Assembly (NCBI RefSeq): GCF_014202425.1
Contig: NZ_JACHGT010000005.1
Span: forward strand, 186,001 to 250,000
From: Phytomonospora endophytica
GTDB taxonomy: Bacteria; Actinomycetota; Actinomycetes; Mycobacteriales; Micromonosporaceae
Direction: 5' to 3'
Length of the DNA stretch: 64,000 bases
This document shows, piece after piece, positions 1 to 64,000 of the stretch. A program made the position numbers and the translations under genes. The notes beneath the pieces were generated by a model. That model was not told where the DNA came from and did no database searches. It saw only the letters and a program-made list of their open reading frames with translations. How positions within the stretch are numbered: the first letter of the stretch is position 1; every line of letters starts with the position of its first letter.

Positions 1-573
1 GCGCTCTGGCGGATCGCCAGTCAGCGCGGCCTCGACGGCGCCAGCCTGCGCGAGGTCGCCCACGAGGCCGGCATCTCCCTCGGTCGCCTCCAGCACTACT
101 TCGCCAGCAAGGACGACATGCTCGTCTTCGCGTCGAACCACATCAGCGAACTCGCCGACCGCCAGATCCGCGCGCGCCTGGCCGGAGCCTTCCCCGACCG
201 GCCGCCGACACCCTACGAGCTGCTCCGCGTCTGCCTGCGCGGCATGCTGCCCCTCGACGACAACACCCGCACCGGCATCCTCGTCCAGATCGCCTACTTC
301 AGCCGGGCCGTGCGCGACGCCCGCATGCGCGAACCCGCGCGCAAGGGCATCCCGCCGCTGCTCACCTGGTTCGCCGAGCTGCTGCGCACCGCCGTCGACC
401 GCGGCGAGATCGCCGCCGACCGCGACCTCGGCGCCGAGGCGATGCTCCTGCTCGCACTCACCGACGGGCTGACCACCTACACGCTCCTCGACGTGCACGA
501 GGCCGAACGTGCCGCCGAGCTGGTCGACTACCACCTCGGCCGCCTGTTCCAGGGGCGCGCCGACACCCACTGA
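1..573 (+). CDS. TetR-family transcriptional regulator, 5' truncated by window edge
   Basis: The frame is open from base 1 and reads a TetR helix-turn-helix (SLREVAHEAGISLGRLQHYF, then an SKDDM stretch) followed by an all-alpha ligand-binding domain ending at the stop at 571-573. The first helix and start codon lie outside the window. An ATG at 118 is internal, because the upstream residues are clearly DNA-binding domain. TetR proteins usually repress neighbouring genes and release DNA on binding a small ligand; the ligand here is unknown. It is followed after 89 bp by an unrelated secreted-protein gene with its own RBS. Family assignment is firm, target unknown. Confidence 0.9.
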   Translation, partial: ALWRIASQRGLDGASLREVAHEAGISLGRLQHYFASKDDMLVFASNHISELADRQIRARLAGAFPDRPPTPYELLRVCLRGMLPLDDNTRTGILVQIAYFSRAVRDARMREPARKGIPPLLTWFAELLRTAVDRGEIAADRDLGAEAMLLLALTDGLTTYTLLDVHEAERAAELVDYHLGRLFQGRADTH

Positions 574-662
574 CTCCGTCCATTGAGGATTCCGAGGCAA
601 CCGGACGTGCTCCCACTCTCGTTCAAGGGGCGACCCACTCCCCATGAACCGGAGGACATCTG

Positions 663-2651
663 GTGCGATCACGACTCGTGACGCCACTGCTGGCGGCCGC
701 GGCCGTCCTGCTGTCGACCGTTCCCGCCACCACCGGGCAGGCCGCGCCGGCGAGCCCCACGACGCCGGCCCCGTCCCGGTCGGTGACCCTGCCGACCGGC
801 GACCGCGTGAACCTGTACCCGAACGGCGCCTACGGCTTCGAGCCCGCCGCCGGACGCGACGGCATCGGTTACCTCAGCCCGAAGGCCCTCGACGGCTCCG
901 GCGATGTCAGCTTCATCCCCGCCGACATGGTCGGCGAGTTCGGCGAGGGCGGCCTCGATCCCCGTCGCTTCAACGTCTCGGCGCTCCTGCGCGCCGGGGT
1001 CACCGACGCCGCTACGGCGCCGGTCGCCGACGCCCGTGCCTATGACGGCCTCGTGCCCGCCTCCGCGAACACCCTCGCCACGAAGGAGACCAGGACGGTC
1101 ACGGTGACCTTCCGCGACAAGTCGGGAGCCGTGCCCGACAACGTGAACGCGAGCGTCGTCTCCGCCGACGGCGCCGTCTGGGATTCGGTGTACCTCGACG
1201 ACGCCGCCGTCGCGACCATGGAACTGCCGCCCGGTGAATACGGCCTCGCCGCCGACATTCTCGACGCCGCCGAAGGCGACCGGAAGGCCGTCTACGTCGC
1301 CGCCCTCAAGACCTTCACCGTCGGCGACGCGCCCGTCGCCATCACCGTGAACGGCGCGAAGTCCGTGCCCGTCACCGCCAAGGTCGAACGCCGGTCGACG
1401 CTCGAAGCCCGGCAGCTCAACCTCACCTGGGCCTACGGCGGTGAGGAGCCGGGGCAACTGCGGACCGACGCCTCCTTCGGTCCCGACGTCGCGGTGTACG
1501 CCACCCCGCTGGCCGACCCCCGCGCCGGATACGCGCACTCCGAGATCCGCAACGGTCCACAAGGGGCGAATGGCTCCTACACCTACCGGCTCCTGTTCAC
1601 CGAGGCCGGAAAGGTCCCCGCCCGCCTTGTCCACGAGGTCGACGACGACGAACTCGCCGCCGTCGCGGTCGAGTACGGCGGCTTCGGGATCCCGGCGGCC
1701 GCCGCCAGGCTGTGCTTCAACCAGGGCCACGCCGACCGCCGTGAGGTCCCGAGCTGTATTTCCGAGACCGTCGACCTGCCCTACCGGGGAACCGAGCTGG
1801 TCGTCGCCGATCCGGACCTCTACAACCTCCCGTCCATCGAGCTGCGCGACCGGGAGACCTGGCAGACCATGGGTTACGACGGGCCGCCGCGGTCCTTCGC
1901 GGCCCCCGGCGACTACGAGTGGAGTGTCGGCACCGGCCCGCTCACCTATGGGATCCGGCCGTACGCCACCGAGGATCCCGACGACGACAAGGGCGCCTCG
2001 GGCATGTACCGCGTCGACGACCTGCTCTATTTCGGCTTCGACCAGCTCGGCGACGGACCGGCCGGCGAGGACTACTGGCTCTACGGGGGCGACATGGACG
2101 ACTCGCCGCTGAACAACGTCGCCGTGATCACCCGGGACGGGGCCGAGATCAACCGGATCACCGGCGATGTGACCTGGTTCGACACCGGCCTCCCACCGGG
2201 CGAGGCGGGCCGCTACCGCCTCGTCATCGACGGCCACCTGGATGTGCCCTGGTCGAACCTGCTCACCGGTTACCGCCTCGACTGGACCTTCGACACCGCG
2301 CCCTCGGGCGTGCCGGAAAAGTCGACGCCGCTGCCGTTCTCCCTGGTCGTGTTCGGCGCCGACGGCGTGCACGGCGGCGTCGCCGACCGCGAGACCCCGC
2401 AGCGGGTGACGCTGGACTACACCTCGCAGTCCGGCGGTACCGAGGCCACGGCGTCGACCTTGGCCTTCGAGGTCTCCTACGACGAGGGCGCCACCTGGAC
2501 GTCCGTCGCCCTCGACCGCGACGGCGACCACGCCACCGCCACCCTGCACCACCCGGCGGGGGCGGGCTTCGTCTCGGTGCGCACCACCGCCACCGACGAC
2601 CTCGGCTCGTCGATCACCCAGACGACCGTCCGCTCCTACGCGCTCGTCTGA
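663..2651 (+). CDS. Secreted protein resembling the non-catalytic flanks of actinobacterial S8 subtilases
   Basis: GTG start with a GGAGG about 10 nt upstream. The N-terminus is a Sec signal peptide (MRSRLVTPLLAAAAVLL, then a small-residue region ending around Ala-26/28). Residues about 40-120 carry the pattern found at the head of large Streptomyces-type subtilases: VTLPTGDRV, a GRDG segment, a FIPADM segment and LDPRRFNVSALL. The remainder is beta-rich and ends in a domain like the C-terminus of the same proteases (SYDEGATW, then VRTTATDDLGSSITQT and a terminal SYALV). No DTG, HGT or GTSMA motif exists, so the catalytic domain expected between the two regions is absent. The mature protein is probably extracellular; possible roles are protease inhibitor, chaperone or surface protein. 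Resemblance is by recall of the family, not by alignment. Confidence 0.75.
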   Translation: MRSRLVTPLLAAAAVLLSTVPATTGQAAPASPTTPAPSRSVTLPTGDRVNLYPNGAYGFEPAAGRDGIGYLSPKALDGSGDVSFIPADMVGEFGEGGLDPRRFNVSALLRAGVTDAATAPVADARAYDGLVPASANTLATKETRTVTVTFRDKSGAVPDNVNASVVSADGAVWDSVYLDDAAVATMELPPGEYGLAADILDAAEGDRKAVYVAALKTFTVGDAPVAITVNGAKSVPVTAKVERRSTLEARQLNLTWAYGGEEPGQLRTDASFGPDVAVYATPLADPRAGYAHSEIRNGPQGANGSYTYRLLFTEAGKVPARLVHEVDDDELAAVAVEYGGFGIPAAAARLCFNQGHADRREVPSCISETVDLPYRGTELVVADPDLYNLPSIELRDRETWQTMGYDGPPRSFAAPGDYEWSVGTGPLTYGIRPYATEDPDDDKGASGMYRVDDLLYFGFDQLGDGPAGEDYWLYGGDMDDSPLNNVAVITRDGAEINRITGDVTWFDTGLPPGEAGRYRLVIDGHLDVPWSNLLTGYRLDWTFDTAPSGVPEKSTPLPFSLVVFGADGVHGGVADRETPQRVTLDYTSQSGGTEATASTLAFEVSYDEGATWTSVALDRDGDHATATLHHPAGAGFVSVRTTATDDLGSSITQTTVRSYALV

Positions 2652-2657
2652 TGGGAA

Positions 2658-2690
2658 GCGCGGGTGCCCGGACGCACCGGGCACCCGCGC
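2658..2690 (+). terminator. Stem-loop terminator after the secreted-protein gene
   Basis: A perfect 13-bp stem (GCGCGGGTGCCCG, 2658-2670, paired with its complement at 2678-2690) with a 7-nt loop begins 7 nt after the stop codon and is followed by GTGCTTTCCT. It would end the upstream transcript and separate it from the deacylase gene. Confidence 0.7.
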
Positions 2691-2707
2691 GTGCTTTCCT
2701 GGAAGGC

Positions 2708-3262
2708 ATGGTCAACGCGCCCTTCGGGTCCTTCGACACCGTCCATACCGCCGTCGAGCGGGCCGACCTGCTCGTCGCGCCGGTCGCCGCCGCCTTGAAG
2801 CACTGGACGGCCGAGGACCCGGTGGAGTCGGTGCTCCTGGTCGACACCGACCCGGAGAAGGCCGACACGACGGTGTTCTGCGAGACCTACGACGTCGCCC
2901 CCGAAGTCTCGGCCAACTGCGTCATCGTCGCCGCCCGCCGCGGCGAGGTCACCACCCTGGCGGCCTGCGTCGTGCTCGCCACGACCCGCCTCGACGTCAA
3001 CAAGACCGTCCGCAAGCACCTTGGGGCGCGCAAGGCCTCCTTCGCGCCGATGGACACCGCCGTCGCCGAGACCGGCATGGAGTACGGCGGGATCACCCCG
3101 ATCGGCCTGCCCGACGGCTGGCCGCTGCTCATCGACGCCGCCGTCGCCGCGAGCCCGCACGTGCTCATCGGCAGCGGCTCCCGCCGCGGGAAGCTGATCG
3201 TGCCGGGCCGCGCGCTGGCCGCCCAGCCCGGCGCCGAAGTCGTCGAGGGCCTCGCCGGCTGA
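2708..3262 (+). CDS. YbaK/EbsC-type aminoacyl-tRNA deacylase
   Basis: 184 aa, start ATG at 2708 preceded by GGAAGG. The fold signature of the YbaK/ProX editing domain is visible: an early segment for aminoacyl-tRNA binding, a VNKTVRKHLGARKASFAP stretch equivalent to the conserved K..R..LG.kk..fA region, then GMEYGGITPIGLP and a terminal IGSGSRRGKLIVPG. Such proteins hydrolyse mischarged tRNAs (for example Cys- or Ala-tRNAPro) in trans in the cytosol. The same frame is open far upstream through the preceding gene, but that is a shadow. Family is clear, the tRNA substrate is not. Confidence 0.88.
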   Translation: MVNAPFGSFDTVHTAVERADLLVAPVAAALKHWTAEDPVESVLLVDTDPEKADTTVFCETYDVAPEVSANCVIVAARRGEVTTLAACVVLATTRLDVNKTVRKHLGARKASFAPMDTAVAETGMEYGGITPIGLPDGWPLLIDAAVAASPHVLIGSGSRRGKLIVPGRALAAQPGAEVVEGLAG

Positions 3263-3265
3263 TTC

Positions 3266-3280
3266 TCTGCTGACAGCAGA
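3266..3280 (+). promoter_or_regulatory. PopR-type operator upstream of the clpP pair
   Basis: The palindrome TCTGCT-GAC-AGCAGA matches the architecture of the PopR site described for Streptomyces clpP3 (TCTGCC-N3-GGCAGA), with one base changed in each arm. It lies 88 bp before the clpP start, just upstream of a possible -35 (TTGTGG, 3286-3291), which would suit an activator. Only one copy is seen, whereas the Streptomyces site was described as tandem. Confidence 0.7.
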
Positions 3281-3367
3281 TCGCCTTGTGGAGCGCCGAT
3301 CGGGCGGCACATTGTTGATCGCGAGAACCGCTTTCCGGCGGTTTCGCAGTCGACGAAAGAAGGCGCG

Positions 3368-3973
3368 ATGCAGACCACGACGATAAGCGGATCACTCGAC
3401 GACCAACTGGCCGCCAGGCTCCTCCAGCAACGCATCATCGTGCTCGGGACCGAGGTCGACGACCAGGTCGCCAACCGCCTGTGCGCCCAGTTGCTGCTGC
3501 TGTCGGCCGAGGACCCGCGCGGCGACATCAGCCTCTACATCAACTCCCCGGGCGGTTCGGTCAGCGCCGGACTCGCCATCTACGACACCATGCGGCTGAT
3601 TCCCAATGACGTCAGCACATTGGTGATGGGACTGGCGGCGAGCATGGGTCAGTTCCTGCTGTGCGCCGGCACCGCCGGGAAGCGTTACAGCCTGCCGCAC
3701 TCGCAGGTTCTCATGCACCAGGGCTCGGCCGGGTTCGGCGGGACCGCCGCCGACGTGGAGATCTACGCCGGGCAGCTGGAGCGCATCGGCCGCCTGATGG
3801 ACAAACTGACCGCCGAGCACACCGGGCAGTCGCCCGAGACGATCCAGAAGGACGGCCTGCGCGACCGTTGGTTCAGCGCCGAGGAGGCCCGCGACTACGG
3901 GATGATCGACCACATCGTTCAGCACGTCTCCGACGTGCGTCCCGCCGTCGCGCAGCGCCGGGTGGGGGTGTGA
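3368..3973 (+). CDS. clpP3: ATP-dependent Clp protease proteolytic subunit (ClpP3-like), catalytically intact
   Basis: 201 aa, typical ClpP length, ATG preceded by AAGAAGG. The fold signatures [18 protein letters not shown] and [12 protein letters not shown] are present, and the triad is complete: Ser92 in AASMG, His117 in LMHQG, Asp166 in LRDRWF. It forms heptameric rings that degrade substrates fed by ClpX or ClpC in the cytosol. The next clpP starts 2 nt after its stop, so the two are an operon and probably form a mixed barrel. The PopR-like site upstream and the convergent popR-like gene match the arrangement of Streptomyces clpP3-clpP4, the conditionally expressed pair, rather than the housekeeping clpP1-clpP2. 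The numbering is inferred from that context. Confidence 0.92.
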
Positions 3974-3975
3974 CG

Positions 3976-4596
3976 ATGGGCCAGTACACGATTCCCACGG
4001 TCATCGAGAAGACCCCGAACGGCGAGCGCGCCTTCGACATCTACTCGCGGCTGCTGTCGGAGCGGATCATCTTTCTGGGCACCGAGATCGACGACGGCGT
4101 CGCCAACGTCATCATGGCGCAGCTGCTGCATCTGGAGTCGGAGAGCCCGGACCTGGAGATCGGGCTGTACATCAACTCGCCCGGTGGTTCCTTCAGTGCC
4201 TTGACGGCCATCTACGACACGATGCAGTTCATCCGGCCGGACATCGCCACCTATTGCATGGGGCAGGCCTCGGGCGCGGCGGCGGTGCTGCTCGCGGCGG
4301 GCGCGCCGGGCAGGCGCTCGATCCTGCCGCGCGCGAAGGTCATGCTGCACCAGCCGTCGAGTCAGGCACGGGGCACCCTGCCCGACCTGGCGGTGCAGGC
4401 CAAGGAGGTCGCGCGGATGCGGCAGGAGATGGACGAGATCCTCGGAGCCCACACCGGGCACTCGGTGGAGAAGATCCGTGAGGACACCGACCGCAACATC
4501 ACCTTCAGCGCGCAGGAGGCCGTCGACTTCGGTTTGGCCGACCGGATCGTGGGCAGCCGCAAGGCGAGCGGCAAACGGCTCGCGATGGCGCGCTGA
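3976..4596 (+). CDS. clpP4: ClpP4-like subunit with altered catalytic triad
   Basis: 206 aa, ATG 2 nt after the upstream stop. It keeps the ClpP scaffold ([53 protein letters not shown]). Compared without gaps with the usual GQAASAAAVLL, it reads [11 protein letters not shown]: the nucleophile position (residue 100) is Gly and Ser has moved to residue 99. His125 is kept, but the catalytic Asp of the usual DTDRD is Asn174 (DTDRN). The subunit is therefore predicted to be inactive or very poor and to act as a structural or regulatory partner of the intact ClpP before it, like cyanobacterial ClpR or Listeria ClpP1. The inactivity is inference; the residues are read directly. Confidence 0.9.
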
Positions 4597-4615
4597 GGCC
4601 GGGTTTCCGTCGGCA

Positions 4616-4645
4616 TCGGCCCGCGCGAGCGATCGCGCGGGCCGA
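4616..4645. terminator. Hairpin between convergent clpP4-like and popR-like genes
   Basis: A perfect 13-bp stem (TCGGCCCGCGCGA, 4616-4628, pairing with 4633-4645) closes on a GCGA tetraloop. It sits between two convergent stop codons and can serve both transcripts. There is no U-tract on either side. Confidence 0.65.
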
Positions 4646-4660
4646 AACACCCGCGGGCCC

Positions 4661-5029
4661 TCAGGCCGCCAGGCAGAACACGTCGCCGGACCCGCGCGAC
4701 TGCGCCCGGACCGGGACGACGTCGAGCCGCCCGACCGGCGCGCGGCGAGCACGGTCGGCGGCCAGGAAGGCGGCGACCTCGGTCAGGACGTCGGCGAGTT
4801 CGATCCGCAGTGCCTCGCAGATCGCGGCCAGGACCTCCGACGAGGCCTCCTTGCGGCCACGTTCGAGTTCGGAGAGGTACTGCATCGAGACGCGGGCCAT
4901 GCGGGCCACGTCGGCGAGGGTCCGGCCCTGGTCGAGACGGGCACGGCGCAGGACCGCGCCGATGAGCGTGCGCAGGAGGAGCCGCGACCGGCGGGTGCGG
5001 TCGTCGGTGACGGGGACCGGGTCCGGCAT
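4661..5029 (-). CDS. popR: XRE-type HTH regulator of the PopR/ClgR family with a C-terminal LAA
   Basis: 122 aa. The ATG has AAGGAG upstream (CGAAGGAGTGCC before the start). Residues about 20-85 are a Cro/C1-type helix-turn-helix with the ClgR/PopR hallmark pattern: GAVLRRARLDQGRTL, VARMARVSMQYLSELERG and KEASSEVLAAICEALRIEL. The protein ends FCLAA; an exposed C-terminal Ala-Ala is the degron by which PopR and ClgR are destroyed by ClpP1P2, so levels should rise when the housekeeping Clp is busy or absent. It is convergent with the clpP pair, as popR lies beside clpP3-clpP4 in Streptomyces, and a matching operator precedes that pair. The proposed role is activation of clpP3P4. ClgR, which activates clpP1P2 and lon, is the alternative identity. 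Confidence 0.85.
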   Translation of the reverse strand: MPDPVPVTDDRTRRSRLLLRTLIGAVLRRARLDQGRTLADVARMARVSMQYLSELERGRKEASSEVLAAICEALRIELADVLTEVAAFLAADRARRAPVGRLDVVPVRAQSRGSGDVFCLAA

Positions 5030-5212
5030 GGCACTCCTTCGCGGGGCGGGGGTGAGATCTGCCCTCAGCTATACCGGGGTGGGGGGTGCGCGGGCGCGGG
5101 TTTTCGCGCTCGGCGTAAGGGACGCAGGGGGTGGGTGAGGTCTCGCGGACGGCGATGCGGCGGAGGATCCACGCGTTCCCGCACGCGCGCGGGAGGGCGG
5201 GCGGTCTAGCGC

Positions 5213-5244
5213 GATCGAGACGTCGAGACGTCGAGACGTCGAGA
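5213..5244. repeat. 8-bp microrepeat, four copies
   Basis: CGTCGAGA is repeated perfectly three times (5221-5244), preceded by a variant GATCGAGA (5213-5220). It lies in the gene-free region upstream of the 61-bp array. Confidence 0.85.
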
Positions 5245-5354
5245 CCGAGGTCTGGGCGTCTTGCCGTGCACGCGTGGGCCGGACGACCCGACTGCGAGCG
5301 GACTCCCGCGTGTGAGCCGTAGGGCGCCGAACCCGAGCGCCGCCACTCCCAGCA

Positions 5355-5718
5355 CCGTCATCGCGCAAGCGCGGACCGGAGCGGCGGCCAACGCCCTCGC
5401 CCGCGAGCATGAGCCCTGATCGTGCGAACGCGCAGAGCGGAGAGGTGGCTAACGCTCTCGCCCGCGAGCAGGAGCCCTGATCGTGCGAACGCGCAGAGCG
5501 GAGGTGAGCTCGGCGACGAACTCCGGCATCCGCTCCCCTCATCGCGCGCACGCGCGGACCGGAGCCGTGGTCCTCGCTCCGGAAGCGCAGCAGGGACCCT
5601 CATCGCGCGCACGCGCGGACCGGAGCGGCGGCCAACGCCCTCACCCGCGAGCAGGAGCCCTGATCGTGCGAACGCGCAGATCGGAGGTGCTCCAACCGAC
5701 GTGCGTGTGGCGCAGCGG
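5355..5718. repeat. Tandem array of a 61-bp unit, six imperfect copies
   Basis: Units begin at 5355, 5414, 5475, 5536, 5597 and 5658, giving periods of 59, 61, 61, 61 and 61 bp. Each starts with a variant of CCCTCATCGCGCGCACGCGC or CCCTGATCGTGCGAACGCGC, followed by a GGAG-containing block; several continue with a GCCAACGCCCTC..CCCGCGAGCAGGAG segment. Two sequence classes alternate irregularly (TCATCGCGCGCACGCG at 5355, 5536 and 5597; TGATCGTGCGAACGCG at 5414, 5475 and 5658), which suggests unequal exchange or conversion between copies. The period is not a multiple of three, which argues against coding. There are no spacers of CRISPR type, because the whole unit is repeated. Confidence 0.9.
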
Positions 5719-5989
5719 CCGTGGGCGCGGGCCGTACGCCGGGGAGCCGTCGGCGGCGGGCGCGGAGGCGCCGAATCGGCCGCCGATCACCGTCACCACA
5801 CCTCCTCCGCCGGCGCCATGAGCGCGTGTTCGCTGGGCGGCGGCGGGGGAGTGCGCGGCTCGGGCGCCTCGGTGCCGTCATCGGCTTCGCGACGCGTTGT
5901 CGCCGCGTTTCCACCGGCGCCGTCGGTTTGTGCCGCGTCCCCTCCCCGTTTCCGCGCGCAGCACGCCCTTTTGGCCCCGCGCGCGACAT

Positions 5990-6965
5990 CGAAACGAGGG
6001 CTCGGCGCCGCGCCATCGGCGGACGCCGTCCTCCCGACCGCGCGCAGACTCCACGGCGACACCATGGCTTTCGCGGTGTGGGCGATCCGTCCTCCCGCCC
6101 GCGCGGACTCCATCTGGTCCGCCCGAGTGCGGGCGGAGTCCGCCACGCCGCCCTCCGGCCCTCCCGCCCGCGTGCGAAAGCGAACGAGCCTGCCCGCCTG
6201 GCGGAGGCCCGGCCAGTGCGTCCTCCCGACCACGCGCTCGAAAGCGAAGGCTGCCTGCGCACCACCCCAAACCCCACCCGCGAAAGCGAAACGCCGCCCG
6301 CCGCACCACGCCCTCTCAGCTCCGCGCGTGAGACCGAAACGAGGGCTTGGCGCCGCGCCATCGGCGGATGCCGTCCTCCCGCCCGCGTGCCGACTCCGCC
6401 TGATTCGCCCGAGAGCGGGCGGAGTCCACCACGCCGCCCGTCCGCCCGCGCGCGAAAGGCCTTCGCCGCTGTGCTGCCTCGGCGCGCATGGAGCCCGTCC
6501 GCGCGCTCGAAAGCGAACGCTGCCTCCGCACCACCGCAAACCTCACCCGCGAAAGCGAAACGGTGCCCGCCGCACCACGCCCTCTCAGCTCCGCGCGTGA
6601 GACCGAAACGAGGGCTTGGCGCCGCGCCATCGGCGGATGCCGTCCTCCCGCCCGCGCGGACTCCGCCGGGTCCGCCCGAGTGCGGGCGAAGTCCACCACG
6701 CCGTCCGCCCGCCCGCGCGAGAGCCCGCGCGCGAAAGCGAACGCCAACGCGGCCGCCATCGCCGACGGCCTGCGACCCGCACCCGCACCCGCCCGCGCCC
6801 ACGCGCGCGAAAGCGAACGCCGCCTCCGCATCACCGCAAACCCCACCCGCGAAGCCGAAACGCCGCCCGCCGCACCACGCCCTCTCAGCCCCGCGCGTGA
6901 AACCGAAACGAGCGCTCGGCGCCGCGGCACCGGCGGACGCCGCGCGAAATCGAGGCCTTCCCACC
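5990..6965. repeat. Tandem array of about 300-bp units, four copies (last partial)
   Basis: The landmark CGAAACGAG followed by a GGCGCCGCGCCATCGGCGGA block recurs at 5990, 6335, 6604 and 6904, giving periods of 345, 269 and 300 bp. Each unit then has CCGTCCTCCCG, a hairpin in which CCGCCCG pairs across a short loop with CGGGCGG inside GGACTCC..GGAGTCC flanks, and one to three CGAAAGCGAA motifs. It ends with GCACCACGCCCTCTCAGC and CGCGCGTGA. Perfect CGAAAGCGAA copies are at 6175, 6239, 6281, 6508, 6550, 6732 and 6808. Unequal periods break any reading frame. The function is unknown; the array ends about 80 bp before the predicted conservon promoter. Confidence 0.88.
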
Positions 6966-7046
6966 GCTTCGGGCGATGAATGCGACGCGTGCGGATCCGC
7001 CCGTATCGAACATGTAAGTTCCTCGTTATCCAATGTGGACCACGCC

Positions 7047-7074
7047 TTGCCTCCCGGCGGATTGCTGTTAGTGT
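7047..7074 (+). promoter_or_regulatory. Predicted promoter of the conservon operon
   Basis: TTGCCT (7047-7052) and TAGTGT (7069-7074) are spaced by 16 bp in a local drop of GC content after the repeat arrays. Transcription would start near 7081, leaving a leader of about 310 nt before cvnA in which no convincing gene is seen. Confidence 0.45.
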
Positions 7075-7391
7075 GGGCGAATCGTCGGGTTCGGAGGCAT
7101 TGATCGGGCTCCGTCGGCACGGGACCGTTATCCGGTGACTCGTGCCGTGACCTGGAGTAGCCCGGGTCGGTGGACGGCATCGGATGGAGGGCGGACGATC
7201 ACTGTGAGATCGGACGGTGGAGTCGGTTCACGGCCGCTCGAAGCGCTTCGCCCCCTCCCGTCGGCAGGATCTCCCGGCCCCCTTGGCCACGCCCCGTTAA
7301 CCCGCCTCGCCTTCGCGGGTCCCCTCCCGCCCGTCCGGCCGCGTTCGGCCCGCCCGGCGATCCCCGTCCCTCGACCCCAGCGAGAGAACTG

Positions 7392-8786
7392 ATGAGACCT
7401 GAAACAGCCGTGGTCCTTTTGTGGTGCGCCGTTCCCGCCCTCGTACTGGCGGTCGCGGCGGCGGTCTACCTGGCGCGGACGGCCAAGCGGCAGCGCGTCC
7501 GCGCCGACGCCCTGAAGGTTCGCCTCGACGCCCGCGACGGCGCCCTCGAACACTTCGTCGCCAAGACGCTCCCCTCGGTCGCCGAATCCCTCGAACGGCC
7601 CGACGCGCAGGTCGCCGACTTCACCGCGCCCCGCCTGGAGAACTCGCGCTTCTCGGAGAACCTCCGGACCGTCGCCGACCGCTACGGCACCGACCTGCGC
7701 TCCCTGCGCGCCCACACCGAGAAGACGGTGCGCGAAGAGGTCGAGGCCGAGGCGCGCGAGGCCATCCTGGCCGCCGAGGAGTCGACGCTGGCCCGCATCG
7801 AGACCGAGGCCCACGACGTCACCCGCGCCGCCGTTCGCTCCTTCGGCACCTCCGTGGTCAGCCTCGGCGCCGACGTCGGCCAGATCGTCAGCAGGGCCCT
7901 GCGCGAGCATCGCGAGGACGAGGTCTACGAGACCCTCACCCGCATCGACCACACCGTCCAGCAGATGATCCGCCAGGCCCAGTCCTACGTGATCGTCTGC
8001 GGTGGCCTGCCCGGCCGGCGCTGGCCGACGCAGACCTTCACCGACGTCATCGGCGGCGCCATGGGCCGCGTCCGCGACTACACGCGGGTGCAGCCCAAGC
8101 AGCTCGAACGCGGGGTCATCAGCCGTGCCGTCGAACCGCTGGTGCACACCCTGGCGACCTTGCTGGACAACGCTCTGCGCTACTCACCGCCGACGTCCTA
8201 TGTGGAGGTCGGCTTCCAGGAGGGCCACCACGGCGTCACCGTCATCGTCGACGACGCCGGCGTGCGGATGAACGCCGAACAGCGCGAGAACGCCCGCCTC
8301 GTCCTCTCCGGCGAGCGACCGGTCGACGTCCACCAGCTCGGTCCGTCCCCGAAGGTCGGCTTTCCCGGCATCGCCGCCCTCGCCCGCCGTTACGGCTTCA
8401 GCGTCACCGTCGACGGTCCCAACGCCTACGGAGGAATGCGCGCGATGGTGTTCGTCCCCGAGTCCCTCCTGGTCTCGGTCGCCGCCGAGCGCGAGCCCGT
8501 CCAGGCGGCCGTCGCCGCGGCCGCGTCCAACGGCGCCGTGACCGCCCCGGCGCAGGTCGCGGCCGCCGTCGCCGAAGCGGAGCCCGCGGACGTGCCGCTC
8601 ACCGTCGAGGAGACCCCCGGCGGGCTGCCGAAGCGCCGCCGGCGGCCGGTCGCCGCGCCGATCGCCCAGAACGGCCGCGCCATCAGCTCCGAGCCCGCCC
8701 GTCCCGGCATCGCCGCCGCCTGGCACACCGGGACCCGCAGCGGCCGCGCCGCCGCATCCGACCACACCGAAGGGACGACATCCTGA
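7392..8786 (+). CDS. cvnA: CvnA-type sensor ATPase (histidine-kinase-like) of a conservon
   Basis: 464 aa. One N-terminal membrane helix (VVLLWCAVPALVLAVAAAVY, residues about 7-26) leads into a helical cytoplasmic linker and a HATPase_c-like domain (about 255-350) with an N-box (ATLLDNALRYSPP), a DDAG segment and a weak GFPGIAALA region. The tail is Ala/Pro-rich. There is no H-box, as in other nocardioform-type CvnA proteins, so phosphotransfer is unlikely. Conservon products form a membrane complex that recalls eukaryotic G-protein signalling: CvnA and CvnB are thought to control the GTPase CvnD. The gene is shorter than many CvnA and lacks a large external sensor domain. The stop overlaps the cvnB start (TGATG). 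Confidence 0.88.
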   Translation: MRPETAVVLLWCAVPALVLAVAAAVYLARTAKRQRVRADALKVRLDARDGALEHFVAKTLPSVAESLERPDAQVADFTAPRLENSRFSENLRTVADRYGTDLRSLRAHTEKTVREEVEAEAREAILAAEESTLARIETEAHDVTRAAVRSFGTSVVSLGADVGQIVSRALREHREDEVYETLTRIDHTVQQMIRQAQSYVIVCGGLPGRRWPTQTFTDVIGGAMGRVRDYTRVQPKQLERGVISRAVEPLVHTLATLLDNALRYSPPTSYVEVGFQEGHHGVTVIVDDAGVRMNAEQRENARLVLSGERPVDVHQLGPSPKVGFPGIAALARRYGFSVTVDGPNAYGGMRAMVFVPESLLVSVAAEREPVQAAVAAAASNGAVTAPAQVAAAVAEAEPADVPLTVEETPGGLPKRRRRPVAAPIAQNGRAISSEPARPGIAAAWHTGTRSGRAAASDHTEGTTS

Positions 8787-9217
8787 TGGGCACACCCGAC
8801 GCGCAGGTCACCGAGGCCACCAACCGGCTCGGCTGGATGCTCAGAGAACTCGACGGCCCGGGCGTGCGCTTCTCGGTCCTGCTCTCGGCCGACGGCATGC
8901 GCATCGCGCACTCCGACGGCGTCCGCGTCGACGACGCCGAACGCTTCGCCGCGGCCGCGTCCGGTCTCCAGTCCCTCGGCAAGGCCCTCGCGGAGTTCTG
9001 CGGCGGCCGCCGCAACGCCGTGCGGCAGAACATGACCGAGTACGACGAGGGCCTGATCTTCATCACCGCGGCCGGTGAGGGCGCCCTCCTGGGCGTCGCC
9101 ACGACCACCGCGGTCGACGTCGGCCTCGTCGCGCACCGGATGAACGAGCTCGCCGCGCGGGTCGGGCACGAGCTGGGCAGCGAGCCCCGGCGCGGCGACG
9201 GCGGCAGCGGGACATGA
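8786..9217 (+). CDS. cvnB: CvnB, roadblock/LC7-domain protein of the conservon
   Basis: 143 aa; the ATG at 8786 shares a base with the cvnA stop. A single roadblock/LC7 domain spans residues about 10-125 (LGWMLRELDGPGVRF, VLLSADGMRIAHSDGV, LIFITAAGEGALLGVATT, VDVGLVAHRMNELAARVG). In conservons and in the MglA/MglB system, roadblock proteins bind the small GTPase and may act as GAP or scaffold. It is the second gene of the translationally coupled operon. Family is certain; biochemical role is inferred from Streptomyces conservons. Confidence 0.93.
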   Translation: MGTPDAQVTEATNRLGWMLRELDGPGVRFSVLLSADGMRIAHSDGVRVDDAERFAAAASGLQSLGKALAEFCGGRRNAVRQNMTEYDEGLIFITAAGEGALLGVATTTAVDVGLVAHRMNELAARVGHELGSEPRRGDGGSGT

Positions 9218-9582
9218 GCGGGCCGCGGCGCGATCCCGACCTGGTCCGGGCCTATGTCCGGACCGGCGGTCGCTCGCGCGCGACGCGTGACCTGGACCTG
9301 GTCACCCTCGTCGTCGCCGCGAAGAACCCGCCGAAGTCGAACGTCACCCCGCAGACCATGCCGCCCGACGCCCGCCGGGTCATGGGGCTGTGCGGCAGGC
9401 ACGGCGCGCTGTCGGTCGCCGAGATCGCGGCCTACCTGGACCTTCCGCCCTCGGTGGTGAAGATCGTGGTCAGCGATCTCATGGACGGCGGCCACGCCGA
9501 CTCGCCGGCCCCGGCCGAGACCGTGCCGGAGCTGAGCATGCTGGAGGAGGTGCTGCATGGGCTCCGCGCTCTCGCGGTCTGA
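9214..9582 (+). CDS. cvnC: CvnC, DUF742 protein of the conservon
   Basis: 122 aa, ATG overlapping the cvnB stop by 4 nt. The DUF742 pattern is clear: RDPDLVRAYVRTGGRS, DLDLVTLVVAA, and a winged-helix-like middle (MGLCGRHGALSVAEIAAYL, PPSVVKIVVSDLMDGGHA), ending LEEVLHGLRAL. The winged-helix look suggests nucleic-acid or protein binding, but no conservon CvnC has a settled activity. It overlaps cvnD by 26 nt, so the two are translated together. Confidence 0.92.
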   Translation: MSGPRRDPDLVRAYVRTGGRSRATRDLDLVTLVVAAKNPPKSNVTPQTMPPDARRVMGLCGRHGALSVAEIAAYLDLPPSVVKIVVSDLMDGGHADSPAPAETVPELSMLEEVLHGLRALAV

Positions 9583-10159
9583 GCAGGTCGCCTACGTCGC
9601 CGAGACCGTGACCCGCTCGGTGAAGCTGCTGGTCGCGGGGAACTTCGGCGTCGGCAAGACCACCTTCGTGGGCAGCGTCTCGGAGATCAAGCCGTTGCGC
9701 ACCGAGGAGACCATCACCGAGGCCAGCGTCGGCGTCGACGACCTCGCCGGGCTTGACGGCAAGACGCAGACCACGGTGGCGATGGACTTCGGCCGCATCA
9801 CCGTCAGCGCGAGTCTCGCGCTGTACCTGTTCGGGACGCCCGGCCAGCGCCGTTTCCTGCCCATGTGGGACGACCTCGCCAAAGGCGCCCTCGGCGCGCT
9901 GGTCCTGGTCGACACCCGCCGGCTCGACCACGCCGACGAGGTCCTGGCCGTCCTCGAAGAGCGCGGGGTGCCCTTCGCGGTCGCCGTCAACGAGTTCGAC
10001 GGCGCCGCCCGCTATCCACTCGAAGAGATCCGCGAGGCCCTCGACCTCGATCCCGCCACGCCCCTGACGTCGGTCGACGCCAGGGACCGGGCCACGTGTG
10101 TGGCCGCGCTCATCACCCTCGTCGAATTCCTGTTCCACCGACTGGAGTCCCGCCCTTGA
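9557..10159 (+). CDS. cvnD: CvnD, small GTPase of the conservon
   Basis: 200 aa. P-loop GNFGVGKTTFVGSV (residues about 31-44), a switch region with EETITEASVG, a G3-like LFGTPGQRRFLPMWDD, and a NEFD at the NKxD position, typical of the MglA/CvnD group. It should bind and hydrolyse GTP in complex with CvnA-C at the membrane. The start lies inside cvnC, and its TGA overlaps the TTG start of the P450 that follows, so signalling genes and P450s form one coupled operon. Confidence 0.94.
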   Translation: MGSALSRSEQVAYVAETVTRSVKLLVAGNFGVGKTTFVGSVSEIKPLRTEETITEASVGVDDLAGLDGKTQTTVAMDFGRITVSASLALYLFGTPGQRRFLPMWDDLAKGALGALVLVDTRRLDHADEVLAVLEERGVPFAVAVNEFDGAARYPLEEIREALDLDPATPLTSVDARDRATCVAALITLVEFLFHRLESRP

Positions 10160-11400
10160 GTACCCAGCAGTCCTCCGCCTCCCCGCCGGTCTGCCCCGTC
10201 TCCGCGACTCCGGCGGGATACCGCTATCCGCTGTACGCGCCGGAGTACGCCGCCGACCCGCACGGCGCCTACCGCGAGCTGCGCGCCCGCTTCGGGTCGC
10301 TCGTGCCGGTCGAGCTGTCCCCGGGCGTGCCGGCCACGCTCGTCATCGGCTACCACGACGCCGTCCGCATCCTCAACGATCCGGAGCACTTCCCGGCCGA
10401 CCCGCGCATGTGGCAGCGCGGTGTCGCCGAGGACTGCCCGGTGCGTCCGATGCTGGAGTGGCGGCCCAACGCGCTGCGCAGCGCGGGCGCCGAGCACACC
10501 CGGTACCGGCAGGCCAACACCGCCGCCCTCGACGGCGTGGACCTGCACGCCCTGCACACCACCGTCGAGCGGCTCGCCGTTCCGCTCATTAATTCCTTCT
10601 GCACCACCGGATCGGCCGACCTGCTGACCCAGTACGCGTGGCCGCTGACCTTCCAGGTCATCAACGCGATGCTCGGGTGCCCGCCCGAGATCGGCGAGCG
10701 CGTCGCCAAGGGCATGGCCGCGATCTTCGAGCTCGACGACGCCGAGGCGGGCAACGAGATGCTCACCACCGCGCTGGTGGAGCTGGTGGGGCTGAAGAAG
10801 GAGGGCGAGCACAACGACGTCACCTCCCGGTTGATGGCGCACAGGAACGGCCTCGACGACGTCGAGATGATCCACCAGCTGGTGACCCTCTACGGCGCGG
10901 GGATCGAGCCGCTGACGAACCTGATCGGCAACACGTTGCTGCTGATGCTCACCGACGAGCGTTTCGCCGGGAACGTGCTCGGTGGCAGCATGTCGGCGCG
11001 CGACGCCCTCGACGAGGTGCTCTTCGAGGACCCGCCGATGGCGAACTACTGCATGTCCTACCCGGCCCAGCCGATCATGATCGGCGACGTGTGGCTGCCG
11101 GCGCACCAGCCGGTCGTGATCAGCCTCGCCGGGTGCAACAACGACCCCGCCATCGCCGCCGGGGACCGGACCGACAACCGCTCCCACCTCGCCTGGAGCA
11201 TCGGCCCGCACGCCTGCCCGGCCCAGTCGGCGGCCTACCTGATCGCGCAGGACGCGATCGACCAGATCCTCGACGCCCTCCCCGAGCTCCGCCTCGCCGT
11301 GCCCGCCGACCGGCTGACGTGGCGGCCGGGCCCCTTCGCGCGGTCGCTGGCGGCACTGCCGGTCGCCTTCCCCGCGTCACCGCCCCTCACCGTGGCCTAA
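10156..11400 (+). CDS. Cytochrome P450, CYP157-like, lacking the ExxR motif
   Basis: 414 aa from a TTG start that overlaps the cvnD stop. Heme ligand Cys354 lies in [11 protein letters not shown]. The I-helix reads [10 protein letters not shown] instead of the usual AGxxTT. At the K-helix, where P450s have ExxR, the sequence is Glu287-Val-Leu-Phe290 (DEVLFEDPP), so the arginine is missing. Loss of ExxR is a known property of the CYP157 family, whose members sit in Streptomyces conservons next to a CYP154 gene, exactly the context here. The substrate is unknown, and an electron-transfer partner is not encoded nearby. Protein fold and Cys ligand are intact, so a working or regulatory heme protein is possible. 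Confidence 0.88.
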
Positions 11401-11413
11401 GGAGAACCTTCAG

Positions 11414-12634
11414 ATGGACCATCCCCTCGTCCTCGATCCCGCCGGGACCGACATCCAGGCCGAGGCCGCGCGCATCCGCGAGCGCGGCCCGGTCACCCTC
11501 GTCGAGCTGCCCGGCGGTGTCCGCGCCTGGTCGGTCAGTGACGCCGAGATCCTGCGGAAGCTGCTGGTCGACGCGCGGGTCTCGAAGGACGCGCGGCAGC
11601 ATTGGCCGGCGTTCGTCAACGGCGAGATCTCGCACACCTGGTCGCTGTTCCTGTGGGTGGCGGTGACGAACATGTTCACCGCCTACGGCGGCGACCACCG
11701 TCGTCTGCGCAGGCTGGTCGCCCCGGCGTTCACGCACCGGCGGACCGCCGCGTTGCGTCCACGGATCGAGGAGATCACCGAGGAGCTGCTCGCGAAGCTC
11801 GCGGCGACGCCCGAGGGCGACGCCGCCGACCTGCGCGAGGACTTCGCCTACCCGCTGCCGATCCAGGTCATCACCGACCTCATGGGTGTGCCGGAATCGC
11901 TCGGGCCGGGGCTGCGCACGTGCGTCGACGGCATCTTCGACACCTCGCTGACGCCCGAAGAGGCCACCGCGAACTTCCAGACGATGTACGGGATCCTTGG
12001 CGAGCTCGTCGAGATCAAGCGCGATCACCCCGGTGACGACATGACCAGCGTCCTGATCGGCACGCGCGACGAGGACGACGGTTCGGCGCTGACCGAGCAG
12101 GAGCTCGTCGACACGCTGCTGCTGGTGATCAGCGCCGGGCACGAGACGACGGTCAACCTGCTCGACCAGGCTATCCACGCGCTGCTGAGCCACCCCGAGC
12201 AGCTGGAGCACGTCCGTGCCGGCCGGGCCACCTGGGACGACGTCATCGAGGAGGCCCTGCGCTTCGAGGCGCCGGTGGCGAACCTGCCGCTGCGTTTCGC
12301 CGTGGAGGACATCGAGGCCGGTGGTGTCGTCATCGCCAAGGGCGACGCGATCCTGGCGTCGTTCGCGGCGGCGGGGCGCGGCGAGAAGTCGCACGGCGCG
12401 ACGGCGGGCGAGTTCGACGTGACCCGTGCCGACAAGGACCACCTCGCCTTCGGTTACGGCGTCCACCACTGCCTGGGCGCGCCGCTGGCGCGGCTGGAGG
12501 CGGCGGTGGCGCTGCCCGCGCTGTTCGCTCGCTTCCCGGACATGCGCCTTTCCGGCGAGGAGCTGGAGCCGGTTCCCAGCTTCATCTCCAACGGCCACCG
12601 GCGGCTGCCGGTGGTGCTGACCCCGAAGGGTTAG
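11414..12634 (+). CDS. Cytochrome P450, CYP154-like, second P450 of the conservon
   Basis: 406 aa, 13 nt after the previous stop, with AAGGAG overlapping that stop. All canonical P450 motifs are present: I-helix [11 protein letters not shown]-helix EEALRFEAP, heme-binding [18 protein letters not shown]154 enzymes hydroxylate steroids, macrolides or other hydrophobic compounds; the natural substrate cannot be told. Being coupled to cvnABCD and to a CYP157-like partner repeats the CYP157-CYP154 pairing of Streptomyces conservons. A terminator hairpin follows. Confidence 0.9.
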
Positions 12635-12647
12635 AGCGCTTCAGGAG

Positions 12648-12673
12648 AGCGCCCGCCGTCTCCGGCGGGCGCT
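12648..12673 (+). terminator. Terminator of the conservon operon
   Basis: An 11-bp perfect stem (AGCGCCCGCCG, 12648-12658, pairing with 12663-12673) with a TCTC loop and a short TTC tail begins 14 nt after the P450 stop. Confidence 0.75.
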
Positions 12674-12747
12674 TTCGCGCGCCAGCGGGTCGCGCGCGGC
12701 CGGGGCGGGCCGCGCCGGTAACGTCGCACTCGACGGAGGAGGTCACG

Positions 12748-13392
12748 GTGGGTGCGAGACGACGACGGCTGTTCGCCGCCACGACGGCGGCCCTGACGCT
12801 GTTCGCGCTCGCCGGATGCGGCCTCCCGTCGTCCCCGGAGGACTCGCCCCCGTCGCCGACTCCCGCCGGTGACGACTACTCGTGGAACCCGAAGCCCATC
12901 GGCGGGGACTACGATCCGGCCGACTACGCCGCCGAGGTCCGCGAGCACGCGGAGACCACGGACGTCAATCCGGTGCTGATCATGGCGATCCTCTACAACG
13001 AGTCCTACAAGCCGCACGATCCCGAGGCCGAGCGCGCCTGGCAGAAGCTCGACCCGGACGCCTCCTTCGGCATCGCCAACATGCACAAGGCCGCCTTCGA
13101 CGACACCAAGCGGGGCCGCGACTTCGCCGGCCGGCAGTGGGAGGAACTCCCCGACGACCGCGACCTCGCCGTACAGGCCGCGGCCTGGTATCTGCACGAT
13201 CTCGCCGAGGGTCTTCCCGACGGTGAGACCGGCGCCTACACCCGCGACCAGTTGCTGGCCGCCGGGTACAACGCCGGTCCGGGTTCGATGTCGGCCTATC
13301 TCGACGGTGCCGAGCCGAGCGCGTCGGTCGCCGACTACCTCGATCGCCTCGACGCCAACTGGGAGAAGGCGACCGAGGCGGTCGAAGGCTGA
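12748..13392 (+). CDS. Lipoprotein with a lytic transglycosylase-like (SLT) domain
   Basis: 214 aa. The GTG start follows GGAGGAGG; TAACGT (12719-12724) may be the -10. The N-terminus is a lipoprotein signal with lipobox LAGC (lipid-modified Cys24), then a Pro-rich linker. Residues 60-200 show the goose-lysozyme/SLT pattern: PVLIMAILYNES with the likely catalytic Glu85, a SFGIANM motif, WYLHDL, and LLAAGYNAGPGSM. It should cleave peptidoglycan at the outer face of the membrane. It stands alone between the conservon terminator and a convergent ABC exporter. Assignment is from motifs only. Confidence 0.82.
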   Translation: MGARRRRLFAATTAALTLFALAGCGLPSSPEDSPPSPTPAGDDYSWNPKPIGGDYDPADYAAEVREHAETTDVNPVLIMAILYNESYKPHDPEAERAWQKLDPDASFGIANMHKAAFDDTKRGRDFAGRQWEELPDDRDLAVQAAAWYLHDLAEGLPDGETGAYTRDQLLAAGYNAGPGSMSAYLDGAEPSASVADYLDRLDANWEKATEAVEG

Positions 13393-13395
13393 GGT

Positions 13396-14169
13396 TCAGG
13401 CCTCCAGGGCGCGTTTCCGGAAGGTCGAGCGCGCCCACAGGTAGCCGCCGACGGTCATGGCCAGGCACCAGCCGACGGCCCAGTAGCCGCTCGTGCCGAT
13501 GCCGGTGCCGAGGAGCAGCCCGCGCAGGGTCTCGATGATGGGCGTGAACGGCTGGTGTTCGGCGAACCAGCGCAGTCCTCCCGACATCGAGTCGGGCGGC
13601 ACGAAGGCGCTGCCCAGGAACGGCAGGTAGGCCAGGGGCATGACGATGTTGCTGGCGCCTTCGGGGTTCTTCGACAGCAGGCCCATCGCGATCGCCAGCC
13701 ACGTCACGCCGAAGGTCAGCAGGACGACCAGCCCGGTCGCCGCGAGCCATTCGGGGAAGGTCGCGGTCGGCCGAAAGCCCATCAGGGTCGCCGCGGCGAT
13801 GACGAGGGCGACGCTGAGCAGGGTCTGGATCATGCTGTCGACGACGCGGCCGGTCAAGACGGCGTTGGGGGAGATGGGCATCGTCCGGAAGCGGGCGATG
13901 ATCCCTTCGGTCAGGTCGGAGCAGACCCCGATGGCGGCCGTCATCGTCGAGGTCGTGATGGTCATCAGGGCGATGCCGGGGGTGAGGTAGTCGACGTAGC
14001 GGATGTCGCCGCCGATGCCCCCGCCGAGGGCGCCGCCCAGGACGTAGACGAACAGCAGCATCAGCAGGACCGGCATCGCGAGCATGCTCACGGTCAGGCC
14101 CGGGTAGCGCAGCGCGCGACGGAGGTTGCGGCGCAGCATGGTCGCCGAGTCGGTGATGGCGTGGCTCAT
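13396..14169 (-). CDS. ABC-2 type permease, DrrB-like exporter subunit
   Basis: 257 aa with about six membrane helices (for example LTVSMLAMPVLLMLLFVYVL near the N-terminus). It has the features of DrrB-type ABC-2 permeases: YVDYLTPGIALMTI, RFRTMPISPNAVLTGR, and NPEGASNIVMPLAYLPFLGSAF. The ATG overlaps the stop of the ATPase gene by 4 nt, so the two subunits are coupled and form an exporter, often for antibiotics or lipids. The frame runs on upstream, but that is shadow coding of the ATPase gene. Substrate unknown. Confidence 0.9.
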   Translation of the reverse strand: MSHAITDSATMLRRNLRRALRYPGLTVSMLAMPVLLMLLFVYVLGGALGGGIGGDIRYVDYLTPGIALMTITTSTMTAAIGVCSDLTEGIIARFRTMPISPNAVLTGRVVDSMIQTLLSVALVIAAATLMGFRPTATFPEWLAATGLVVLLTFGVTWLAIAMGLLSKNPEGASNIVMPLAYLPFLGSAFVPPDSMSGGLRWFAEHQPFTPIIETLRGLLLGTGIGTSGYWAVGWCLAMTVGGYLWARSTFRKRALEA

Positions 14170-15125
14170 CGCGCGGTCTCCTTTTCGGCGCCGGGGCGTC
14201 CGGTGATGGCGAGGAATACGTCGTCGAGGTCGGGGCGGTGGACGGTCAGGTCGCCGACGTCGAGTCCGGCGTCGTCGATGCGTTCCAGGAGCGCGCGCAT
14301 CGAGCGGACGCGGCCGTCGTCCTCGACGCGCAGGGTCAGGTTCTCCTCGTCGGCGGCGGCTCCGGGGAGGAGCCGGGTCGCCGCGGCGAGGCTCGCCGGG
14401 GTGGTGAAGCGGAGCAGGACGTGACCGCCGGGGACGAGCCGTTTGAGCTCGCCGGGCGTGCCCTCGGCGACGAAGCGGCCGTGGTCGAGGACGGCGACGC
14501 GGTCGGCGAGCTGGTCGGCCTCGTCGAGGTACTGGGTGGTGAGGAAGACGGTGGTGCCGTCGGCGACCAGGCCGCGGACGATGTCCCACACGGCCCGGCG
14601 GCTGCGCGGGTCGAGGCCGGTGGTCGGTTCGTCGAGGAAGATGATGCGCGGGCGGCCGACCAGGGTCATGGCGAGGTCGAGGCGGCGTTTCATGCCGCCG
14701 GAGTAGGCCGCGGGGATCTTGCCGCCGGCGTCGGCGAGGTCGAAGAGGGCGAGCAGTTCGTCGGCGCGACGGCGGCCTTCGGCGCGGCCGAGGTGGTACA
14801 GGTCGGCCATCAGGATCAGGTTCTCCCGGCCGGTCAGCAGGTTGTCGACCGCGGAGAACTGGCCCGTCACGCCGATCACGGCCCGGACGGCGTCGCCTTC
14901 GGCGGCGACGTCGTGCCCGGCGACCGACGCGCGGCCGCCGTCGGCGGGGATCAGTGTCGACAGGATCCGCACCATCGTGGTCTTACCGGCGCCGTTGGGG
15001 CCGAGCAGCGCGAAGACCGATCCTTCGGGGATGCGCAGGTCGATGCCGTCGAGGACCGTGTGGTCCCCGAAGGATTTGCGCAGGCCGGCCGTCTCGATGG
15101 CCGGCCCGGCCAGGGCGGTGGTCAT
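14166..15125 (-). CDS. ABC transporter ATP-binding subunit, DrrA-like
   Basis: 319 aa. Walker A GPNGAGKTT (residues about 38-46), Q-loop GVTGQFSAVDNLLTG, signature YSGGMKRRLDLA, Walker B IIFLDEPTTGLDPRSRR and switch His region TTQYLDEADQLADR are all intact and of the daunorubicin-resistance (DrrA) type. The C-terminal 80 residues, with VGDLTVHRPDLDDVFLAITG, are the usual DrrA tail. It pairs with the permease just downstream and is preceded by an EXLDI regulator 14 nt upstream, which probably controls the operon. Confidence 0.94.
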   Translation of the reverse strand: MTTALAGPAIETAGLRKSFGDHTVLDGIDLRIPEGSVFALLGPNGAGKTTMVRILSTLIPADGGRASVAGHDVAAEGDAVRAVIGVTGQFSAVDNLLTGRENLILMADLYHLGRAEGRRRADELLALFDLADAGGKIPAAYSGGMKRRLDLAMTLVGRPRIIFLDEPTTGLDPRSRRAVWDIVRGLVADGTTVFLTTQYLDEADQLADRVAVLDHGRFVAEGTPGELKRLVPGGHVLLRFTTPASLAAATRLLPGAAADEENLTLRVEDDGRVRSMRALLERIDDAGLDVGDLTVHRPDLDDVFLAITGRPGAEKETAR

Positions 15126-15139
15126 GGTTCCTCAATTCA

Positions 15140-15670
15140 TCAGATGTCCAGGTCCTCCACCGCGGGCTCCTCGGCCAGGATGGCGACCATCTCGTACAAC
15201 TTCGGCGGGATCTTGTCTTCGAGTTCGGCGAGGGTGTCGACGATCTCCATGCGTTTCTCGTCCTCGGCGGAGGCCCAGACCTGCTCGCCGATGCCGAGCA
15301 GGGTGCGCCAGTTGAGGTCCTTGACCCAGTTGCCGTCCTCGCTCTCGTTGGAGTCGAAGTACTGGCTGCGGGTGGTGTGCACGACGAACTTGCCGCGGCG
15401 GGTCCGGTAGACCTGGTAGGCCTCGACGTTGCTGCCCTTCGAGCGGCCCCATTCGCCGAGGAGGACGCCGGAGAAGCGTTTCTTGCGGCCCACGCCGACG
15501 CCGACGCGGACGGTGATCTCCTCGTAGCCCTCCTCGGCGCCTTCGTGGAGTTCGACGTAGCGCCGCAGCGCGGTGCCGATCGCGGCCGACAGACTGCCGC
15601 CGGCCAACTCCTGCGCGCGTTTGAACAGCGGCATGTCGTCGTCGGAGACATAGATCGTCTTGTTCGGCAT
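15140..15670 (-). CDS. EXLDI-family protein with ribbon-helix-helix-like N-terminus
   Basis: 176 aa from the ATG at 15670, which has an ideal GGAGGT with 4-nt spacing; an earlier in-frame ATG at 15718 lies upstream of the predicted -10 and is rejected. The N-terminus MPNKTIYVSDDDMPLFKRAQ resembles a ribbon-helix-helix DNA-binding strand, and the protein ends VEDLDI, the motif that names the EXLDI family (TIGR04342). Members commonly sit beside DrrAB-like ABC genes, as here, with 14 nt to the ATPase start. The likely role is autoregulator and repressor of the exporter operon. The middle portion (GRKKRFSGVLLGEWG) could sense a ligand; this is unproven. Confidence 0.8.
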   Translation of the reverse strand: MPNKTIYVSDDDMPLFKRAQELAGGSLSAAIGTALRRYVELHEGAEEGYEEITVRVGVGVGRKKRFSGVLLGEWGRSKGSNVEAYQVYRTRRGKFVVHTTRSQYFDSNESEDGNWVKDLNWRTLLGIGEQVWASAEDEKRMEIVDTLAELEDKIPPKLYEMVAILAEEPAVEDLDI

Positions 15671-15688
15671 GGGGACCTCCATGAATCG

Positions 15689-15718
15689 AGCATACGTATA
15701 GGTGTGCGTATATGGCAA
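15689..15718 (-). promoter_or_regulatory. Promoter with repeat operator before the EXLDI-ABC operon
   Basis: On the minus strand TTGCCA (15718-15713), an 18-bp spacer and TATGCT (15694-15689) form a promoter. The spacer holds two direct copies of TATACG separated by CACACC, with a third related half (TATGC) in the -10. Closely spaced short repeats are how ribbon-helix-helix dimers bind, so this is the probable site of the EXLDI protein. Confidence 0.6.
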
Positions 15719-15793
15719 GCCCGGTTCCGTCCGGGTTCCCCGACGACGATTCCCGATCGCCCCGGCCCGATGACGTCAGGGGTGGCCGGACAC

Positions 15794-15833
15794 GCCGGAG
15801 GCCGACCGGGCGCACGCCCGATCGGCCTCCGGC
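15794..15833 (-). terminator. Terminator after the aldo/keto reductase gene
   Basis: A 12-bp stem (GCCGGAGGCCGA, 15794-15805, pairing with 15822-15833) encloses a second 5-bp hairpin (CGGGC/GCCCG). It lies directly downstream of the reductase stop on the minus strand. Confidence 0.65.
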
Positions 15834-15842
15834 CGGTGCCTC

Positions 15843-16826
15843 CTAGTGCGCGGCGTCGAGCTTCGCGCGCTGCTCGGCGGTCAGCTCCAGCTCCACCGAG
15901 CCGAGGATCTCGTCGAGCTGCGCCACCGAGGACGCGCCGGCGAGCGGGATGATCGGGATCTCGTGCCCCGTCTGCCAGGCGAGCACGACCTGGTTGAGCG
16001 TCGCGCCGGTCTCGGCGGCCACCTCCCGCAGCGCCGCCAGCCGCGCGGGCGTGCCCGGGTGGTCGTAGTCGTCGGAGAGCGGCTTGTCGGCTCGCGTGTA
16101 CGCACCCTTGAGCAGCGGCGAGTAGGCGACCAGGCTCAGACCCGGCTCGGCCCGCAGGTAACTCAGCAGCTCGGTGCCCGGGTGGACGCCCCCGTCGGGG
16201 AACATCCCGCGCGGTATGTCGGTGCGCGGCCGCAGATAACTGTGGCTGTACTGGAGCACCTCGTAGCCCGCGACGCCCGTCGCCGCCGCGATCGCGCGGG
16301 CGCGCTCGATGCGCCAGGTCGTGTGGTTGCTGACCCCGAGCAGCCCGACGGTCCCCTCGGCGACGAGCTCGCCGAAGGCGCCGACGGTCTCCTCGGCGGG
16401 CGTCACGCGGTCCTCGATGTGGGCGTAGAGCAGGTCGAGCCGTTCGACGCCGAGCCGTTCGAGGCTGCCTTCGACGGCGGCGCGGATCGTCTTCGCGGAC
16501 AGGCCTTCGGGGTTGTCGAGGAAGCTCGTGCCGGGCGTGCGCGGCCGGGCGCCGAGCTTGGTGGCGATGACGACCCGGTCGTAGGCGTCCCGGCTGCGCA
16601 GCCAGCGGCCGAGCAGTTCCTCGCTCTGGCCGCCGAGACCGTCGTCGTACCAGAAGGCGTAGTTGTTCGACGTGTCGATGAACGTGCCGCCCGCCTCGAC
16701 GAAGCGGTCGAGGACGGCGAAGGACGTCTTCTCGTCGGTGTCGGTCCCGAACAGCATCGCGCCGAGGGACAGCGAGCTGACCTCGCGGCGGGTCGAAGGG
16801 TCGGTGCCGATGGTGCGGTACCTCAT
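15843..16826 (-). CDS. Aldo/keto reductase
   Basis: 327 aa with GGGAGG before the ATG. The AKR catalytic tetrad is visible: Asp in FIDTSNNYAF, Tyr in the same segment, Lys in VVIATKLGA, His in LLYAHIED. The C-terminal NADPH-binding part has SLVAYSPLLKGAYT and IIPLAGASSVAQLDEIL. It is a soluble NADPH-dependent reductase of carbonyl compounds; the real substrate is not evident. A MerR-type palindromic promoter lies upstream, which suggests induction by reactive aldehydes or electrophiles. It is monocistronic, with its own hairpin terminator. Confidence 0.92.
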   Translation of the reverse strand: MRYRTIGTDPSTRREVSSLSLGAMLFGTDTDEKTSFAVLDRFVEAGGTFIDTSNNYAFWYDDGLGGQSEELLGRWLRSRDAYDRVVIATKLGARPRTPGTSFLDNPEGLSAKTIRAAVEGSLERLGVERLDLLYAHIEDRVTPAEETVGAFGELVAEGTVGLLGVSNHTTWRIERARAIAAATGVAGYEVLQYSHSYLRPRTDIPRGMFPDGGVHPGTELLSYLRAEPGLSLVAYSPLLKGAYTRADKPLSDDYDHPGTPARLAALREVAAETGATLNQVVLAWQTGHEIPIIPLAGASSVAQLDEILGSVELELTAEQRAKLDAAH

Positions 16827-16868
16827 GTGTTTCCTCCCGTGCGGCCCTGATTCCAGGGCCTCACCGGG

Positions 16869-16899
16869 AGTGTGCGACCTGGAGCGCGCTCCAGGTCAA
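16869..16899 (-). promoter_or_regulatory. MerR-type promoter with perfect 22-bp palindrome
   Basis: On the minus strand TTGACC (16899-16894) is separated by 19 bp from CACACT (16874-16869). A perfect palindrome, GACCTGGAGCG joined to its complement (16876-16897), overlaps the -35 and fills the spacer. A 19-bp spacer filled by a dyad is the hallmark of promoters activated by MerR regulators. It lies about 45 bp upstream of the aldo/keto reductase start. Confidence 0.75.
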
Positions 16900-16907
16900 G
16901 TGTCCAC

Positions 16908-17339
16908 TCAGGACGGTACGAGATGTCCGTACTCGTCGCCGAGATAGCCCGACTGGTCGGGGTCGGGCACGCCGTCCTCGCCGACGCCCGCGTCGATGTA
17001 GCCCGAGGCCCACGGGACCGGGCAGGGCGTGTCGTGCTCCGCGTCGGGGCAGAGCAGCCGGATCAGCTCCGCCCGCAGCGCGTCCATGTCCTCGCGCGAG
17101 GTGTAGACGCCCACCCGTATCTCGTGCAGTTCCCGGGTCCCCGGGTCGGCGCCGGGGTTCTCGGTCCGCCACTGCCCGGCCAGGTCGGCGTAGAAGTCGC
17201 CCTCGGATCGCGCCACCGACAGCTGGCTCGGCAGGTCGCGCTCCTCAAGGAGGAGGGAGAAGTCGGCGGCGAGCCGCACGAGGTTCTTGCCCGCCGCGTA
17301 GACGCCGATGTTGATCTCGAACAGTTCCGCCCCGGTCAT
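16908..17339 (-). CDS. Uncharacterised 143-aa protein with an internal duplication
   Basis: The ATG at 17339 is preceded by GAGGAGAG; an earlier in-frame GTG/ATG option at 17420 overlaps the neighbouring ABC gene and is rejected. Two segments look alike: ELFEINIGVYAAGKNLVRLA near the start, and ELHEIRVGVYTSREDMDALR about 70 residues later, each followed by a leucine-rich helix. The C-terminus is acidic with a CPDAEHDTPCPVP stretch. No signal peptide or membrane helix. I do not recognise the family. It lies 14 nt downstream of the stop of the ABC exporter and may be cotranscribed with it. Confidence 0.7.
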   Translation of the reverse strand: MTGAELFEINIGVYAAGKNLVRLAADFSLLLEERDLPSQLSVARSEGDFYADLAGQWRTENPGADPGTRELHEIRVGVYTSREDMDALRAELIRLLCPDAEHDTPCPVPWASGYIDAGVGEDGVPDPDQSGYLGDEYGHLVPS

Positions 17340-17353
17340 CAGCTCTCCTCGGT

Positions 17354-19126
17354 TCAGCCGGTACCCGATCCGCCCGACGTTACCGCCGTGCCCCGCGCGT
17401 GCCGCGTCCACGCCTCCCACAGGCGCGCGTACGGCCCGCCCGCCCGCGTCAGCTCGTCGTGCGCGCCGGACTCCACGATCCGCCCGGCCTCCATCACGAT
17501 CACCCGGTCGGCCGCGGCGGCCTGGGTGAGCCGGTGGGCGATGATCAGCGCACTGGCGCCCCCCACGGCCTCGGCGGTGGCCCGGTCGAGCCGTTTCGCC
17601 GCGCGCGCACCGGTCTCGGCGGTCGCCTCGTCGAGGATCGCCAGCCGGGGCCCGGCGAGCGCGACCCGCGCCAGCGCGAGCTGCTGCGCCTGCTCACCGG
17701 TGAGGGCGACGCCGTGCTCGCCGACGACGGTGGCGAGCCCTTCGGACAGCTCGCCGACCCAGTCGGCGCCGACGGCCCGCACGGCCGCGTCCAAAGCGGC
17801 GTCGTCGGCCTTGGGTGAGGCGAGCCGCAGGTTATCGGCGACGGTTCCGCTGAAGGTGCGGACCTCCTGCGTCACGAGCATGACGCCCGAGGCCGCCGCC
17901 CGCCCGGTCTCGACCGGTTCACCGTCGAGGAGCACGCGCCCCTCGCCGGGCGGGTGGATGCCGGCGATGAGCGCGGCCAGCGTCGACTTCCCCGAACCCG
18001 AGGCGCCCACGACCGCCACCCGCTCACCGGGCGCGACGGTCAGCGAGACGTCGTCGAGCACGAGACGCCCCGGCGTGTAGGAGAAGGAGACGTTGCGCAC
18101 CTCCAGCCGCCCGGCCGAACCCGTCCATCCACCGTCGACCTCCGGGTCGCCCTTGTGCTGGAGCACGCCGAAGAGGCGGCTCAGCCCGGCGAAGGCCTTC
18201 TGCAGCTCGTCGAACTCGGCGAGGACCGTCCCGATCGGGTCGAACAGCCGGAAGAACAGCAGCGCCGCCGCCGTCGCCATCCCGATCCCGGCCAGCCCCG
18301 ACGACGTCAGCCAGTACCCGACGGCCAGCACCGAGGCCAGACCCACGAACTCGGCGGTGTTGACCCGGTTCCAGAAGCGCGCCATGACCTTCGTGGCGCC
18401 CATCGACAGCTCCACGGCCTCCCGCGAGGCCGACGCGACCCGCGCGGAGTGCCGCTCGCCCCGGCCGAGCGAGGTGATCGTCCCCGCGCCCTCGAAGGCC
18501 TCGACCAGCTGTCCGGTGCGCTCGCCCTCGGCGATGCGCACCCGCCGGTACATCGGCCCGGACTTGCCGAGGAACCAGCGCAGCCCGAGGACCTGGATCG
18601 GCGCGGCGAGCGCGGCGGCGACGGCGAAGCGCCAGTCGATGACGCCGAGGCCGGTGACGGTCAGGATGATTGTGAACGCCGCCGAGGTGAAGGCCGGGAG
18701 GACACCGCTCACGGCCTCGCCGACGGCTTCGACGTCGCCGGAGACCCGGCTGAGGACGTCGCCGACGCCCGCGCGCTCGATCGAGGCCTGCGGGATGCGC
18801 AGGGTGGTGGCGAAGACGTCTTCGCGCAGGTCGGCGAGGGCGTTCTGCAGCAGCCGCGCCATGGCGGCCTGGGCGTAGGCGGTGAGGAAGGCCGCGAGCG
18901 CGCCCGCGCCGAGGATGCCGACGGCGGCGGCCACGATCGTGCCGGCCGGCCCGTCGGAGTCCACCGTGGACACGATGACGCCGAGCAGCGCCGGGGCGGC
19001 CAGGCCGCACGCGGCGGCGATGACGAACAGCGCGGCGACACCGGCCGGCGCCCAGGGACGGCGGGTCAGCAGACGCCAGGTGAGACGGCGCGTCGTCGCC
19101 GCGTCGGCGATGGGGAGGAGGTTCAC
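17354..19126 (-). CDS. ABC transporter, fused membrane and ATPase domains, second half of a heterodimer
   Basis: 590 aa; the GTG at 19126 overlaps the upstream stop (GTGA). Six-helix ABCB-type membrane domain (about 20-320), then an ATPase domain with intact Walker A VGASGSGKST and Walker B LAILDEATAE and the His switch IIAHRL. The signature loop is degenerate, LTGEQAQQ in place of LSGGQ. The partner encoded just upstream has the opposite defects, so together they form one normal and one dead ATP site, as in asymmetric heterodimeric exporters. The candidate iron box before the operon suggests a siderophore- or iron-linked substrate (compare IrtAB), which is inference. Confidence 0.92.
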   Translation of the reverse strand: MNLLPIADAATTRRLTWRLLTRRPWAPAGVAALFVIAAACGLAAPALLGVIVSTVDSDGPAGTIVAAAVGILGAGALAAFLTAYAQAAMARLLQNALADLREDVFATTLRIPQASIERAGVGDVLSRVSGDVEAVGEAVSGVLPAFTSAAFTIILTVTGLGVIDWRFAVAAALAAPIQVLGLRWFLGKSGPMYRRVRIAEGERTGQLVEAFEGAGTITSLGRGERHSARVASASREAVELSMGATKVMARFWNRVNTAEFVGLASVLAVGYWLTSSGLAGIGMATAAALLFFRLFDPIGTVLAEFDELQKAFAGLSRLFGVLQHKGDPEVDGGWTGSAGRLEVRNVSFSYTPGRLVLDDVSLTVAPGERVAVVGASGSGKSTLAALIAGIHPPGEGRVLLDGEPVETGRAAASGVMLVTQEVRTFSGTVADNLRLASPKADDAALDAAVRAVGADWVGELSEGLATVVGEHGVALTGEQAQQLALARVALAGPRLAILDEATAETGARAAKRLDRATAEAVGGASALIIAHRLTQAAAADRVIVMEAGRIVESGAHDELTRAGGPYARLWEAWTRHARGTAVTSGGSGTG

Positions 19127-20781
19127 GCGCCCACCAGTTCCCGATAGGAGGCCGAGGAGTCGAAGAGTTCGGCGTGCGTCGCGGCCGTCCACTCGCCGTC
19201 GAGGCGGGCGGTCACGGAGTCGCAGGACGACAGCAGCGCCGGGCTGGTCGTGACGAGCACGATCCCGCGCCCGTCGAGTCCCGCGATACCGGCGGCGACA
19301 TGGGACTCGGTGACCGCGTCGAGCGCCGAGGTCGGGTCGTGCAGGACCAGCAGCGGCTGCGGTGTGTGCAGCGCGCGGGCCAGCAGCACCCGCTGACGCT
19401 GTCCGCCCGACAGTGTTCGCCCGGAGCCTTCGAGCCGCTCGTCGAGCCCGCCCGGCAGGGCCGCGAGGACGTCTTCGACGGCCGCGGCGTGCAGGGCCTT
19501 CTCGTCGAGTGGGCCGTCGAGGGTCAGGTTGTCGCGGACGGTGTCGGTCAGCACGCGCGCGTCACGTGGCTGGGCGTGCACGCCGGCGCGGGCCTCGTCC
19601 GGCGTCAGGGTGGCCAGATCCCTTCCACCGACGGTGATCCGGCCCCCTTCGAGGGCCTCGCGGCGGGTCAGCGCGGCCACGAAGGACACCGCGTCGGCCT
19701 GGTCGGCGAACACGACCCCGACGCGCTCGCCCTCGCCGACGCGCAGGTCCGGCCAGGTGCCGTGGTCGTCGCGGGTGACCGTGAGCAGGGAGGTCTTGTC
19801 GGCGGGTTCGGGCGCCTCGACGGGCGTGATCGCCGGAGGGGTGTTGACGTAGTCGTCGACGCGGCGGACCGACGCGCGCTTCTGCGCCAGTTCGACGCCG
19901 AAGGCGCCGAGGCGGGTCATCGGGCCCTGCACGAACTGGGCGAGGCCGACGACGGTGACGAGCTGGCCGATGGCGATGCGGTCGTCGAGGGCGAAGAGTC
20001 CCGCGACCAGCGCGACGCCCGCGGTCAGCGCGGCGGTCGCGGTCGTGGCGACGCCGTCGTAGGCGGCCTTCGCGCGCACCGCCCGCACGGCCGCGCGCAG
20101 TGAGTCGCGGCTGGTCAGCCGGTAGCGCCGGGCGGTCTCGGTCTCGGCGCCGATCCCCTTCACCACGCGGATTCCCGAGACGAACTCGGTGGCCAGCCCG
20201 CCGGCCGCGGCGGCGGCCTCCTGCTCGGCCTCGCTACGCCGTTCCAGCGGCCGGGAGAGCAGGTGCATGAACAGCAGCGTCAGCGGCGAGGCGATCAGCA
20301 CGATCAGGCCGAGCACGACCGAGACGCGCATGAGCGCGATCGTGCAGGTCGCGACCGCGGCGAGCGCGGCGACCTGCACGCCGACCTGCCAGGCGAGCGA
20401 GCTGACGCGGGTGGCGTCGGAGGTCGCGATGACGGTCGACTCGCCGGCCGAGCGGTGTCCGGCGAGGCCGCCGGGGCGCAGGGCGCGGTCGGTGACGGTC
20501 TGGCGCAGGTCGTGGCCGATCTCCAGGCTGACGCGCATCAGGACGGTGAAGCCCGTGCGCCAGCTGAGGCTGAGGACGACGAACAGGCCCGCGAGGAGGG
20601 CGATGTGCGTGGCGAAACCGCCCGGGTCGCGCGGGACGATGCCGTTGTCGATGGTCAGACCGATCGCCACCGGGACCATCGCCTCGCAGATCTGGTGGGA
20701 CGTCAGCGCGAAGGAGCCGAGCGCGATCTTGCCGAGGCGCGGTTTGAGGGGGCGGAGGGCCGACGGACGGGGGTGGGACAC
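19123..20781 (-). CDS. ABC transporter, fused membrane and ATPase domains, first half with degenerate Walker motifs
   Basis: 552 aa from the second of two adjacent GTG codons (20784 and 20781); the second lies 6 nt after a TACCAT -10, giving a leaderless message, and no RBS precedes either. The frame continues upstream into the divergent gene and its promoter, which is rejected. Membrane domain about 15-310. In the ATPase domain the Walker A position reads VFADQADAVS without the Lys, and Walker B reads LVLHDPTSALD with His and Asp replacing Asp and Glu, while the signature LSGGQRQRVLLARAL is perfect. This half therefore supplies the signature to the partner's intact site. It is first in the operon under the candidate iron box. 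Confidence 0.9.
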   Translation of the reverse strand: MSHPRPSALRPLKPRLGKIALGSFALTSHQICEAMVPVAIGLTIDNGIVPRDPGGFATHIALLAGLFVVLSLSWRTGFTVLMRVSLEIGHDLRQTVTDRALRPGGLAGHRSAGESTVIATSDATRVSSLAWQVGVQVAALAAVATCTIALMRVSVVLGLIVLIASPLTLLFMHLLSRPLERRSEAEQEAAAAAGGLATEFVSGIRVVKGIGAETETARRYRLTSRDSLRAAVRAVRAKAAYDGVATTATAALTAGVALVAGLFALDDRIAIGQLVTVVGLAQFVQGPMTRLGAFGVELAQKRASVRRVDDYVNTPPAITPVEAPEPADKTSLLTVTRDDHGTWPDLRVGEGERVGVVFADQADAVSFVAALTRREALEGGRITVGGRDLATLTPDEARAGVHAQPRDARVLTDTVRDNLTLDGPLDEKALHAAAVEDVLAALPGGLDERLEGSGRTLSGGQRQRVLLARALHTPQPLLVLHDPTSALDAVTESHVAAGIAGLDGRGIVLVTTSPALLSSCDSVTARLDGEWTAATHAELFDSSASYRELVGA

Positions 20782-20786
20782 CACGG

Positions 20787-20805
20787 AATGGTAAGGCTTG
20801 CCTAA
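20787..20805. promoter_or_regulatory. Candidate iron box (DmdR/IdeR/DtxR site) over the ABC operon promoter
   Basis: Plus-strand AATGGTAAGGCTTGCCTAA matches 13 of 19 positions of the actinobacterial consensus TTAGGTTAGGCTAACCTAA, with an almost symmetric TAAGGCTTGCCTAA core. It overlaps the minus-strand -10 TACCAT (20793-20788) of the ABC operon, so iron-loaded regulator would block transcription. The divergent flavodoxin-fold gene starts 113 bp away. Confidence 0.65.
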
Positions 20806-20917
20806 GTGGAAGGGAAGGGGAGGTGCCGGGAGGTGGGATCCGACACGGATCCAACGGTGTGTTGACGCGTCGGTCAACCTCCACCGGACGGCGTGGTTCC
20901 GGTGCCAGGATGACCCC

Positions 20918-21631
20918 ATGCCGACCGAATACCGCTTCGACGACCTCCGCGCGATGTTCGTCAACTGCACCCTCAAGCCTTCGCCCGCCGTCAGCAACAC
21001 CCAGGGCCTCGTCGACGTCAGCGCGGGCATCATGGCCAAGCACGGTGTGTCCGTCGAGGTGGTGCGCGCCGCCGACGAGGACATCGCCACCGGCGTCTAC
21101 CCGGACATGACCGAGCACGGCGCCGCCTCCGACGCCTGGCCCGCGATCTACCGCCGGGTCCTCGACGCCGACATCCTCGTGCTCGCCGGGCCGATCTGGC
21201 TCGGCGACAACTCCTCGGTGATGAAGCGCGTCATCGAGCGGCTGTACTCCGGTTCGGGCGAGCTCAACGCGTCGGGCCAGTACGCCTACTACGGGCGGGT
21301 CGGCGGCTGCCTGATCACCGGGAACGAGGACGGCCTCAAGCACTGTGCGATGAACGTCCTCTACAGCCTCCAGCACATCGGCTACACCGTCCCGCCCCAG
21401 GCCGACGCGGGCTGGATCGGCGAGGTCGGGCCCGGACCGTCCTATCTGGACGAGGGCTCCGGCGGGCCGGAGAACGACTTCACCAACCGGAACACGACCT
21501 TCGCGACCTGGAACCTCATGCACCTGGCGGCGATGCTCAAGCGCGCGGGCGGGATCCCGGCGTACGGGAATCAGCGCTCCGGCTGGGACGCGGGGTGCCG
21601 GTACGACTTCGAGAATCCGGAGCACCGGTAG
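20918..21631 (+). CDS. NAD(P)H-dependent FMN reductase / flavodoxin-fold protein
   Basis: 237 aa from ATG 20918. Features of the NADPH-dependent FMN reductase family: NCTLKPSPAVSNTQGLVD (phosphate-binding loop region), DADILVLAGPIWLGDNSSVMKRVIERL and a GGCLITGNEDGLKHC segment. Such proteins bind FMN and reduce quinones, ferric complexes or dyes. It is divergent from the iron-box-controlled ABC transporter. The 136-bp gap holds two more dyads, GGATCCG..CGGATCC (20836-20852) and GTTGAC..GTCAAC (20861-20878). A link to ferric-siderophore reduction is tempting but unproven. Confidence 0.85.
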   Translation: MPTEYRFDDLRAMFVNCTLKPSPAVSNTQGLVDVSAGIMAKHGVSVEVVRAADEDIATGVYPDMTEHGAASDAWPAIYRRVLDADILVLAGPIWLGDNSSVMKRVIERLYSGSGELNASGQYAYYGRVGGCLITGNEDGLKHCAMNVLYSLQHIGYTVPPQADAGWIGEVGPGPSYLDEGSGGPENDFTNRNTTFATWNLMHLAAMLKRAGGIPAYGNQRSGWDAGCRYDFENPEHR

Positions 21632-21682
21632 GGCCGGGCCGGATCAGGGCGGCGCACCGGATGAACCGGCCGGAGTCGAGTG

Positions 21683-21979
21683 TCACGACCGCACCGCCGT
21701 CCGCTTCCCGAAGGCACCGACCCACGCGTGGAACACGGCCATCACCAGGACTCCGAACGACACCGCCGCGAACGCCAGCCGCGGGTGCGTCCCGGCGCGG
21801 GACACGCTGAACAGCAGGCCCGCGATGACGTAGCCGGTCCAGCCGACGACGACGTTGACCAGCGGGCCCGAGCCGAAGACGGTCGGGAAGTGCTCCTTGG
21901 TGATGCCCTTGACGAAGTGCGGTGTCGCGTTGGCGGCGAAGACGCCGGCGAGGAAGGTCAGGGCGACCATCTGCCACAT
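21683..21979 (-). CDS. Small integral membrane protein, 98 aa
   Basis: ATG at 21979 with GGAGCACCGAC before it. About three membrane helices: MVALTFLAGVFAANATPHFV, VNVVVGWTGYVIAGLLFSV and LAFAAVSFGVLVMAVFHAWV. The first helix carries a NATPHFVKGITKEHFPT stretch, common to a small hypothetical membrane-protein family of actinobacteria; the function is unknown. It starts 10 nt after the stop of the TetR gene and is surely in its operon, so it is probably the regulated output of that repressor. Confidence 0.8.
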   Translation of the reverse strand: MWQMVALTFLAGVFAANATPHFVKGITKEHFPTVFGSGPLVNVVVGWTGYVIAGLLFSVSRAGTHPRLAFAAVSFGVLVMAVFHAWVGAFGKRTAVRS

Positions 21980-21989
21980 GTCGGTGCTC

Positions 21990-22556
21990 CTAGGTCGTGG
22001 GGCGCGCGAGGCCCCGGATGATGAGGTCGACGTGCTCCCGCAGGAGGGCGCGCAGCTCGCCGGGTTCCCCCGCCTCCTGGGCGATCCCGGTGAGGGCGCC
22101 CGACAGCAGGATCGCGACGTTCCGCGCGGGGAACGCCGCCAGGTCGAGGCCGGGTTCACCGTCGAGCACCTCGGCGAGGATCGCGGTGTGCCGCTCCTTG
22201 AAGGAGACGACGAGCGCGGGCGTGACCTCGACGGCCTCGCCGAGGATCTCGGCGCGCGCCTCGGGGCCGAAACCGCCGGTCACCGCGTCGAGTTTGGCGG
22301 TCAGGACCCCGTACAGGCGCTCGGCGAGGGACAGGTCCCGCGCGTCGCGCGCCCGTTCGGCGGCGGCGATGACCTCGCCGACGAGTCGTTCCCCGAGGGC
22401 GTGGAAGACGGCTTCCTTGCCTGCGAAGTACTGGTAGACGGCCGGCCTCGACATCCCGGCGGCCTTGGCGAGCAGATCCATGGTGCTGCGCCGGTAGCCG
22501 TACCGGCCGAACACCGCGGCGGCGGCGTCGAGGATGCGGGAGCGCGGATCTGACAT
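21990..22556 (-). CDS. TetR-family repressor, leaderless and probably autoregulated
   Basis: 188 aa. HTH in residues 5-50 (ILDAAAAVFGRYGYRRSTMD, AKAAGMSRPAVYQYFAGKE). A TATAGT -10 (22568-22563) lies 6 nt before the ATG, so the transcript should be leaderless. A perfect 9-bp inverted repeat spans that -10 and the start site, so the protein very likely represses itself together with the small membrane protein gene that follows 10 nt later. Ligand unknown. Confidence 0.92.
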   Translation of the reverse strand: MSDPRSRILDAAAAVFGRYGYRRSTMDLLAKAAGMSRPAVYQYFAGKEAVFHALGERLVGEVIAAAERARDARDLSLAERLYGVLTAKLDAVTGGFGPEARAEILGEAVEVTPALVVSFKERHTAILAEVLDGEPGLDLAAFPARNVAILLSGALTGIAQEAGEPGELRALLREHVDLIIRGLARPTT

Positions 22557-22583
22557 GCTGACACTATACGTCGAAGTGTCAGC
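22557..22583. promoter_or_regulatory. TetR operator over its own -10 box
   Basis: Perfect inverted repeat GCTGACACT (22557-22565) and AGTGTCAGC (22575-22583) with 9-nt spacer ATACGTCGA. The minus-strand -10 TATAGT is inside it and the repeat abuts the ATG of the TetR gene. Confidence 0.82.
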
Positions 22584-22598
22584 GGTTGGTGTGCGGGG

Positions 22599-23885
22599 TC
22601 AGCGGCCGACGGCCTCGGGCCGCCCGCGCAGCGAGGCCCGGTCGGCGGCCTCCCGCCCGGCGTACCAGCCGGCGTCGTCGGCGATCCGGACCCGCCGCGA
22701 GGTCAGCTTCCCGAACATCTCGTCGACCGCGTCGTCGACGGCGACCTCCCGCGCGGCCAGGACCGGCAGCAGCCGCTCGTCGGCCGCGGGCTCCCCGGCG
22801 GACCCGTCCGCACGCGGGCGCAGGCCCGCCGTCGCCTCGTCGACCACCTGCGCGGCGGCCGCGGCGAGCCGCTCGCCGATGCGGATGGCGTAGGCGACCA
22901 GGAACGACTGGCGGAAGGACTTGGTCCGCGCGGCACCGGCCTGGTGCCGCTTGTCGCCCGCGCGCTGCATCGCGGCCGTGGCCTGCACGAGCAGCGAGGT
23001 GTAGAGCAGGTCGACGGCATCGAGGTCGGCGTCGAAGCCGACGATCGTGCAGAAGCCGTACTCCTTCGACCAGACCGCGCGGCAGCGGTTGGCGTCGGCC
23101 ACGGCGTCGAGGAGCATCGCCTTCGGGCTCTCGTAGGGGGCGTCGACACCGATGCGGAGCGCGCCGGGCGCGTCGCCGGGCCGGCCGGCCGACAGCAGCG
23201 CCTCGTCGATGCTGTGGCGGGCCATCAGCTCCTGCGCCTTGGCGGTCAGGGCCTCGGCCTCGTCGGGGAAATCGGTCGACTCGGCCTTGGCCAGCAGTGC
23301 CCGGATCCGCGACAACATCGGCGACTCGCCGGCCACCGGGCCGCGCGACATCTCCCGGGGCGCCTCACCGGGCGCGGGCGCGACCGGCGTGATCGCGGGC
23401 AGGCGCGCCCACAGGCGCAGCAGTTCCAGCGCCGCCGTCGCCGCGCTGAAGCGGTCGAGCCGGTGGCGTGCGGTGAAGCCCGGCAGGAACTCCTCGTCGC
23501 GGCTCCACCAGGTCTGATCGGCCGACAGTTCGCGCAACTGCTCGACCCACCGGCGGTCCAGCGTCGCGACGGCGTGGCGCCTGCCTTCGGCCGCGATCAG
23601 GTCGGCGGCGAGCGCGACCTGCTCGGGACCGAGCTCCCGGCGGGCGACGCGCGCCAGGTCGGCGGGCCGCCAGCCGCGCGTCCAGGCCCGCCCGACGGCG
23701 GCCTCGCCGTAGGCGAGGAGGGCGCTGCCGACCTCGGGCCACGTCGCGGCCGACGCGGCCAGCTTCGAGGCGCCCAGATCGAGCGCGAGGTCGAGCCCGG
23801 CGTCGGTTGCGGCGATCACCCCGGCGAAGGCCTGCTCGACGAGCTCGGTCGTCGCGGGGTCGACGGCGCTGGTGCGCTTGTTCAC
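22599..23885 (-). CDS. DUF2786-domain protein
   Basis: 428 aa. The DUF2786 core is in the middle (MLSRIRALLAKAESTDFPDE followed by AEALTAKAQELMARHSIDEA, residues about 190-230). It is preceded by a helical region with TWWSRDEEFLPGF and followed by a DUF7168-like part with YGFCTIVGFDADLDAVDLLY and TKSFRQSFLVAYAIRIGERL. No signal peptide or membrane helix. The function of the family is not established; members are widespread in actinobacteria and some phages. It is transcribed toward the TetR operon with 42 bp between, and nothing in context suggests a pathway. Confidence 0.85.
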   Translation of the reverse strand: MNKRTSAVDPATTELVEQAFAGVIAATDAGLDLALDLGASKLAASAATWPEVGSALLAYGEAAVGRAWTRGWRPADLARVARRELGPEQVALAADLIAAEGRRHAVATLDRRWVEQLRELSADQTWWSRDEEFLPGFTARHRLDRFSAATAALELLRLWARLPAITPVAPAPGEAPREMSRGPVAGESPMLSRIRALLAKAESTDFPDEAEALTAKAQELMARHSIDEALLSAGRPGDAPGALRIGVDAPYESPKAMLLDAVADANRCRAVWSKEYGFCTIVGFDADLDAVDLLYTSLLVQATAAMQRAGDKRHQAGAARTKSFRQSFLVAYAIRIGERLAAAAAQVVDEATAGLRPRADGSAGEPAADERLLPVLAAREVAVDDAVDEMFGKLTSRRVRIADDAGWYAGREAADRASLRGRPEAVGR

Positions 23886-24280
23886 GGTGACTCGGCCTCA
23901 CAGTCGGTGTCCTTTAACTCCGCAATGATGCCGGAGGCGGAGACGCCGACGGTGAGGGCGTGGCGGGGATCTCGGTGGGGGAGGGTTTCCGGCCCCGGCT
24001 GAGACGGTGACGACGAAGGGTCGAGTCGTGCACGTCATCGCCTGCGCCGTCCCACCCTTGTGCGGCCCCGGCGTCCTCGCCGCGCCTCGGCGCCGTCCCG
24101 CGCGCCCACCCCCGCGTGCGGGGCGAGCACCGCCGTGCTCGCCGCCGCCGGAGTCGCGTTCACGTTCGTCGGCGGAGACGGCGCCAAGAGCCTTCCCGGG
24201 GAGCCGGTCGCGGGCCGTCTCCCCGCGTGAGTCCCGTCGGGTGATTCCCCGTGTCCCCGTTGCCGATCCCCTTGCGCCCC
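23886..24280. other. Intergenic stretch without a convincing gene; possible gene remnant
   Basis: Frame 24060-24230 (+, GTG start) reads 56 residues with an Arg-rich head and a hydrophobic STAVLAAAGVAFTFVGG segment, like the beginning of a membrane or exported protein, then stops at TGA. It has no RBS and no recognisable domain, so it may be a tiny membrane protein or a decayed 5' end of a lost gene. Nothing else is seen here. Confidence 0.4.
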
Positions 24281-24309
24281 TTACCGTGACCGGACTTTCT
24301 CCCTAGGCT
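24281..24309 (+). promoter_or_regulatory. Promoter of the TIR gene
   Basis: TTACCG (24281-24286), 17-bp spacer, TAGGCT (24304-24309). A GAGGAGGG RBS follows at 24351-24358, before the ATG at 24368. Confidence 0.6.
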
Positions 24310-24367
24310 TGTCCCACCGGCGTGGCACGGGTCTCCCGGCCGTCGATCGCGAGGAGGGCGCCCGTCC

Positions 24368-25252
24368 ATGGCGAGGATCTTCATCAACTTCCGCAACAGG
24401 GACGGCCAGCACGCCGCCGACACCCTGCATCGTGAGCTCTCGGCGCGTCTCGGGCCGGACGCGGTGTTCCGGTCGAGCAACTCGATCCCCTTGGGCGCCG
24501 ACTACGTCACCACGCTCCTCGAACAGGCGGCCGGTTGTGCGGCGATGCTCGCCGTCGTGGGCCCGTACTGGCTCGACGCGGCGGGTGCCGACGGGGGCCG
24601 CCGGCTGGAGAACCCCGAGGACTGGGTGCGCCGTGAGATCGCCACGGCGCTGGCGGCGGGCCGCACGGTCATCCCGGTCCTGCTCGACGGGCTGCCGCCG
24701 CTGTCGGGCGAAGGCCTCCCCGACGACCTCGCCGCGCTGGCGCGGTGCCAGTACGAGCGGCTCGACGCGCGCACCACGATCTCGGACATCGAGCGATTGG
24801 AGAAGAAGTTGCGTCGCATCCTCCCCGGGCTGTCCGCGCGCCGGGAACGGCCGCCGGCCGGTGTCCTGCCCGGGTTCCAGCAGACCAACACCGCCTACAA
24901 CGGCGGTGTCATCAACAGCCCGGCGAACGGTGACGTGAACATCCACGGTGGCCAGAGCGGGATCCGCCACGAGTACCACGGGGGCTTCTCCGATGGCGCG
25001 ACCCGGGCCGCGCTCGGCGAGGTCGTCCGCCTGGTCGAGGAGCACGAGCGGGAGCTGGCGCTCAACCGCCAGCAGTCGCGTCAGCTGTGGGAGGCCGTCT
25101 ACGTCCTGCGACGCGCCTCGCAGGAGGGCGGCCTGCGCGAGCCCGAGGTGAGCCGGGCCGCGACCGTGGTGTGGACCATGCTCGGCTCGGTCCTGAGTTC
25201 GGTCGCGGCGGGCGGGATCGTCGAGGCCTTCAAGGTGCTCGTGGGGCGGTGA
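24368..25252 (+). CDS. TIR-domain protein with C-terminal coiled coil and hydrophobic tail
   Basis: 294 aa. The TIR domain occupies about 1-150: MARIFINFRNRDGQHAADTL, an FRSSNSIPLGADY loop, LAVVGPYWLD, DWVRREIATALAAGRTVIPV and LARCQYERLD. Glu90 in DWVRREI aligns with the catalytic glutamate of NADase TIRs (SARM1 WVHKEI), so NAD cleavage is possible. A Gly/Asn-rich linker (NGGVINSPANGDVNIHGGQS) leads to a charged helical, coiled-coil-like region (about 215-255) and a hydrophobic end (TMLGSVLSSVAAGGIVEAF). It is monocistronic with its own promoter; no nuclease, STAND ATPase or other defence gene adjoins. Anti-phage or cell-death function is inference from family. Confidence 0.88.
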   Translation: MARIFINFRNRDGQHAADTLHRELSARLGPDAVFRSSNSIPLGADYVTTLLEQAAGCAAMLAVVGPYWLDAAGADGGRRLENPEDWVRREIATALAAGRTVIPVLLDGLPPLSGEGLPDDLAALARCQYERLDARTTISDIERLEKKLRRILPGLSARRERPPAGVLPGFQQTNTAYNGGVINSPANGDVNIHGGQSGIRHEYHGGFSDGATRAALGEVVRLVEEHERELALNRQQSRQLWEAVYVLRRASQEGGLREPEVSRAATVVWTMLGSVLSSVAAGGIVEAFKVLVGR

Positions 25253-25289
25253 CGGGCGCGGCGCGCGAGGACGCGCCGCGCCCGCCGCC

Positions 25290-25793
25290 TCACTTCTCCC
25301 GGCGGGAGACGGTGGACCAGTTGGCGCGCCAGGTGGCGCCCTCGTCGTAGGAGAACGACTGCTCCCAGTGCGTTTCGTCCTCGGAGACGACGGTCCACGC
25401 GAAGCGGACCTTCGTCATGCGCCCGGCGAGTTCCTCGTCGGCGAGGAAGATCCCCTTGCCGTCTGCGAAGCTCCCTTCGACGGGCGGGCCCATGACGCCG
25501 GGCTGACGGGTCGAGGCCCACCAGATCCGCCAGAGTCCCGCGGCGGGGTCGTAGAGCCGCAGGGTGTAGCCCTCGAAGGGCGTCTCGTAGTCGAAGGTGC
25601 TCGTCTCGGTGTTGCCGAGGCCGCCGAGGATCGTCGAGCAGGTGTTGACGCCCTCGAACTCCAGCCACTCGGTGCATTCCGGGTCGAGCACGTCGCGGAG
25701 TTTGCGGTGAGAGGTGTGCCAGCGGCCGTGGTAGAAGTCGAAGTCTCCGCGGCCGTCGGCGGTCGCCGTCTCGGTGGGCAGGGTGTCGGTCAT
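25290..25793 (-). CDS. DUF1579-like lipocalin-type protein
   Basis: 167 aa, ATG at 25793. The pattern is typical of small beta-barrel DUF1579-like proteins: DFDFYHGRWHTSHRKL, a GVNTCSTILGGLGN segment, YETPFEGYTLRLYDPAAGLW, RIWWASTRQPG and WEQSFSYDEGATWRANW. These barrels may bind small hydrophobic molecules; no activity is known. The frame is open far upstream through intergenic DNA and the next gene, which is a shadow. A perfect TGACAC-CTT-GTGTCA dyad 56 bp upstream suggests a dedicated repressor that is not encoded next to it. Confidence 0.75.
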   Translation of the reverse strand: MTDTLPTETATADGRGDFDFYHGRWHTSHRKLRDVLDPECTEWLEFEGVNTCSTILGGLGNTETSTFDYETPFEGYTLRLYDPAAGLWRIWWASTRQPGVMGPPVEGSFADGKGIFLADEELAGRMTKVRFAWTVVSEDETHWEQSFSYDEGATWRANWSTVSRREK

Positions 25794-25848
25794 CGTGGTG
25801 TCCCTCGGGTCGGTCGGATCGTGCGGGGAGACCGTAAACCGGGATACC

Positions 25849-25863
25849 TGACACCTTGTGTCA
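25849..25863. promoter_or_regulatory. Perfect 6-3-6 dyad upstream of the DUF1579-like gene
   Basis: TGACAC-CTT-GTGTCA in the divergent gap between the DUF1579-like gene and the mod operon, 56 bp from the former and 108 bp from the latter. It is a probable operator; the regulator is unknown. Confidence 0.5.
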
Positions 25864-25936
25864 CATACGTTGAGGGGAAATCCGGCGCGCCCGAGGTTCG
25901 TGTCATCAGCTCGCACTTGCGTGTTGAACCGCCTCT

Positions 25937-25964
25937 TTGCCTTCGCAACTGCGAGGGCTAGGCT
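25937..25964 (+). promoter_or_regulatory. Promoter and operator of the molybdate operon
   Basis: TTGCCT (25937-25942) and TAGGCT (25959-25964) are 16 bp apart. The spacer holds the dyad TCGCA-AC-TGCGA (25943-25954), placed to block RNA polymerase. The GTG of the first gene lies 6 nt after the -10, so the mRNA is leaderless. The HTH-Mop protein encoded first is the likely binder. Confidence 0.68.
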
Positions 25965-25970
25965 GGCGGC

Positions 25971-26384
25971 GTGAGCGACTTCCGGATCAGCGAGGCCGCC
26001 GAGCTCCTCAGCGTCAGCGCCGACACCGTGCGCCGCTGGGTCGACGCCGGGCGGCTGGCCGCCGCGCGCGACGACCACGGCCACCGTGTCATCGCCGGCG
26101 CCGACCTCGCCGCCTTCGTCACCGCCCAGGCCGCGACACCCGGTTCCGAGTTGTCCTCGGCCCGCAACCGGATGCGCGGGATCGTCACCGCCGTCGTCAA
26201 GGACGCCGTCATGGCCCAGGTCGACATCCAGGCCGGTCCCTTCCGCGTCGTCTCGCTCATGAGCCGGGAGGCCGTCGACGAGCTCGACCTGCGGGTCGGG
26301 TCGGTCGCGGTCGCCGTCATCAAGTCGACGACGGTCGTGGTGGAGAGGCCCGCCCCGGCCGCCAGAGGGAGGACCGTCACGTGA
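25971..26384 (+). CDS. HTH-Mop regulator (molybdate-responsive, excisionase-type HTH plus molybdopterin-binding domain)
   Basis: 137 aa from a GTG 6 nt after the -10, with no RBS, as expected for a leaderless gene. Residues 1-55 are a MerR/excisionase-like HTH (FRISEAAELLSVSADTVRRW, then VDAGRLAAARDDHGHR). Residues 65-128 are a Mop/TOBE domain (SARNRMRGIVTAVVKDAVMA, VVSLMSREAVDELDLRVGS, VAVAVIKSTTVVVE) that binds molybdate or tungstate. It is translationally coupled to modA (GTGA overlap). It should repress the operon when molybdate is plentiful, replacing the ModE of proteobacteria. Confidence 0.88.
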   Translation: MSDFRISEAAELLSVSADTVRRWVDAGRLAAARDDHGHRVIAGADLAAFVTAQAATPGSELSSARNRMRGIVTAVVKDAVMAQVDIQAGPFRVVSLMSREAVDELDLRVGSVAVAVIKSTTVVVERPAPAARGRTVT

Positions 26385-27163
26385 AGGCACGCTGGATACG
26401 CGGACTGGCCGCCGGGCTGATCGCGCTGGCCGCGGTCGGGTTGACCGCCTGCGGCGACGACGACGCCGGTGGCGGCGGTTCGGAGGTCACCGGCGAGATC
26501 ACGGTCTTCGCGGCCGCCTCGCTGACGGAGTCCTTCACGAGGATCGGCGCCGACTTCGAGGCCGCCAACCCCGGCACGAAGGTCACCTTCAACTTCGCCG
26601 GCAGTTCGGCGCTCGCGACCCAGATCGGGCAGGGCGCGCCCGCCGACGTCTTCGCCTCGGCCGCCCCGGCCAACATGGCGACCGTCGCCGACGCGGGCGA
26701 CGTCGACGGCGAGGCCGTCACCTTCGTCAAGAACCAGCTCGTCATCGCCGTCCCCAAGGGCAACCCGAAGGGGATCACCGGCCTGTCCGACCTCGTCGGC
26801 CCCGACGTGAAGGTCGCCCTGTGCGCCGAGCAGGTCCCCTGTGGGGCGGCCGCGAAGAAGGCCCTCCAAGCGGCCTCGGTGGAGCTGACGCCGGTCACCT
26901 TCGAGCAGGACGTCAAGTCCGTGCTGTCGAAGGTCACCCTCGGCGAGGTCGACGCGGCCCTGGTCTACCGGACCGACGCGATCGCCGCGGCGTCCGATGT
27001 GGACGGTGTCGAGTTCGCCGAGTCGGCGGGCGCGATCAACGAGTACCCGATCGCCGTGCTGAGGAACGCCCCCAACAAGGCCACCGCCCGCGCCTTCGTC
27101 GACCACGTCCTGTCCGACCCGGCGAAGCTCGTGCTCACCACCGCCGGATTCCAGGCCGCCTGA
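26381..27163 (+). CDS. modA: Molybdate ABC transporter, substrate-binding lipoprotein ModA
   Basis: 260 aa, GTG overlapping the regulator's stop. Lipobox LTAC with lipid-modified Cys24. The ModA pattern follows: ITVFAAASLTESFTRIGADF, FNFAGSSALATQIGQGAPAD, VFASAAPANM, KNQLVIAVPKGNP, then LGEVDAALVYRTDA and INEYPIAVL. Serines in AAASL and AGSSA are the usual oxyanion ligands. It captures molybdate outside the membrane for ModBC. Confidence 0.95.
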   Translation: MKARWIRGLAAGLIALAAVGLTACGDDDAGGGGSEVTGEITVFAAASLTESFTRIGADFEAANPGTKVTFNFAGSSALATQIGQGAPADVFASAAPANMATVADAGDVDGEAVTFVKNQLVIAVPKGNPKGITGLSDLVGPDVKVALCAEQVPCGAAAKKALQAASVELTPVTFEQDVKSVLSKVTLGEVDAALVYRTDAIAAASDVDGVEFAESAGAINEYPIAVLRNAPNKATARAFVDHVLSDPAKLVLTTAGFQAA

Positions 27164-27166
27164 CCG

Positions 27167-28009
27167 ATGTCCGCCGACCCGTCCGCCGCCGTCTCCGCCC
27201 CCGTCCGGGCGCCGAGACGGCGGCGGCGTGCCGGGCGGGTACCGGTCGCGCTGCTCGTCCCGGCCGTCCTCGGCCTGCTGCTTTTGGTCCTGCCCCTCGC
27301 CGGGCTGCTCGTCCGCGCGCCCTGGACCACCCTCCCGCGACGGCTCGCCGAGCCCGGCGTGCTCACCGCGCTGGGCCTGTCGGTGCAGACCGCCACCATG
27401 GCGACCGTCGTGTGCCTCGTCCTCGGCGTCCCGCTGGCCTGGCTGCTGGCCCGCGTCGACTTCCCCGGCAAGCGCGTGGTCCGCGCGCTGGTCACCGTCC
27501 CGCTCGTCCTCCCACCGGTCGTCGGCGGCGTTGCGCTCCTGCTCGTGTTCGGGCGCAAGGGAATCCTCGGCGCCTGGCTCGACTCCGCCTTCGGGATCAC
27601 GCTCCCGTTCACCACGGCCGGCGTCGTCCTCGCCGAGGCCTTCGTCGCGATGCCCTTCCTCGTCATCGCCGTCGAAGGCGCCCTGCGCGCCGCCGACAGC
27701 CGCTACGAGGAGGCCGCGGCGACCCTGGGCGCCGGGCGCTGGACGACCTTCACACGCGTCACGCTCCCCCTGGTCGCGCCCGGCATCGCCGCCGGAGCCG
27801 TGCTCTGCTGGGCCCGCGCGCTCGGCGAGTTCGGCGCCACCATCACCTTCGCCGGCAACTTCCCCGGCCGTACCCAGACGATGCCCCTGGCGGTCTACCT
27901 CGCCCTGGAGACCGACCTGGAGGCCGCGATCGTGCTCAGCCTCGTCCTGCTGGTCGTCTCCGTGGTGATCCTGGCCGGCCTGCGCGACCGGTGGATCAGT
28001 TCGCCATGA
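27167..28009 (+). CDS. modB: Molybdate ABC transporter permease ModB
   Basis: 280 aa, 3 nt after modA. About six membrane helices; the cytoplasmic coupling loop is EEAAATLGAGRWTTFTRVTL followed by PLVAPGIAAG, the EAA motif of ModB. Contains LVLPPVVGGVALLLVFGRKG and ALGEFGATITFAGNFPGRTQ, both strongly conserved in ModB. It forms the membrane channel with ModC and overlaps modC by 4 nt. Confidence 0.95.
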   Translation: MSADPSAAVSAPVRAPRRRRRAGRVPVALLVPAVLGLLLLVLPLAGLLVRAPWTTLPRRLAEPGVLTALGLSVQTATMATVVCLVLGVPLAWLLARVDFPGKRVVRALVTVPLVLPPVVGGVALLLVFGRKGILGAWLDSAFGITLPFTTAGVVLAEAFVAMPFLVIAVEGALRAADSRYEEAAATLGAGRWTTFTRVTLPLVAPGIAAGAVLCWARALGEFGATITFAGNFPGRTQTMPLAVYLALETDLEAAIVLSLVLLVVSVVILAGLRDRWISSP

Positions 28010-29061
28010 CGGTCCTGGACGCGCACCTGGTCGTCGAGCGGGAGACCTTCCGCCTCGACGTGCCCCTGCGCATCGCCGCCGGGGAGGTCGTGGCGCTCCT
28101 CGGCCCGAACGGCGCGGGGAAGACCACCGCCCTGCGCGCGCTGGCCGGGCTGCGGCCGCTGACGGCCGGGCACGTCACCCTCGACGGGCTCGACCTCGAC
28201 CGGCCCGGCAGCCGACTGTGGACACCGGTGGAGCGGCGCCGGGTCGGCGTCGTGTTCCAGGACTACCTGCTGTTCCCGCACCTGAGCGCCCTCGACAACG
28301 TCGCCTTCGGTCCGCGGCGGCGAGGGCTGGCGAAACGCGACGCGCGCGCGAAGGCCGCCGACTGGCTCAAACGCATGGACCTCACCGACTACGCCGCCCG
28401 CAAGCCCCGGCACCTGTCCGGCGGCCAGGCGCAACGGGTCGCACTGGCCCGCGCGCTGGCGGTCGAGCCGACGCTGCTGCTCCTCGACGAGCCGCTCGCC
28501 GCCCTCGACGCACGCACGCGCCTCGACACCCGCACCGAACTGCACACCCACCTCGGCGAGCACGCCGGCGCGACCCTGCTGGTCACCCACGACCCGCTCG
28601 ACGCGCTGATCCTCGCCGACCGGCTGGTCATCATCGAAGACGGCCGGGTGGTCCAGGAAGGCGACGCCGCCGCCGTCACCGCGCGGCCCCGGACCGACTA
28701 CGTCGCCCGGCTCGTCGGCCTCAACCTCTTCCGAGGCCACGGCGACGGCCACGACGTGCGCGTCGGCGCGGACTTCCCCCTCGCCGTCGCCGACCGCGTG
28801 TCGGGCGAGGTCTTCGCGGCGTTCCCGCCCTCGGCGGTGGCGCTGCATCCCGAACGGCCCGAAGGCAGCGCCCGCAACACCTGGCCCGCGACGGTCGCCA
28901 GCGTCCAGCACAACGGCGACAACCTGCGCGTCCGCCTCGACGGGCCGATCCCGGTCGCCGCCGACGTCACCCCCGCCGCCGTCGCGCAACTGCGGCTCGT
29001 GCCCGGCCGCGAGGTCTGGGCCGCGGTCAAGGCGACCCAGGTCCGCGCCTACCCGGTGTAG
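28006..29061 (+). CDS. modC: Molybdate ABC transporter ATPase ModC
   Basis: 351 aa, ATG inside the modB stop (ATGA). Walker A GPNGAGKTT, Q-loop VFQDYLLFPHLSALDNVAFG, signature LSGGQAQRVALARAL, Walker B LLLLDEPLAALDARTR, His-switch LLVTHDPLDAL. The C-terminal third (about 240-351) is a regulatory domain with TOBE-like strands (NTWPATVASVQHNGDNLRVR). It drives molybdate import and is the last gene of the operon before a strong hairpin. Confidence 0.95.
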   Translation: MTVLDAHLVVERETFRLDVPLRIAAGEVVALLGPNGAGKTTALRALAGLRPLTAGHVTLDGLDLDRPGSRLWTPVERRRVGVVFQDYLLFPHLSALDNVAFGPRRRGLAKRDARAKAADWLKRMDLTDYAARKPRHLSGGQAQRVALARALAVEPTLLLLDEPLAALDARTRLDTRTELHTHLGEHAGATLLVTHDPLDALILADRLVIIEDGRVVQEGDAAAVTARPRTDYVARLVGLNLFRGHGDGHDVRVGADFPLAVADRVSGEVFAAFPPSAVALHPERPEGSARNTWPATVASVQHNGDNLRVRLDGPIPVAADVTPAAVAQLRLVPGREVWAAVKATQVRAYPV

Positions 29062-29090
29062 ACCGCGCGACGGACCCGCGGTGAAGGCCA

Positions 29091-29126
29091 CCGGTCCGGG
29101 CCGCTGGGAGAGGCGGCCCGGACCGG
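29091..29126. terminator. Bidirectional terminator between modC and spo0M
   Basis: A perfect 14-bp stem (CCGGTCCGGGCCGC, 29091-29104, pairing with 29113-29126) with an 8-nt loop lies between two convergent genes. Confidence 0.8.
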
Positions 29127-29146
29127 CCGTTCATGGGACGCGCGGA

Positions 29147-30064
29147 CTAGCCCTCGTCGCCGAAGTCGCCCATCTCGTCGAAGACCTCACCGAGCACCAT
29201 GCCGCCGACGATCCCGGCCGCCGCGCCCGCCACGACACCGCCCGCCCCGACGCCACCGTGCCCGCGATGCCCGTGCCCGCCGGGCCGGCCGCCGCGCTGG
29301 GCGACCTCGTCGAGCCAGCGCCCGATCTCGCCCTCCCAGTCGGTGCGCAGCGCGACCTCGTGTGGGAAGGTCCAGCGCCCGAAGGCGTCGCCGCCACCAC
29401 CGAACACGCCACCCCGGCGGTCGGCCTCAAGGACCACGGCCAGGTGATGAGCGTCGGCGACGAAGGTCAGCTCGACCTCACCGACCCGCCCGGCGAAACG
29501 GGACGGAGGATGGAACTCGATCTCCTGATAGAAGGGCAGCTCCTGGCGCAGGCCGTGAATCCGCCCGCGCTCCAGGTCGGCGCTCTTGAAACCGAACCCG
29601 AGCTCGCCGAAGGCCCCGAGGACCCGCTCCTGGGAGGCCAGGGGGTGGATCTCGACGGCGTCCAGGTCGCCCTTGTCGACGGCCTTGGCGACCGCCAGTT
29701 CGGTGCGCACGCCCAAGGTCATGCCCCGCAGGTTCCGGCCGTGCACGTGGGTCACCGGGGTCTCGAAAGGCACCGGGAAACCGAAGGGGATGTCGCGCGT
29801 CTCGCCCGCGGCCAGCCGGAACGGACCCGACACCGCCAGCCGCGCGAACTCCGTCGTCGCCCCGAACTCGCCGTCGCCGCTCTCCACCTCGACGCGCGTG
29901 ACGAGCCCGAGGGCGACGCCCTCGATGGCGACGTCGTGGTCACCGCCCTTGATGTGGACCGTGCCGGTCAGCGTCTCGCCCGGACGGGCCCGCGGCGGGT
30001 CGAGCACGGTGTCCACCGTGGGACCGCCGACGCCGAACACGCGCAACATCTTCTTGAAGACCAC
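29147..30064 (-). CDS. spo0M: Sporulation-control protein Spo0M-like (arrestin fold)
   Basis: 305 aa from GTG 30064 (VVFKKMLRVFGVG), which has GAAGGAG upstream; the internal ATG at 30049 would remove the conserved FKK head. The SpoOM domain fills about 1-240: VDTVLDPPRARPGETLTGTV, HIKGGDHDVAIEGVALGL, IPFGFPVPFETPVTHVHGRN, FGELGFGFKSADLERG and EVELTFVADAHHLAVVLEAD. The tail is rich in Gly/His with GGVVAGAAAGIVGGMVLGEV. Spo0M proteins have an arrestin-like fold and affect sporulation or division in Bacillus and actinomycetes; the mechanism is unclear. It is divergent from a MerR gene. Confidence 0.92.
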   Translation of the reverse strand: MVFKKMLRVFGVGGPTVDTVLDPPRARPGETLTGTVHIKGGDHDVAIEGVALGLVTRVEVESGDGEFGATTEFARLAVSGPFRLAAGETRDIPFGFPVPFETPVTHVHGRNLRGMTLGVRTELAVAKAVDKGDLDAVEIHPLASQERVLGAFGELGFGFKSADLERGRIHGLRQELPFYQEIEFHPPSRFAGRVGEVELTFVADAHHLAVVLEADRRGGVFGGGGDAFGRWTFPHEVALRTDWEGEIGRWLDEVAQRGGRPGGHGHRGHGGVGAGGVVAGAAAGIVGGMVLGEVFDEMGDFGDEG

Positions 30065-30308
30065 GGAAGAACCGCTCCTTCGCTGGAATCCTTCGCAGGG
30101 GAAGCGTGGAGCGACGCCCCACACTCGACGGGTGGGGACACCCGCTGCCGACGATCGTCGGCAGCGCCATGAGACGACGCCGGGCCCGGCCCGGCCGAGG
30201 AACGGAGCCCTCTGTATCGTCGTCCGGCACGAGCGAAGAGTAGCACGTGCCACTGTATGGTTACCCACCGCGAACGGCCGTGTATTCGAGTGACGAGGGG
30301 GCGAGGTC

Positions 30309-30710
30309 ATGACCGACGGACTGCTCAAGATCGGCGAGCTCGCCGCCAGAGCCGGCGTGTCACCGCGCACCATCGACCACTACACCCAGCTCGGCCTGCT
30401 CGCACCGGCGACGCGCTCGCCCGGCGGATACCGGCTCTACGCCGTCGAGGCCGTCGACCGCGTGCACCTGATCCAGCGCCTCGAAGGGCACGGCCTGAGC
30501 CTCACCGACGTCGGTGGCGCCCTCAGCAAGGCCCCGGCGGACCTGTCGGCGCTGCTCGCGCGGGTCGGCGAGGACCTGTCGACCCTGGAGGACGCCGCCC
30601 CGGGAGCCCTCGACCCGCAACTGCACGGTCTGATCGGGGCGATCGTCGAACGCGCCCACACGCTGCTGATCACCGCGATAGAGCTCGGCGGGGCCGTGCC
30701 CCCGCCCTGA
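30309..30710 (+). CDS. MerR-family transcriptional regulator
   Basis: 133 aa, RBS GAGGGGGCGAGG before the ATG. The N-terminal winged HTH is typical of MerR (LLKIGELAARAGVSPRTIDH, YTQLGLLAPATRSPGGYRLY), followed by a short helix bundle (VHLIQRLEGHGLSLTDVGGA) without the cysteines of metal sensors. It acts at promoters with long spacers. It is divergent from spo0M with 244 bp between; whether it controls spo0M, itself, or the MerR-type promoter of the aldo/keto reductase at 16.9 kb is open. Confidence 0.92.
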   Translation: MTDGLLKIGELAARAGVSPRTIDHYTQLGLLAPATRSPGGYRLYAVEAVDRVHLIQRLEGHGLSLTDVGGALSKAPADLSALLARVGEDLSTLEDAAPGALDPQLHGLIGAIVERAHTLLITAIELGGAVPPP

Positions 30711-30778
30711 CAGTCGCGTTGGGCACACTTCGGCCGCGATCGTTGTCCGGGCCGCCGCCGGGCGGAAGGATCACCGGC

Positions 30779-31372
30779 ATGACCGACTGGTTCGACCGGC
30801 CCGTTCTCGCGGGCGCGCACGTGCGGTTGGAGCCGCTCTCCCTCGACCACGCCGAAGGGCTGTTCGCGGCCTCGGCCGACCCCGGCATCTGGACCTGGCT
30901 GCGCCACCGGCAACCGTCCACAGTGGACGAGATGCGCGCGATCGTGGCCGGTTCCCTCGCCGCCCACGCCGCCGGGAAGACCGTGCCGTGGGTCCAGGTG
31001 GACGCCGGCAGCGGCGAGGTCGCCGGGACCACGTCGTATCACGACGTCGAGGCCACCGACCGCGGTCTGTGCATCGGCGGCACCTGGATCGGCGCGAAGT
31101 GGCGGCGCACGGGCGTCAACACCGAGGCGAAGCTGCTCCTGCTCGACCGCGCCTTCGGTGATCTGGGCGCCGAGCGCGTCGCCTGGCACACCGACCACCG
31201 CAACGAACGCTCCCAGCGGGCCATCGAACGCCTCGGCGCGGCCCGCGAGGGCGTGCTGCGGCGGCACCGGCTGCGCCCGGACGGGTCCTTCCGCGACACC
31301 GTCGTCTACTCGATCGTCGCCGAGGAGTGGCCGCCCGCCCGCGAGCGGCTGGTGTCGAAACTCGCGCGCTGA
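30779..31372 (+). CDS. GNAT-family N-acetyltransferase
   Basis: 197 aa from ATG 30779 (GGCGGAAGGA upstream). It resembles RimJ/RimL-type enzymes: VLAGAHVRLEPLSLDHAEGL, the acetyl-CoA loop region WIGAKWRRTGVNTEAKLLLL, and WHTDHRNERSQRAIERLGAA ending in a REGVLRRH segment. It would acetylate an amine of a protein, peptide or small molecule. Stands alone 68 bp after merR; substrate unknown. Confidence 0.9.
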   Translation: MTDWFDRPVLAGAHVRLEPLSLDHAEGLFAASADPGIWTWLRHRQPSTVDEMRAIVAGSLAAHAAGKTVPWVQVDAGSGEVAGTTSYHDVEATDRGLCIGGTWIGAKWRRTGVNTEAKLLLLDRAFGDLGAERVAWHTDHRNERSQRAIERLGAAREGVLRRHRLRPDGSFRDTVVYSIVAEEWPPARERLVSKLAR

Positions 31373-31514
31373 CCTGCCCGCGGCACGTCCGCTCCCGCCA
31401 CACGGCCTTCCACCGGCTCGGCGGGTGGGGAGCTCGCCCCACCACTCGGCCGGCGCCCGGATGGGCCGGTCCACCCGGCCGGCCGATCGACCGGCCACAC
31501 GAAGGAGGACCCAC

Positions 31515-32444
31515 ATGAGGATCGCGGTCATCGGAGCAGGCGGCATCGGCGGCTACTTCGGCGGGCGGCTCGCCGTCGCCGGGCACGAGGTCGCGCTGGT
31601 CGCGCGCGGTGAGCACCTCGCGGCCCTGCGCCGCGACGGCCTGACCGTCGACAGCCCCAAGGGCGACTTCACCCTCGCCCCGGCGGGTTTCACCGCCACC
31701 GGCGACACGGGCGAGGTCGGCCCGGTCGACGTCGTGCTGCTCTGCGTCAAGACCTGGCAGCTCGACGAGGCCGTCAAGGCACTGCCGCCGCTGATGGGGC
31801 CCGGGACCGCCGTGATCACCCTCCAGAACGGTGTCGAGGCACCGGTCGAGGTCGCCGAGGCCGTCGGCCGTGACGCGGTGTGGCCGGGAACCGCCCGCAT
31901 CATCGCGCTGCTGGCCGGGCTGGGACACGTCCGCCACGTCGGCGGCGCCGGGCTGCTGACCTTCGGCGAGTGGGACGGGCGCCGTTCCGCGCGCGTGGAG
32001 CGCTTCGCCGAGGCCCTGAACGGCGCGGGCGTCTCCGTCGAGCTGCCCGCCGACCCGTGGGTCGCGTTGTGGGCGAAGCTGCTCTTCGTGGCGACCGCCG
32101 GGGGCCTGTGCGCGACCGTGGAGGCACCGTTCGGCGTCATCCGCGAGCAGGCCGGTACCCGCGCCATGGTCGCCGCGGCGATGACGGAGGTGGCGGCGGT
32201 CGCCGCGGCCGAGGGCGTCGAGCTCCCGGCCGACATCGTCGACGAGAGCATGGCCTTCCTCGACCGGCAGCCCGCCGAGGGCACGCCCTCGTTGCACCGC
32301 GACATCCTTGAAGGCAAGCGCTCCGAACTGGAGGCCTGGACGGGCTCGGTCGTGCGCCTCGGGAAGCGCACGGGCACGCCGACGCCGGTCTGCGCCTTCG
32401 TCTACACGATCCTGTCGGCGCGGGAGGCCTCCCGGCGGGGGTAG
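31515..32444 (+). CDS. panE: Ketopantoate reductase family (ApbA/PanE) oxidoreductase
   Basis: 309 aa, AAGGAGG before the ATG. Rossmann motif MRIAVIGAGGIGGYFGGRLA, VDVVLLCVKTWQLDEAVKAL, LQNGVEAPVEV, then the catalytic-domain signature WVALWAKLLFVATAGGLCA with the conserved Lys, and PSLHRDILEGKRSELEAWTG with the substrate-binding Glu. The family reduces ketopantoate to pantoate with NADPH for coenzyme A synthesis, but many paralogues act on other 2-oxo acids, and no pan gene adjoins, so the specific role is uncertain. Confidence 0.85.
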   Translation: MRIAVIGAGGIGGYFGGRLAVAGHEVALVARGEHLAALRRDGLTVDSPKGDFTLAPAGFTATGDTGEVGPVDVVLLCVKTWQLDEAVKALPPLMGPGTAVITLQNGVEAPVEVAEAVGRDAVWPGTARIIALLAGLGHVRHVGGAGLLTFGEWDGRRSARVERFAEALNGAGVSVELPADPWVALWAKLLFVATAGGLCATVEAPFGVIREQAGTRAMVAAAMTEVAAVAAAEGVELPADIVDESMAFLDRQPAEGTPSLHRDILEGKRSELEAWTGSVVRLGKRTGTPTPVCAFVYTILSAREASRRG

Positions 32445-32497
32445 GGCGGGAAACGGGCGGTTCGACGCCGGCACAGCGCCGGGCCGCCTTCACCGGC

Positions 32498-32896
32498 CTA
32501 CCCGGGCCGCCGTACCGGCCGGGTGAACATCCGCGCGTAACAGGCGGGGATGTTGGCGCTCTCCTCGTGCGAGCGCGCCCGGTAGACGCTCGGGCTCTCG
32601 CCGACGATCTCGGTGAAGCGCGAGCTGAACGAGCCCAGGGACGTACAGCCGACCTCGAAGCAGACCTCGGTGACCGACAGATCGCCCCGGCGCAGCAGTG
32701 CCTTCGCGCGCTCGATCCGGCGCGTCATCAGGTAGCTGTAGGGCGTCTCACCGAAGGCCGCGCGGAAACTGCGGGAGAAGTGGCCCGGTGACATCAGGGC
32801 CTCGCGCGCGAGCACGGCGACGTCGATGGGCTCGCGGTAGGAGCGGTCCATGAGATCGCGGGCCCGCCGCAGGCGGACCAGGTCGTCGGTGCTCAC
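32498..32896 (-). CDS. AraC-family regulator, single-domain
   Basis: 132 aa from GTG 32896 (STDDLVRLRRARDLMD), the usual head of this short family; a GTG at 32929 is possible but adds an unconserved extension. It is almost entirely the two-HTH AraC DNA-binding domain: VAVLAREALMSPGHFSRSFR, AFGETPYSYLMTRRIERAKA and VGCTSLGSFSSRFTEIVGES. The absence of a sensor domain suggests control by level or by a partner. In other actinobacteria such genes adjoin a glyoxalase; none is seen here. Confidence 0.85.
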   Translation of the reverse strand: MSTDDLVRLRRARDLMDRSYREPIDVAVLAREALMSPGHFSRSFRAAFGETPYSYLMTRRIERAKALLRRGDLSVTEVCFEVGCTSLGSFSSRFTEIVGESPSVYRARSHEESANIPACYARMFTRPVRRPG

Positions 32897-32957
32897 CAGG
32901 TCAGCATGGCACGGGGGTGTGTCGGCCACGCCCGGACGCCGGTTCCGGCGGCGGGCC

Positions 32958-33629
32958 TCACACCGACCCGGCCCGCACGAGCCCGCTCTCGTAGGCGAGC
33001 ACGACGGCCTGCACCCGGTCGCGCAGCCCGAACTTGCCGAGGATCCGGCTCACGTGCGTCTTCACCGTGCCCTCCGAGACGTAGATCCGCGCGGCGATCT
33101 CGGCGTTCGACAGTCCCCGCGCGACCAGCCCCAGCACCTCGCGTTCGCGGTCGGTGAGCACGTCCAGGTCGACCGGCGGGGGAGCGGGCTCGCCGGTGCC
33201 GACGTAGCGCTCCAGCAGGCGGCGGGTCACGGTCGGCGCGACGATCGCCTCGCCCGCGGCGACGACGCGGATCGCCGAGAGGAGGTCCGGGGCGAGGGTG
33301 TCCTTGAGCAGGAAGCCGCTCGCGCCGGCCCGCAGGGCGGCGTAGACGTACTCGTCGAGGTCGAAGGTGGTCAGGACCAGCACGCGAGGGCCGCCGGCCG
33401 CGCGGATCAGCCTGGTGGCGTCGACGCCGTCCGTCCCCGGCATGCGGATGTCCATCAGCACCACGTCGGCGTCGACCTCGGCGGCCAGCGCGACCGCCTC
33501 GGCGCCGTCCCCGGCCTCGCCTACGACGACGGCGTCGGGCGAGTTGTCGAGGATCATCCGGAAGCCGGTGCGGACCAGGGCCTGGTCGTCGGCCAGGAGG
33601 ACGCGGATGCGTGCGGGCGGGGTCGTCAT
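32958..33629 (-). CDS. NarL/LuxR-type response regulator
   Basis: 223 aa. Receiver domain 7-125 with the phospho-acceptor Asp60 (VVLMDIRMPG), acidic pair DD at 14-15, Thr in VLVLTTFDL and Lys in FLLKDTL. The C-terminal LuxR HTH is LTDREREVLGLVARGLSNAE followed by IAARIYVSEGTVKTHVSRIL. It is overlapped 4 nt by the kinase gene upstream and is its cognate regulator. The target is unknown; the divergent secreted peptidase is a candidate. Confidence 0.95.
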   Translation of the reverse strand: MTTPPARIRVLLADDQALVRTGFRMILDNSPDAVVVGEAGDGAEAVALAAEVDADVVLMDIRMPGTDGVDATRLIRAAGGPRVLVLTTFDLDEYVYAALRAGASGFLLKDTLAPDLLSAIRVVAAGEAIVAPTVTRRLLERYVGTGEPAPPPVDLDVLTDREREVLGLVARGLSNAEIAARIYVSEGTVKTHVSRILGKFGLRDRVQAVVLAYESGLVRAGSV

Positions 33630-34948
33630 CGTGGACGCCTTTCGATGGGCAGCCTGGCCTCGACGGTGAATCCGCCACCGGGCGCCGGGCCCGCGGTGAG
33701 GGTCCCGCCGAGCAGTTCGGCGCGTTCGCGCATGCCGCGCAGTCCGTTGCCCGAACCGTCGGCGACGGGGGCGGCCGTTCCGTCATCGGTGACCGAGACG
33801 CGGATCTCGCCGTCGGCGTGGACGAGCGTGACGACCGCGCTCGCGCCCGGTCCGGCGTGCTTGACGGTGTTGGTCAGCGCCTCCTGGGCGATGCGGTACG
33901 CCGAGAGGTCCACAGTGGACGGGAGCGGGGCGGTGCGGCCCTCGATCCGCAGCTCGACCGGTGTGCCCGCCCCCCGCAGCCGTTCGGCCAGTCCCGCGAG
34001 GTCCGCCAGCCCCGGCGCGGGCTCCCGGGTGGCGTCGACGGATCCGACGGCGGCCAGCGCCCGGCGCATGTCGGCCAGCGCTCCCCGCCCGGTCTCGACG
34101 ATCGCGGCCAGCGCGGCCCTGGTGTCGGCGGGACGGTTGTCCATGGCCGCCGCGCCGCCCTGCGCCTGCACGACCATGACCGACAGGCCGTGTGCGACGA
34201 CGTCGTGCAACTCCCGGCTGATCCGGTCGCGCTCGGCGGCCACGGCCAGGGCCGCGCGCTGGTCGCGCTGGCGTTCCAGGTCGCGGGCGCGGGCGGTCAG
34301 TTCGTCGAGCCAGGCGCGGCGGGCCTTCGCGCGCGAACCGAAGGCCCAGGCGGCGATCAGCACCGAACCGAGTACCGGCAGGCCGCCCCAGGTCGCCGGG
34401 AGCAGCCCCTCCGGCTCGCTGTAGTGGAGCATCTTGATCTCGGCGGTGGGCGGCGCGGGCGGCCGTTTGCCCGAGACCGTGGTCTGCCCCTGGATCGCCT
34501 CCTCCAGCCCGTTCGGCGCCGCGCCCGTGTCGGTCAGCCCGATGCTCCACAGGGTCGCGCCGATCACGAACGCGACCAGCACGCCCACCGACAGCCGCCG
34601 CGAATGGCGGACCGCGACCGTGCCCAGCAGGATCGGCGTGGCCAGGTCGACCGGTGTGCCGAGCGCTCCGATCGACATGTGCGTCACCGCCGTCAGCGCG
34701 CACACCGCCAGTAGCGGCAACGGCCACCGGCGGCGCAGGGCCAGGGCGGGCACGGCGACCGCGGTCGCCAGCCACCACAGGCCGTAGTTCGGCATGGGCT
34801 CGGTCGACCACGGCGGTCCGGGCGGCATCATGCCCTCCGGGCCGGTGGTCATGACGGTGGCCGCGAGCAGCCCGAGGGCGAGCCCGGCGTCCTGGACCCA
34901 GAGACGTCGCGACCAGGCTCGAAATGCGCGGAAGACGTTGTGCGACAT
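33626..34948 (-). CDS. Sensor histidine kinase (HisKA_3 type)
   Basis: 440 aa from ATG 34948 (MSHNVFRAFRAW); an ATG 24 nt earlier is possible. Four to five membrane helices in residues 15-215, followed by a coiled linker. The H-box is ERDRISRELHDVVAHGLSVM, the N-box region AYRIAQEALTNTVKHAGPGA, and the G-box GSGNGLRGMRERAELLGG. It phosphorylates the response regulator encoded downstream. The external loop (about 165-200) with SGKRPPAPPTAEIK is short. It diverges from a secreted peptidase gene with 137 bp between. Confidence 0.93.
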   Translation of the reverse strand: MSHNVFRAFRAWSRRLWVQDAGLALGLLAATVMTTGPEGMMPPGPPWSTEPMPNYGLWWLATAVAVPALALRRRWPLPLLAVCALTAVTHMSIGALGTPVDLATPILLGTVAVRHSRRLSVGVLVAFVIGATLWSIGLTDTGAAPNGLEEAIQGQTTVSGKRPPAPPTAEIKMLHYSEPEGLLPATWGGLPVLGSVLIAAWAFGSRAKARRAWLDELTARARDLERQRDQRAALAVAAERDRISRELHDVVAHGLSVMVVQAQGGAAAMDNRPADTRAALAAIVETGRGALADMRRALAAVGSVDATREPAPGLADLAGLAERLRGAGTPVELRIEGRTAPLPSTVDLSAYRIAQEALTNTVKHAGPGASAVVTLVHADGEIRVSVTDDGTAAPVADGSGNGLRGMRERAELLGGTLTAGPAPGGGFTVEARLPIERRPR

Positions 34949-35085
34949 GGCAACCAGGAGCCTATGCGGCATCCGCGCCGGGCGAATCGGCCGCGAGGAC
35001 GGCGGCCGCGTATGCCCTGAGGCATACCCGCCGGTCTCCCGCCCGGCAGACGCGTGCGCAGCACGGCCCGGGCGAACGTGGCGGC

Positions 35086-36696
35086 ATGACCTTACCGAGG
35101 ACCATCGCCGCGGCCGCCACGCTGCTCGCCGTCGGCGCACCCATGTTCACACCGGAACCCTCGGCCGCCGCGAACGCGGCCGACCGTCCGTCCACGGTGT
35201 CCTGGAACGCGTGTCCGGAGTACACCGACGAGATGCTCGCCTGGCTGGGCGTGCCCGCCGAGGCGGTCCCGAGCTTCCACGAACTCATGGCCCGCACCGA
35301 ATGCGGGACGATCAGCGTCCCACTCGACTACGACGATCCCGGCGGGGAGCGGATCACCGTCGCCCTCACCCGCCTGAAGGCGACCGACCAGGCCAACCGT
35401 CTCGGCAGCCTCGCGGTCAACCCGGGCGGACCCGGCGGCAGCGGTTACCTCATGCCGCTGGACCTGTCGATGGCCCCGCCGGGGGTCACGCCGGTCGGTC
35501 TCGAACTCAACGAGCGTTACGACCTCATCGGCTTCGATCCGCGCGGTGTCGGCTACAGCACCTCCTACGACTGCGCCGACCTCGGCCCCGGCGGACGGCA
35601 CCCGGCGGGAGTGGTCACCGAGGCCGACGCGCGGGAGATGTACGCGGCCGTCGTCGCCGCCAACCGCGAGTGCTCGCAGTCGAACGCCGACTTCCTCGCC
35701 CAGCTCACCACGGTCAACGTCGCCCACGACCTCGACCGGATCCGGGCGGCGCTCGGTGAGGACCGGATGAACTTCCTCGGCGTCTCCTGGGGCACCTGGC
35801 TCGGCGCGGTCTACCGCAGCGAGCACCCGAGGCACGCCGGGCGGGTCTGGATCGACAGCGTCGCGCCGCCGGAGTTCCGCTTCGACGAGTTCGCCACCGT
35901 CCGCAGCAACGCCGTGGGCCGCGACTTCACCCGCATGGCGGGCTGGCTCGCCGAACACGACGAGTACGGCTTCGGCACGACCACCCGCGCGGTCGAGAAG
36001 TCCCTGGCCCGGCTGGCCGCGGCGTTCGACGCCGAACCTCGCGTCTTCACCGATCTCGACTTCGTCTTCGACGGGGCGTTCGTCGCCATGGCCGGCGACC
36101 AGGACGCGCCGACCTGGGCACTGGCCGCCCGGCTCCTCGCCGACCTGCGCGACGCGACCGGTCCCGAGGCGCCGCAGTCGGTCAAGGATCTGTTCGACGA
36201 GCCCGATCGCGGCGACCCGCCGCCCGGGACGCCGCGCCTGTTCAACGAGACCATGAACCAGGCCGTGTTCTGCAACGAGGACCTCGGCGACCGCGACTTC
36301 GACTCGACCTGGGCCGACTACCGCAAGGCCCTCAAGAAGTACCCGGTCACCGGGCGCCTGCGCGGCTTCGTCCCGCCCTGCGCCGGCTGGACGATCCCGC
36401 CGGAGCCGGTGCGGCTGCGCGATTCCGGCACGCCGCTGGTCCTGTCGGGCCACCGTTACGAGACCCTGTCGCCCTATGAGTGGACCTGGGACATGCACGA
36501 CGAGGTCGGCGGGAAGGTCATGACCGTCAACGACGACGTGCACGGCTCGGCGCTCATGTCGCCGGACTGCGCCGGCCGGATCGCGGAGTTCTTCGAGACC
36601 GGCAGGGTGGGTTCCCGGACCTGCGTCGGTGCGCCGAGCGAGCCGGAGGAGACGGGGACCTTCGCCTTCGCCGAGGGATCGGGGTTCCGCTTCTAG
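35086..36696 (+). CDS. Secreted S33-family peptidase / alpha-beta hydrolase (tripeptidyl aminopeptidase-like)
   Basis: 536 aa. Sec signal peptide (MTLPRTIAAAATLLAVGAPM, small-residue site near SAAANA). Oxyanion region NPGGPGGSGY, then GFDPRGVGYS, nucleophile Ser in GVSWGTWLG, and a TAP-like C-terminal domain with the catalytic His in DDVHGSAL. At the acid position, where relatives have a D..TP motif, the sequence reads YETLSPYEW, so Glu may replace Asp. It would release short peptides from the N-terminus of extracellular proteins. Convergent with a WG-repeat gene via a perfect 26-nt dyad. The neighbouring two-component system is divergent and may control it. Confidence 0.88.
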   Translation: MTLPRTIAAAATLLAVGAPMFTPEPSAAANAADRPSTVSWNACPEYTDEMLAWLGVPAEAVPSFHELMARTECGTISVPLDYDDPGGERITVALTRLKATDQANRLGSLAVNPGGPGGSGYLMPLDLSMAPPGVTPVGLELNERYDLIGFDPRGVGYSTSYDCADLGPGGRHPAGVVTEADAREMYAAVVAANRECSQSNADFLAQLTTVNVAHDLDRIRAALGEDRMNFLGVSWGTWLGAVYRSEHPRHAGRVWIDSVAPPEFRFDEFATVRSNAVGRDFTRMAGWLAEHDEYGFGTTTRAVEKSLARLAAAFDAEPRVFTDLDFVFDGAFVAMAGDQDAPTWALAARLLADLRDATGPEAPQSVKDLFDEPDRGDPPPGTPRLFNETMNQAVFCNEDLGDRDFDSTWADYRKALKKYPVTGRLRGFVPPCAGWTIPPEPVRLRDSGTPLVLSGHRYETLSPYEWTWDMHDEVGGKVMTVNDDVHGSALMSPDCAGRIAEFFETGRVGSRTCVGAPSEPEETGTFAFAEGSGFRF

Positions 36697-36709
36697 AGAC
36701 CGCATGGGG

Positions 36710-36735
36710 GACCGGGCCGCCATGGCGGCCCGGTC
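36710..36735. terminator. Bidirectional hairpin between peptidase and WG-repeat genes
   Basis: A perfect 26-nt palindrome (GACCGGGCCGCCA joined to its complement) lies 14 nt after the peptidase stop and 7 nt after the WG-repeat gene stop on the other strand. Confidence 0.72.
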
Positions 36736-36741
36736 TCGCGT

Positions 36742-37824
36742 CTACAGCGGCCCGTTGTCGACGACGATGAACGACTCCAGCCGCGACAGCACCTGCTCGC
36801 GCCGGTAGCGCTCGGGCAGGACCTCGACGCCGTCGCGGTCGATGGCGCCCCACTGGCCGAAGGACGTGCACACCGCGAAACCGCCCGGGTGCGCCAGCAC
36901 CTGCCGGTACTTCGGGGGGACGACGAGCTTTCCGGTCCGGTCGACGGCGCCTTTCCCGCCCCTGCGGTCGACACCGACGACGCCGTCGACGAACCCGTCG
37001 ACGACCCGGCCGTCGGGCATCTCGGTGCGCATCTCGTCGTAGAGGAAGGGCACGACCGTGCGGCCTTCGCGGCTGATCGCTCCCCACAGGCCGCGGCGGA
37101 CCGTGGCGACGCCGCCGCGGAAGTCGCCGACCTGGTCGAAGGCGCTCATGATGACGGGGTTGCCGTCGGCGTCCTTGTAGCCGTAGCGGCCGGTCTCGCG
37201 GTCGCGGTAGGGCCGCGGTGCCGGGTTCTGGGCCCGTTCGGCCCACGAGCGCGGGCGGGGCCCGAAGCCGTAGGCCCCGGCGCGGCGGTGCGCGGCGTCG
37301 AGGGCGTAGGCGGCGATCGAGGTGAGCCACTCGTCGTTGTTGGAGTTGTCGAGGGCGCGTTCGAGATGGATCAGGGCCTCGATGAGGCGCCCCTGCGCGA
37401 TGCACGACAGTCCCGCGTGCAGGCGCACCGACGCGACCAGCGCGCGCGGCAGGTCGCCGGCCTCGGCGAGCGCGAAGAGCCGGTCGGCCTCGTCGTGTTC
37501 GTTGCGCCAGGCGTGGACGCGGGCGAGTCGCGCGCGGGCGGGGGCGACGATGAGGTCCCGGCCGGTCGCCTCGGCGATCTCCAGGGCCTGCTTGCCGTCG
37601 GTCATGGCGGTCTCGAAGTCCCCGAGCAGGCGGGAGGCGACGACCTTGAGCCCGAGCAGCCGGGCGCGGTCGACGTCGAGATGGAGTGTCGGGAGACGGG
37701 TGGCCATCTCCTCGCGCACGGCCCACAATGACTCGGCGTCGTCGACGTACTCGCGCAAAGTATTGGGGTCGAAGCGCATGGTGGCGCGTTGCAGCGCCCT
37801 CGCCAAGCCTGCCGTTTCCGTCAT
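36742..37824 (-). CDS. WG-repeat protein with TPR-like N-terminal half
   Basis: 360 aa from ATG 37824 (MTETAGLARALQRATMRFDP). The first 200 residues are helical, TPR-like (RLLGDFETAMTDGKQALEIA, ARARLARVHAWRNEHDEADR, RLIEALIHLERALDN). The rest holds about four WG/KWG repeats: GYKDADGNPVIMSAFDQVGD, LWGAISREGRTVVPFLYDEM, KGAVDRTGKLVVPPKYRQVL and QWGAIDRDGVEVLPERYRRE. Such repeats form beta-rich scaffolds for protein binding. No signal peptide, so cytosolic. Function unknown. Confidence 0.85.
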   Translation of the reverse strand: MTETAGLARALQRATMRFDPNTLREYVDDAESLWAVREEMATRLPTLHLDVDRARLLGLKVVASRLLGDFETAMTDGKQALEIAEATGRDLIVAPARARLARVHAWRNEHDEADRLFALAEAGDLPRALVASVRLHAGLSCIAQGRLIEALIHLERALDNSNNDEWLTSIAAYALDAAHRRAGAYGFGPRPRSWAERAQNPAPRPYRDRETGRYGYKDADGNPVIMSAFDQVGDFRGGVATVRRGLWGAISREGRTVVPFLYDEMRTEMPDGRVVDGFVDGVVGVDRRGGKGAVDRTGKLVVPPKYRQVLAHPGGFAVCTSFGQWGAIDRDGVEVLPERYRREQVLSRLESFIVVDNGPL

Positions 37825-38081
37825 CTGGGTCCCGATACCGCCCGGTGGCCGCCGTATGCCACCTGCACTAACCACACATCTCTGGCGCCTACTCTGCCAT
37901 GCCGCCCAAGGGAGCGGAAGATCTGGCCCCCGTTGATATCGGGCGTGCGAGACCTGTGCGGTCGGAGTAAAGTACCTCCTTCGCGCCCTGGACTCGCGAG
38001 CCGTAGCCGCTCGCCTGGACTCGTGATCATTTCGTGCTCTTCTGCATCCAGGGAGTTTCATTGAATGTGCGGAGCGTCGCC

Positions 38082-38873
38082 ATGGGCGCCGCCTTGGCAC
38101 GTGCCGGTTTCCGGCGTTATTCCACCTACCGGCAGGCGACCCTCGCCGGCCTGTCCACCAACATCGTCTTCGGGATGCTGCGCATGTACGTCCTGGTGGC
38201 GGCGGGTGCGGCGGCCGGGGGAGTGATGGCCGGGTACACCGTGCCGCAGCTGGGCACCTACATCTGGGTCGGGCAGGGACTGCTGGCCACGATCCTGATG
38301 TGGGGCTGGACGGAGCTTTCCGACCGGGTCCGCTCCGGTGACGTGGTCGCCGACCTGCTCCGGCCGGTCAATCCGGTCTGGACCTATCTCGCCACCGACC
38401 TCGGCCGGGCCGGGCACGCCGCCCTGATCAGGCTGCTCGTCCCGGTGCTGTTCGGTGCCCTGTTCTTCCCCTTCTACTGGCCGCGCGAACCGCTCAGCTA
38501 CCCGCTCTTCGGTGTCAGCCTGGTGCTGGCGGTGCTGCTCTGCTTCGCCTGCCGCTACCTGGTCAACCTCACGGCGTTCTGGCTGCTCGACATCCGCGGG
38601 GTCGTGTCGCTGTGGATGGCGGCCGCCGGCGTGCTGTCCGGCCTGTACTTCCCGCTCGCGTTCCTGCCGGGCTGGCTGGCCGCGATCCTCCAGTACGGGA
38701 CGCCGTTCCCGTCGCTGATGCAGTTCCCGACCGACGTCGCCGTCGAGCGCGGCGGCCTGGCCGGGCAGTTGGAGCGGATCGGTGTCCAGGTGGCCTGGAC
38801 GGCGGTCATGTACGCGGTGGTCTTCTATGTCCAGCGCCGTGCGATGCGCAAGCTGGTGATCCAGGGTGGCTGA
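38082..38873 (+). CDS. ABC-2 family permease, first subunit
   Basis: 263 aa from ATG 38082, which has GGAG with a 7-nt gap; TTG 38061 and GTG 38067, with AGGGAG upstream, are alternatives that add five to seven residues. Six membrane helices of the PF06182-type ABC-2 family; RRYSTYRQATLAGLSTNIVF near the start and GDVVADLLRPVNPVWTYLAT in the middle are typical. It overlaps the second permease by 8 nt. With the ATPase it forms a three-gene exporter common in actinobacteria; substrate unknown. Confidence 0.85.
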   Translation: MGAALARAGFRRYSTYRQATLAGLSTNIVFGMLRMYVLVAAGAAAGGVMAGYTVPQLGTYIWVGQGLLATILMWGWTELSDRVRSGDVVADLLRPVNPVWTYLATDLGRAGHAALIRLLVPVLFGALFFPFYWPREPLSYPLFGVSLVLAVLLCFACRYLVNLTAFWLLDIRGVVSLWMAAAGVLSGLYFPLAFLPGWLAAILQYGTPFPSLMQFPTDVAVERGGLAGQLERIGVQVAWTAVMYAVVFYVQRRAMRKLVIQGG

Positions 38874-39672
38874 CGGCACCGTGACCGCCTATCGGCGGAT
38901 GCTCACCGCGCAGGTGCGCAGCATGACCCAGTACCGCGCCTCCTTCGCCATCGACCTGACGACGCAGACCGTCTTCACGGTGCTCGACATCGTCGCGGTG
39001 CTGGTGATCTTCCGGGTGACGCCGAGCCTCGGCGGTTTCACCCTCAAGCAGGTGCTGCTGGTCAGTTCGCTGGCCGCGATCGGCTTCGCCCTCGCCGACC
39101 TGCTCGTCGGCAACGTCGAGCGGCTGCGCCACTACGTGCGCACCGGCCTGCTCGACGCCGTCCTGATCCGCCCGCTGTCGGCGCTCGGGCAGCTGCTCGT
39201 GCTCGATTTCGCGCCACGAAGGCTCGGGCGTGTGCTGTTCAGCGCCACGCTGCTGACCGTGGTCGTGTCCACCTCCGACATCGACTGGACGCCGTCGCGG
39301 GTGCTGCTGCTGGCGATCACGCCGTTGTCGGCGGCGCTGTTCTTCTCCGCGGTCTTCGTGCTGACGGCGTGCGTGGCCTTCTGGTGGATCGACTCCGGCG
39401 AGTTCGCCAACTCCCTCACCTACGGCGGGCGCGACTTCACCAGTTACCCCGTCACCGTCTTCGACGGGCTGTTCCGGCGGGTCTTCGGATTCCTGCTCGG
39501 TTTCGGCTTCGTCGGCTACTACCCGGCACTGGGGATCCTCGGCATCCCCGACCCGCTGGGCATGCCGTCCTTCTTCGTGTGGGGCGGACCGTTCGTCGCG
39601 GGTATCGCCGCGCTGCTGGCCACCGTGGCCTGGCGCACCGGACTTCGGCACTACAAGGGAGCGGGATCATGA
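38866..39672 (+). CDS. ABC-2 family permease, second subunit
   Basis: 268 aa, GTG overlapping the first permease by 8 nt. Six membrane helices; LRHYVRTGLLDAVLIRPLSA parallels the LLRPVNP loop of the first subunit, and LTYGGRDFTSYPVTVFDGLF ends the family pattern. It heterodimerises with the first permease. The ATPase follows with a 4-nt overlap. Confidence 0.88.
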   Translation: MADGTVTAYRRMLTAQVRSMTQYRASFAIDLTTQTVFTVLDIVAVLVIFRVTPSLGGFTLKQVLLVSSLAAIGFALADLLVGNVERLRHYVRTGLLDAVLIRPLSALGQLLVLDFAPRRLGRVLFSATLLTVVVSTSDIDWTPSRVLLLAITPLSAALFFSAVFVLTACVAFWWIDSGEFANSLTYGGRDFTSYPVTVFDGLFRRVFGFLLGFGFVGYYPALGILGIPDPLGMPSFFVWGGPFVAGIAALLATVAWRTGLRHYKGAGS

Positions 39673-40646
39673 GCGAGTCCAACACCGTCGTGGCCGTCTC
39701 CGGCCTGCGCAAGGAATTCGTCGTCTACAAGAAGACCGGCCGGCTCAAACGCGAGAAGACGGTCGTCGCGGCCGTCGACGGCGTCGACCTGCGCATCGAG
39801 CGCGGCGAGATGCTCGGCTACATCGGCCCGAACGGTGCCGGGAAGTCCACGACCCTCAAGATGCTCACCGGCATCCTGACGCCCTCGGCGGGGGAGGTGC
39901 GCGTCTGCGGGCTGGAGCCGGTGCCGCGGCGGATCGCGCTGACCAGGCGCATCGGCGTGGTCTTCGGGCAGCGCTCGGTGCTGTGGTGGGACCTGCCGCT
40001 GCGGGAGTCCTTCGACCTGCTGCGGCACGTCTTCCGCGTGCCCGCCGACGAGCACGCCGCCCGGCTGAGGCGCTGCCGGGAGATGCTCGACCTCGACGAG
40101 TTCGCCGACACCCCGGTCCGCCAGCTGTCCCTCGGTCAGCGCATGCGCGGAGAACTCACCGCGGCCCTCCTGCACGGCCCGGAGATCCTCTTCCTCGACG
40201 AGCCGACCATCGGCCTCGACGTGGTCAGCAAGCAGGCCGTGCGGTCCTTCCTGGCCGAGACCGCCCGGCGCGGGGACACCACGATCGTGCTCACCACCCA
40301 CGACCTCGCCGACATCGAGCGGCTCTGCAAGCGGCTCGTCGTCATCGACCACGGCCACGTCGTCCACGACGGCACCCTGGACGCCCTGCACCACCGCTAC
40401 GGCTCACGGCGGCAGGTCGTGGTGGATCTGGAGGACCCCTGGAGCGGAGATCTGGACCTGGGCGGAGCCGTCGGCGAGATCGACGGCGAGGACCCCCGCC
40501 GGGTGACGTTCTCGCTGACCAACGGCGCCTCCACGGCCGGGGAGCTCGTCGCGCGCCTGGCGACGACGGTCGGCCTGCGGGACGTGTCGATCGTCGAACC
40601 GGACATCGAGGATGTGATCGCGAGGCTGTACGCGACCGCGCGGTGA
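39669..40646 (+). CDS. ABC transporter ATPase of the ABC-2 exporter
   Basis: 325 aa, ATGA overlap. The N-terminus carries the VVYKKTGRLKREK insertion of this subgroup before the core. Walker A GYIGPNGAGKSTTLKM, Q-loop GVVFGQRSVLWWDLPLRESF, signature LSLGQRMRGELTAALL (LSLGQ is normal for the group), Walker B ILFLDEPTIGLDVVSKQ, switch TTHDLADIERLC. It energises the two preceding permeases. Confidence 0.92.
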   Translation: MSESNTVVAVSGLRKEFVVYKKTGRLKREKTVVAAVDGVDLRIERGEMLGYIGPNGAGKSTTLKMLTGILTPSAGEVRVCGLEPVPRRIALTRRIGVVFGQRSVLWWDLPLRESFDLLRHVFRVPADEHAARLRRCREMLDLDEFADTPVRQLSLGQRMRGELTAALLHGPEILFLDEPTIGLDVVSKQAVRSFLAETARRGDTTIVLTTHDLADIERLCKRLVVIDHGHVVHDGTLDALHHRYGSRRQVVVDLEDPWSGDLDLGGAVGEIDGEDPRRVTFSLTNGASTAGELVARLATTVGLRDVSIVEPDIEDVIARLYATAR

Positions 40647-40782
40647 CGGGAGGAGCGCGCGTTTCACGGCGAGCTGAAGCGGCACGCGTTCGAGCGAATC
40701 GCGCGCTTCCCCCCATCACCCCAAAGGGGCCCCAAAAATCACGATACGGGCGTGGTGTGACATTTTCTCCGCCGCCTTCACC

Positions 40783-40799
40783 GGCCGGCCCCGCCGGCC
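40783..40799 (-). terminator. Short GC hairpin after the UvrA-like gene
   Basis: GGCCGGC (40783-40789), 3-nt loop and its complement (40793-40799) lie immediately after the stop of the minus-strand gene, between convergent genes. No U-tract, so termination strength is doubtful. Confidence 0.45.
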
Positions 40800-40800
40800 C

Positions 40801-43074
40801 TCACCCCACCGCCGCCCGCAGGCACTCCCCGGTCACCGAACCCTCCGCCGACAGCAGCTCGCGCGGTGTACCGGTGAACACGATCTCCCCACCGCGCCTC
40901 CCGCCGTCCGGCCCGAGGTCGACGATCCAGTCGGCCCGGGCGATCACGTCCAGGTTGTGCTCGATGACCACCACGGTGTTCCCGTCGTCGACGAGCCGGT
41001 CGAGCAGCCCCACCAGGCCGTCCACATCGGACATGTGCAGGCCCGTCGTCGGTTCGTCCAGCACGTAGATCGCGCCGTCCTCACGCAGCCGCGTCGCCAG
41101 TTTCAGCCGCTGGCGCTCGCCGCCCGACAGGGTCGACACGGACTGGCCGAGGCTCACGTACGACAGGCCCACCTCGACCAGCGCGCCGAAGCCGCGGCTC
41201 ATCGCCTTCGCGCCCGGCAGGCCTTCGACGAACCCGGCGGCCTCCTCGGCGGTCATGTCGAGCACGTCGGCGATCGACTTCCCGCGCACGGTCATGGCCA
41301 GCACCTCGTCGTTGAACCGGCGGCCGCCGCAGGCCTCGCAGGTCGTGCGGACCGGGTCCATGAACGCCAGGTCGGTGTAGATCTCCCCGCGCCCGCCGCA
41401 CTCGGGGCACGCCCCGGCGGAGTTGAAGCTGAACATGCCCGGCTTCACCCCGTGCTCGTCGGCGAAGACCTTGCGGATCCGGTCCATGGCACCGATGTAG
41501 GTCGCCGGGGTCGAGCGCGCCGAGATGCCGATCGAGGACTGGTCGACGATGATCGCCGCGGGATGCGCGGCGGCGAAGACGCCCGAGACGAGGCTGCTCT
41601 TGCCCGAACCCGCCACCCCCGTGACCACCGTCAGGACCCCTTCGGGGATCGTCGTGCCGACGCCCTTGAGGTTGTGCAGCCGCGAGGCCGGGACGTCGAG
41701 ACGCCCCCGTCCCCGCCGCACGCCGTCCTTCACCGACGGCGGCCTGCGCAGCCCCCGGCCCGTCGGCGTGTCGGCCTCGGCGAGCGCCTCGACGGTACCT
41801 TCGAACACGATCTCCCCGCCGTGCGTCCCGGCGCCGGGCCCCATGTCGATGACGTGGTCGGCGGTGGTGATGACGTCCCGGTCGTGCTCGACGACCAGCA
41901 CCGTGTTGCCCTTGTCGCGCAACCGGCGCAGCAGGTCGTTGAGGCGGTGAACGTCGCGCGGGTGGAGCCCGATGCTCGGCTCGTCGAAGATGTAGGTCAT
42001 CCCGGTCAGGCTGCTGCCCAGGTGCCGCACCGTCTTGAGCCGCTGGCCCTCCCCGCCCGACAGCGACGGCGTTTCCCGGTCGAGGCTCAAATAGCCCAGC
42101 CCGATGTCCTCGATCCGCCGCAGCGCGCTCACCGCCCGGGTCGCGATCGGTGTGCCGACCGGGTCGTCGATCCCGGCGAGCACCGTGATCAGCTCACCGA
42201 CCTCCAGCGCGGCCATCTCGGCGATCCCCAGTCCGGCGACCCGCGTGGCCAGCGCGGCCTTGTTGAGGCGGGCGCCGCCGCATTCCGGGCACACGCCCTC
42301 GGTGACGAAGCGCCGGACGGTCTCGCGGGTCTTGTCGCTCAGACTCGACAGATCGCGCTTGAGGTAGAGCCGGTCGAAGTTCTCCGCCAGCCCCCAGTAG
42401 GTGTTGTTGTAGGTCGCGTTGGCGCTGCGCCGCTTGACGGTGAAGCCCTTGCCGTACAAGAAGAGCTCCCACTTGTCGGCCGGGAAGTCCCGCAGCGGCA
42501 GATCGGGGTCGAACAGGCCCGACTCGGCGTAGTACTGCCAGGCGACCGTGCCCACCGCCATCGGCGGGAAGAGGATCGCGCCGCCGTTGAGCGACTTCGA
42601 GGTGTCGACGAGCCTGTCCAGGTCGAGGCGGAACGTCCGGCCGAGCCCGTCGCACTCCGGGCACATCCCGGCCGGGTCGTTGAAGGAGTAGACCGTCGCC
42701 TCGCCCGCGCTCGGGCGGCCCACCCGCGAGTACAGCACCCGCAGGATCGAGTAGATGTCGGTCATCGTCCCGACCGTCGAGCGCGCACTGCCGCCGATCG
42801 GCCGCTGATCGACCACGATCGCCGGCGAGAGCCGGTCGATGGTGTCGGCCTTGGGCCGCTCGTACTTCGGCAGCCGGTTGCGCACGAACCAGGTGAAGGT
42901 CTCGTTGAGCTGCCGCTGCGACTCCACCGCGACCGTGTCGAACACGATCGAGGACTTCCCCGAACCGGACACCCCGGTGAAGACGGTGATCTTCCCCTTG
43001 GGGATGTTCAGCGTGAGATCGCGCAGATTGTGCTCCCGCGCGCCGGTGATCCTGATGTCGTCCGTATTTGCCAT
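40801..43074 (-). CDS. Short UvrA paralogue (class II/III, DrrC-like)
   Basis: 757 aa versus about 950 in housekeeping UvrA. ATG 43074 (MANTDDIRI). Two ABC modules: Walker A TGVSGSGKSSIVFDTV and TGVAGSGKSSLVSGVF; signatures SLSGGEGQRLKTVRHLG and TLSGGERQRLKLATRL; Walker B YIFDEPSIGLHPRD and YVLDEPTTGLHMSD. Zinc-type pairs CPECDGLG, CPECGGARLN, CPECGGRG and CEACGGRRF are present. The shortening falls in the region that in full UvrA includes the UvrB-interaction domain. Such paralogues are associated with resistance to DNA-binding drugs. It is divergent from a WYL regulator 63 bp away that probably controls it. Confidence 0.9.
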   Translation of the reverse strand: MANTDDIRITGAREHNLRDLTLNIPKGKITVFTGVSGSGKSSIVFDTVAVESQRQLNETFTWFVRNRLPKYERPKADTIDRLSPAIVVDQRPIGGSARSTVGTMTDIYSILRVLYSRVGRPSAGEATVYSFNDPAGMCPECDGLGRTFRLDLDRLVDTSKSLNGGAILFPPMAVGTVAWQYYAESGLFDPDLPLRDFPADKWELFLYGKGFTVKRRSANATYNNTYWGLAENFDRLYLKRDLSSLSDKTRETVRRFVTEGVCPECGGARLNKAALATRVAGLGIAEMAALEVGELITVLAGIDDPVGTPIATRAVSALRRIEDIGLGYLSLDRETPSLSGGEGQRLKTVRHLGSSLTGMTYIFDEPSIGLHPRDVHRLNDLLRRLRDKGNTVLVVEHDRDVITTADHVIDMGPGAGTHGGEIVFEGTVEALAEADTPTGRGLRRPPSVKDGVRRGRGRLDVPASRLHNLKGVGTTIPEGVLTVVTGVAGSGKSSLVSGVFAAAHPAAIIVDQSSIGISARSTPATYIGAMDRIRKVFADEHGVKPGMFSFNSAGACPECGGRGEIYTDLAFMDPVRTTCEACGGRRFNDEVLAMTVRGKSIADVLDMTAEEAAGFVEGLPGAKAMSRGFGALVEVGLSYVSLGQSVSTLSGGERQRLKLATRLREDGAIYVLDEPTTGLHMSDVDGLVGLLDRLVDDGNTVVVIEHNLDVIARADWIVDLGPDGGRRGGEIVFTGTPRELLSAEGSVTGECLRAAVG

Positions 43075-43137
43075 GTCACCGACCTTAGGCACGAAGCAGG
43101 ACAGATCCCGTCACCCTTTTGCGGCATGCTGGAATCC

Positions 43138-44124
43138 ATGGAAGCCTCACCGACCGAACGGCTGCTGCGGCTGCTGTCGGTGCTCCAGACCGGCCGCGAG
43201 TACACCGGCGTCGAACTCGCCGACCGGCTGGGCGTCAGCATCCGCACGATCCGCCGCGACATCGGGCGCCTGCGCGACCTCGGCTACCCCGTCGACGCCT
43301 CGATCGGCGCGATCGGCGGCTACCGGCTCGTCGCGGGAACGGCGATGCCGCCCCTGCTGCTCGACGACGACGAGGCCGTCGCCATCGCCGTCGGACTGCA
43401 GACGGCGGCGACCGGGATGGACGAGCCGGCCGCGCGCGCCCTGGCCAAGATCGAGCAGGTCCTCCCCGGGCGCCTGCGCCGCCGGGTGGAGGCCGTCACG
43501 GCCGCCACCGAGCCGCTCACCGGGATGCTCCGGGGCGGGAACCCGGTCGCGCCCGCCGTCGACCCGGAAGTCTTCGCCGCGCTCGCCACGGCCTGCCGCC
43601 GGGGGCAGCGCCTGCGGTTCACCTACGCCGCGAAGGGCGGCGCCGAACCCGCGCGCAGGCACGCCGACCCGCACCGGCTCGTCAGCGCCGACCGCCGCTG
43701 GTACCTCGTCGCCTACGACCTCGACCGGCTCGACTGGCGCACCTTCCGCGCCGACCGCGTCGGCGCCCCCGAAGCGACCGGGGCGCCGGCCACCGAGCGC
43801 GAACCGCCAGGCGGGGACGCCGCGACCTTCGTCGCGGAGTCGATCACCGGGATCCGGGCCAGGCACCGTGCGCTCGTCGTGCTGCACACCGGCATCGAGG
43901 ACGCCCGCGCCCGCCTCCCCGGCGGCACCGGCGTCCTCGAAGAGATCGACGAGCGCAGCTGCCTGCTGACCACCGGCGGCGACGCCCTTGACTGGCTGGC
44001 GATGCGCCTGGTCCTGCTGGACGTGCCCCTGGAGGTACGCGAACCGCCCGAGCTCGCCGCTTATATGCGGCGGCTCGGGCGGCGGATGATCGAGGCGGGG
44101 TCTTCCCGGTCGGCGCGGACCTAG
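43138..44124 (+). CDS. YafY-type WYL-domain transcriptional regulator
   Basis: 328 aa from ATG 43138 (MEASPTERLLRLLSVLQTGR); an ATG 12 nt earlier is possible. DeoR-like HTH at the start (YTGVELADRLGVSIRTIRRD, IGRLRDLGYPVDASIGAIGG) and a WYL domain (about 135-225: LRFTYAAKGG, RRWYLVAYDLDRLDWRTFR) plus a C-terminal WCX region. WYL domains bind nucleic-acid ligands or nucleotides and often respond to DNA damage. Divergent placement with the UvrA paralogue suggests control of it. Its end overlaps the convergent DUF3043 gene by 4 nt. Confidence 0.9.
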   Translation: MEASPTERLLRLLSVLQTGREYTGVELADRLGVSIRTIRRDIGRLRDLGYPVDASIGAIGGYRLVAGTAMPPLLLDDDEAVAIAVGLQTAATGMDEPAARALAKIEQVLPGRLRRRVEAVTAATEPLTGMLRGGNPVAPAVDPEVFAALATACRRGQRLRFTYAAKGGAEPARRHADPHRLVSADRRWYLVAYDLDRLDWRTFRADRVGAPEATGAPATEREPPGGDAATFVAESITGIRARHRALVVLHTGIEDARARLPGGTGVLEEIDERSCLLTTGGDALDWLAMRLVLLDVPLEVREPPELAAYMRRLGRRMIEAGSSRSART

Positions 44125-44786
44125 GCGACCTTGGTGCCGGTCTTGACCTGCGGGCGCGGCATGCGCAGCTTGCGGATCATGATGAAGCGCATGCACACGT
44201 ACCAGTAGAGGCCGGGCTTCTTCTGGGTGGTGTTCGGGTACTTCTCCTTGACCGCCTTGCCGACCTTGCGGCAGATGATGAAGGCCTCGACCACGAAGGC
44301 GAGGAGCATGAAGACCCACAGGCCGGTCGAGACGTTGCGGACCATCGGCGGCATGCCGGGCTGGCTGGTCACCAGGACGACGAGGACGACGAGGAAGAAG
44401 AACTGGGAGATGGTGAAGCGGCTGTCGACGATGTCGCGGGCGAGGCGGCGCTCGGGGCCCCGGTCGCGCGGCATGTGGTACTTGTCGTAGGCCGGGTCGC
44501 CGCGGTCGAGGCCCTGCTGGATCTCGACGCGGCGGGCGCGCTGTTCGCCTCGCTCCTGCTTCGACTTCTCGCGGCGGCGGGCGGCCGACTCCTTGCGGTT
44601 CGTCGGCGGGGGGACGTAGGGCCCGCGCTTGCCGGCGGCGCGTTTGGGCGTCGCGGCGGCCTTGTCGCGGCCCGAACCGCTCGCTTTCTTCGGACCGAGG
44701 TCGACGGCCTCGGTCTCTTCGGCGGCCTCGGTCACATCGGCGGTGGCCGCGTCGTCTTTTTCAGCGCGGCGGAACAGGGAAGACAC
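44121..44786 (-). CDS. DUF3043 membrane protein, leaderless
   Basis: 221 aa. The GTG at 44786 lies 7 nt after a TATCCT -10 box and lacks an RBS. The N-terminal 110 residues are charged and low-complexity (KRAAGKRGPYVPPPTNRKES, RREKSKQERGEQRARR), then RGPERRLARDIVDSRFTI and two membrane helices (about 125-165), ending in a basic tail. The family is actinobacterial and often lies near respiratory or cell-division genes. Function unknown. It is normally found in the ctaC/nadA neighbourhood, as here. Confidence 0.88.
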   Translation of the reverse strand: MSSLFRRAEKDDAATADVTEAAEETEAVDLGPKKASGSGRDKAAATPKRAAGKRGPYVPPPTNRKESAARRREKSKQERGEQRARRVEIQQGLDRGDPAYDKYHMPRDRGPERRLARDIVDSRFTISQFFFLVVLVVLVTSQPGMPPMVRNVSTGLWVFMLLAFVVEAFIICRKVGKAVKEKYPNTTQKKPGLYWYVCMRFIMIRKLRMPRPQVKTGTKVA

Positions 44787-44793
44787 GGCCGCA

Positions 44794-44799
44794 AGGATA
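44794..44799 (-). promoter_or_regulatory. -10 box of leaderless DUF3043 transcript
   Basis: Minus-strand TATCCT is followed by 7 nt and the GTG start codon, so transcription would begin at or within a base or two of the start. No good -35 was found. Confidence 0.5.
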
Positions 44800-45173
44800 G
44801 TCGAGTCGGCGGGCCGCCCGTCGAGGCGTACGGCCCGCCGTTGGTCACAGGTGCTCGTTCACCCGGGTCGGAGGGTGGCGTGGGGGAGGGGGTGGGCCCG
44901 GTTGTGCGCCTTTCGGGCGGTTTGGTGCGCGCGGCCGGATTCGGCGAGGTGGCGGGCCGCGACCCTCGCCGTGAGCGAGAGCACGCGTCGTGTCTCACTC
45001 ACGCCGGGCGGCAAGCCACGGGCCCCGCGAACGGGAGCACGCGTCGCGGCTCCCGCGATCGGGGAACCCGACGTCGCCGAGGCGCCGCGCCGGGAACCCG
45101 GCACCGGCGGCGGGCCGAGCCCGATCCCATGCCCCTCGGGCGGTTTCGTTCGCGCCGCTCGAACAGGCACGGC
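44800..45173. other. Intergenic stretch between DUF3043 and murA without a gene
   Basis: It contains two direct copies of GAGCACGCGTCG (about 44979 and 45046) and several short GC-rich dyads such as GCCGGG-AA-CCCGGC (45089-45102). No clear terminator for murA, RNA or ORF with coding features was recognised. Confidence 0.55.
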
Positions 45174-46505
45174 TCAAGGCCGTTCGGTGCGTGCCCCCAG
45201 TGCGGCGAGTTTCCCGTCGAAGTCTTCGTACCCTCGCGAGATGTACCTGTCGACGCCGTAGACCCGTGAGGTGCCTTCGGCGGCGAGGGCGGCGATGAGG
45301 TGGCTGAATCCGGCTCGCAGGTCGGGGATCTGGAGGTCGGCGGCGTGGAGCTTGCTGGGCCCGGCGATGACGGCCGAGTGCAGGAAGTTCCGCCGGCCCC
45401 AGCGGCACGGTGTCCCGCCGAGGCACTCCGAGTACAGCTGGATGTTGGCGCCCATCTGGCGCAGTTCGGTCGTGTACCCGAACCGGCGCTCGTAGACGGT
45501 CTCGTGCACGATCGACAGCCCGCGCGCCTGCGTGAGCGCGACGACGAGCGGCTGCTGCCAGTCGGTCATGAGGCCGGGGTGCACGTCGGTCTCCAGCGCG
45601 ACCGGCTGGAGTTCGCCGCCGGGGTGCCAGAAGCGGATGCCGCCGCCGATGGGGGAGTCGTCGACGGAGAACGCGCCACCGACTGAGCGGTACACGTTGA
45701 GGAAGGTCATCATGTCGGCCTGTTTGGCGCCGCGCACGAAGATCTCGCCGTGCGTGGCCAGCGCGGCCGCGCCCCAGCTCGCGGCCTCGATCCGGTCGGG
45801 GATCGGCCGGTGCGAGTAGCCGGAGAGTTTCGCCACGCCCTGGATCTCGATGACCCGGTCGGTGTGGACCTTGATGATCGCGCCCATCTTCTGCAGGACG
45901 CAGATGAGGTCGACGATCTCCGGCTCGACGGCCGCGTTGCGCAGTTCGGTCACGCCGTCGGCGAGGACGGCGGTGAGCAGCACCTGCTCGGTGGAGCCCA
46001 CGGAGGGGTACTCCAGCTCGTACTTGATGCCGCGCAGGCCGTTGGGCGCCGACAGGTGCAGCCCGTCGGGGCGCTTGTCGACGACGGCGCCGAACTCGCG
46101 CAGCGCCTGGATGTGGAAGTCGATGGGGCGGTCGCCGATCTTGCAGCCGCCCAGGTCGGGGATGAACGCGTGCCCGAGCCGGTGCAGCAGGGGGCCACAG
46201 AACAGGATCGGGATGCGACTGGATCCGGCGTGCACGTTGATCTCGTCGACGGCGGCCCGGGTCACGTTCGCCGGGTCCATCACGAGCTCGCCTTCGGGCC
46301 CGGTGGACACCTTGACGCCGTGCGCCTCCAGCAGGCCGGTGACGATCTCGACGTCCCGGATCGCCGGGACGTCGTAGAGCGTCGAGGCCGTCTCGCCGAG
46401 TACGGCGGCGACCATCGCCTTCGAGACGAGATTCTTCGCGCCGCGGACCTGGATCTCACCGCGGAGCGGGGTTCCGCCGTGGACTACGAGGACGTCTTCA
46501 CTCAA
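45174..46505 (-). CDS. murA: UDP-N-acetylglucosamine 1-carboxyvinyltransferase MurA
   Basis: 443 aa. The start is set at TTG 46505, 6 nt after AAGGAG (46517-46512); a TTG at 46523 lies upstream of that RBS. EPT-type fold: LVVHGGTPLRGEIQVRGAKN (with the UDP-GlcNAc-binding Lys-Asn), SSRIPILFCGPLLHRLG, LGGCKIGDRPIDFH with the catalytic, fosfomycin-target Cys, then DVHPGLMTDWQQPLVVALTQ and a C-terminal DLRAGFSHLIAALAAEG. It transfers enolpyruvate from PEP to UDP-GlcNAc, the first committed step of peptidoglycan synthesis in the cytosol. Actinomycetes often have two; whether this is the essential copy is not visible. Confidence 0.93.
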   Translation of the reverse strand: MSEDVLVVHGGTPLRGEIQVRGAKNLVSKAMVAAVLGETASTLYDVPAIRDVEIVTGLLEAHGVKVSTGPEGELVMDPANVTRAAVDEINVHAGSSRIPILFCGPLLHRLGHAFIPDLGGCKIGDRPIDFHIQALREFGAVVDKRPDGLHLSAPNGLRGIKYELEYPSVGSTEQVLLTAVLADGVTELRNAAVEPEIVDLICVLQKMGAIIKVHTDRVIEIQGVAKLSGYSHRPIPDRIEAASWGAAALATHGEIFVRGAKQADMMTFLNVYRSVGGAFSVDDSPIGGGIRFWHPGGELQPVALETDVHPGLMTDWQQPLVVALTQARGLSIVHETVYERRFGYTTELRQMGANIQLYSECLGGTPCRWGRRNFLHSAVIAGPSKLHAADLQIPDLRAGFSHLIAALAAEGTSRVYGVDRYISRGYEDFDGKLAALGARTERP

Positions 46506-46572
46506 CACTGGCTCCTTAGGCAAACATCCGACAGCGCCAGCAAGCGAGCATAACGGTCAACTCTGGGAACCG

Positions 46573-47742
46573 TTAGGGCAGCGCCAGCATCTGGTCGAGC
46601 GCCACCCTGGCGTAATGTGCCGTGTCACCGTCCACAGTGATCTGATTGGGGACGCGGCCCGCGACCAGCTCTTCGAGCGCCCAGACGAGGTGCGGAAGAT
46701 CGATGCGGTTCATGGTGGAGCAGTAACAGACCGTACGGTCGAGGAACGTGATGTTCTTGTCGGGGTGCGCCGCAGCGACGCGCCTCACCAGGTTCAGTTC
46801 GGTGCCGACCGCCCACGAGGACCCGGCCGGGGCCTCGTCGAGGACTTTGATGATGTATTCGGTCGAACCGACGTAGTCGGCGGCTTCCACGACTTCGTGC
46901 TTGCACTCGGGGTGCACGAGGACGTTTACCCCGGGGACCCGTTCCCTAACCTCGTTGACGCAGTCGAGGGTGAAACGCCCGTGCACGGAGCAGTGCCCGC
47001 GCCACAGGATGATCTTGGCGTCGCGGAGTTCCTGCTCGCTCAGGCCGCCGTTGGGCTTGTGCGGGTTGTAGAGGACGCAGTCGTCGAGGCTGAAGCCCAT
47101 CTCGCGCACCACGGTGTTGCGGCCGAGGTGCTGGTCGGGGAGGAAGAACACCTTCTCGCCGCGCGCGTAGGCCCACTCCAGCGCTCGTTTGGCGTTCGAC
47201 GACGTGCACACCACGCCGCCGTGGCGGCCGACGAAGCCCTTGATGTCGGCGGTGGAGTTCATGTAGGTCACCGGGACGACGTCACCGGCGATGCCCAGGT
47301 CGGTGAACTGCTCCCAGGCCTTCTCGACCTGCGTCAGCGCGGCCATGTCGGCCATCGAGCAGCCGGCCGCCAGGTCGGGCAGGACGACCTTCTGGTGCTC
47401 CTTGGTGAGGATGTCGGCCGATTCGGCCATGAAGTGCACGCCGCAGAACACGATGTGCTCGGCGTCGGGCCGGGCCGCGGCCTGCTGCGCCAGCTTGAAG
47501 GAGTCGCCGGTCACGTCGGCGAACTGGATGACCTCGTCACGCTGGTAGTGGTGGCCGAGGATGAACACCGAGGAGCCGAGCTTCTCCTTGGCCGCCTTCG
47601 CGCGGGCGACCAGGTCGGGGTCGCTGGCGGGGGGCAGCTCGCCGGGACAGTCGACGCCCTTCTCCGAGTCCGCGTCGCTGCCGCGGCCGAGCAGCAGCAG
47701 CGCGGTGGCGGTCGGGGCGGGCTCGGCCCAGGTTTCGGTCAT
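46573..47742 (-). CDS. nadA: Quinolinate synthase NadA
   Basis: 389 aa, RBS GGAGAGGAACGGCG before the ATG. Hallmarks: FILGHHYQRDEVIQFADVTG, IVFCGVHFMAESADILTKEH (first cluster Cys), GGVVCTSSNAKRALEWA (second Cys), and DRTVCYCSTMNRIDLPHLVW (third Cys). It condenses iminoaspartate with dihydroxyacetone phosphate to quinolinate using a [4Fe-4S] cluster. nadB and nadC are not adjacent in the window. The nearby A-type Fe-S carrier gene could supply its cluster. Confidence 0.96.
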   Translation of the reverse strand: MTETWAEPAPTATALLLLGRGSDADSEKGVDCPGELPPASDPDLVARAKAAKEKLGSSVFILGHHYQRDEVIQFADVTGDSFKLAQQAAARPDAEHIVFCGVHFMAESADILTKEHQKVVLPDLAAGCSMADMAALTQVEKAWEQFTDLGIAGDVVPVTYMNSTADIKGFVGRHGGVVCTSSNAKRALEWAYARGEKVFFLPDQHLGRNTVVREMGFSLDDCVLYNPHKPNGGLSEQELRDAKIILWRGHCSVHGRFTLDCVNEVRERVPGVNVLVHPECKHEVVEAADYVGSTEYIIKVLDEAPAGSSWAVGTELNLVRRVAAAHPDKNITFLDRTVCYCSTMNRIDLPHLVWALEELVAGRVPNQITVDGDTAHYARVALDQMLALP

Positions 47743-47858
47743 CGCCGTTCCTCTCCAAGGGCCCCACCATTGGGTAGGGGTGAGGCAACCGCGTTAATGC
47801 TGCCACTCGCCTCCGCCCGCCAGGCCGCTACCGTCCGATCACTTGTAGCGTTCCGGCC

Positions 47859-48977
47859 ATGCGCGTGTTGATCTGCCCCGACAAGTTCGCAGGTACCTTG
47901 TCCGCCCCACAGGTCGCCGAGGCGATCGCCGAGGGATGGGCCGGTGTCGCCGCTGAGAGCAAGCTCACCCGCCGGCCCCTCGCCGACGGGGGTCCCGGGT
48001 TCGTGGAAGTGCTGGCCACGGCACTTGGCGGAACACGCGTACCGGTCGAGACCGTCGACCCGCTCGGGCGGCCGGTCACCGGGGAGGTCCTCGTCGTCGG
48101 GGACATCGCCTACGTCGAGAGCGCACAGGCGTGCGGGCTGCACCTGCTGTCGAAGGACGAACGCGACCCCCGCGCCGCGAGTTCCTTCGGGCTCGGCGCG
48201 CTGCTGGCCGCCGCGGCCGAGTCGGGCGCGCGGACCGTCGTGGTCGGGCTGGGCGGGTCGGCGACCAACGACGGCGGCGCCGGGATGCTCGCCGCCCTCG
48301 GCGCGGTCTCCGTCGACAAGGCCGGGGCCGTGCTGCCGTACGGGGGAGCGGCCCTCGCCGCCTGCGAACGCCTCGACGGGACGGCCGTCCTGCGCGGGGT
48401 GCGCCTGGTCGCGGCCACCGACGTCGACAACCCGCTGTGCGGCCTGCACGGCGCCTCCAACGTCTTCGGGCCGCAGAAGGGGGCGAGCCGCGAGGACGTG
48501 CTCTCCCTCGACGCGGCCCTCGAACACTTCGCCGGGATCCTCGCCCGCGACGTCCCCGGCTGTCCCCCGGACGTGCGCGACCTGCCCGGCGCGGGCGCGG
48601 CCGGCGGCATCGGCGCCGCGCTGTTCGCGCTCGGCGGCACCCGCGAATCGGGCGTCGACCTGGTCCGCTCCGCCACCGGCCTCGACGCCGCCCTCGACGA
48701 CGCCGACCTCGTCATCACCGGTGAGGGCTCCTTCGACTTCCAGTCCCTGCGTGGCAAGCTCGTGTCGGGCGTCGCCGCCGCCGCCACCGAACGCGGTGTC
48801 CCGTGCGTCGTCGTCGCCGGGCAGGTCAGCGTCGGCCGCCGCGAAGCCGCCTCCGCCGGCGTCACCGAGACACACGCCCTGGTCGACCACTTCGGCTCCG
48901 TCGAAGAGGCCATGGCCAAACCCGCCGAAGGACTCCGCGCGCTCGCCGCCAGGCTCGCCGCGCAGTGGGATCGGTGA
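47859..48977 (+). CDS. glxK: Glycerate kinase
   Basis: 372 aa. ATG 7 nt after a TAGCGT box (47846-47851) with no RBS, so probably leaderless. The GK family pattern is complete: MRVLICPDKFAGTLSAPQVA, RRPLADGGPGFVEVLATALG, VVVGLGGSATNDGGAGMLAA, DVDNPLCGLHGASNVFGPQK, LPGAGAAGGIGAALFALGG and DLVITGEGSFDFQSLRGK. It phosphorylates D-glycerate with ATP to 2- or 3-phosphoglycerate. A glycerate-kinase gene also stands next to the erpA-like and adoK genes in Mycobacterium (Rv2205c region), so the synteny is old. Confidence 0.93.
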   Translation: MRVLICPDKFAGTLSAPQVAEAIAEGWAGVAAESKLTRRPLADGGPGFVEVLATALGGTRVPVETVDPLGRPVTGEVLVVGDIAYVESAQACGLHLLSKDERDPRAASSFGLGALLAAAAESGARTVVVGLGGSATNDGGAGMLAALGAVSVDKAGAVLPYGGAALAACERLDGTAVLRGVRLVAATDVDNPLCGLHGASNVFGPQKGASREDVLSLDAALEHFAGILARDVPGCPPDVRDLPGAGAAGGIGAALFALGGTRESGVDLVRSATGLDAALDDADLVITGEGSFDFQSLRGKLVSGVAAAATERGVPCVVVAGQVSVGRREAASAGVTETHALVDHFGSVEEAMAKPAEGLRALAARLAAQWDR

Positions 48978-49086
48978 CATGACCCACACGGATCCGGCCC
49001 CGACCGGCGGAACGGCGCGGGAATGTGGGCACGCCCGGCGTGGTTCGTTACGGTGGGATCTAGCAACCGTCGACAGGGAGCAGCAA

Positions 49087-49461
49087 GTGACTAGTACAGA
49101 GACCACGCCGGAGGCCGCCGAGGCTGCCACGGTCGCCACGGGCGCGAGCCTGACCGACAACGCCGCCGAGAAGGTCAAGAACCTCCTCGCGCAGGAAGAG
49201 CGCGACGATCTGCGCCTGCGCGTTGCGGTCCAGCCGGGTGGCTGTTCGGGACTGCGCTACCAGTTGTTCTTCGACGAGCGCTCCCTCGACGGCGACCAGA
49301 CGACCGCCTACGACGGCTTCGAGCTCGTCGTGGACCGCATGAGCGTCCCGTACCTCATGGGGGCCAGCATCGACTTCGTCGACCGCATCGACGCGCAGGG
49401 CTTCACGATCGACAACCCGAACGCCCAGGGCTCCTGCGCGTGCGGAGACTCGTTCCACTAG
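49087..49461 (+). CDS. erpA: A-type iron-sulfur cluster carrier (ErpA/IscA-like)
   Basis: 124 aa, GTG with AGGGAG upstream. Three cluster-binding cysteines are present: one in VAVQPGGCSGLRYQLFFDE and two in the terminal GSCACGDSFH. It accepts clusters from the SUF machinery and hands them to target enzymes; NadA and respiratory proteins encoded nearby are plausible clients. A strong intrinsic terminator follows at 49551. Confidence 0.95.
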   Translation: MTSTETTPEAAEAATVATGASLTDNAAEKVKNLLAQEERDDLRLRVAVQPGGCSGLRYQLFFDERSLDGDQTTAYDGFELVVDRMSVPYLMGASIDFVDRIDAQGFTIDNPNAQGSCACGDSFH

Positions 49462-49550
49462 GCACCGCGTCACGGGTTCCACACGTGCGGCAACGGACCG
49501 GAAGGTTCGAGCCGGGCGTGGGGGAGACGTGAGGTTCGGAAGAGCTTTGG

Positions 49551-49579
49551 AGACCCCGCCCGGGAGGGCGGGGTCTTTT
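49551..49579 (+). terminator. Intrinsic terminator after the erpA region
   Basis: An 11-bp stem (AGACCCCGCCC pairing with GGGCGGGGTCT) with a GGGA tetraloop runs into TTTT, the clearest rho-independent terminator in the window. Confidence 0.92.
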
Positions 49580-49937
49580 CCTGTGCCCGTGGGGGCGGGA
49601 CTTTCCGCGCGTGGCCGGTGTCTCGCCGGCGCGGGCGGTCCTCGACGCGGCCAAGCCGAGTGTCGTGCCACACCTCGGCGGCTCACGCGGCTCACGCGGC
49701 TCACGCGGCCACAGGTCGCGTCGCGGCGACGCCGCGCCTCTCGGACGCGGGCGGGCTGTCTCGCACGTTCGTCCGGCACTCTGGCACAAACGCCCCGCCC
49801 AACCCCGTGCCGTCCCCCACACCCCGGGCCGACACGCTCACCGCTTCACGTGGTCCCCACCGGCGGGCCGCTATATTGTTTCGCGGCCCGGCGGCTCGTG
49901 CTCCGGGCGTCCATCGACCTCGCAGGGACCTCTCTTC
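49580..49937. other. Intergenic stretch upstream of the adenosine-kinase-like gene
   Basis: GC-rich DNA with a triplicated 9-bp unit (49678-49704); the frame of the kinase gene is open back to 49611, but without a conserved extension. No other gene, promoter or RNA could be supported. Confidence 0.5.
49678..49704. repeat. 9-bp microrepeat, three copies
   Basis: GCGGCTCAC is repeated perfectly three times head to tail, followed by a partial fourth (GCGGCCAC). It lies in noncoding DNA 234 bp before the sugar kinase start. Confidence 0.85.
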
Positions 49938-50915
49938 ATGAAGATCGCCGTCACCGGCTCGATCGCCACCGACCACCTCATGCACTTCCCCGGCCGGTTC
50001 TCCGGCCAGCTCATCGCCGAGAAGCTGGACAAGGTCTCCCTGTCCTTCCTCGTCGACGACCTGGTGCTGCGACGCGGAGGCATCGCGGCGAACATCTGCT
50101 ACGGGATGGCCCAGCTCGGACTCAGCCCGGTCCTGGTCGGGGCCGTCGGCGCGGACTTCGACGAATACCGCGCCCACCTGAAGTCCTACGGCGTCGACTG
50201 CGACTCGGTGTACGTCAGCGACACCGCCCACACCGCACGCTTCGTCTGCACCACCGACGAGGACATGTGCCAGATCGCGTCCTTCTACGCCGGCGCGATG
50301 GCCGAGGCCGGCAACATCGCGCTCGCCCCGATCGTCGAGCGCTCGGCCGGGCTCGACCTGGTCCTGGTGTGCGCCAACGACCCCGCCGCGATGCTGCGCC
50401 ACAGTGCCGAATGCCGTGAGCTGGGCCTGCGCTTCGCCGCCGACCCCTCGCAGCAGCTCGCCCGCCTCGACGGCGACGGCGTCCGTCAGCTCATCACCGG
50501 CGCGGAGTTCCTCCTCACCAACGAGTACGAGAAGGAACTCCTGGAGAGCAAGACGGGCCTGAGCGACGCCGAGGTCCTCGACTTCGTCACGGTCCGCGTC
50601 ACCACGCTCGGCAAGGACGGCGTCGAGATCACCGGCCGGGGCATGGAGCCCATCCACGTCCCCGTCGCCCGCGAGATCAAGGCCTACGACCCGACCGGCG
50701 TCGGCGACGGCTTCCGCGCCGGCTTCTTCTCGGCCCTGTCGTGGGGTCTTCCGCTGCGCCGGGCCGCCGAGATCGGCAGCCTCATGGCGACGCTCGTCCT
50801 GGAGACCGTCGGCACGCAGGAGTACACCGTCAGCCGCGAGGACTTCGTCAAGCGCCTCGGCGAGTCCTACGGCCCGGCGAGCGCCGCCGAGGCGGCGGGG
50901 TACCTCGGCGTCTGA
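49938..50915 (+). CDS. adoK: PfkB-family kinase, adenosine-kinase-like
   Basis: 325 aa, ATG preceded by a weak GCAGGGACC. PfkB fold: MKIAVTGSIATDHLMHFPGR, RRGGIAANICYGMAQLGLSP, EFLLTNEYEKELL, and the anion-hole/catalytic signature YDPTGVGDGFRAGFFSALSW with Asp in GVGDGF. The close relative by context and head sequence is mycobacterial adenosine kinase (Rv2202c), which lies between ctaC and the erpA-like gene, as here. Nucleoside salvage is the likely role; ribokinase-type sugar specificity is the alternative. Confidence 0.88.
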   Translation: MKIAVTGSIATDHLMHFPGRFSGQLIAEKLDKVSLSFLVDDLVLRRGGIAANICYGMAQLGLSPVLVGAVGADFDEYRAHLKSYGVDCDSVYVSDTAHTARFVCTTDEDMCQIASFYAGAMAEAGNIALAPIVERSAGLDLVLVCANDPAAMLRHSAECRELGLRFAADPSQQLARLDGDGVRQLITGAEFLLTNEYEKELLESKTGLSDAEVLDFVTVRVTTLGKDGVEITGRGMEPIHVPVAREIKAYDPTGVGDGFRAGFFSALSWGLPLRRAAEIGSLMATLVLETVGTQEYTVSREDFVKRLGESYGPASAAEAAGYLGV

Positions 50916-50949
50916 CCGAACCTCCACGGTCCGAAGTGGACCGACGCGC

Positions 50950-50980
50950 ACGGCGCACGGTGACGATCACCGTGCGCCGT
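50950..50980. terminator. Strong terminator between adoK-like and tusA genes
   Basis: A perfect 14-bp stem (ACGGCGCACGGTGA, 50950-50963, pairing with 50967-50980) with a CGA loop is followed by GTTCTTTTTC. It ends the plus-strand gene and faces the convergent tusA end. Confidence 0.9.
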
Positions 50981-50997
50981 GTTCTTTTTCCCGCCGT

Positions 50998-51213
50998 CTA
51001 CAGCCGGACGTCGTAGGCCGCGACCCCGTCCACAAGGGACTCGCCGAGGTACTCCTTGCCGCGCATCCGGCACCACGCCGGGATGTCCAGGGCGGCCGCG
51101 GGATCGTCGGCCAGAACTCTGACGACCGTCCCGGGCGCGGCATGTCCACTGTGTTTCGCGAGGTCGATGACGGGCAGGGGGCATCGTTTCCCCCTGCAGT
51201 CCAGTGTGTCCAC
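50998..51213 (-). CDS. tusA: TusA-family sulfur carrier
   Basis: 71 aa, GTG start. The active-site Cys is in LDCRGKRCPLPVIDLAK (CPLP motif), with the rest of the beta-alpha-beta fold (VVRVLADDPAAALDIPAWCR, GKEYLGESLVDGVAAYDVRL). TusA accepts persulfide sulfur from a cysteine desulfurase and relays it to tRNA thiolation or cofactor synthesis. In many actinobacteria this domain is fused to or directly follows a cysteine desulfurase near ctaC. Here the desulfurase is 9.5 kb away, on the same strand and upstream in reading direction, with the opp-SARP block between. Confidence 0.92.
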   Translation of the reverse strand: MDTLDCRGKRCPLPVIDLAKHSGHAAPGTVVRVLADDPAAALDIPAWCRMRGKEYLGESLVDGVAAYDVRL

Positions 51214-51401
51214 GACCCCAACTCTAGTGATCCCACGGTGACACGGCGCTTAACGATCGGGAAGCCACGATCGGGCAGCTCCTCGGTATCAGCTCGGTAA
51301 CACCTCTTCCAATCTGGAATGGGCTCGGACAGGGTGATGGCACGCACGTGGTCCACATGGAGGCGTGCTATCCGTGCCCACATATACATAGGAGGCTGAG
51401 G

Positions 51402-53039
51402 ATGCGCGCCACGCGTGTCATTGCCCTCGCTGTCGCGACGGGGCTCGTGTTGAGCGCCTGTGGCACCAGCGGCGACTCGGGCGAGTCCAAGACCGACGGC
51501 ACGATCACCCTCTCCATGGGTACCGACCCCGGTCACACCCTTCCCCCGGACGGCACCGAGTCCGTCAGTTCGACTCTGATCAACATGGTCTACGACGGTC
51601 TCTTCGATTACGACACGTCGGGCAAGTTGGTCCCCGTCATCGCCGAGGCCGTGCCGACGAGCACCGACAACATCCACTGGACCATCAAGATCAAGTCCGG
51701 TCTGAAGTTCCAGAACGGCGAGGCGGTCGACGCCGAGTCCTTCGTTCGCGCGTGGAACTACGGCGCCTACGGCCCCAACGCCATGGGCGGCAACAGCTTC
51801 TACAGCCGCATCAAGGGCGCCGCCGACATGGTGTCGGAAGACCCCGACGGCCCGGACGGCCCGAAGACGGCCCCGGAGCCGAAGGCCAAGGAGCTCACCG
51901 GCCTGAAGGCGACCGACGCCACCACCATCGACATCGAGCTTGAGAAGGCCTTCTCCGGCTTCCCGACCATGCTCGGCTACCTGGTCTTCTTCCCGATGGC
52001 CAAGGCCTGCCTCGACGCGGTCGACGCGTGCAAGGAGAAGCCGATCGGCAACGGCCCGTTCCAGCTCAAGACCTGGGACAAGGGTGTCGCGCTGACGATC
52101 GAGCGCTGGGAGGACTACGCCGGCACCAAGCCCGCGTACAAGACCCTGACCTGGAAGATCTTCCCCGACGGCGCGCCGACCTTCCCCGACTTCGAGGCCG
52201 GTCAGCTCGACATGGAAGCCGTCCCGGAGGAGAACTACCAGAGCGCCAAGGGAACCTACGGCGACCGCATGCTGGAGGTGCCGACCCCGTCGCTGAGCTA
52301 CATCGGCTTCCCGCTGTACGACGACTTCTACAAGCAGAAGGAAGTCCGCCAGGCGCTGTCCCTCGCGGTCGACCGTGACCTGCTCAACGAAGCCCTCTAC
52401 CAGGGCCGTTACACCCCGGCGACCTCCTTCTCGCCGCCCGGGATCATCCCCGGCGCGATCGCCGACACCTGCGGTTACTGCAAGCTCGACGTGGACAAGG
52501 CCAAGGAGCTCCTGGCGAAGCTGCCCGGTGGCGGATGGCCCGAGGGCAAGAAGCTGAAGCTGTGGATCAACACGGCCGCCTCGGGTGCCAACGAGAAGTG
52601 GGTCAAGGCCTTCGGTGACCAGGTCAAGCAGAACCTCGGCATCGACTACGAGTACGAGCTCGTCGAGTGGAACGCCTACCTGGCCAAGACCCAGGCGCAC
52701 GAGGTCGACGGCCCCTACCGTCTCGGCTGGAGCCCCGACTACGCCCTCATCGAGAACTACCTGACCCCCGTCTGGGGCGGCGGCGCGGCCAACAACCGCT
52801 CCGGCTACGAGAACCCGGAGTTCACGGCGGCTCTGGAGGCCGGCGACACCGCGCCGACCCTGGACGAGGCCATCCTGAAGTACCAGGAGGCCGAGAAGAT
52901 CCTCGGTGAGGACATGCCGGGCATCCCGATGTTCTACAGCACGACCGCCACGGTGGTCGGTGAGCGCCTCGACCTCGACAGCGTGGTCATCAACCCGGTC
53001 CTCGGTGGTGCCGACCTGCGTCTGCTGAAGCTCAAGTAA
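51402..53039 (+). CDS. oppA: Oligopeptide ABC transporter, substrate-binding lipoprotein
   Basis: 545 aa. ATG 51402 has AGGAGG with 6-nt spacing; the upstream frame to 51348 is rejected. Lipobox LSAC (Cys20). SBP family 5 pattern: ITLSMGTDPGHTLPPDGTES, LINMVYDGLFDYDTSGKLVP, HWTIKIKSGLKFQNGEAVDA, KPIGNGPFQLKTWDKGVALT, YQGRYTPATSFSPPGI and LYDDFYKQKEVRQALSLAVD. It binds peptides outside the membrane and delivers them to the permeases that follow. It is separated from them by a hairpin that should keep its expression higher. Confidence 0.95.
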   Translation: MRATRVIALAVATGLVLSACGTSGDSGESKTDGTITLSMGTDPGHTLPPDGTESVSSTLINMVYDGLFDYDTSGKLVPVIAEAVPTSTDNIHWTIKIKSGLKFQNGEAVDAESFVRAWNYGAYGPNAMGGNSFYSRIKGAADMVSEDPDGPDGPKTAPEPKAKELTGLKATDATTIDIELEKAFSGFPTMLGYLVFFPMAKACLDAVDACKEKPIGNGPFQLKTWDKGVALTIERWEDYAGTKPAYKTLTWKIFPDGAPTFPDFEAGQLDMEAVPEENYQSAKGTYGDRMLEVPTPSLSYIGFPLYDDFYKQKEVRQALSLAVDRDLLNEALYQGRYTPATSFSPPGIIPGAIADTCGYCKLDVDKAKELLAKLPGGGWPEGKKLKLWINTAASGANEKWVKAFGDQVKQNLGIDYEYELVEWNAYLAKTQAHEVDGPYRLGWSPDYALIENYLTPVWGGGAANNRSGYENPEFTAALEAGDTAPTLDEAILKYQEAEKILGEDMPGIPMFYSTTATVVGERLDLDSVVINPVLGGADLRLLKLK

Positions 53040-53076
53040 CAGCGCGCGTCAGCTCGACCAGTCCGGACTGAACACG

Positions 53077-53113
53077 ACGGTGGCCGGCGGAGTTACACCC
53101 CGCCGGCCACCGT
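53077..53113 (+). terminator. Intercistronic hairpin between oppA and oppB
   Basis: A perfect 14-bp stem (ACGGTGGCCGGCGG, 53077-53090, pairing with 53100-53113), 9-nt loop and TTT. It probably stops part of transcription or protects the oppA message, giving excess binding protein over channel. Confidence 0.8.
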
Positions 53114-53158
53114 TTCGCCGGTCCACCTCATTGGGCCAGCCCTGGAGAGGAGCGATCT

Positions 53159-54166
53159 GTGGGGCGCTACATCATCCGCCGGCTGCTGCAGGCGGTACTG
53201 ACCTTGTTCTTGGCACTGTTCCTCCTGCATTACCTGACAACCTTGTCGATCCAGATCAACGGCAACCCGGCCTACGCCTTCTTCGGGGCCCAGATCACGC
53301 CGACCCCGGCGCAGCTGCAGACCGTCTCGGAGCTCTACCACACCGATCACCCGTGTCTGACGCAGCCGGGAAACCCCTGCTTCGGCAACTTCTTCGACAC
53401 GATGAAGCGCTACGCCGAGGGCGACTTCGGCAAGGACCTGCGCTTCCGTCCGGTGACCGAGCTCGTCGCCGAGCGCGTCCCGAACACCTTGCGGATATTC
53501 GCGGTCTCCACGACCGTCTGGGCCCTGGCCGGGATCGGGCTGGGCATGGTCGCGGCGATGCGCCGCGAGAAGTTCATGGACTACTTCATCCGCCTCGGCA
53601 CGATCGTGTTCGGCGCGGTCCCCATCTTCCTGGTGGTCCTCGGCCTGAAGTACGTGGCCGGCGTCTGGTTCGGGGGGTGGTTGCGCGAGAATCTCGGTGA
53701 GGAGAACGCGCTCTCGATAATCTTCCTGCCCTCCTTCGACGATCAGCATCCCTGGTTGACGATCCTCGTCCCGGGTGTCGCGCTGTCGGTCATCGGAGCG
53801 GCGGGCATCGCCCGCCTCATGCGGACGAGCATGCTGGAGAACCTGCGCGCCGACTTCGTCCGCACGGCGAAGGCGAAAGGGCTCAAACCCGGCCGCGTGA
53901 TGCTCGCCCACACCCTGCGGAACTCCCTGATCCCGGTGATCACGCTGATCGGCCTCTCCTTCGGCGGCGCGCTCGGCGGCGCCGTCATCACCGAGGGCCT
54001 GTGGAACGTGCGCGGGGTCGGGCAGCTCGTGTTCAACGCCGTGCGGCAGAACGACACCCCGATCGTCATCGCGGTCGTGACGATGCTCGTCATCACGTTC
54101 CTGTTGTTCAGCCTGCTGGTCGACCTCCTCTACGCCGTACTCGACCCGAGGATCCGCTATGAGTGA
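53159..54166 (+). CDS. oppB: Oligopeptide ABC transporter permease, OppB/DppB type
   Basis: 335 aa, GTG after GAGAGGAGCGATCT. Six membrane helices; head MGRYIIRRLLQAVLTLFLAL and coupling loop RTSMLENLRADFVRTAKAKG (EAA motif) followed by LKPGRVMLAHTLRNSLIPVI. Contains the extended external segment between helices 1 and 2 common to OppB. Overlaps oppC by 8 nt. With OppC it forms the inner-membrane pore. Confidence 0.95.
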   Translation: MGRYIIRRLLQAVLTLFLALFLLHYLTTLSIQINGNPAYAFFGAQITPTPAQLQTVSELYHTDHPCLTQPGNPCFGNFFDTMKRYAEGDFGKDLRFRPVTELVAERVPNTLRIFAVSTTVWALAGIGLGMVAAMRREKFMDYFIRLGTIVFGAVPIFLVVLGLKYVAGVWFGGWLRENLGEENALSIIFLPSFDDQHPWLTILVPGVALSVIGAAGIARLMRTSMLENLRADFVRTAKAKGLKPGRVMLAHTLRNSLIPVITLIGLSFGGALGGAVITEGLWNVRGVGQLVFNAVRQNDTPIVIAVVTMLVITFLLFSLLVDLLYAVLDPRIRYE

Positions 54167-55076
54167 CACCACCGAACTCATCCGCGCGGCCACGGCGCCC
54201 AGCAGCCCACCGCCGCCGGACAAGGTCCGCAGCCTGTGGAGCGACGCCTTCCACGTGCTGCGCAAGCGGCCCGTCGTCATCGCCTCGACGGTGATCATCG
54301 TGGCGATGATCGCCATCGCGGCCTTCCCCGGCCTGTTCACCTCCGAGGACCCCGAGGACTGCCGGCTGGAACGCTTCTTCGGCAGCCCCAGCGCCGGCCA
54401 CTGGTTCGGTTTCGACCAGTTCGGCTGCGACTACTGGTCGATGACGATGTACGGCGCCCGTCCGTCCATCGTGGTCGGTCTGGTGACCACCGTGCTCATC
54501 GTGGTCGTCGGCGGCGTGCTCGGCGCGATCGCGGGCTACTACGGCGGGATCTGGGACACCCTCGTCTCGCGCGTCATCGACGTCTTCAACGCGATCCCCT
54601 TCGTGCTCGGCGCGATCCTGATCCTGGCGATCTGGCGCTCCGCCGGGGACACGGTGTGGCCGACGATCCTGGCGCTGGCGGTGTTCGGCTGGCCGGTCAC
54701 CGCGCGGATGCTGCGCGCGAGTTTCATCGAGGCGCGCGGTCTCGACTACGTGCACGCGGCCCGGTCGCTCGGCGCCTCCGACCGCCGCCTGATGTTCCGC
54801 CACATCTTCCCCAACGCCATGGCCCCGATGATGAGCGGCGTGCCGCTGATGATCGGCGGGCTCATCGAGGCGGAGGCGACCCTGTCGTTCCTCGGTCTCG
54901 GCCTCAAGCCGCCCGCCGTGACGTGGGGCAGCATGATCTCCAACAACGTCGCCACGCTGATCTCGGGCCATCCGCTGCTGCTGATCGCGCCCGCCACCTT
55001 CCTGCTGGCCACCACGATCTCCTTCGCGCTGCTCGGCGACGCGATCCGTGACGCCCTCGACCCGAAGCTGAGGTGA
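54159..55076 (+). CDS. oppC: Oligopeptide ABC transporter permease, OppC/DppC type
   Basis: 305 aa. An N-terminal cytoplasmic segment and one helix (VVIASTVIIVAMIAIAAFPG) precede the five-helix core; EAA loop ARMLRASFIEARGLDYVHAA followed by RSLGASDRRLMFRHIFPNAM. LGLGLKPPAVTWGSMISNN near the end is characteristic of OppC. The GTG start of oppD overlaps its stop. Confidence 0.95.
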   Translation: MSDTTELIRAATAPSSPPPPDKVRSLWSDAFHVLRKRPVVIASTVIIVAMIAIAAFPGLFTSEDPEDCRLERFFGSPSAGHWFGFDQFGCDYWSMTMYGARPSIVVGLVTTVLIVVVGGVLGAIAGYYGGIWDTLVSRVIDVFNAIPFVLGAILILAIWRSAGDTVWPTILALAVFGWPVTARMLRASFIEARGLDYVHAARSLGASDRRLMFRHIFPNAMAPMMSGVPLMIGGLIEAEATLSFLGLGLKPPAVTWGSMISNNVATLISGHPLLLIAPATFLLATTISFALLGDAIRDALDPKLR

Positions 55077-56116
55077 CCGTGGCCGTAGCGAAAGTGCAGA
55101 CGAAGTCGAATGTGCTCACCGACCTCGACCTGAACCGGCCGTTGCTGGAGGTCGAGGACCTGCGGGTCGAGTTCCACACCCGCGACGGTGTCGCCAAGGC
55201 CGTCAACGGGGCCTCCTTCTCCGTCGAACGCGGCGAGACCCTCGCCATCGTCGGCGAGTCCGGGTGCGGAAAATCGGTCACCTCGCAGGCGATCATGGGC
55301 ATCCTGGAGACCCCGCCGGCGCGCATCGCCGAGGGCCGGGTGCTGTTCCATGGCATCGACCTGCTGAAACTCCCGAAGGACACCCGGCGGCGCACCCGGG
55401 CCAACCACGTGGCGATGGTCTTCCAGGACGCGCTGTCGGCGCTCAATCCCGTGTGGACCGTCGGCTACCAGCTGGCGGAACTCTTCCGCCAGCACCGGGG
55501 AATGTCGAAGAAGGACGCCATGGCGCGTTCCCTCGAACTCCTCGACCTGGTGAAGATCCCGGCCGCGAAACAGCGGATCCTGGAGTACCCGCACCAGTTC
55601 TCCGGTGGCATGCGCCAGCGCGTGATGATCGCGATGGCGCTCGCCTTGGATCCGGATCTCCTGATCGCCGACGAGCCGACCACGGCCCTCGACGTGACGG
55701 TGCAGGCGCAGATCATGCGTCTGCTCAAGGACATCCAGGTCGAACGGCACATGGGCCTGATCCTCATCACCCACGACCTGGGCGTGGTGGCGGACGTGGC
55801 CGACAAGATCTCGGTCATGTACGCCGGCCGGATCGTGGAGCAGGCGGAGGTGCACGAGATCTTCGCGCGGCCCGCGCATCCGTACACCAAGGCGCTGCTC
55901 AAGTCGATTCCGCGACTGGACACCAAGGGCCAGCGGCTGGAGATCATCAAGGGCCTTCCGCCGGCGTTGACGAACATCCCGCCGGGTTGCGCCTTCGCCC
56001 CGCGCTGCACCTACGCGCAGGACGTGTGCCGCAGCCAGGTTCCGCCGCTGTCGACGGTGGCCGCCGATCGCGCTTCGGCGTGCCACTTCTCCTCGGAGGT
56101 GATCCAGGATGTCTAG
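55073..56116 (+). CDS. oppD: Oligopeptide ABC transporter ATPase, OppD type
   Basis: 347 aa. GTG 55073 overlaps the oppC stop; a GTG 6 nt later is equally possible. Walker A GESGCGKSVTSQAIMG, Q-loop AMVFQDALSALNPVWTVGYQ, signature FSGGMRQRVMIAMAL, Walker B LLIADEPTTALDVTVQAQ, switch LITHDLGVVADVADK. The C-terminal oligo_HPY domain has GCAFAPRCTYAQDVCRSQVP with clustered Cys, as in DppD proteins that bind a [4Fe-4S] cluster. Pairs with OppF. Confidence 0.95.
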   Translation: MTVAVAKVQTKSNVLTDLDLNRPLLEVEDLRVEFHTRDGVAKAVNGASFSVERGETLAIVGESGCGKSVTSQAIMGILETPPARIAEGRVLFHGIDLLKLPKDTRRRTRANHVAMVFQDALSALNPVWTVGYQLAELFRQHRGMSKKDAMARSLELLDLVKIPAAKQRILEYPHQFSGGMRQRVMIAMALALDPDLLIADEPTTALDVTVQAQIMRLLKDIQVERHMGLILITHDLGVVADVADKISVMYAGRIVEQAEVHEIFARPAHPYTKALLKSIPRLDTKGQRLEIIKGLPPALTNIPPGCAFAPRCTYAQDVCRSQVPPLSTVAADRASACHFSSEVIQDV

Positions 56117-57131
56117 CCCCACCGGACAGATCGCCCTTGAGGTGACCGATCTCGTCAAGCACTTCCCGATCCGGCAGGGCATCGTCTTCAAGTCGGTGGT
56201 CGGCCAGGTGAAGGCCGTCGACGGGGTGAGCCTCACCCTCCGCAAAGGCGAGACCCTCGGCGTCGTCGGCGAATCGGGCTGCGGCAAGTCGACGCTCGCC
56301 AAGCTCCTGGTCGGGCTGGAGAAGTCCACCTCCGGTTCGATCTCGGTCCGGGGCGAGGACGTGACCCGGCTGGGTCGCGCGGGGATGCGCCGGTTGCGCC
56401 GGAACGTGCAGATGGTGTTCCAGGACCCGTACACGTCGCTGAACCCGCGCATGACCGTCGGCGACATCGTCGGTGAACCCTTCGTGATCCACCCCGACGC
56501 GGTACCCACCTCGGGCCGCCGCAGAGCGGTCCAGGATCTTCTGGACGTGGTGGGGCTCAATCCGGATCACATCAACCGTTATCCGCACCAGTTCTCCGGT
56601 GGTCAGCGTCAGCGCATCGGGATCGCCCGGGCCTTGGCGCTCAAGCCGGAGATCCTGATCTGCGACGAGCCGGTGTCTGCCCTGGACGTGTCGATCCAGG
56701 CTCAGGTCATCAACCTCCTGGAGCAACTCCAGGACGAGTTCGGCCTGTCGTACCTGTTCATCGCGCACGACCTGTCCGTCGTCCGGCACATCGCCGACCG
56801 TGTCGCGGTGATGTACCTGGGCAAGGTCGCCGAGCTGGGCACCGAGGACGAGATCTACGAGTCCCCGATGCACCCGTACACGCAGGCACTGTTGTCGGCG
56901 GTGCCGGTGCCGGATCCGACTCTTCGCGGTCACCGCGACGAGATCGTCCTGGAAGGCGACGTCCCGTCGCCGGCGAACCCGCCCTCGGGCTGCCGGTTCC
57001 GGACGCGCTGCTGGAAGGCCACCGACAAGTGCGCATCCGAGGAACCGCTCCTGCAGATCCGTCAGGGCGCACCCCACCCCAACGCCTGCCACTACGCCGC
57101 TCCCCGTGACGTGGTGCACGCCGTCGAGTGA
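56109..57131 (+). CDS. oppF: Oligopeptide ABC transporter ATPase, OppF type
   Basis: 340 aa, overlapping oppD by 8 nt. Walker A GESGCGKSTLAKLLVG, VFQDPYTSLNPRMTVGDIVG, signature FSGGQRQRIGIARALALKPE, Walker B LICDEPVSALDVSIQAQVIN, switch FIAHDLSVVRHIADR, and a C-terminal GCRFRTRCWKATDKCASEEP with Cys residues. Last gene of the transporter operon; a terminator hairpin follows. Confidence 0.95.
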   Translation: MSSPTGQIALEVTDLVKHFPIRQGIVFKSVVGQVKAVDGVSLTLRKGETLGVVGESGCGKSTLAKLLVGLEKSTSGSISVRGEDVTRLGRAGMRRLRRNVQMVFQDPYTSLNPRMTVGDIVGEPFVIHPDAVPTSGRRRAVQDLLDVVGLNPDHINRYPHQFSGGQRQRIGIARALALKPEILICDEPVSALDVSIQAQVINLLEQLQDEFGLSYLFIAHDLSVVRHIADRVAVMYLGKVAELGTEDEIYESPMHPYTQALLSAVPVPDPTLRGHRDEIVLEGDVPSPANPPSGCRFRTRCWKATDKCASEEPLLQIRQGAPHPNACHYAAPRDVVHAVE

Positions 57132-57152
57132 TCGCACGACCGACCGGAACGA

Positions 57153-57183
57153 GGCCGGAGCCCGCCACAGGGGGGCTCCGGCC
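57153..57183 (+). terminator. Terminator of the opp operon
   Basis: An 11-bp perfect stem (GGCCGGAGCCC, 57153-57163, pairing with 57173-57183) with a 9-nt loop and a TTT tail, 21 nt after the oppF stop. Confidence 0.85.
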
Positions 57184-57279
57184 TTTCCATCGAAAAGCCC
57201 TCACTGGGAACGGTTCCACCAAGGCCCGCTTCCGCCTATGCTCGTTCCTTCCGCCGATCAGCCTGGCCGAAGGAGCCGC

Positions 57280-60200
57280 ATGCCCGCCAACGCCCCCGCC
57301 CGCCTGCGCGTCCTGGGCCCGGTCGAGCTGCTGGTGGACGGCCGCGACGTCGACCTCGGCGGCCTGCGCAGCCGCGCCCTCGTCACCGCCCTCGCGCTGA
57401 CCCCCGGCGACGTCGCCTCCACCGACCGCCTCATCGACCTCGTGTGGGGCGCCGAACCACCCAAGACGGCCGCCAACCAGCTCCAGATCGCCGTCCACCG
57501 CGTCCGGACCGCCCTCACCGAAGCCGGACTCGACGCCCACGCCACCCTCCGCCGCGAAGGTGGCGGCTACGTCCTCGACGGCCTCGCCGCCGACCTGACC
57601 GACTTCCGCGCCGGAGTGGCCACCGGCGAAACGGCCGCGCACGCGGGGGACTGGAACGCCGCCCGCGCGGCCTTCCAGACCGCCCTCGCCCTCTGGCGCG
57701 GACCGGCCTGCCCGGACCTGGCCGGCACCGCCGTCGTCAACGGCATCGAGGAGGAACGCCTCTCCGCCCTCGAACAGCGCATGGTCGCCGACCTCCTCGC
57801 CGGAGACCCCGCACCCGTCCTCACCGACGCCCCCGGCCTGCTCACCGAACGCCCGCTGCGCGAACGCGTCCTCCACCTCCTCGTCCTCGCCCACGCCCTG
57901 TCCGGAGACCGCGCCCGGGCCCGCAAGGAACACGAACGCGCCTGCGCGGCCATCGTCGAGGCCCTCGGCATCGACCCCGGCCCCGAACTTCGCGACCTCG
58001 ACCCCGAAGGCGAGCTCGCACCGGCCCTCGACCGGCTCCACACCTGGATCGCCGGACCACCGCCGGCACCGGCGGTGCGGCCGCGCGAACTGCCCGCGCA
58101 CATCCGCGACTTCGTCGGACGGCCCGGAGAACTCGCCGCGCTCGCCGACGGTCTCAAAGACGCCGCCGACGGCGCAGGAGCGGTCCTCACCGTCGTCGGC
58201 CTCGGCGGCGTCGGCAAGACCGCACTGGCCGTTCACGCCGCCCACGCCGCGTCGTGGCGATTCCCCGACGGCTGCCTCTTCGCCGACCTGCGCGGCGCCG
58301 AACCCGAGCCCCGCGACCCGCACGCCGTCCTCGCGGTGTTCCTGCGATCCCTGGGCGTGCCCGACGACGCCGTTCCCACCGACGGCACCGCCCGCATCAC
58401 CCTCTACCGCCGCCTGCTGTCCGAGCGGCGCGTACTCATCGTCTGCGACAACGCCTTCGACGCCGAACAGGTCCGGCCGCTCCTGCCGGACACCGCGGGC
58501 TCGGCGGTCGTCGTCACCGCCCGGGCCGACCTGTCCCGCCTCGACCCCGCCGTCGCCGTCCGTCTCGACGCCCTCACCGAAGACGACTCCGTCGAGCTCC
58601 TCACCCGCCTGTCGCGCGGATCCTCCGGCCACGACCGCGAACGCCTGCACCGGCTCGCCGCTCTCGCCGGCGGTCTGCCTCTCGCCCTGCGCATCGTCGG
58701 CGCCCGCATCGCCCGCCGCGGCTTCCACCTCGACCGCATCATCGCCCGCCTCACCGACGAGCAGCGGCGCCTCGACGCCCTCAGCGACGGTGACCTGCGC
58801 GTCCGCTCCTGCGTCGACGTCGGCTACCGGCGCCTCAGCGAACCGGCCGCCGCCATGCTCCGCGCCGTGGCCCTGCTGCCCGCGACGGACATCGGCCTCT
58901 GGCTCGCCGCCGCGGCCGTGAACACGCCCTCCGCCGAGGCCGCACCACTGGCCGCCGAACTCGCCGAAGCCCAGCTCATCCGCCTCACTGAGAACCCGGG
59001 CTCCGAGACCCGCGTGACCCTGCACGACCTCGTGCGCGTCTTCGCCCGAGGCGAGGCGACCGACCCCGACCACGCGGGGCTCGCCCAGGGCTTCGAGGCC
59101 CTGCTCGGCCTCACCCACACCGCCTCGGAGGCGCTTCGTACGCGCATCCACGTCCCACCGATACCCCCGCGAGGGTTCACGGCCCCCGAACCGGCGGCGC
59201 TGGACACCGTGCGCTCGGCGCCCCGAGCCTGGTTCGCCCGGGAACACGAGGTCCTCTCCGCCGCCGTCACGGCCGCCACCGCGTACCCCGACCTGGCCTG
59301 GCGGCTCGCCCTCGCACCCGTGACCTTCCTGGAGCAGGGCTTCCACATCGACACCATGCGGCGGATCCACGGTGCCGTCGCCGCGATGCGCCCGTTCGCC
59401 GACCCGCACGCCGAGGCGGGCCTCGACTACCTTGAGCTGAAGATCCTGACCGCGGAAAGCCGCCGTGCCGAGGCGCTGCGCCTGGCAAGGCCGGCCCGGC
59501 GCGCCTTCCTCGACGTGGGCGACCCGCTGCGCGCCGCCGCCGTCGCGGTCGAACTCGCGAAGGCCGTGCGTCTCGGCGGCGGAAACGAGCGCATCGCGAT
59601 CGCGGCGCTGCGCTGGGCATTGGCCCGCCTCGACGAACTTCCGCCCGACCCGTCGGTGCACGCGCAGCGGGGCTGGACGCTCCTCTCACTGACCGCCATC
59701 GTCGTGGAGAAGGACCAGGACGAGGCGCACGATCTCTATGAACGGGCCATCGCCGAGTTCGAGTTGGGAGACGACACGGCCGGTGCCGCGCGCGCCAGGG
59801 GGGCACTCGGCGTCGTGTACCAGCGCTCGGGCGACCATCGCCGGGCGATCGCGATCCTCGAACGCGCCCTGAGCGCCTACATCGCGCTCGGACTCTCCGT
59901 CGACCGGCTGTACTGCCAGGTCTTCATCGCCTCGAACCTGCTCCTGCTCGGCGACCACGCCGAGGCCGTGCGGCGCTGCGACGAGGCGATCGAGGAGCTT
60001 CGAGCCACGCCGTATCCCGCGCTCTTCCTGGGGATCGTCCACGTCAAGGGCTCGGCCCTGCACGCTTCCGGCGACTTCGCCGCATCGCGCGACGTCCTCC
60101 GCGAAGGGCTCGACCTCGCGCAGGAGCTGGGCGCCGGCTACGTGCAGGCCAAACTTCAGTACGTCCTCGTGAAGTGCCTGGTCGGTCTCGGCGTCACCGA

Positions 60201-60294
60201 CGAGGCCGCCGCTGCCGTCGAACGCCTCATCGAGCTGTTGCCACCCGACGACCCGCGCATCGCCGAGACCCGCGCCCTCCTGACGGCGTCATGA
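57280..60294 (+). CDS. AfsR/SARP-family regulator with NB-ARC and TPR domains
   Basis: 1004 aa, ATG with AAGGAG 4 nt upstream. The OmpR-like DNA-binding domain covers about 1-95 (RLRVLGPVELLVDGRDVDLG, VWGAEPPKTAANQLQIAVHR), a BTAD helical domain about 100-250 (ALEQRMVADLL, ERPLRERVLHLLVLAHALSG), the NB-ARC ATPase about 265-600 with P-loop GLGGVGKTALA (about 306-316) and LIVCDNAF as Walker B, and TPR-like repeats about 720-1000. The size and order match Streptomyces AfsR. Such proteins activate secondary metabolism or development genes, often on sensing a ligand through the C-terminal part. It lies 148 bp behind the opp terminator; a functional link with peptide uptake is possible but not shown. 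Confidence 0.93.
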   Translation: MPANAPARLRVLGPVELLVDGRDVDLGGLRSRALVTALALTPGDVASTDRLIDLVWGAEPPKTAANQLQIAVHRVRTALTEAGLDAHATLRREGGGYVLDGLAADLTDFRAGVATGETAAHAGDWNAARAAFQTALALWRGPACPDLAGTAVVNGIEEERLSALEQRMVADLLAGDPAPVLTDAPGLLTERPLRERVLHLLVLAHALSGDRARARKEHERACAAIVEALGIDPGPELRDLDPEGELAPALDRLHTWIAGPPPAPAVRPRELPAHIRDFVGRPGELAALADGLKDAADGAGAVLTVVGLGGVGKTALAVHAAHAASWRFPDGCLFADLRGAEPEPRDPHAVLAVFLRSLGVPDDAVPTDGTARITLYRRLLSERRVLIVCDNAFDAEQVRPLLPDTAGSAVVVTARADLSRLDPAVAVRLDALTEDDSVELLTRLSRGSSGHDRERLHRLAALAGGLPLALRIVGARIARRGFHLDRIIARLTDEQRRLDALSDGDLRVRSCVDVGYRRLSEPAAAMLRAVALLPATDIGLWLAAAAVNTPSAEAAPLAAELAEAQLIRLTENPGSETRVTLHDLVRVFARGEATDPDHAGLAQGFEALLGLTHTASEALRTRIHVPPIPPRGFTAPEPAALDTVRSAPRAWFAREHEVLSAAVTAATAYPDLAWRLALAPVTFLEQGFHIDTMRRIHGAVAAMRPFADPHAEAGLDYLELKILTAESRRAEALRLARPARRAFLDVGDPLRAAAVAVELAKAVRLGGGNERIAIAALRWALARLDELPPDPSVHAQRGWTLLSLTAIVVEKDQDEAHDLYERAIAEFELGDDTAGAARARGALGVVYQRSGDHRRAIAILERALSAYIALGLSVDRLYCQVFIASNLLLLGDHAEAVRRCDEAIEELRATPYPALFLGIVHVKGSALHASGDFAASRDVLREGLDLAQELGAGYVQAKLQYVLVKCLVGLGVTDEAAAAVERLIELLPPDDPRIAETRALLTAS

Positions 60295-60718
60295 CCGCCG
60301 CCGTCGCCGTTTCGTCGCTTCCATGACCTGCGAACTCGCCGTTTTTCGCCGTCATGCGGAAGCGTGCGTCGCCGCCGCCCGCTCACCGGCGAACGAAGAG
60401 CACGGCGGGGCCCGCCATCGTCGGCCTCCGCCGGGCCGCGGCGTGGCGTCCCGTGAGTGATCTCGCACCCGGCACCTCACCGGGACCAGCCATAAAGCCC
60501 CGAAAAAGCGCTCGCCTTTACCGTTCCCCTCACGACCACGGAGCCGGGAGGTCTCGGCCCGGGCCGGACGCCGCACGGACGTCCGGTCCGCGGCGATGCC
60601 ACACGGCGGGACCCCGAACCGGGGCCGGCTCCGCGGATCGCCGGGGAGGTGATGACGGACCGACCCGGTCGAGGTGTCGCCGGTCAGGGCCAGTGCCCGG
60701 GTCCTGACCGGCCGGCCC
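60295..60718. other. Intergenic stretch between SARP gene and cysteine desulfurase
   Basis: Convergent gap of about 420 bp. Apart from the hairpin at 60682-60709 it holds GC-rich DNA with small dyads and one AT-richer patch near 60492-60520; open frames here lack coding features. Confidence 0.5.
60682..60709 (-). terminator. Possible terminator of the desulfurase gene
   Basis: GGTCAGG (60682-60688) pairs with CCTGACC (60703-60709) around a 14-nt loop, starting 9 nt downstream of the minus-strand stop. No U-tract. Confidence 0.4.
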
Positions 60719-61867
60719 TCACAGGCCGGTCACTCCCGACTCCTCCCGCAGGCGCGCGACCAGCGGCGGAAGCACCTCCAGGAAACGCTCGACGTCCTCG
60801 GCGGCGACGTCGCGGTGCAGCGACAGCCGCACGTTTCCGTGAGAAAGCACACCCATCGCCTCCAGTACGTGGGACGGTCGCAGCGTCGACGACGTGCACG
60901 ACGAACCCGAGGAGACCGCGAAGCCCTCCCGGTCGAGGGCCGACAGGATCGCCTCACCGTCCACATAGAGACACGAGAACGTCACCAGGTGGGGAAGCCG
61001 TTCATCGGGATCGCCGACGACCTCCACGTCCGGCACCAGCAGCGGCACCCGCTCGCGCACCAGCGCGGTCAGTGCCCGCAGCCGGGCCTCCAGCTCGGCG
61101 GCCTCGGCCGCCGCCGCCCGCAGGGCCGCCGCCGAGGCGACCACGCTGGGCAGGTTCACCGCGCCCGGGACACGCCCGGCCTCGTTGGCGTCCGACGGCC
61201 ACGGCGTCTCCCACCGCGTCCCGTGCCGCACGGCCAGCACCCCCACCCCGGGGGGACCGCCCCATTTGCGCGCGCTCAACGACAGCAGCGACCAGCCCGG
61301 CTCGATCCCGCCCGGCCACATCGCGCTCTGCGCGGCGTCGACGAACAGCGGGACACCGGCCTCCTCGCACAGCGCGGCCACCGCGCCCACCGGCTGCACC
61401 GTCCCGGCCTCGTGACTGGCGCTGATCAGCGCCGCGAGCGCCACACCCGGCGCCGCCACCGCCTCGTCGAAGGCGTCGACGTCGACACGCCCGGCGCGGT
61501 CGACACCGACCGGCACCGCCCGCCCGCCGTCGCGTTCGTGCAGTTCGGCGGCGTGCAGGACGGCCGAATGCTCGATCGCGGAGTGCACGAACACGTTCCC
61601 GGCCCGCGACCGCCCCCGCAGGCCGCCGAGGACCGCGGCGTGCACCGCCTGCGTCCCGTTCGCGGTGAACGACACCTCGTCGGGACGCGCGCCGATCACC
61701 GCCGCGACGGCCTCCCGCGAGGCGTCGAGCAGCTGCCTGGCACGACGCGCCGCGCCGTACAACTTGGACGGATCCGCCCAGCCGTCGGCCAGCGCCGCGG
61801 CCAGTGCCTGGGACGCGGCGGGGTGCAGCGGAAACGCGCTCGCGGCGTCGAAATAGGTCGAGGACAC
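60719..61867 (-). CDS. Cysteine desulfurase (class V aminotransferase)
   Basis: 382 aa from GTG 61867 (SSTYFDAASAFPLHPAASQA). PLP enzyme: FTANGTQAVHAAVLGG, SASHEAGTVQPVGAVAALCE, FVDAAQSAMWPGGIEP, PLP-binding Lys in LSARKWGGPPGVGVL, and the persulfide Cys in SGSSCTSSTLRPSHVLEAMG. It removes sulfur from cysteine as protein persulfide for Fe-S clusters or thiolation. Its natural partner is probably the tusA product encoded 9.5 kb downstream on the same strand. It is divergent from ctaC. Confidence 0.9.
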   Translation of the reverse strand: MSSTYFDAASAFPLHPAASQALAAALADGWADPSKLYGAARRARQLLDASREAVAAVIGARPDEVSFTANGTQAVHAAVLGGLRGRSRAGNVFVHSAIEHSAVLHAAELHERDGGRAVPVGVDRAGRVDVDAFDEAVAAPGVALAALISASHEAGTVQPVGAVAALCEEAGVPLFVDAAQSAMWPGGIEPGWSLLSLSARKWGGPPGVGVLAVRHGTRWETPWPSDANEAGRVPGAVNLPSVVASAAALRAAAAEAAELEARLRALTALVRERVPLLVPDVEVVGDPDERLPHLVTFSCLYVDGEAILSALDREGFAVSSGSSCTSSTLRPSHVLEAMGVLSHGNVRLSLHRDVAAEDVERFLEVLPPLVARLREESGVTGL

Positions 61868-62027
61868 GGACGACAATATTCCACCCCGTGATGCGGCGGG
61901 GCCATTTAGTCCAGTAGTCTGCCGTCGTTGGTGCCCAAGGACCGAAGTACCGGTTGACGATTCTTCGCCGCACCGTGTCGCCCCGCCACAGTGGTGGGAG
62001 AGGATCGAAATAGGAAGGCAGGAGCAG

Positions 62028-62918
62028 GTGGCCGCGAGCCCATCGTCCGCAGCTTCCCGGCGAGTCAGCCGGCTGATCGGTCTCAGCGTCGTCGGCGCGG
62101 TCCTCACCACGGTCCTGGCGGGCTGCTCGGTCGAGGACGCCTTCTACTTCGGCTGGCCACGTACGAAGCCGAGTCCGCAGTCGGAGCAGATGTTCGACAT
62201 GTGGATCTACTCGGCGATCGCCGCCCTCGCGGTCGGCGTCTTCGTGTGGGGTCTCATCTTCTGGTGCGTCATCCGCTACCGGAAGAAGGGCGAGGACCTT
62301 CCCCCGCAGACCCGCTACAACCTCCCGATGGAGCTGTTGTTCACGGTCACGCCGTTCATCGTCATCGCGGTCCTCTTCTACTACACCGCGATCATCCAGA
62401 GCAACGTCACCAAGGTCGACGAGAACCCCGACCAGACCATTCAGGTCACGGCGTTCAAGTGGAACTGGCAGTTCCAGTACCCCTCGACCGGCTCCGACCC
62501 GAACGCCAACGACGTCGACGACGTCAAGACCACCGGTGACAGCAACGTCATCCCGATCCTCGTGGTCCCGACCGGCCAGAACATCCGCTTCCTTGAGGAC
62601 AGCCAGGACGTCATCCACTCCTTCTGGGTGCCCGACCTGCTCTTCAAGCGCGACGTCATCCCCGGTGTGACCAACCAGTTCCAGGTCACCATCAACGAGC
62701 CGGGTGCCTACGTCGGCCGCTGCGCCGAACTGTGCGGGACGTACCACTCGATGATGAACTTCGAGGTCCGCGCGGTTCCGCTCGCCGACTACAACACCTA
62801 CCTCCAGCTGCGCGTCGAGGGCGCGACCACGCAGGACGCGCTGTCCGCGATCGGTCAGGAGCCCTACGCCGTCACCACCAAGCCGTTCGACACAGACCGC
62901 CAGGCCGAGCAGGGCTAA
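62028..62918 (+). CDS. ctaC: Cytochrome c oxidase subunit II (CtaC)
   Basis: 296 aa; GTG 62028 after GGCAGGAGCAG. Lipobox LAGC (Cys33), two membrane helices (about 60-85 and 100-125), then the CuA domain: a HSFWVPDLLFK segment with the first His, and GRCAELCGTYHSMM with the two Cys, Glu, His and Met ligands. TAFKWNWQFQY is the aromatic electron-entry patch. It receives electrons from the cytochrome bcc complex in the aa3 branch. ctaF follows after 13 nt; ctaD is not in the window. Confidence 0.97.
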   Translation: MAASPSSAASRRVSRLIGLSVVGAVLTTVLAGCSVEDAFYFGWPRTKPSPQSEQMFDMWIYSAIAALAVGVFVWGLIFWCVIRYRKKGEDLPPQTRYNLPMELLFTVTPFIVIAVLFYYTAIIQSNVTKVDENPDQTIQVTAFKWNWQFQYPSTGSDPNANDVDDVKTTGDSNVIPILVVPTGQNIRFLEDSQDVIHSFWVPDLLFKRDVIPGVTNQFQVTINEPGAYVGRCAELCGTYHSMMNFEVRAVPLADYNTYLQLRVEGATTQDALSAIGQEPYAVTTKPFDTDRQAEQG

Positions 62919-62931
62919 GGGAGTCGTCGAG

Positions 62932-63357
62932 ATGAAAACCGAAGCGAACATCTTCCACGTCATCTGGGTGACCCTGCTGGTCTTCGCCGGCGGCTACATC
63001 TGGTGGGCGAAGGTCGAGGACGGGAAGATCGAATGGGTCGGCACCGTCGCCCTGATCCTCTCGGCCTGCCTGATCGCGATGTGCGGCCTGTACTTCTCCT
63101 TCGTGGCCCGGCGCATCGACCCGCGGCCCGAGGACCGCGCCGACGGCGAGATGGCCGACGGCGCCGGTGAGGTCGGCTTCTTCAGCCCGGGCAGCTACTG
63201 GCCCTTCGGCATCGCGCTCACCGCGACGATCGCCGGTGTCGGCGTCGTCTTCTGGTACCCCTGGCTGATCGCGGTCGGTCTCATCTCGGTGCTGGTGACC
63301 GTCGGCGGGCTGCTCTTCGAGTACTACACCGGTACCCGCCGACTCGGTCCCGAATAG
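62932..63357 (+). CDS. ctaF: Cytochrome c oxidase subunit IV (CtaF)
   Basis: 141 aa, ATG with AAGGGAG upstream overlapping the ctaC stop. Four membrane helices in two pairs (residues about 8-28, 36-56, 83-103, 105-127) and the actinobacterial signature EVGFFSPGSYWPFGIALT. It is the small subunit of the actinobacterial aa3 oxidase within the bcc-aa3 supercomplex (Rv2199c type). Cotranscribed with ctaC. Confidence 0.95.
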   Translation: MKTEANIFHVIWVTLLVFAGGYIWWAKVEDGKIEWVGTVALILSACLIAMCGLYFSFVARRIDPRPEDRADGEMADGAGEVGFFSPGSYWPFGIALTATIAGVGVVFWYPWLIAVGLISVLVTVGGLLFEYYTGTRRLGPE

Positions 63358-63378
63358 CCGACGGACCCCTCCACCCCG

Positions 63379-64000
63379 ATGTCCCCCCTCGCTATCGGGC
63401 TGGTCGTGTGCGCGGCGATCGCACACGCCAGTTGGAACCTGTACGCGAAGCGAGCCTCCACGGGAGGCCCCGTCTTCGTCTGGCTGGCGTGCGCAGCTTC
63501 GACCGTTCTCTACTTCCCGGTCGTCGCCGGCGTCGCGCTCGCGGTCAAACCCGACTGGAGCCTCAAGCTCCTGCTCGGAGTAGGTGTCAGCGGCCTTTTA
63601 CATCTCAGCTACATCCTGTTCTTGCAGCGCGGGTACGCCAAGGGAGATCTCTCCGTGGTGTACCCGCTCGCACGTGGGACGGGACCCCTGCTGTCGGTCA
63701 TCGTGGCCGTGGTGTTCCTCCAGGAACGCCCGAGCGTCATCGCGCTGCTCGGCACCGGCGTCGTGGTCTGCGGGATCCTGGTCATCGGCCTGGGCAGCGC
63801 CGGCGGCGAGCGGATGACGGCCATGACGGGCGTCCTCTACGGTGTCGGCAGTGGTGTGATGATCGCCGCCTACACCGTCTGGGACAGCTACGCCGTCAGC
63901 CAGCTGGCCATCATCCCGCTCATCATGCAGTGGGGTACCGGCCTGACGCGCACCCTCGCGCTGGCGCCCTACGCGCTGCCCCGCATCAACGAGATACGCA
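63379..64000 (+). CDS. EamA/DMT-family transporter, 3' truncated by window edge
   Basis: The frame from ATG 63379 stays open to the end of the window (207 codons). It begins MSPLAIGLVVCAAIAHASWN and shows seven membrane segments of the ten expected for DMT transporters, with LSYILFLQRGYAKGDLSVVY and PLARGTGPLLSVIVAVVFLQ matching the EamA pattern after helix 3. It should export metabolites or amino acids; the substrate is unknown. It starts 21 nt after ctaF without a clear RBS and may be cotranscribed with it. Confidence 0.9.
   Translation, partial: MSPLAIGLVVCAAIAHASWNLYAKRASTGGPVFVWLACAASTVLYFPVVAGVALAVKPDWSLKLLLGVGVSGLLHLSYILFLQRGYAKGDLSVVYPLARGTGPLLSVIVAVVFLQERPSVIALLGTGVVVCGILVIGLGSAGGERMTAMTGVLYGVGSGVMIAAYTVWDSYAVSQLAIIPLIMQWGTGLTRTLALAPYALPRINEIR

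Follow-up and report, generated by a model that had tools for sequence, protein, structure and literature searches.

The closest described system is the ClpP3-ClpP4 pair of Streptomyces (S. lividans and S. coelicolor) with its regulator PopR. For S. lividans, it is assumed that PopR drives clpP3clpP4, and the regulator itself is reported to be broken down in the presence of ClpP1 and ClpP2 (PMC9765437). The housekeeping protease ClpP1P2 of M. tuberculosis and Streptomyces combines a cutting subunit with a docking subunit whose serine is mutationally dispensable (PMC9067928, PMC9765437). For Streptomyces this dispensable serine was reported to be that of ClpP2, on which all three tested ATPases dock (PMC9765437); for M. 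tuberculosis only the activity of ClpP1 was reported as essential, ClpP2 proteolysis being nonessential and ClpP2 being proposed as a chaperone-binding scaffold (PMC9067928). In the chloroplast, catalytically dead CLPP3 complements fully and dead CLPP5 does not (PMC6508832). Degenerate subunits are known from Listeria monocytogenes, where ClpP1 of a two-ClpP system has Asn for the catalytic Asp and is described as having no chaperone-binding N-terminal motif (PMC5361862), and from cyanobacteria and plastids, where ClpR, a ClpP paralogue without the triad, occurs beside an active ClpP.

We analysed a stretch of 64,000 nucleotides of the Phytomonospora endophytica genome (contig NZ_JACHGT010000005.1, positions 186,001 to 250,000), referred to below as the window, which contains two adjacent clpP genes. 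The first, clpP3 (3368–3973, + strand), encodes a catalytic subunit without the axial-loop motif. Its stop codon is followed by 2 bases and then by the start codon of clpP4 on the same strand (3976–4596). Translation of 3976–4593 gives a ClpP4 of 206 amino acids, which matches Pfam family PF00574 (CLP_protease) with an E-value of 1.5e-70 and 237.2 bits, against a cut-off of 20.2. It reads CMGQ-A98-S99-G100-AAAV around the nucleophile site and DTDR-N174 at the acid site, and His125 is retained. The codons, all on the + strand, are TCG for Ser99 (4270–4272), GGC for Gly100 (4273–4275), where the nucleophilic Ser was expected, CAC for His125 (4348–4350) and AAC for Asn174 (4495–4497), where the catalytic Asp was expected. 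ClpP4 thus has Gly100, His125 and Asn174 in place of the Ser-His-Asp of an active ClpP serine protease. An earlier note, made from the sequence of the window, had claimed that this subunit had lost its nucleophile and acid and kept its His, next to an intact upstream ClpP. Translation and alignments confirmed the first part, and a hand count and the triad columns of the alignment confirmed Ser92, His117 and Asp166 in ClpP3.

The three best PDB sequence alignments of the window ClpP4 are ungapped near the nucleophile, and in multiple alignments of ClpP relatives Gly100 falls in the nucleophile column. A misalignment of the nucleophile as the cause of Gly100 was seen in neither set of alignments. 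An AlphaFold model of ClpP4, with 32 sequences as input (the window ClpP4 and 31 of the 80 named-genome loci described below), had a mean pLDDT of 87.5. In VIA-align it matched 6vgq_A, from the M. tuberculosis ClpP1P2 complex, with a Z of 30.2, an rmsd of 1.6 and 178 residues aligned, a match that ties with many other ClpPs (Z about 30). Based on translation, Pfam, alignments, tree and AlphaFold model, clpP4 was classified as a docking-type subunit with a ClpP fold and a broken triad.

Upstream of clpP3 lies a PopR-like operator, TCTGCTGACAGCAGA (3266–3280, + strand), 15 bases long with a 7-base inverted repeat. It is a perfect TCTGCY-N3-RGCAGA box and matches the PopR motif as quoted in PMC9775585. 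With at most one mismatch the box was found upstream of clpP3 at 135 of 164 loci, against about 0.45 expected from single-base shuffles (20 per locus). Further upstream, on the same strand as clpP3, a gene at 2714–3262 encodes a protein with an aminoacyl-tRNA editing domain (Pfam tRNA_edit). Downstream of clpP4, on the opposite strand, is a popR-like regulator gene (4661–5029, − strand) encoding an XRE helix-turn-helix protein that ends in CLAA and is a paralogue of ClgR. Its best NCBIfam match was ClgR with 98.9 bits, under the model cut-off of 170. As another ClgR-like gene lies elsewhere in the genome (C3:100569, 56% identity over 78 residues to the window regulator), the gene at 4661–5029 is best read as PopR. 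Counting any XRE match above 35 bits, and scoring the window as having one, an XRE gene like that of the window was present at 153 of 164 loci; 145 of 152 in the fetched loci end in Ala-Ala.

Both a PopR-type operator and a nearby PopR/ClgR-like gene were therefore found at the window locus, and they suggest that the pair is under PopR control here, as is known in Streptomyces. The PopR-type box, together with the behaviour of PopR in S. lividans, makes it probable that the window pair, too, acts as a backup produced upon failure of ClpP1P2. The other two ClpPs of the genome form an intact clpP1-clpP2 pair, and the ORF that follows this pair looks, by eye, like ClpX. The earlier note had called the pair stress-inducible. 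That description holds only in the PopR sense, as expression upon failure of ClpP1P2 when PopR is no longer degraded, which is known from S. lividans; of this route the window shows the Ala-Ala end of its regulator. The sequence does support an operon that pairs an intact with a dismantled subunit and has a PopR-like box and a neighbouring regulator gene.

The locus resembles the Streptomyces pair in gene order, upstream PopR-type box, ClgR-like regulator and broken ClpP4. However, in Streptomyces ClpP4 the catalytic His is replaced by Gly (all 16 Streptomyces loci among the best 80 named-genome loci), whereas here Ser is replaced by Gly and Asp by Asn, and the two are separate events on the trees. 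The comparison with Listeria ClpP1 drawn in the earlier note proved to be inverted: in Listeria the degenerate subunit is the one described without the N-terminal motif (PMC5361862), whereas in the window this docking motif is present in the degenerate ClpP4 and absent from ClpP3. In addition, Listeria ClpP1 has lost the Asp alone and its triad is reported to be aligned in the complex, whereas in the window ClpP4 the Ser has been replaced too (Gly100). ClpR resembles the window ClpP4 in lacking the triad beside an active ClpP, but it is reported to mix with ClpP3 within rings (PMC4673316), which would set it apart.

To place these changes, ClpP genes were collected from named genomes (the best 80 of 591 loci, picked by similarity to the window ClpP4), from the class (30 loci and 60 further places taken) and from the family (the top 56 places and 12 of lower strength taken). 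ORFs shorter than 150 amino acids, scoring below 80 bits or containing X were left out. Removal of identical ORFs reduced 435 to 418, which were aligned with the two window proteins and used to build a tree. The ClpP4 clade was defined as the largest clade that includes the window protein but excludes ClpP1 and ClpP2 of the same genome. It comprised 166 rows (support 0.944), 164 of which had an upstream ClpP partner; no partner was found for L157, at a contig edge, and L016, with its ClpP3 in two frames. The window ClpP4, the second gene after an intact ClpP3, falls in the same clade as the Streptomyces genes, which were assigned as ClpP4 by operon position and PopR box and not by annotation. 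One row, L003, duplicates the window gene; it was dropped for the counts over 165 ClpP4s, but is still included in the 166-row clade and in the clade-loss and operator counts.

Among 165 distinct ClpP4s, 123 lacked the canonical triad, in 23 combinations, and 42 were intact; since loci entered the set by their resemblance to the window ClpP4, with the best matches favoured, this is not a population frequency. Ser was lost in 34, His in 32 and Asp in 82. All 163 detected ClpP3 partners were intact, and no triad loss was seen among them. Outside the ClpP4 clade 253 of 254 ClpPs were Ser-His-Asp, so that the loss in ClpP4 is not a matter of chance. The sole broken ClpP outside the clade in this set, L066:2968-3576 from a Candidatus Aegiribacteria MAG, is Ser-His-Asn. 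All 55 distinct ClpP4s obtained from the 56 strongest family matches (L089–L143 and the window) were broken, the window gene being the only Gly-His-Asn among them. Eleven ClpP4s (L157–L164, L168, L169 and L171), ten of them after Ser99, have Glu for the nucleophilic Ser, which puts a charge inside the cutting chamber.

The housekeeping subunits ClpP1 and ClpP2, encoded by these same genomes, served as a control. In 60 genomes searched, ClpP1 and ClpP2 were found in 58 (G300 and G388 had no match at the threshold), and each was Ser-His-Asp in 58 of 58. The docking ClpP2 of the housekeeping protease thus keeps its triad, in contrast to the window ClpP4. ClpP4 was broken in 41 of these 58 genomes and intact in 15; none was mapped in two, G071 and G396, the former probably dropped as an identical copy of the Asanoa locus L005.

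Six changes between the intact and the broken state were needed on a quick tree (176 rows, the three triad columns excluded) and again six on a thinned tree built from 109 ClpP4s with 9 outgroup rows, leaving out columns 99, 100, 125 and 174. Of 1000 bootstrap trees 200 were used for the count, with six changes in 198 and 7 in the other 2. On these numbers a single ancestral loss of the triad was rejected. The outgroup rows were all Ser-His-Asp. Shuffled labels needed about 35 changes (100 shuffles) against six, showing that the broken state follows lineages. On the quick tree the six changes correspond to six maximal all-broken clades. The first has 76 rows, with the window gene counted twice, and has lost Asp in 75 of the 76 (support 99). 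The second (26 rows, support 100) contains Streptomyces and genus g70 and has lost His. Ser has changed to Gly or Trp in the third (11 rows, support 90) and to Ala or Gly in the fourth (9 rows, support 98), some members of which also have Asp for His. The fifth and sixth are the single genomes L210 and L224. Bootstrap values of the four large clades were 99–100 on the thinned tree; L210 pairs with its nearest row at a support of 4, inside a node of 88, and L224 is placed at 65–72, and either of these two losses could be a sequencing error. On these trees the ClpP4 triad has been lost six separate times, by different residues, with an intact partner, which bears out the suggestion of the earlier note that the pseudo-protease had arisen separately.

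Three close relatives of the window ClpP4, L089, L156 and L090, have Ala-Ser-Ser at 98–100 and Asn at 174. Most likely, therefore, the Asp was lost first in the lineage of the window, as in these relatives, and Ser100 later. An early Asp loss common to the whole clade does not fit cleanly, because the clade member L092 has the Asp, with neither Ser nor His; the Asp has either been lost more than once in the window's clade or been regained in L092.

Docking features are divided over the two subunits. The N-terminal axial-loop motif was present in 164 of 165 ClpP4s and in none of 163 ClpP3s; the pattern had been loosened after misses, and under the original, stricter one 134 of 165 ClpP4s and again none of the 163 ClpP3s were positive. 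In the window ClpP4 both pocket residues for ATPase docking are retained, Tyr65 (4168–4170, + strand) and Phe85 (4228–4230, + strand), which we take to be the equivalents of Tyr62 and Phe82 of E. coli ClpP (E. coli mature numbering); the window ClpP3 has Leu at the latter position. Both aromatics were found in 157 of 165 ClpP4s against 1 of 163 ClpP3s. Only 1 of the 42 ClpP3s paired with an intact ClpP4 keeps both, which indicates that the docking split precedes the triad losses. In the ClpP1 controls the Tyr62 position was Y in 43, W in 8 and H in 7 of 58, and the Phe82 position F or Y in 56 of 58. Streptomyces ClpP1 is reported to have the pocket aromatics and yet to bind no ATPases (PMC9765437). 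As ClpP1 mostly keeps the aromatics and the Streptomyces protein does not dock, they are a guide to docking and not a proof of it.

Taken together, these data make it likely that the window clpP3-clpP4 genes encode a PopR-controlled backup Clp protease with a cutting ClpP3 and a docking pseudo-protease ClpP4. The two subunits would most likely assemble into a mixed barrel to which each contributes one ring, and ClpP3 would do the cutting. ClpP4 would form a catalytically inert ring offering axial loops and hydrophobic pockets; ClpX or ClpC would dock on it and the substrate would enter through it. Such a protease would carry the asymmetry of ClpP1P2 further. The docking split would have come first, since nearly all ClpP3s, those with an intact ClpP4 included, have lost their docking features; the active site of ClpP4, having become superfluous, would then have decayed through different residues in at least six lineages. 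The residues, the one-sidedness and number of the losses, the kept docking features and the purifying selection are seen directly in the sequences and trees, from which the rings, the docking on ClpP4 and its inactivity are deduced. The loss of the pocket aromatics in ClpP3 may also explain why ClpP3P4 is reported to be insensitive to ADEP (PMC12607617). Our literature search found no experiment showing the rings or the docking face of a ClpP3P4 complex. One published result points the other way: single S. cattleya ClpPs, including genes named clpP4 and clpP5, together with ClpX shortened the half-life of RelB2 in E. coli (PMC4989188). This result is weakened by the presence of E. coli's own ClpP, and the gene names were not mapped to the ClpP4 family.

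Triad loss as such is not unique to this genome, given the Streptomyces ClpP4s without His and an S. coelicolor allele in print. Alleles lacking the triad have been published as single cases from S. coelicolor and Nocardia, as has the dispensability of the serine of the docking subunit (PMC9067928). A full-text literature search, in which few subscription journals were covered, found no account of the ClpP4 family losing its triad time and again, through changes at different residues and only in the subunit that carries the docking features. Inactive ClpP subunits, a known oddity, thereby become a replicated natural experiment: in this set all six losses fell on the subunit that has docking features, its partner was spared each time, and ClpP1 and ClpP2 of these genomes provide the control. 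Why one ring of a two-ring Clp protease retains or gives up its active sites can now be put to a direct test in Streptomyces. For structural studies of the grip of ATPases on ClpP, the ClpP4s supply natural candidates for rings that only dock, and the losses bear on the insensitivity of the backup protease to inhibitors and ADEP.

The plain reading of the triad losses is neutral loss in a rarely used backup. A more tentative possibility, which we hold to be somewhat doubtful, is that the loss was selected in actinobacteria, repeatedly and always on the docking side, because an inert docking ring makes a better backup when ClpP1P2 is poisoned. A ring without nucleophile could not be acylated by active-site inhibitors that neighbours produce. 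According to a review, beta-lactones are lethal to S. coelicolor without clpP3 and clpP4 (PMC9775585), which fits an inhibitor-tolerant backup. A partly deactivated ClpP might also grip its ATPase more tightly, as in Listeria, where partial deactivation is reported to raise the affinity for ClpX (PMC5361862).

That ClpP4 instead keeps a modified active site, with Ser99 or a Ser-His-X site completed in the mixed complex still cutting, seems unlikely. Most broken ClpP4s do retain the Ser (89 of 123) or His125 (91 of 123), and Listeria ClpP1 (Asn172) is reported to align an active triad only in the complex with ClpP2 (PMC9765437). Sixteen ClpP4s, e.g. L100 and L131, are Ser-His-His. This is the triad composition of herpesvirus proteases. 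Since the Ser is present in most broken ClpP4s, some that are Ser-His-Asn, Ser-His-Ser or Ser-His-His may still be active. However, the window protein lacks both Ser and Asp, and the 16 Streptomyces genes lack the His. Judged by their residues, only the Ser-less ClpP4s, that of the window included, look clearly dead as serine proteases. The earlier note had seen the Ser as shifted to position 99, which did not hold. In the AlphaFold model residue 99 is the last of the strand and the helix starts at 101, so that residue 100 is at the position of the nucleophile elbow, one residue beyond Ser99; alignment and model alike put residue 100, and not Ser99, in the active position. Ser99 is no displaced nucleophile either, because the close relatives carry it beside Ser100: the 99–100 pair is Ser-Ser in 41 of 165 ClpP4s, all 41 among the 82 that lack the Asp. 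Outside the ClpP4 clade Ser99 occurs in 1 of 254 ClpPs. The 34 ClpP4s without Ser100 have Glu, Gly, Ala, Trp or Gln instead, and 21 of them lack Ser99 as well. The codons of the relatives, the model and the Ser-less relatives without Ser99 together rule out Ser99 as a shifted nucleophile.

Rather improbable, too, is a ClpR-like ClpP4 that mixes with ClpP3 inside each ring. It would be compatible with the sequence data, and cyanobacterial ClpP3/ClpR rings are reported to hold 3 ClpP3 and 4 ClpR (PMC4673316). Mycobacterial ClpP1P2, however, is described as separate homoheptameric rings (PMC9067928), and the docking faces of ClpP3 and ClpP4 differ strongly.

The broken ClpP4s are under purifying selection. 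Their median dN/dS was 0.155 (521 pairs), and in 489 matched pairs the medians were 0.154 for ClpP4 and 0.174 for ClpP3 (pairs of at least 85% identity and dS 0.1 to 1.0, which are not independent). Of 44 positions that are at least 95% conserved in ClpPs other than ClpP3 and ClpP4, 31 stay at or above 95% in the broken ClpP4s, and six fall below 80%, namely the triad (100, 125 and 174) and 84, 113 and 140; Arg173, which precedes the Asp position, is kept in 98%. Between the window and L089, dN/dS was 0.36 for ClpP4 and 0.07 for ClpP3, by which some extra relaxation of the window ClpP4 is possible; against L156 (0.19 and 0.19) and L090 (0.30 and 0.34) there was no such gap. Very unlikely, therefore, is a ClpP4 that is merely decaying, in a backup operon heading towards a pseudogene and with functionless triad changes: the triad columns vary freely (nine non-Asp residues occur at the Asp position), and the window ClpP4 is faster than ClpP3 against one of three close relatives, but the conserved positions, a dN/dS much like that of ClpP3, the mostly kept operator and regulator and a broken state that covers whole clades (76 and 26 rows) all argue against it. 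True pseudogenes would be under-counted in these numbers, because genes whose frame was short or broken had been removed beforehand.

Beyond the popR-like gene, and ahead of the genes that follow it, the window contains a tandem array (5369–5686) of 5.2 copies of a 61-base unit with 72% matches. The region of about 5.1–7.1 kb that holds the array has long ORFs overlapping in several frames and appears non-coding by eye. It is followed at 7170–12634 by genes for a histidine-kinase-like ATPase, a Roadblock/LC7 protein, an ATP_bind_1 (small GTPase-like) protein and a P450 in a row, the four products among the ORFs there that the Pfam check covered. This gene row resembles a 'conservon' of the kind found in Streptomyces.
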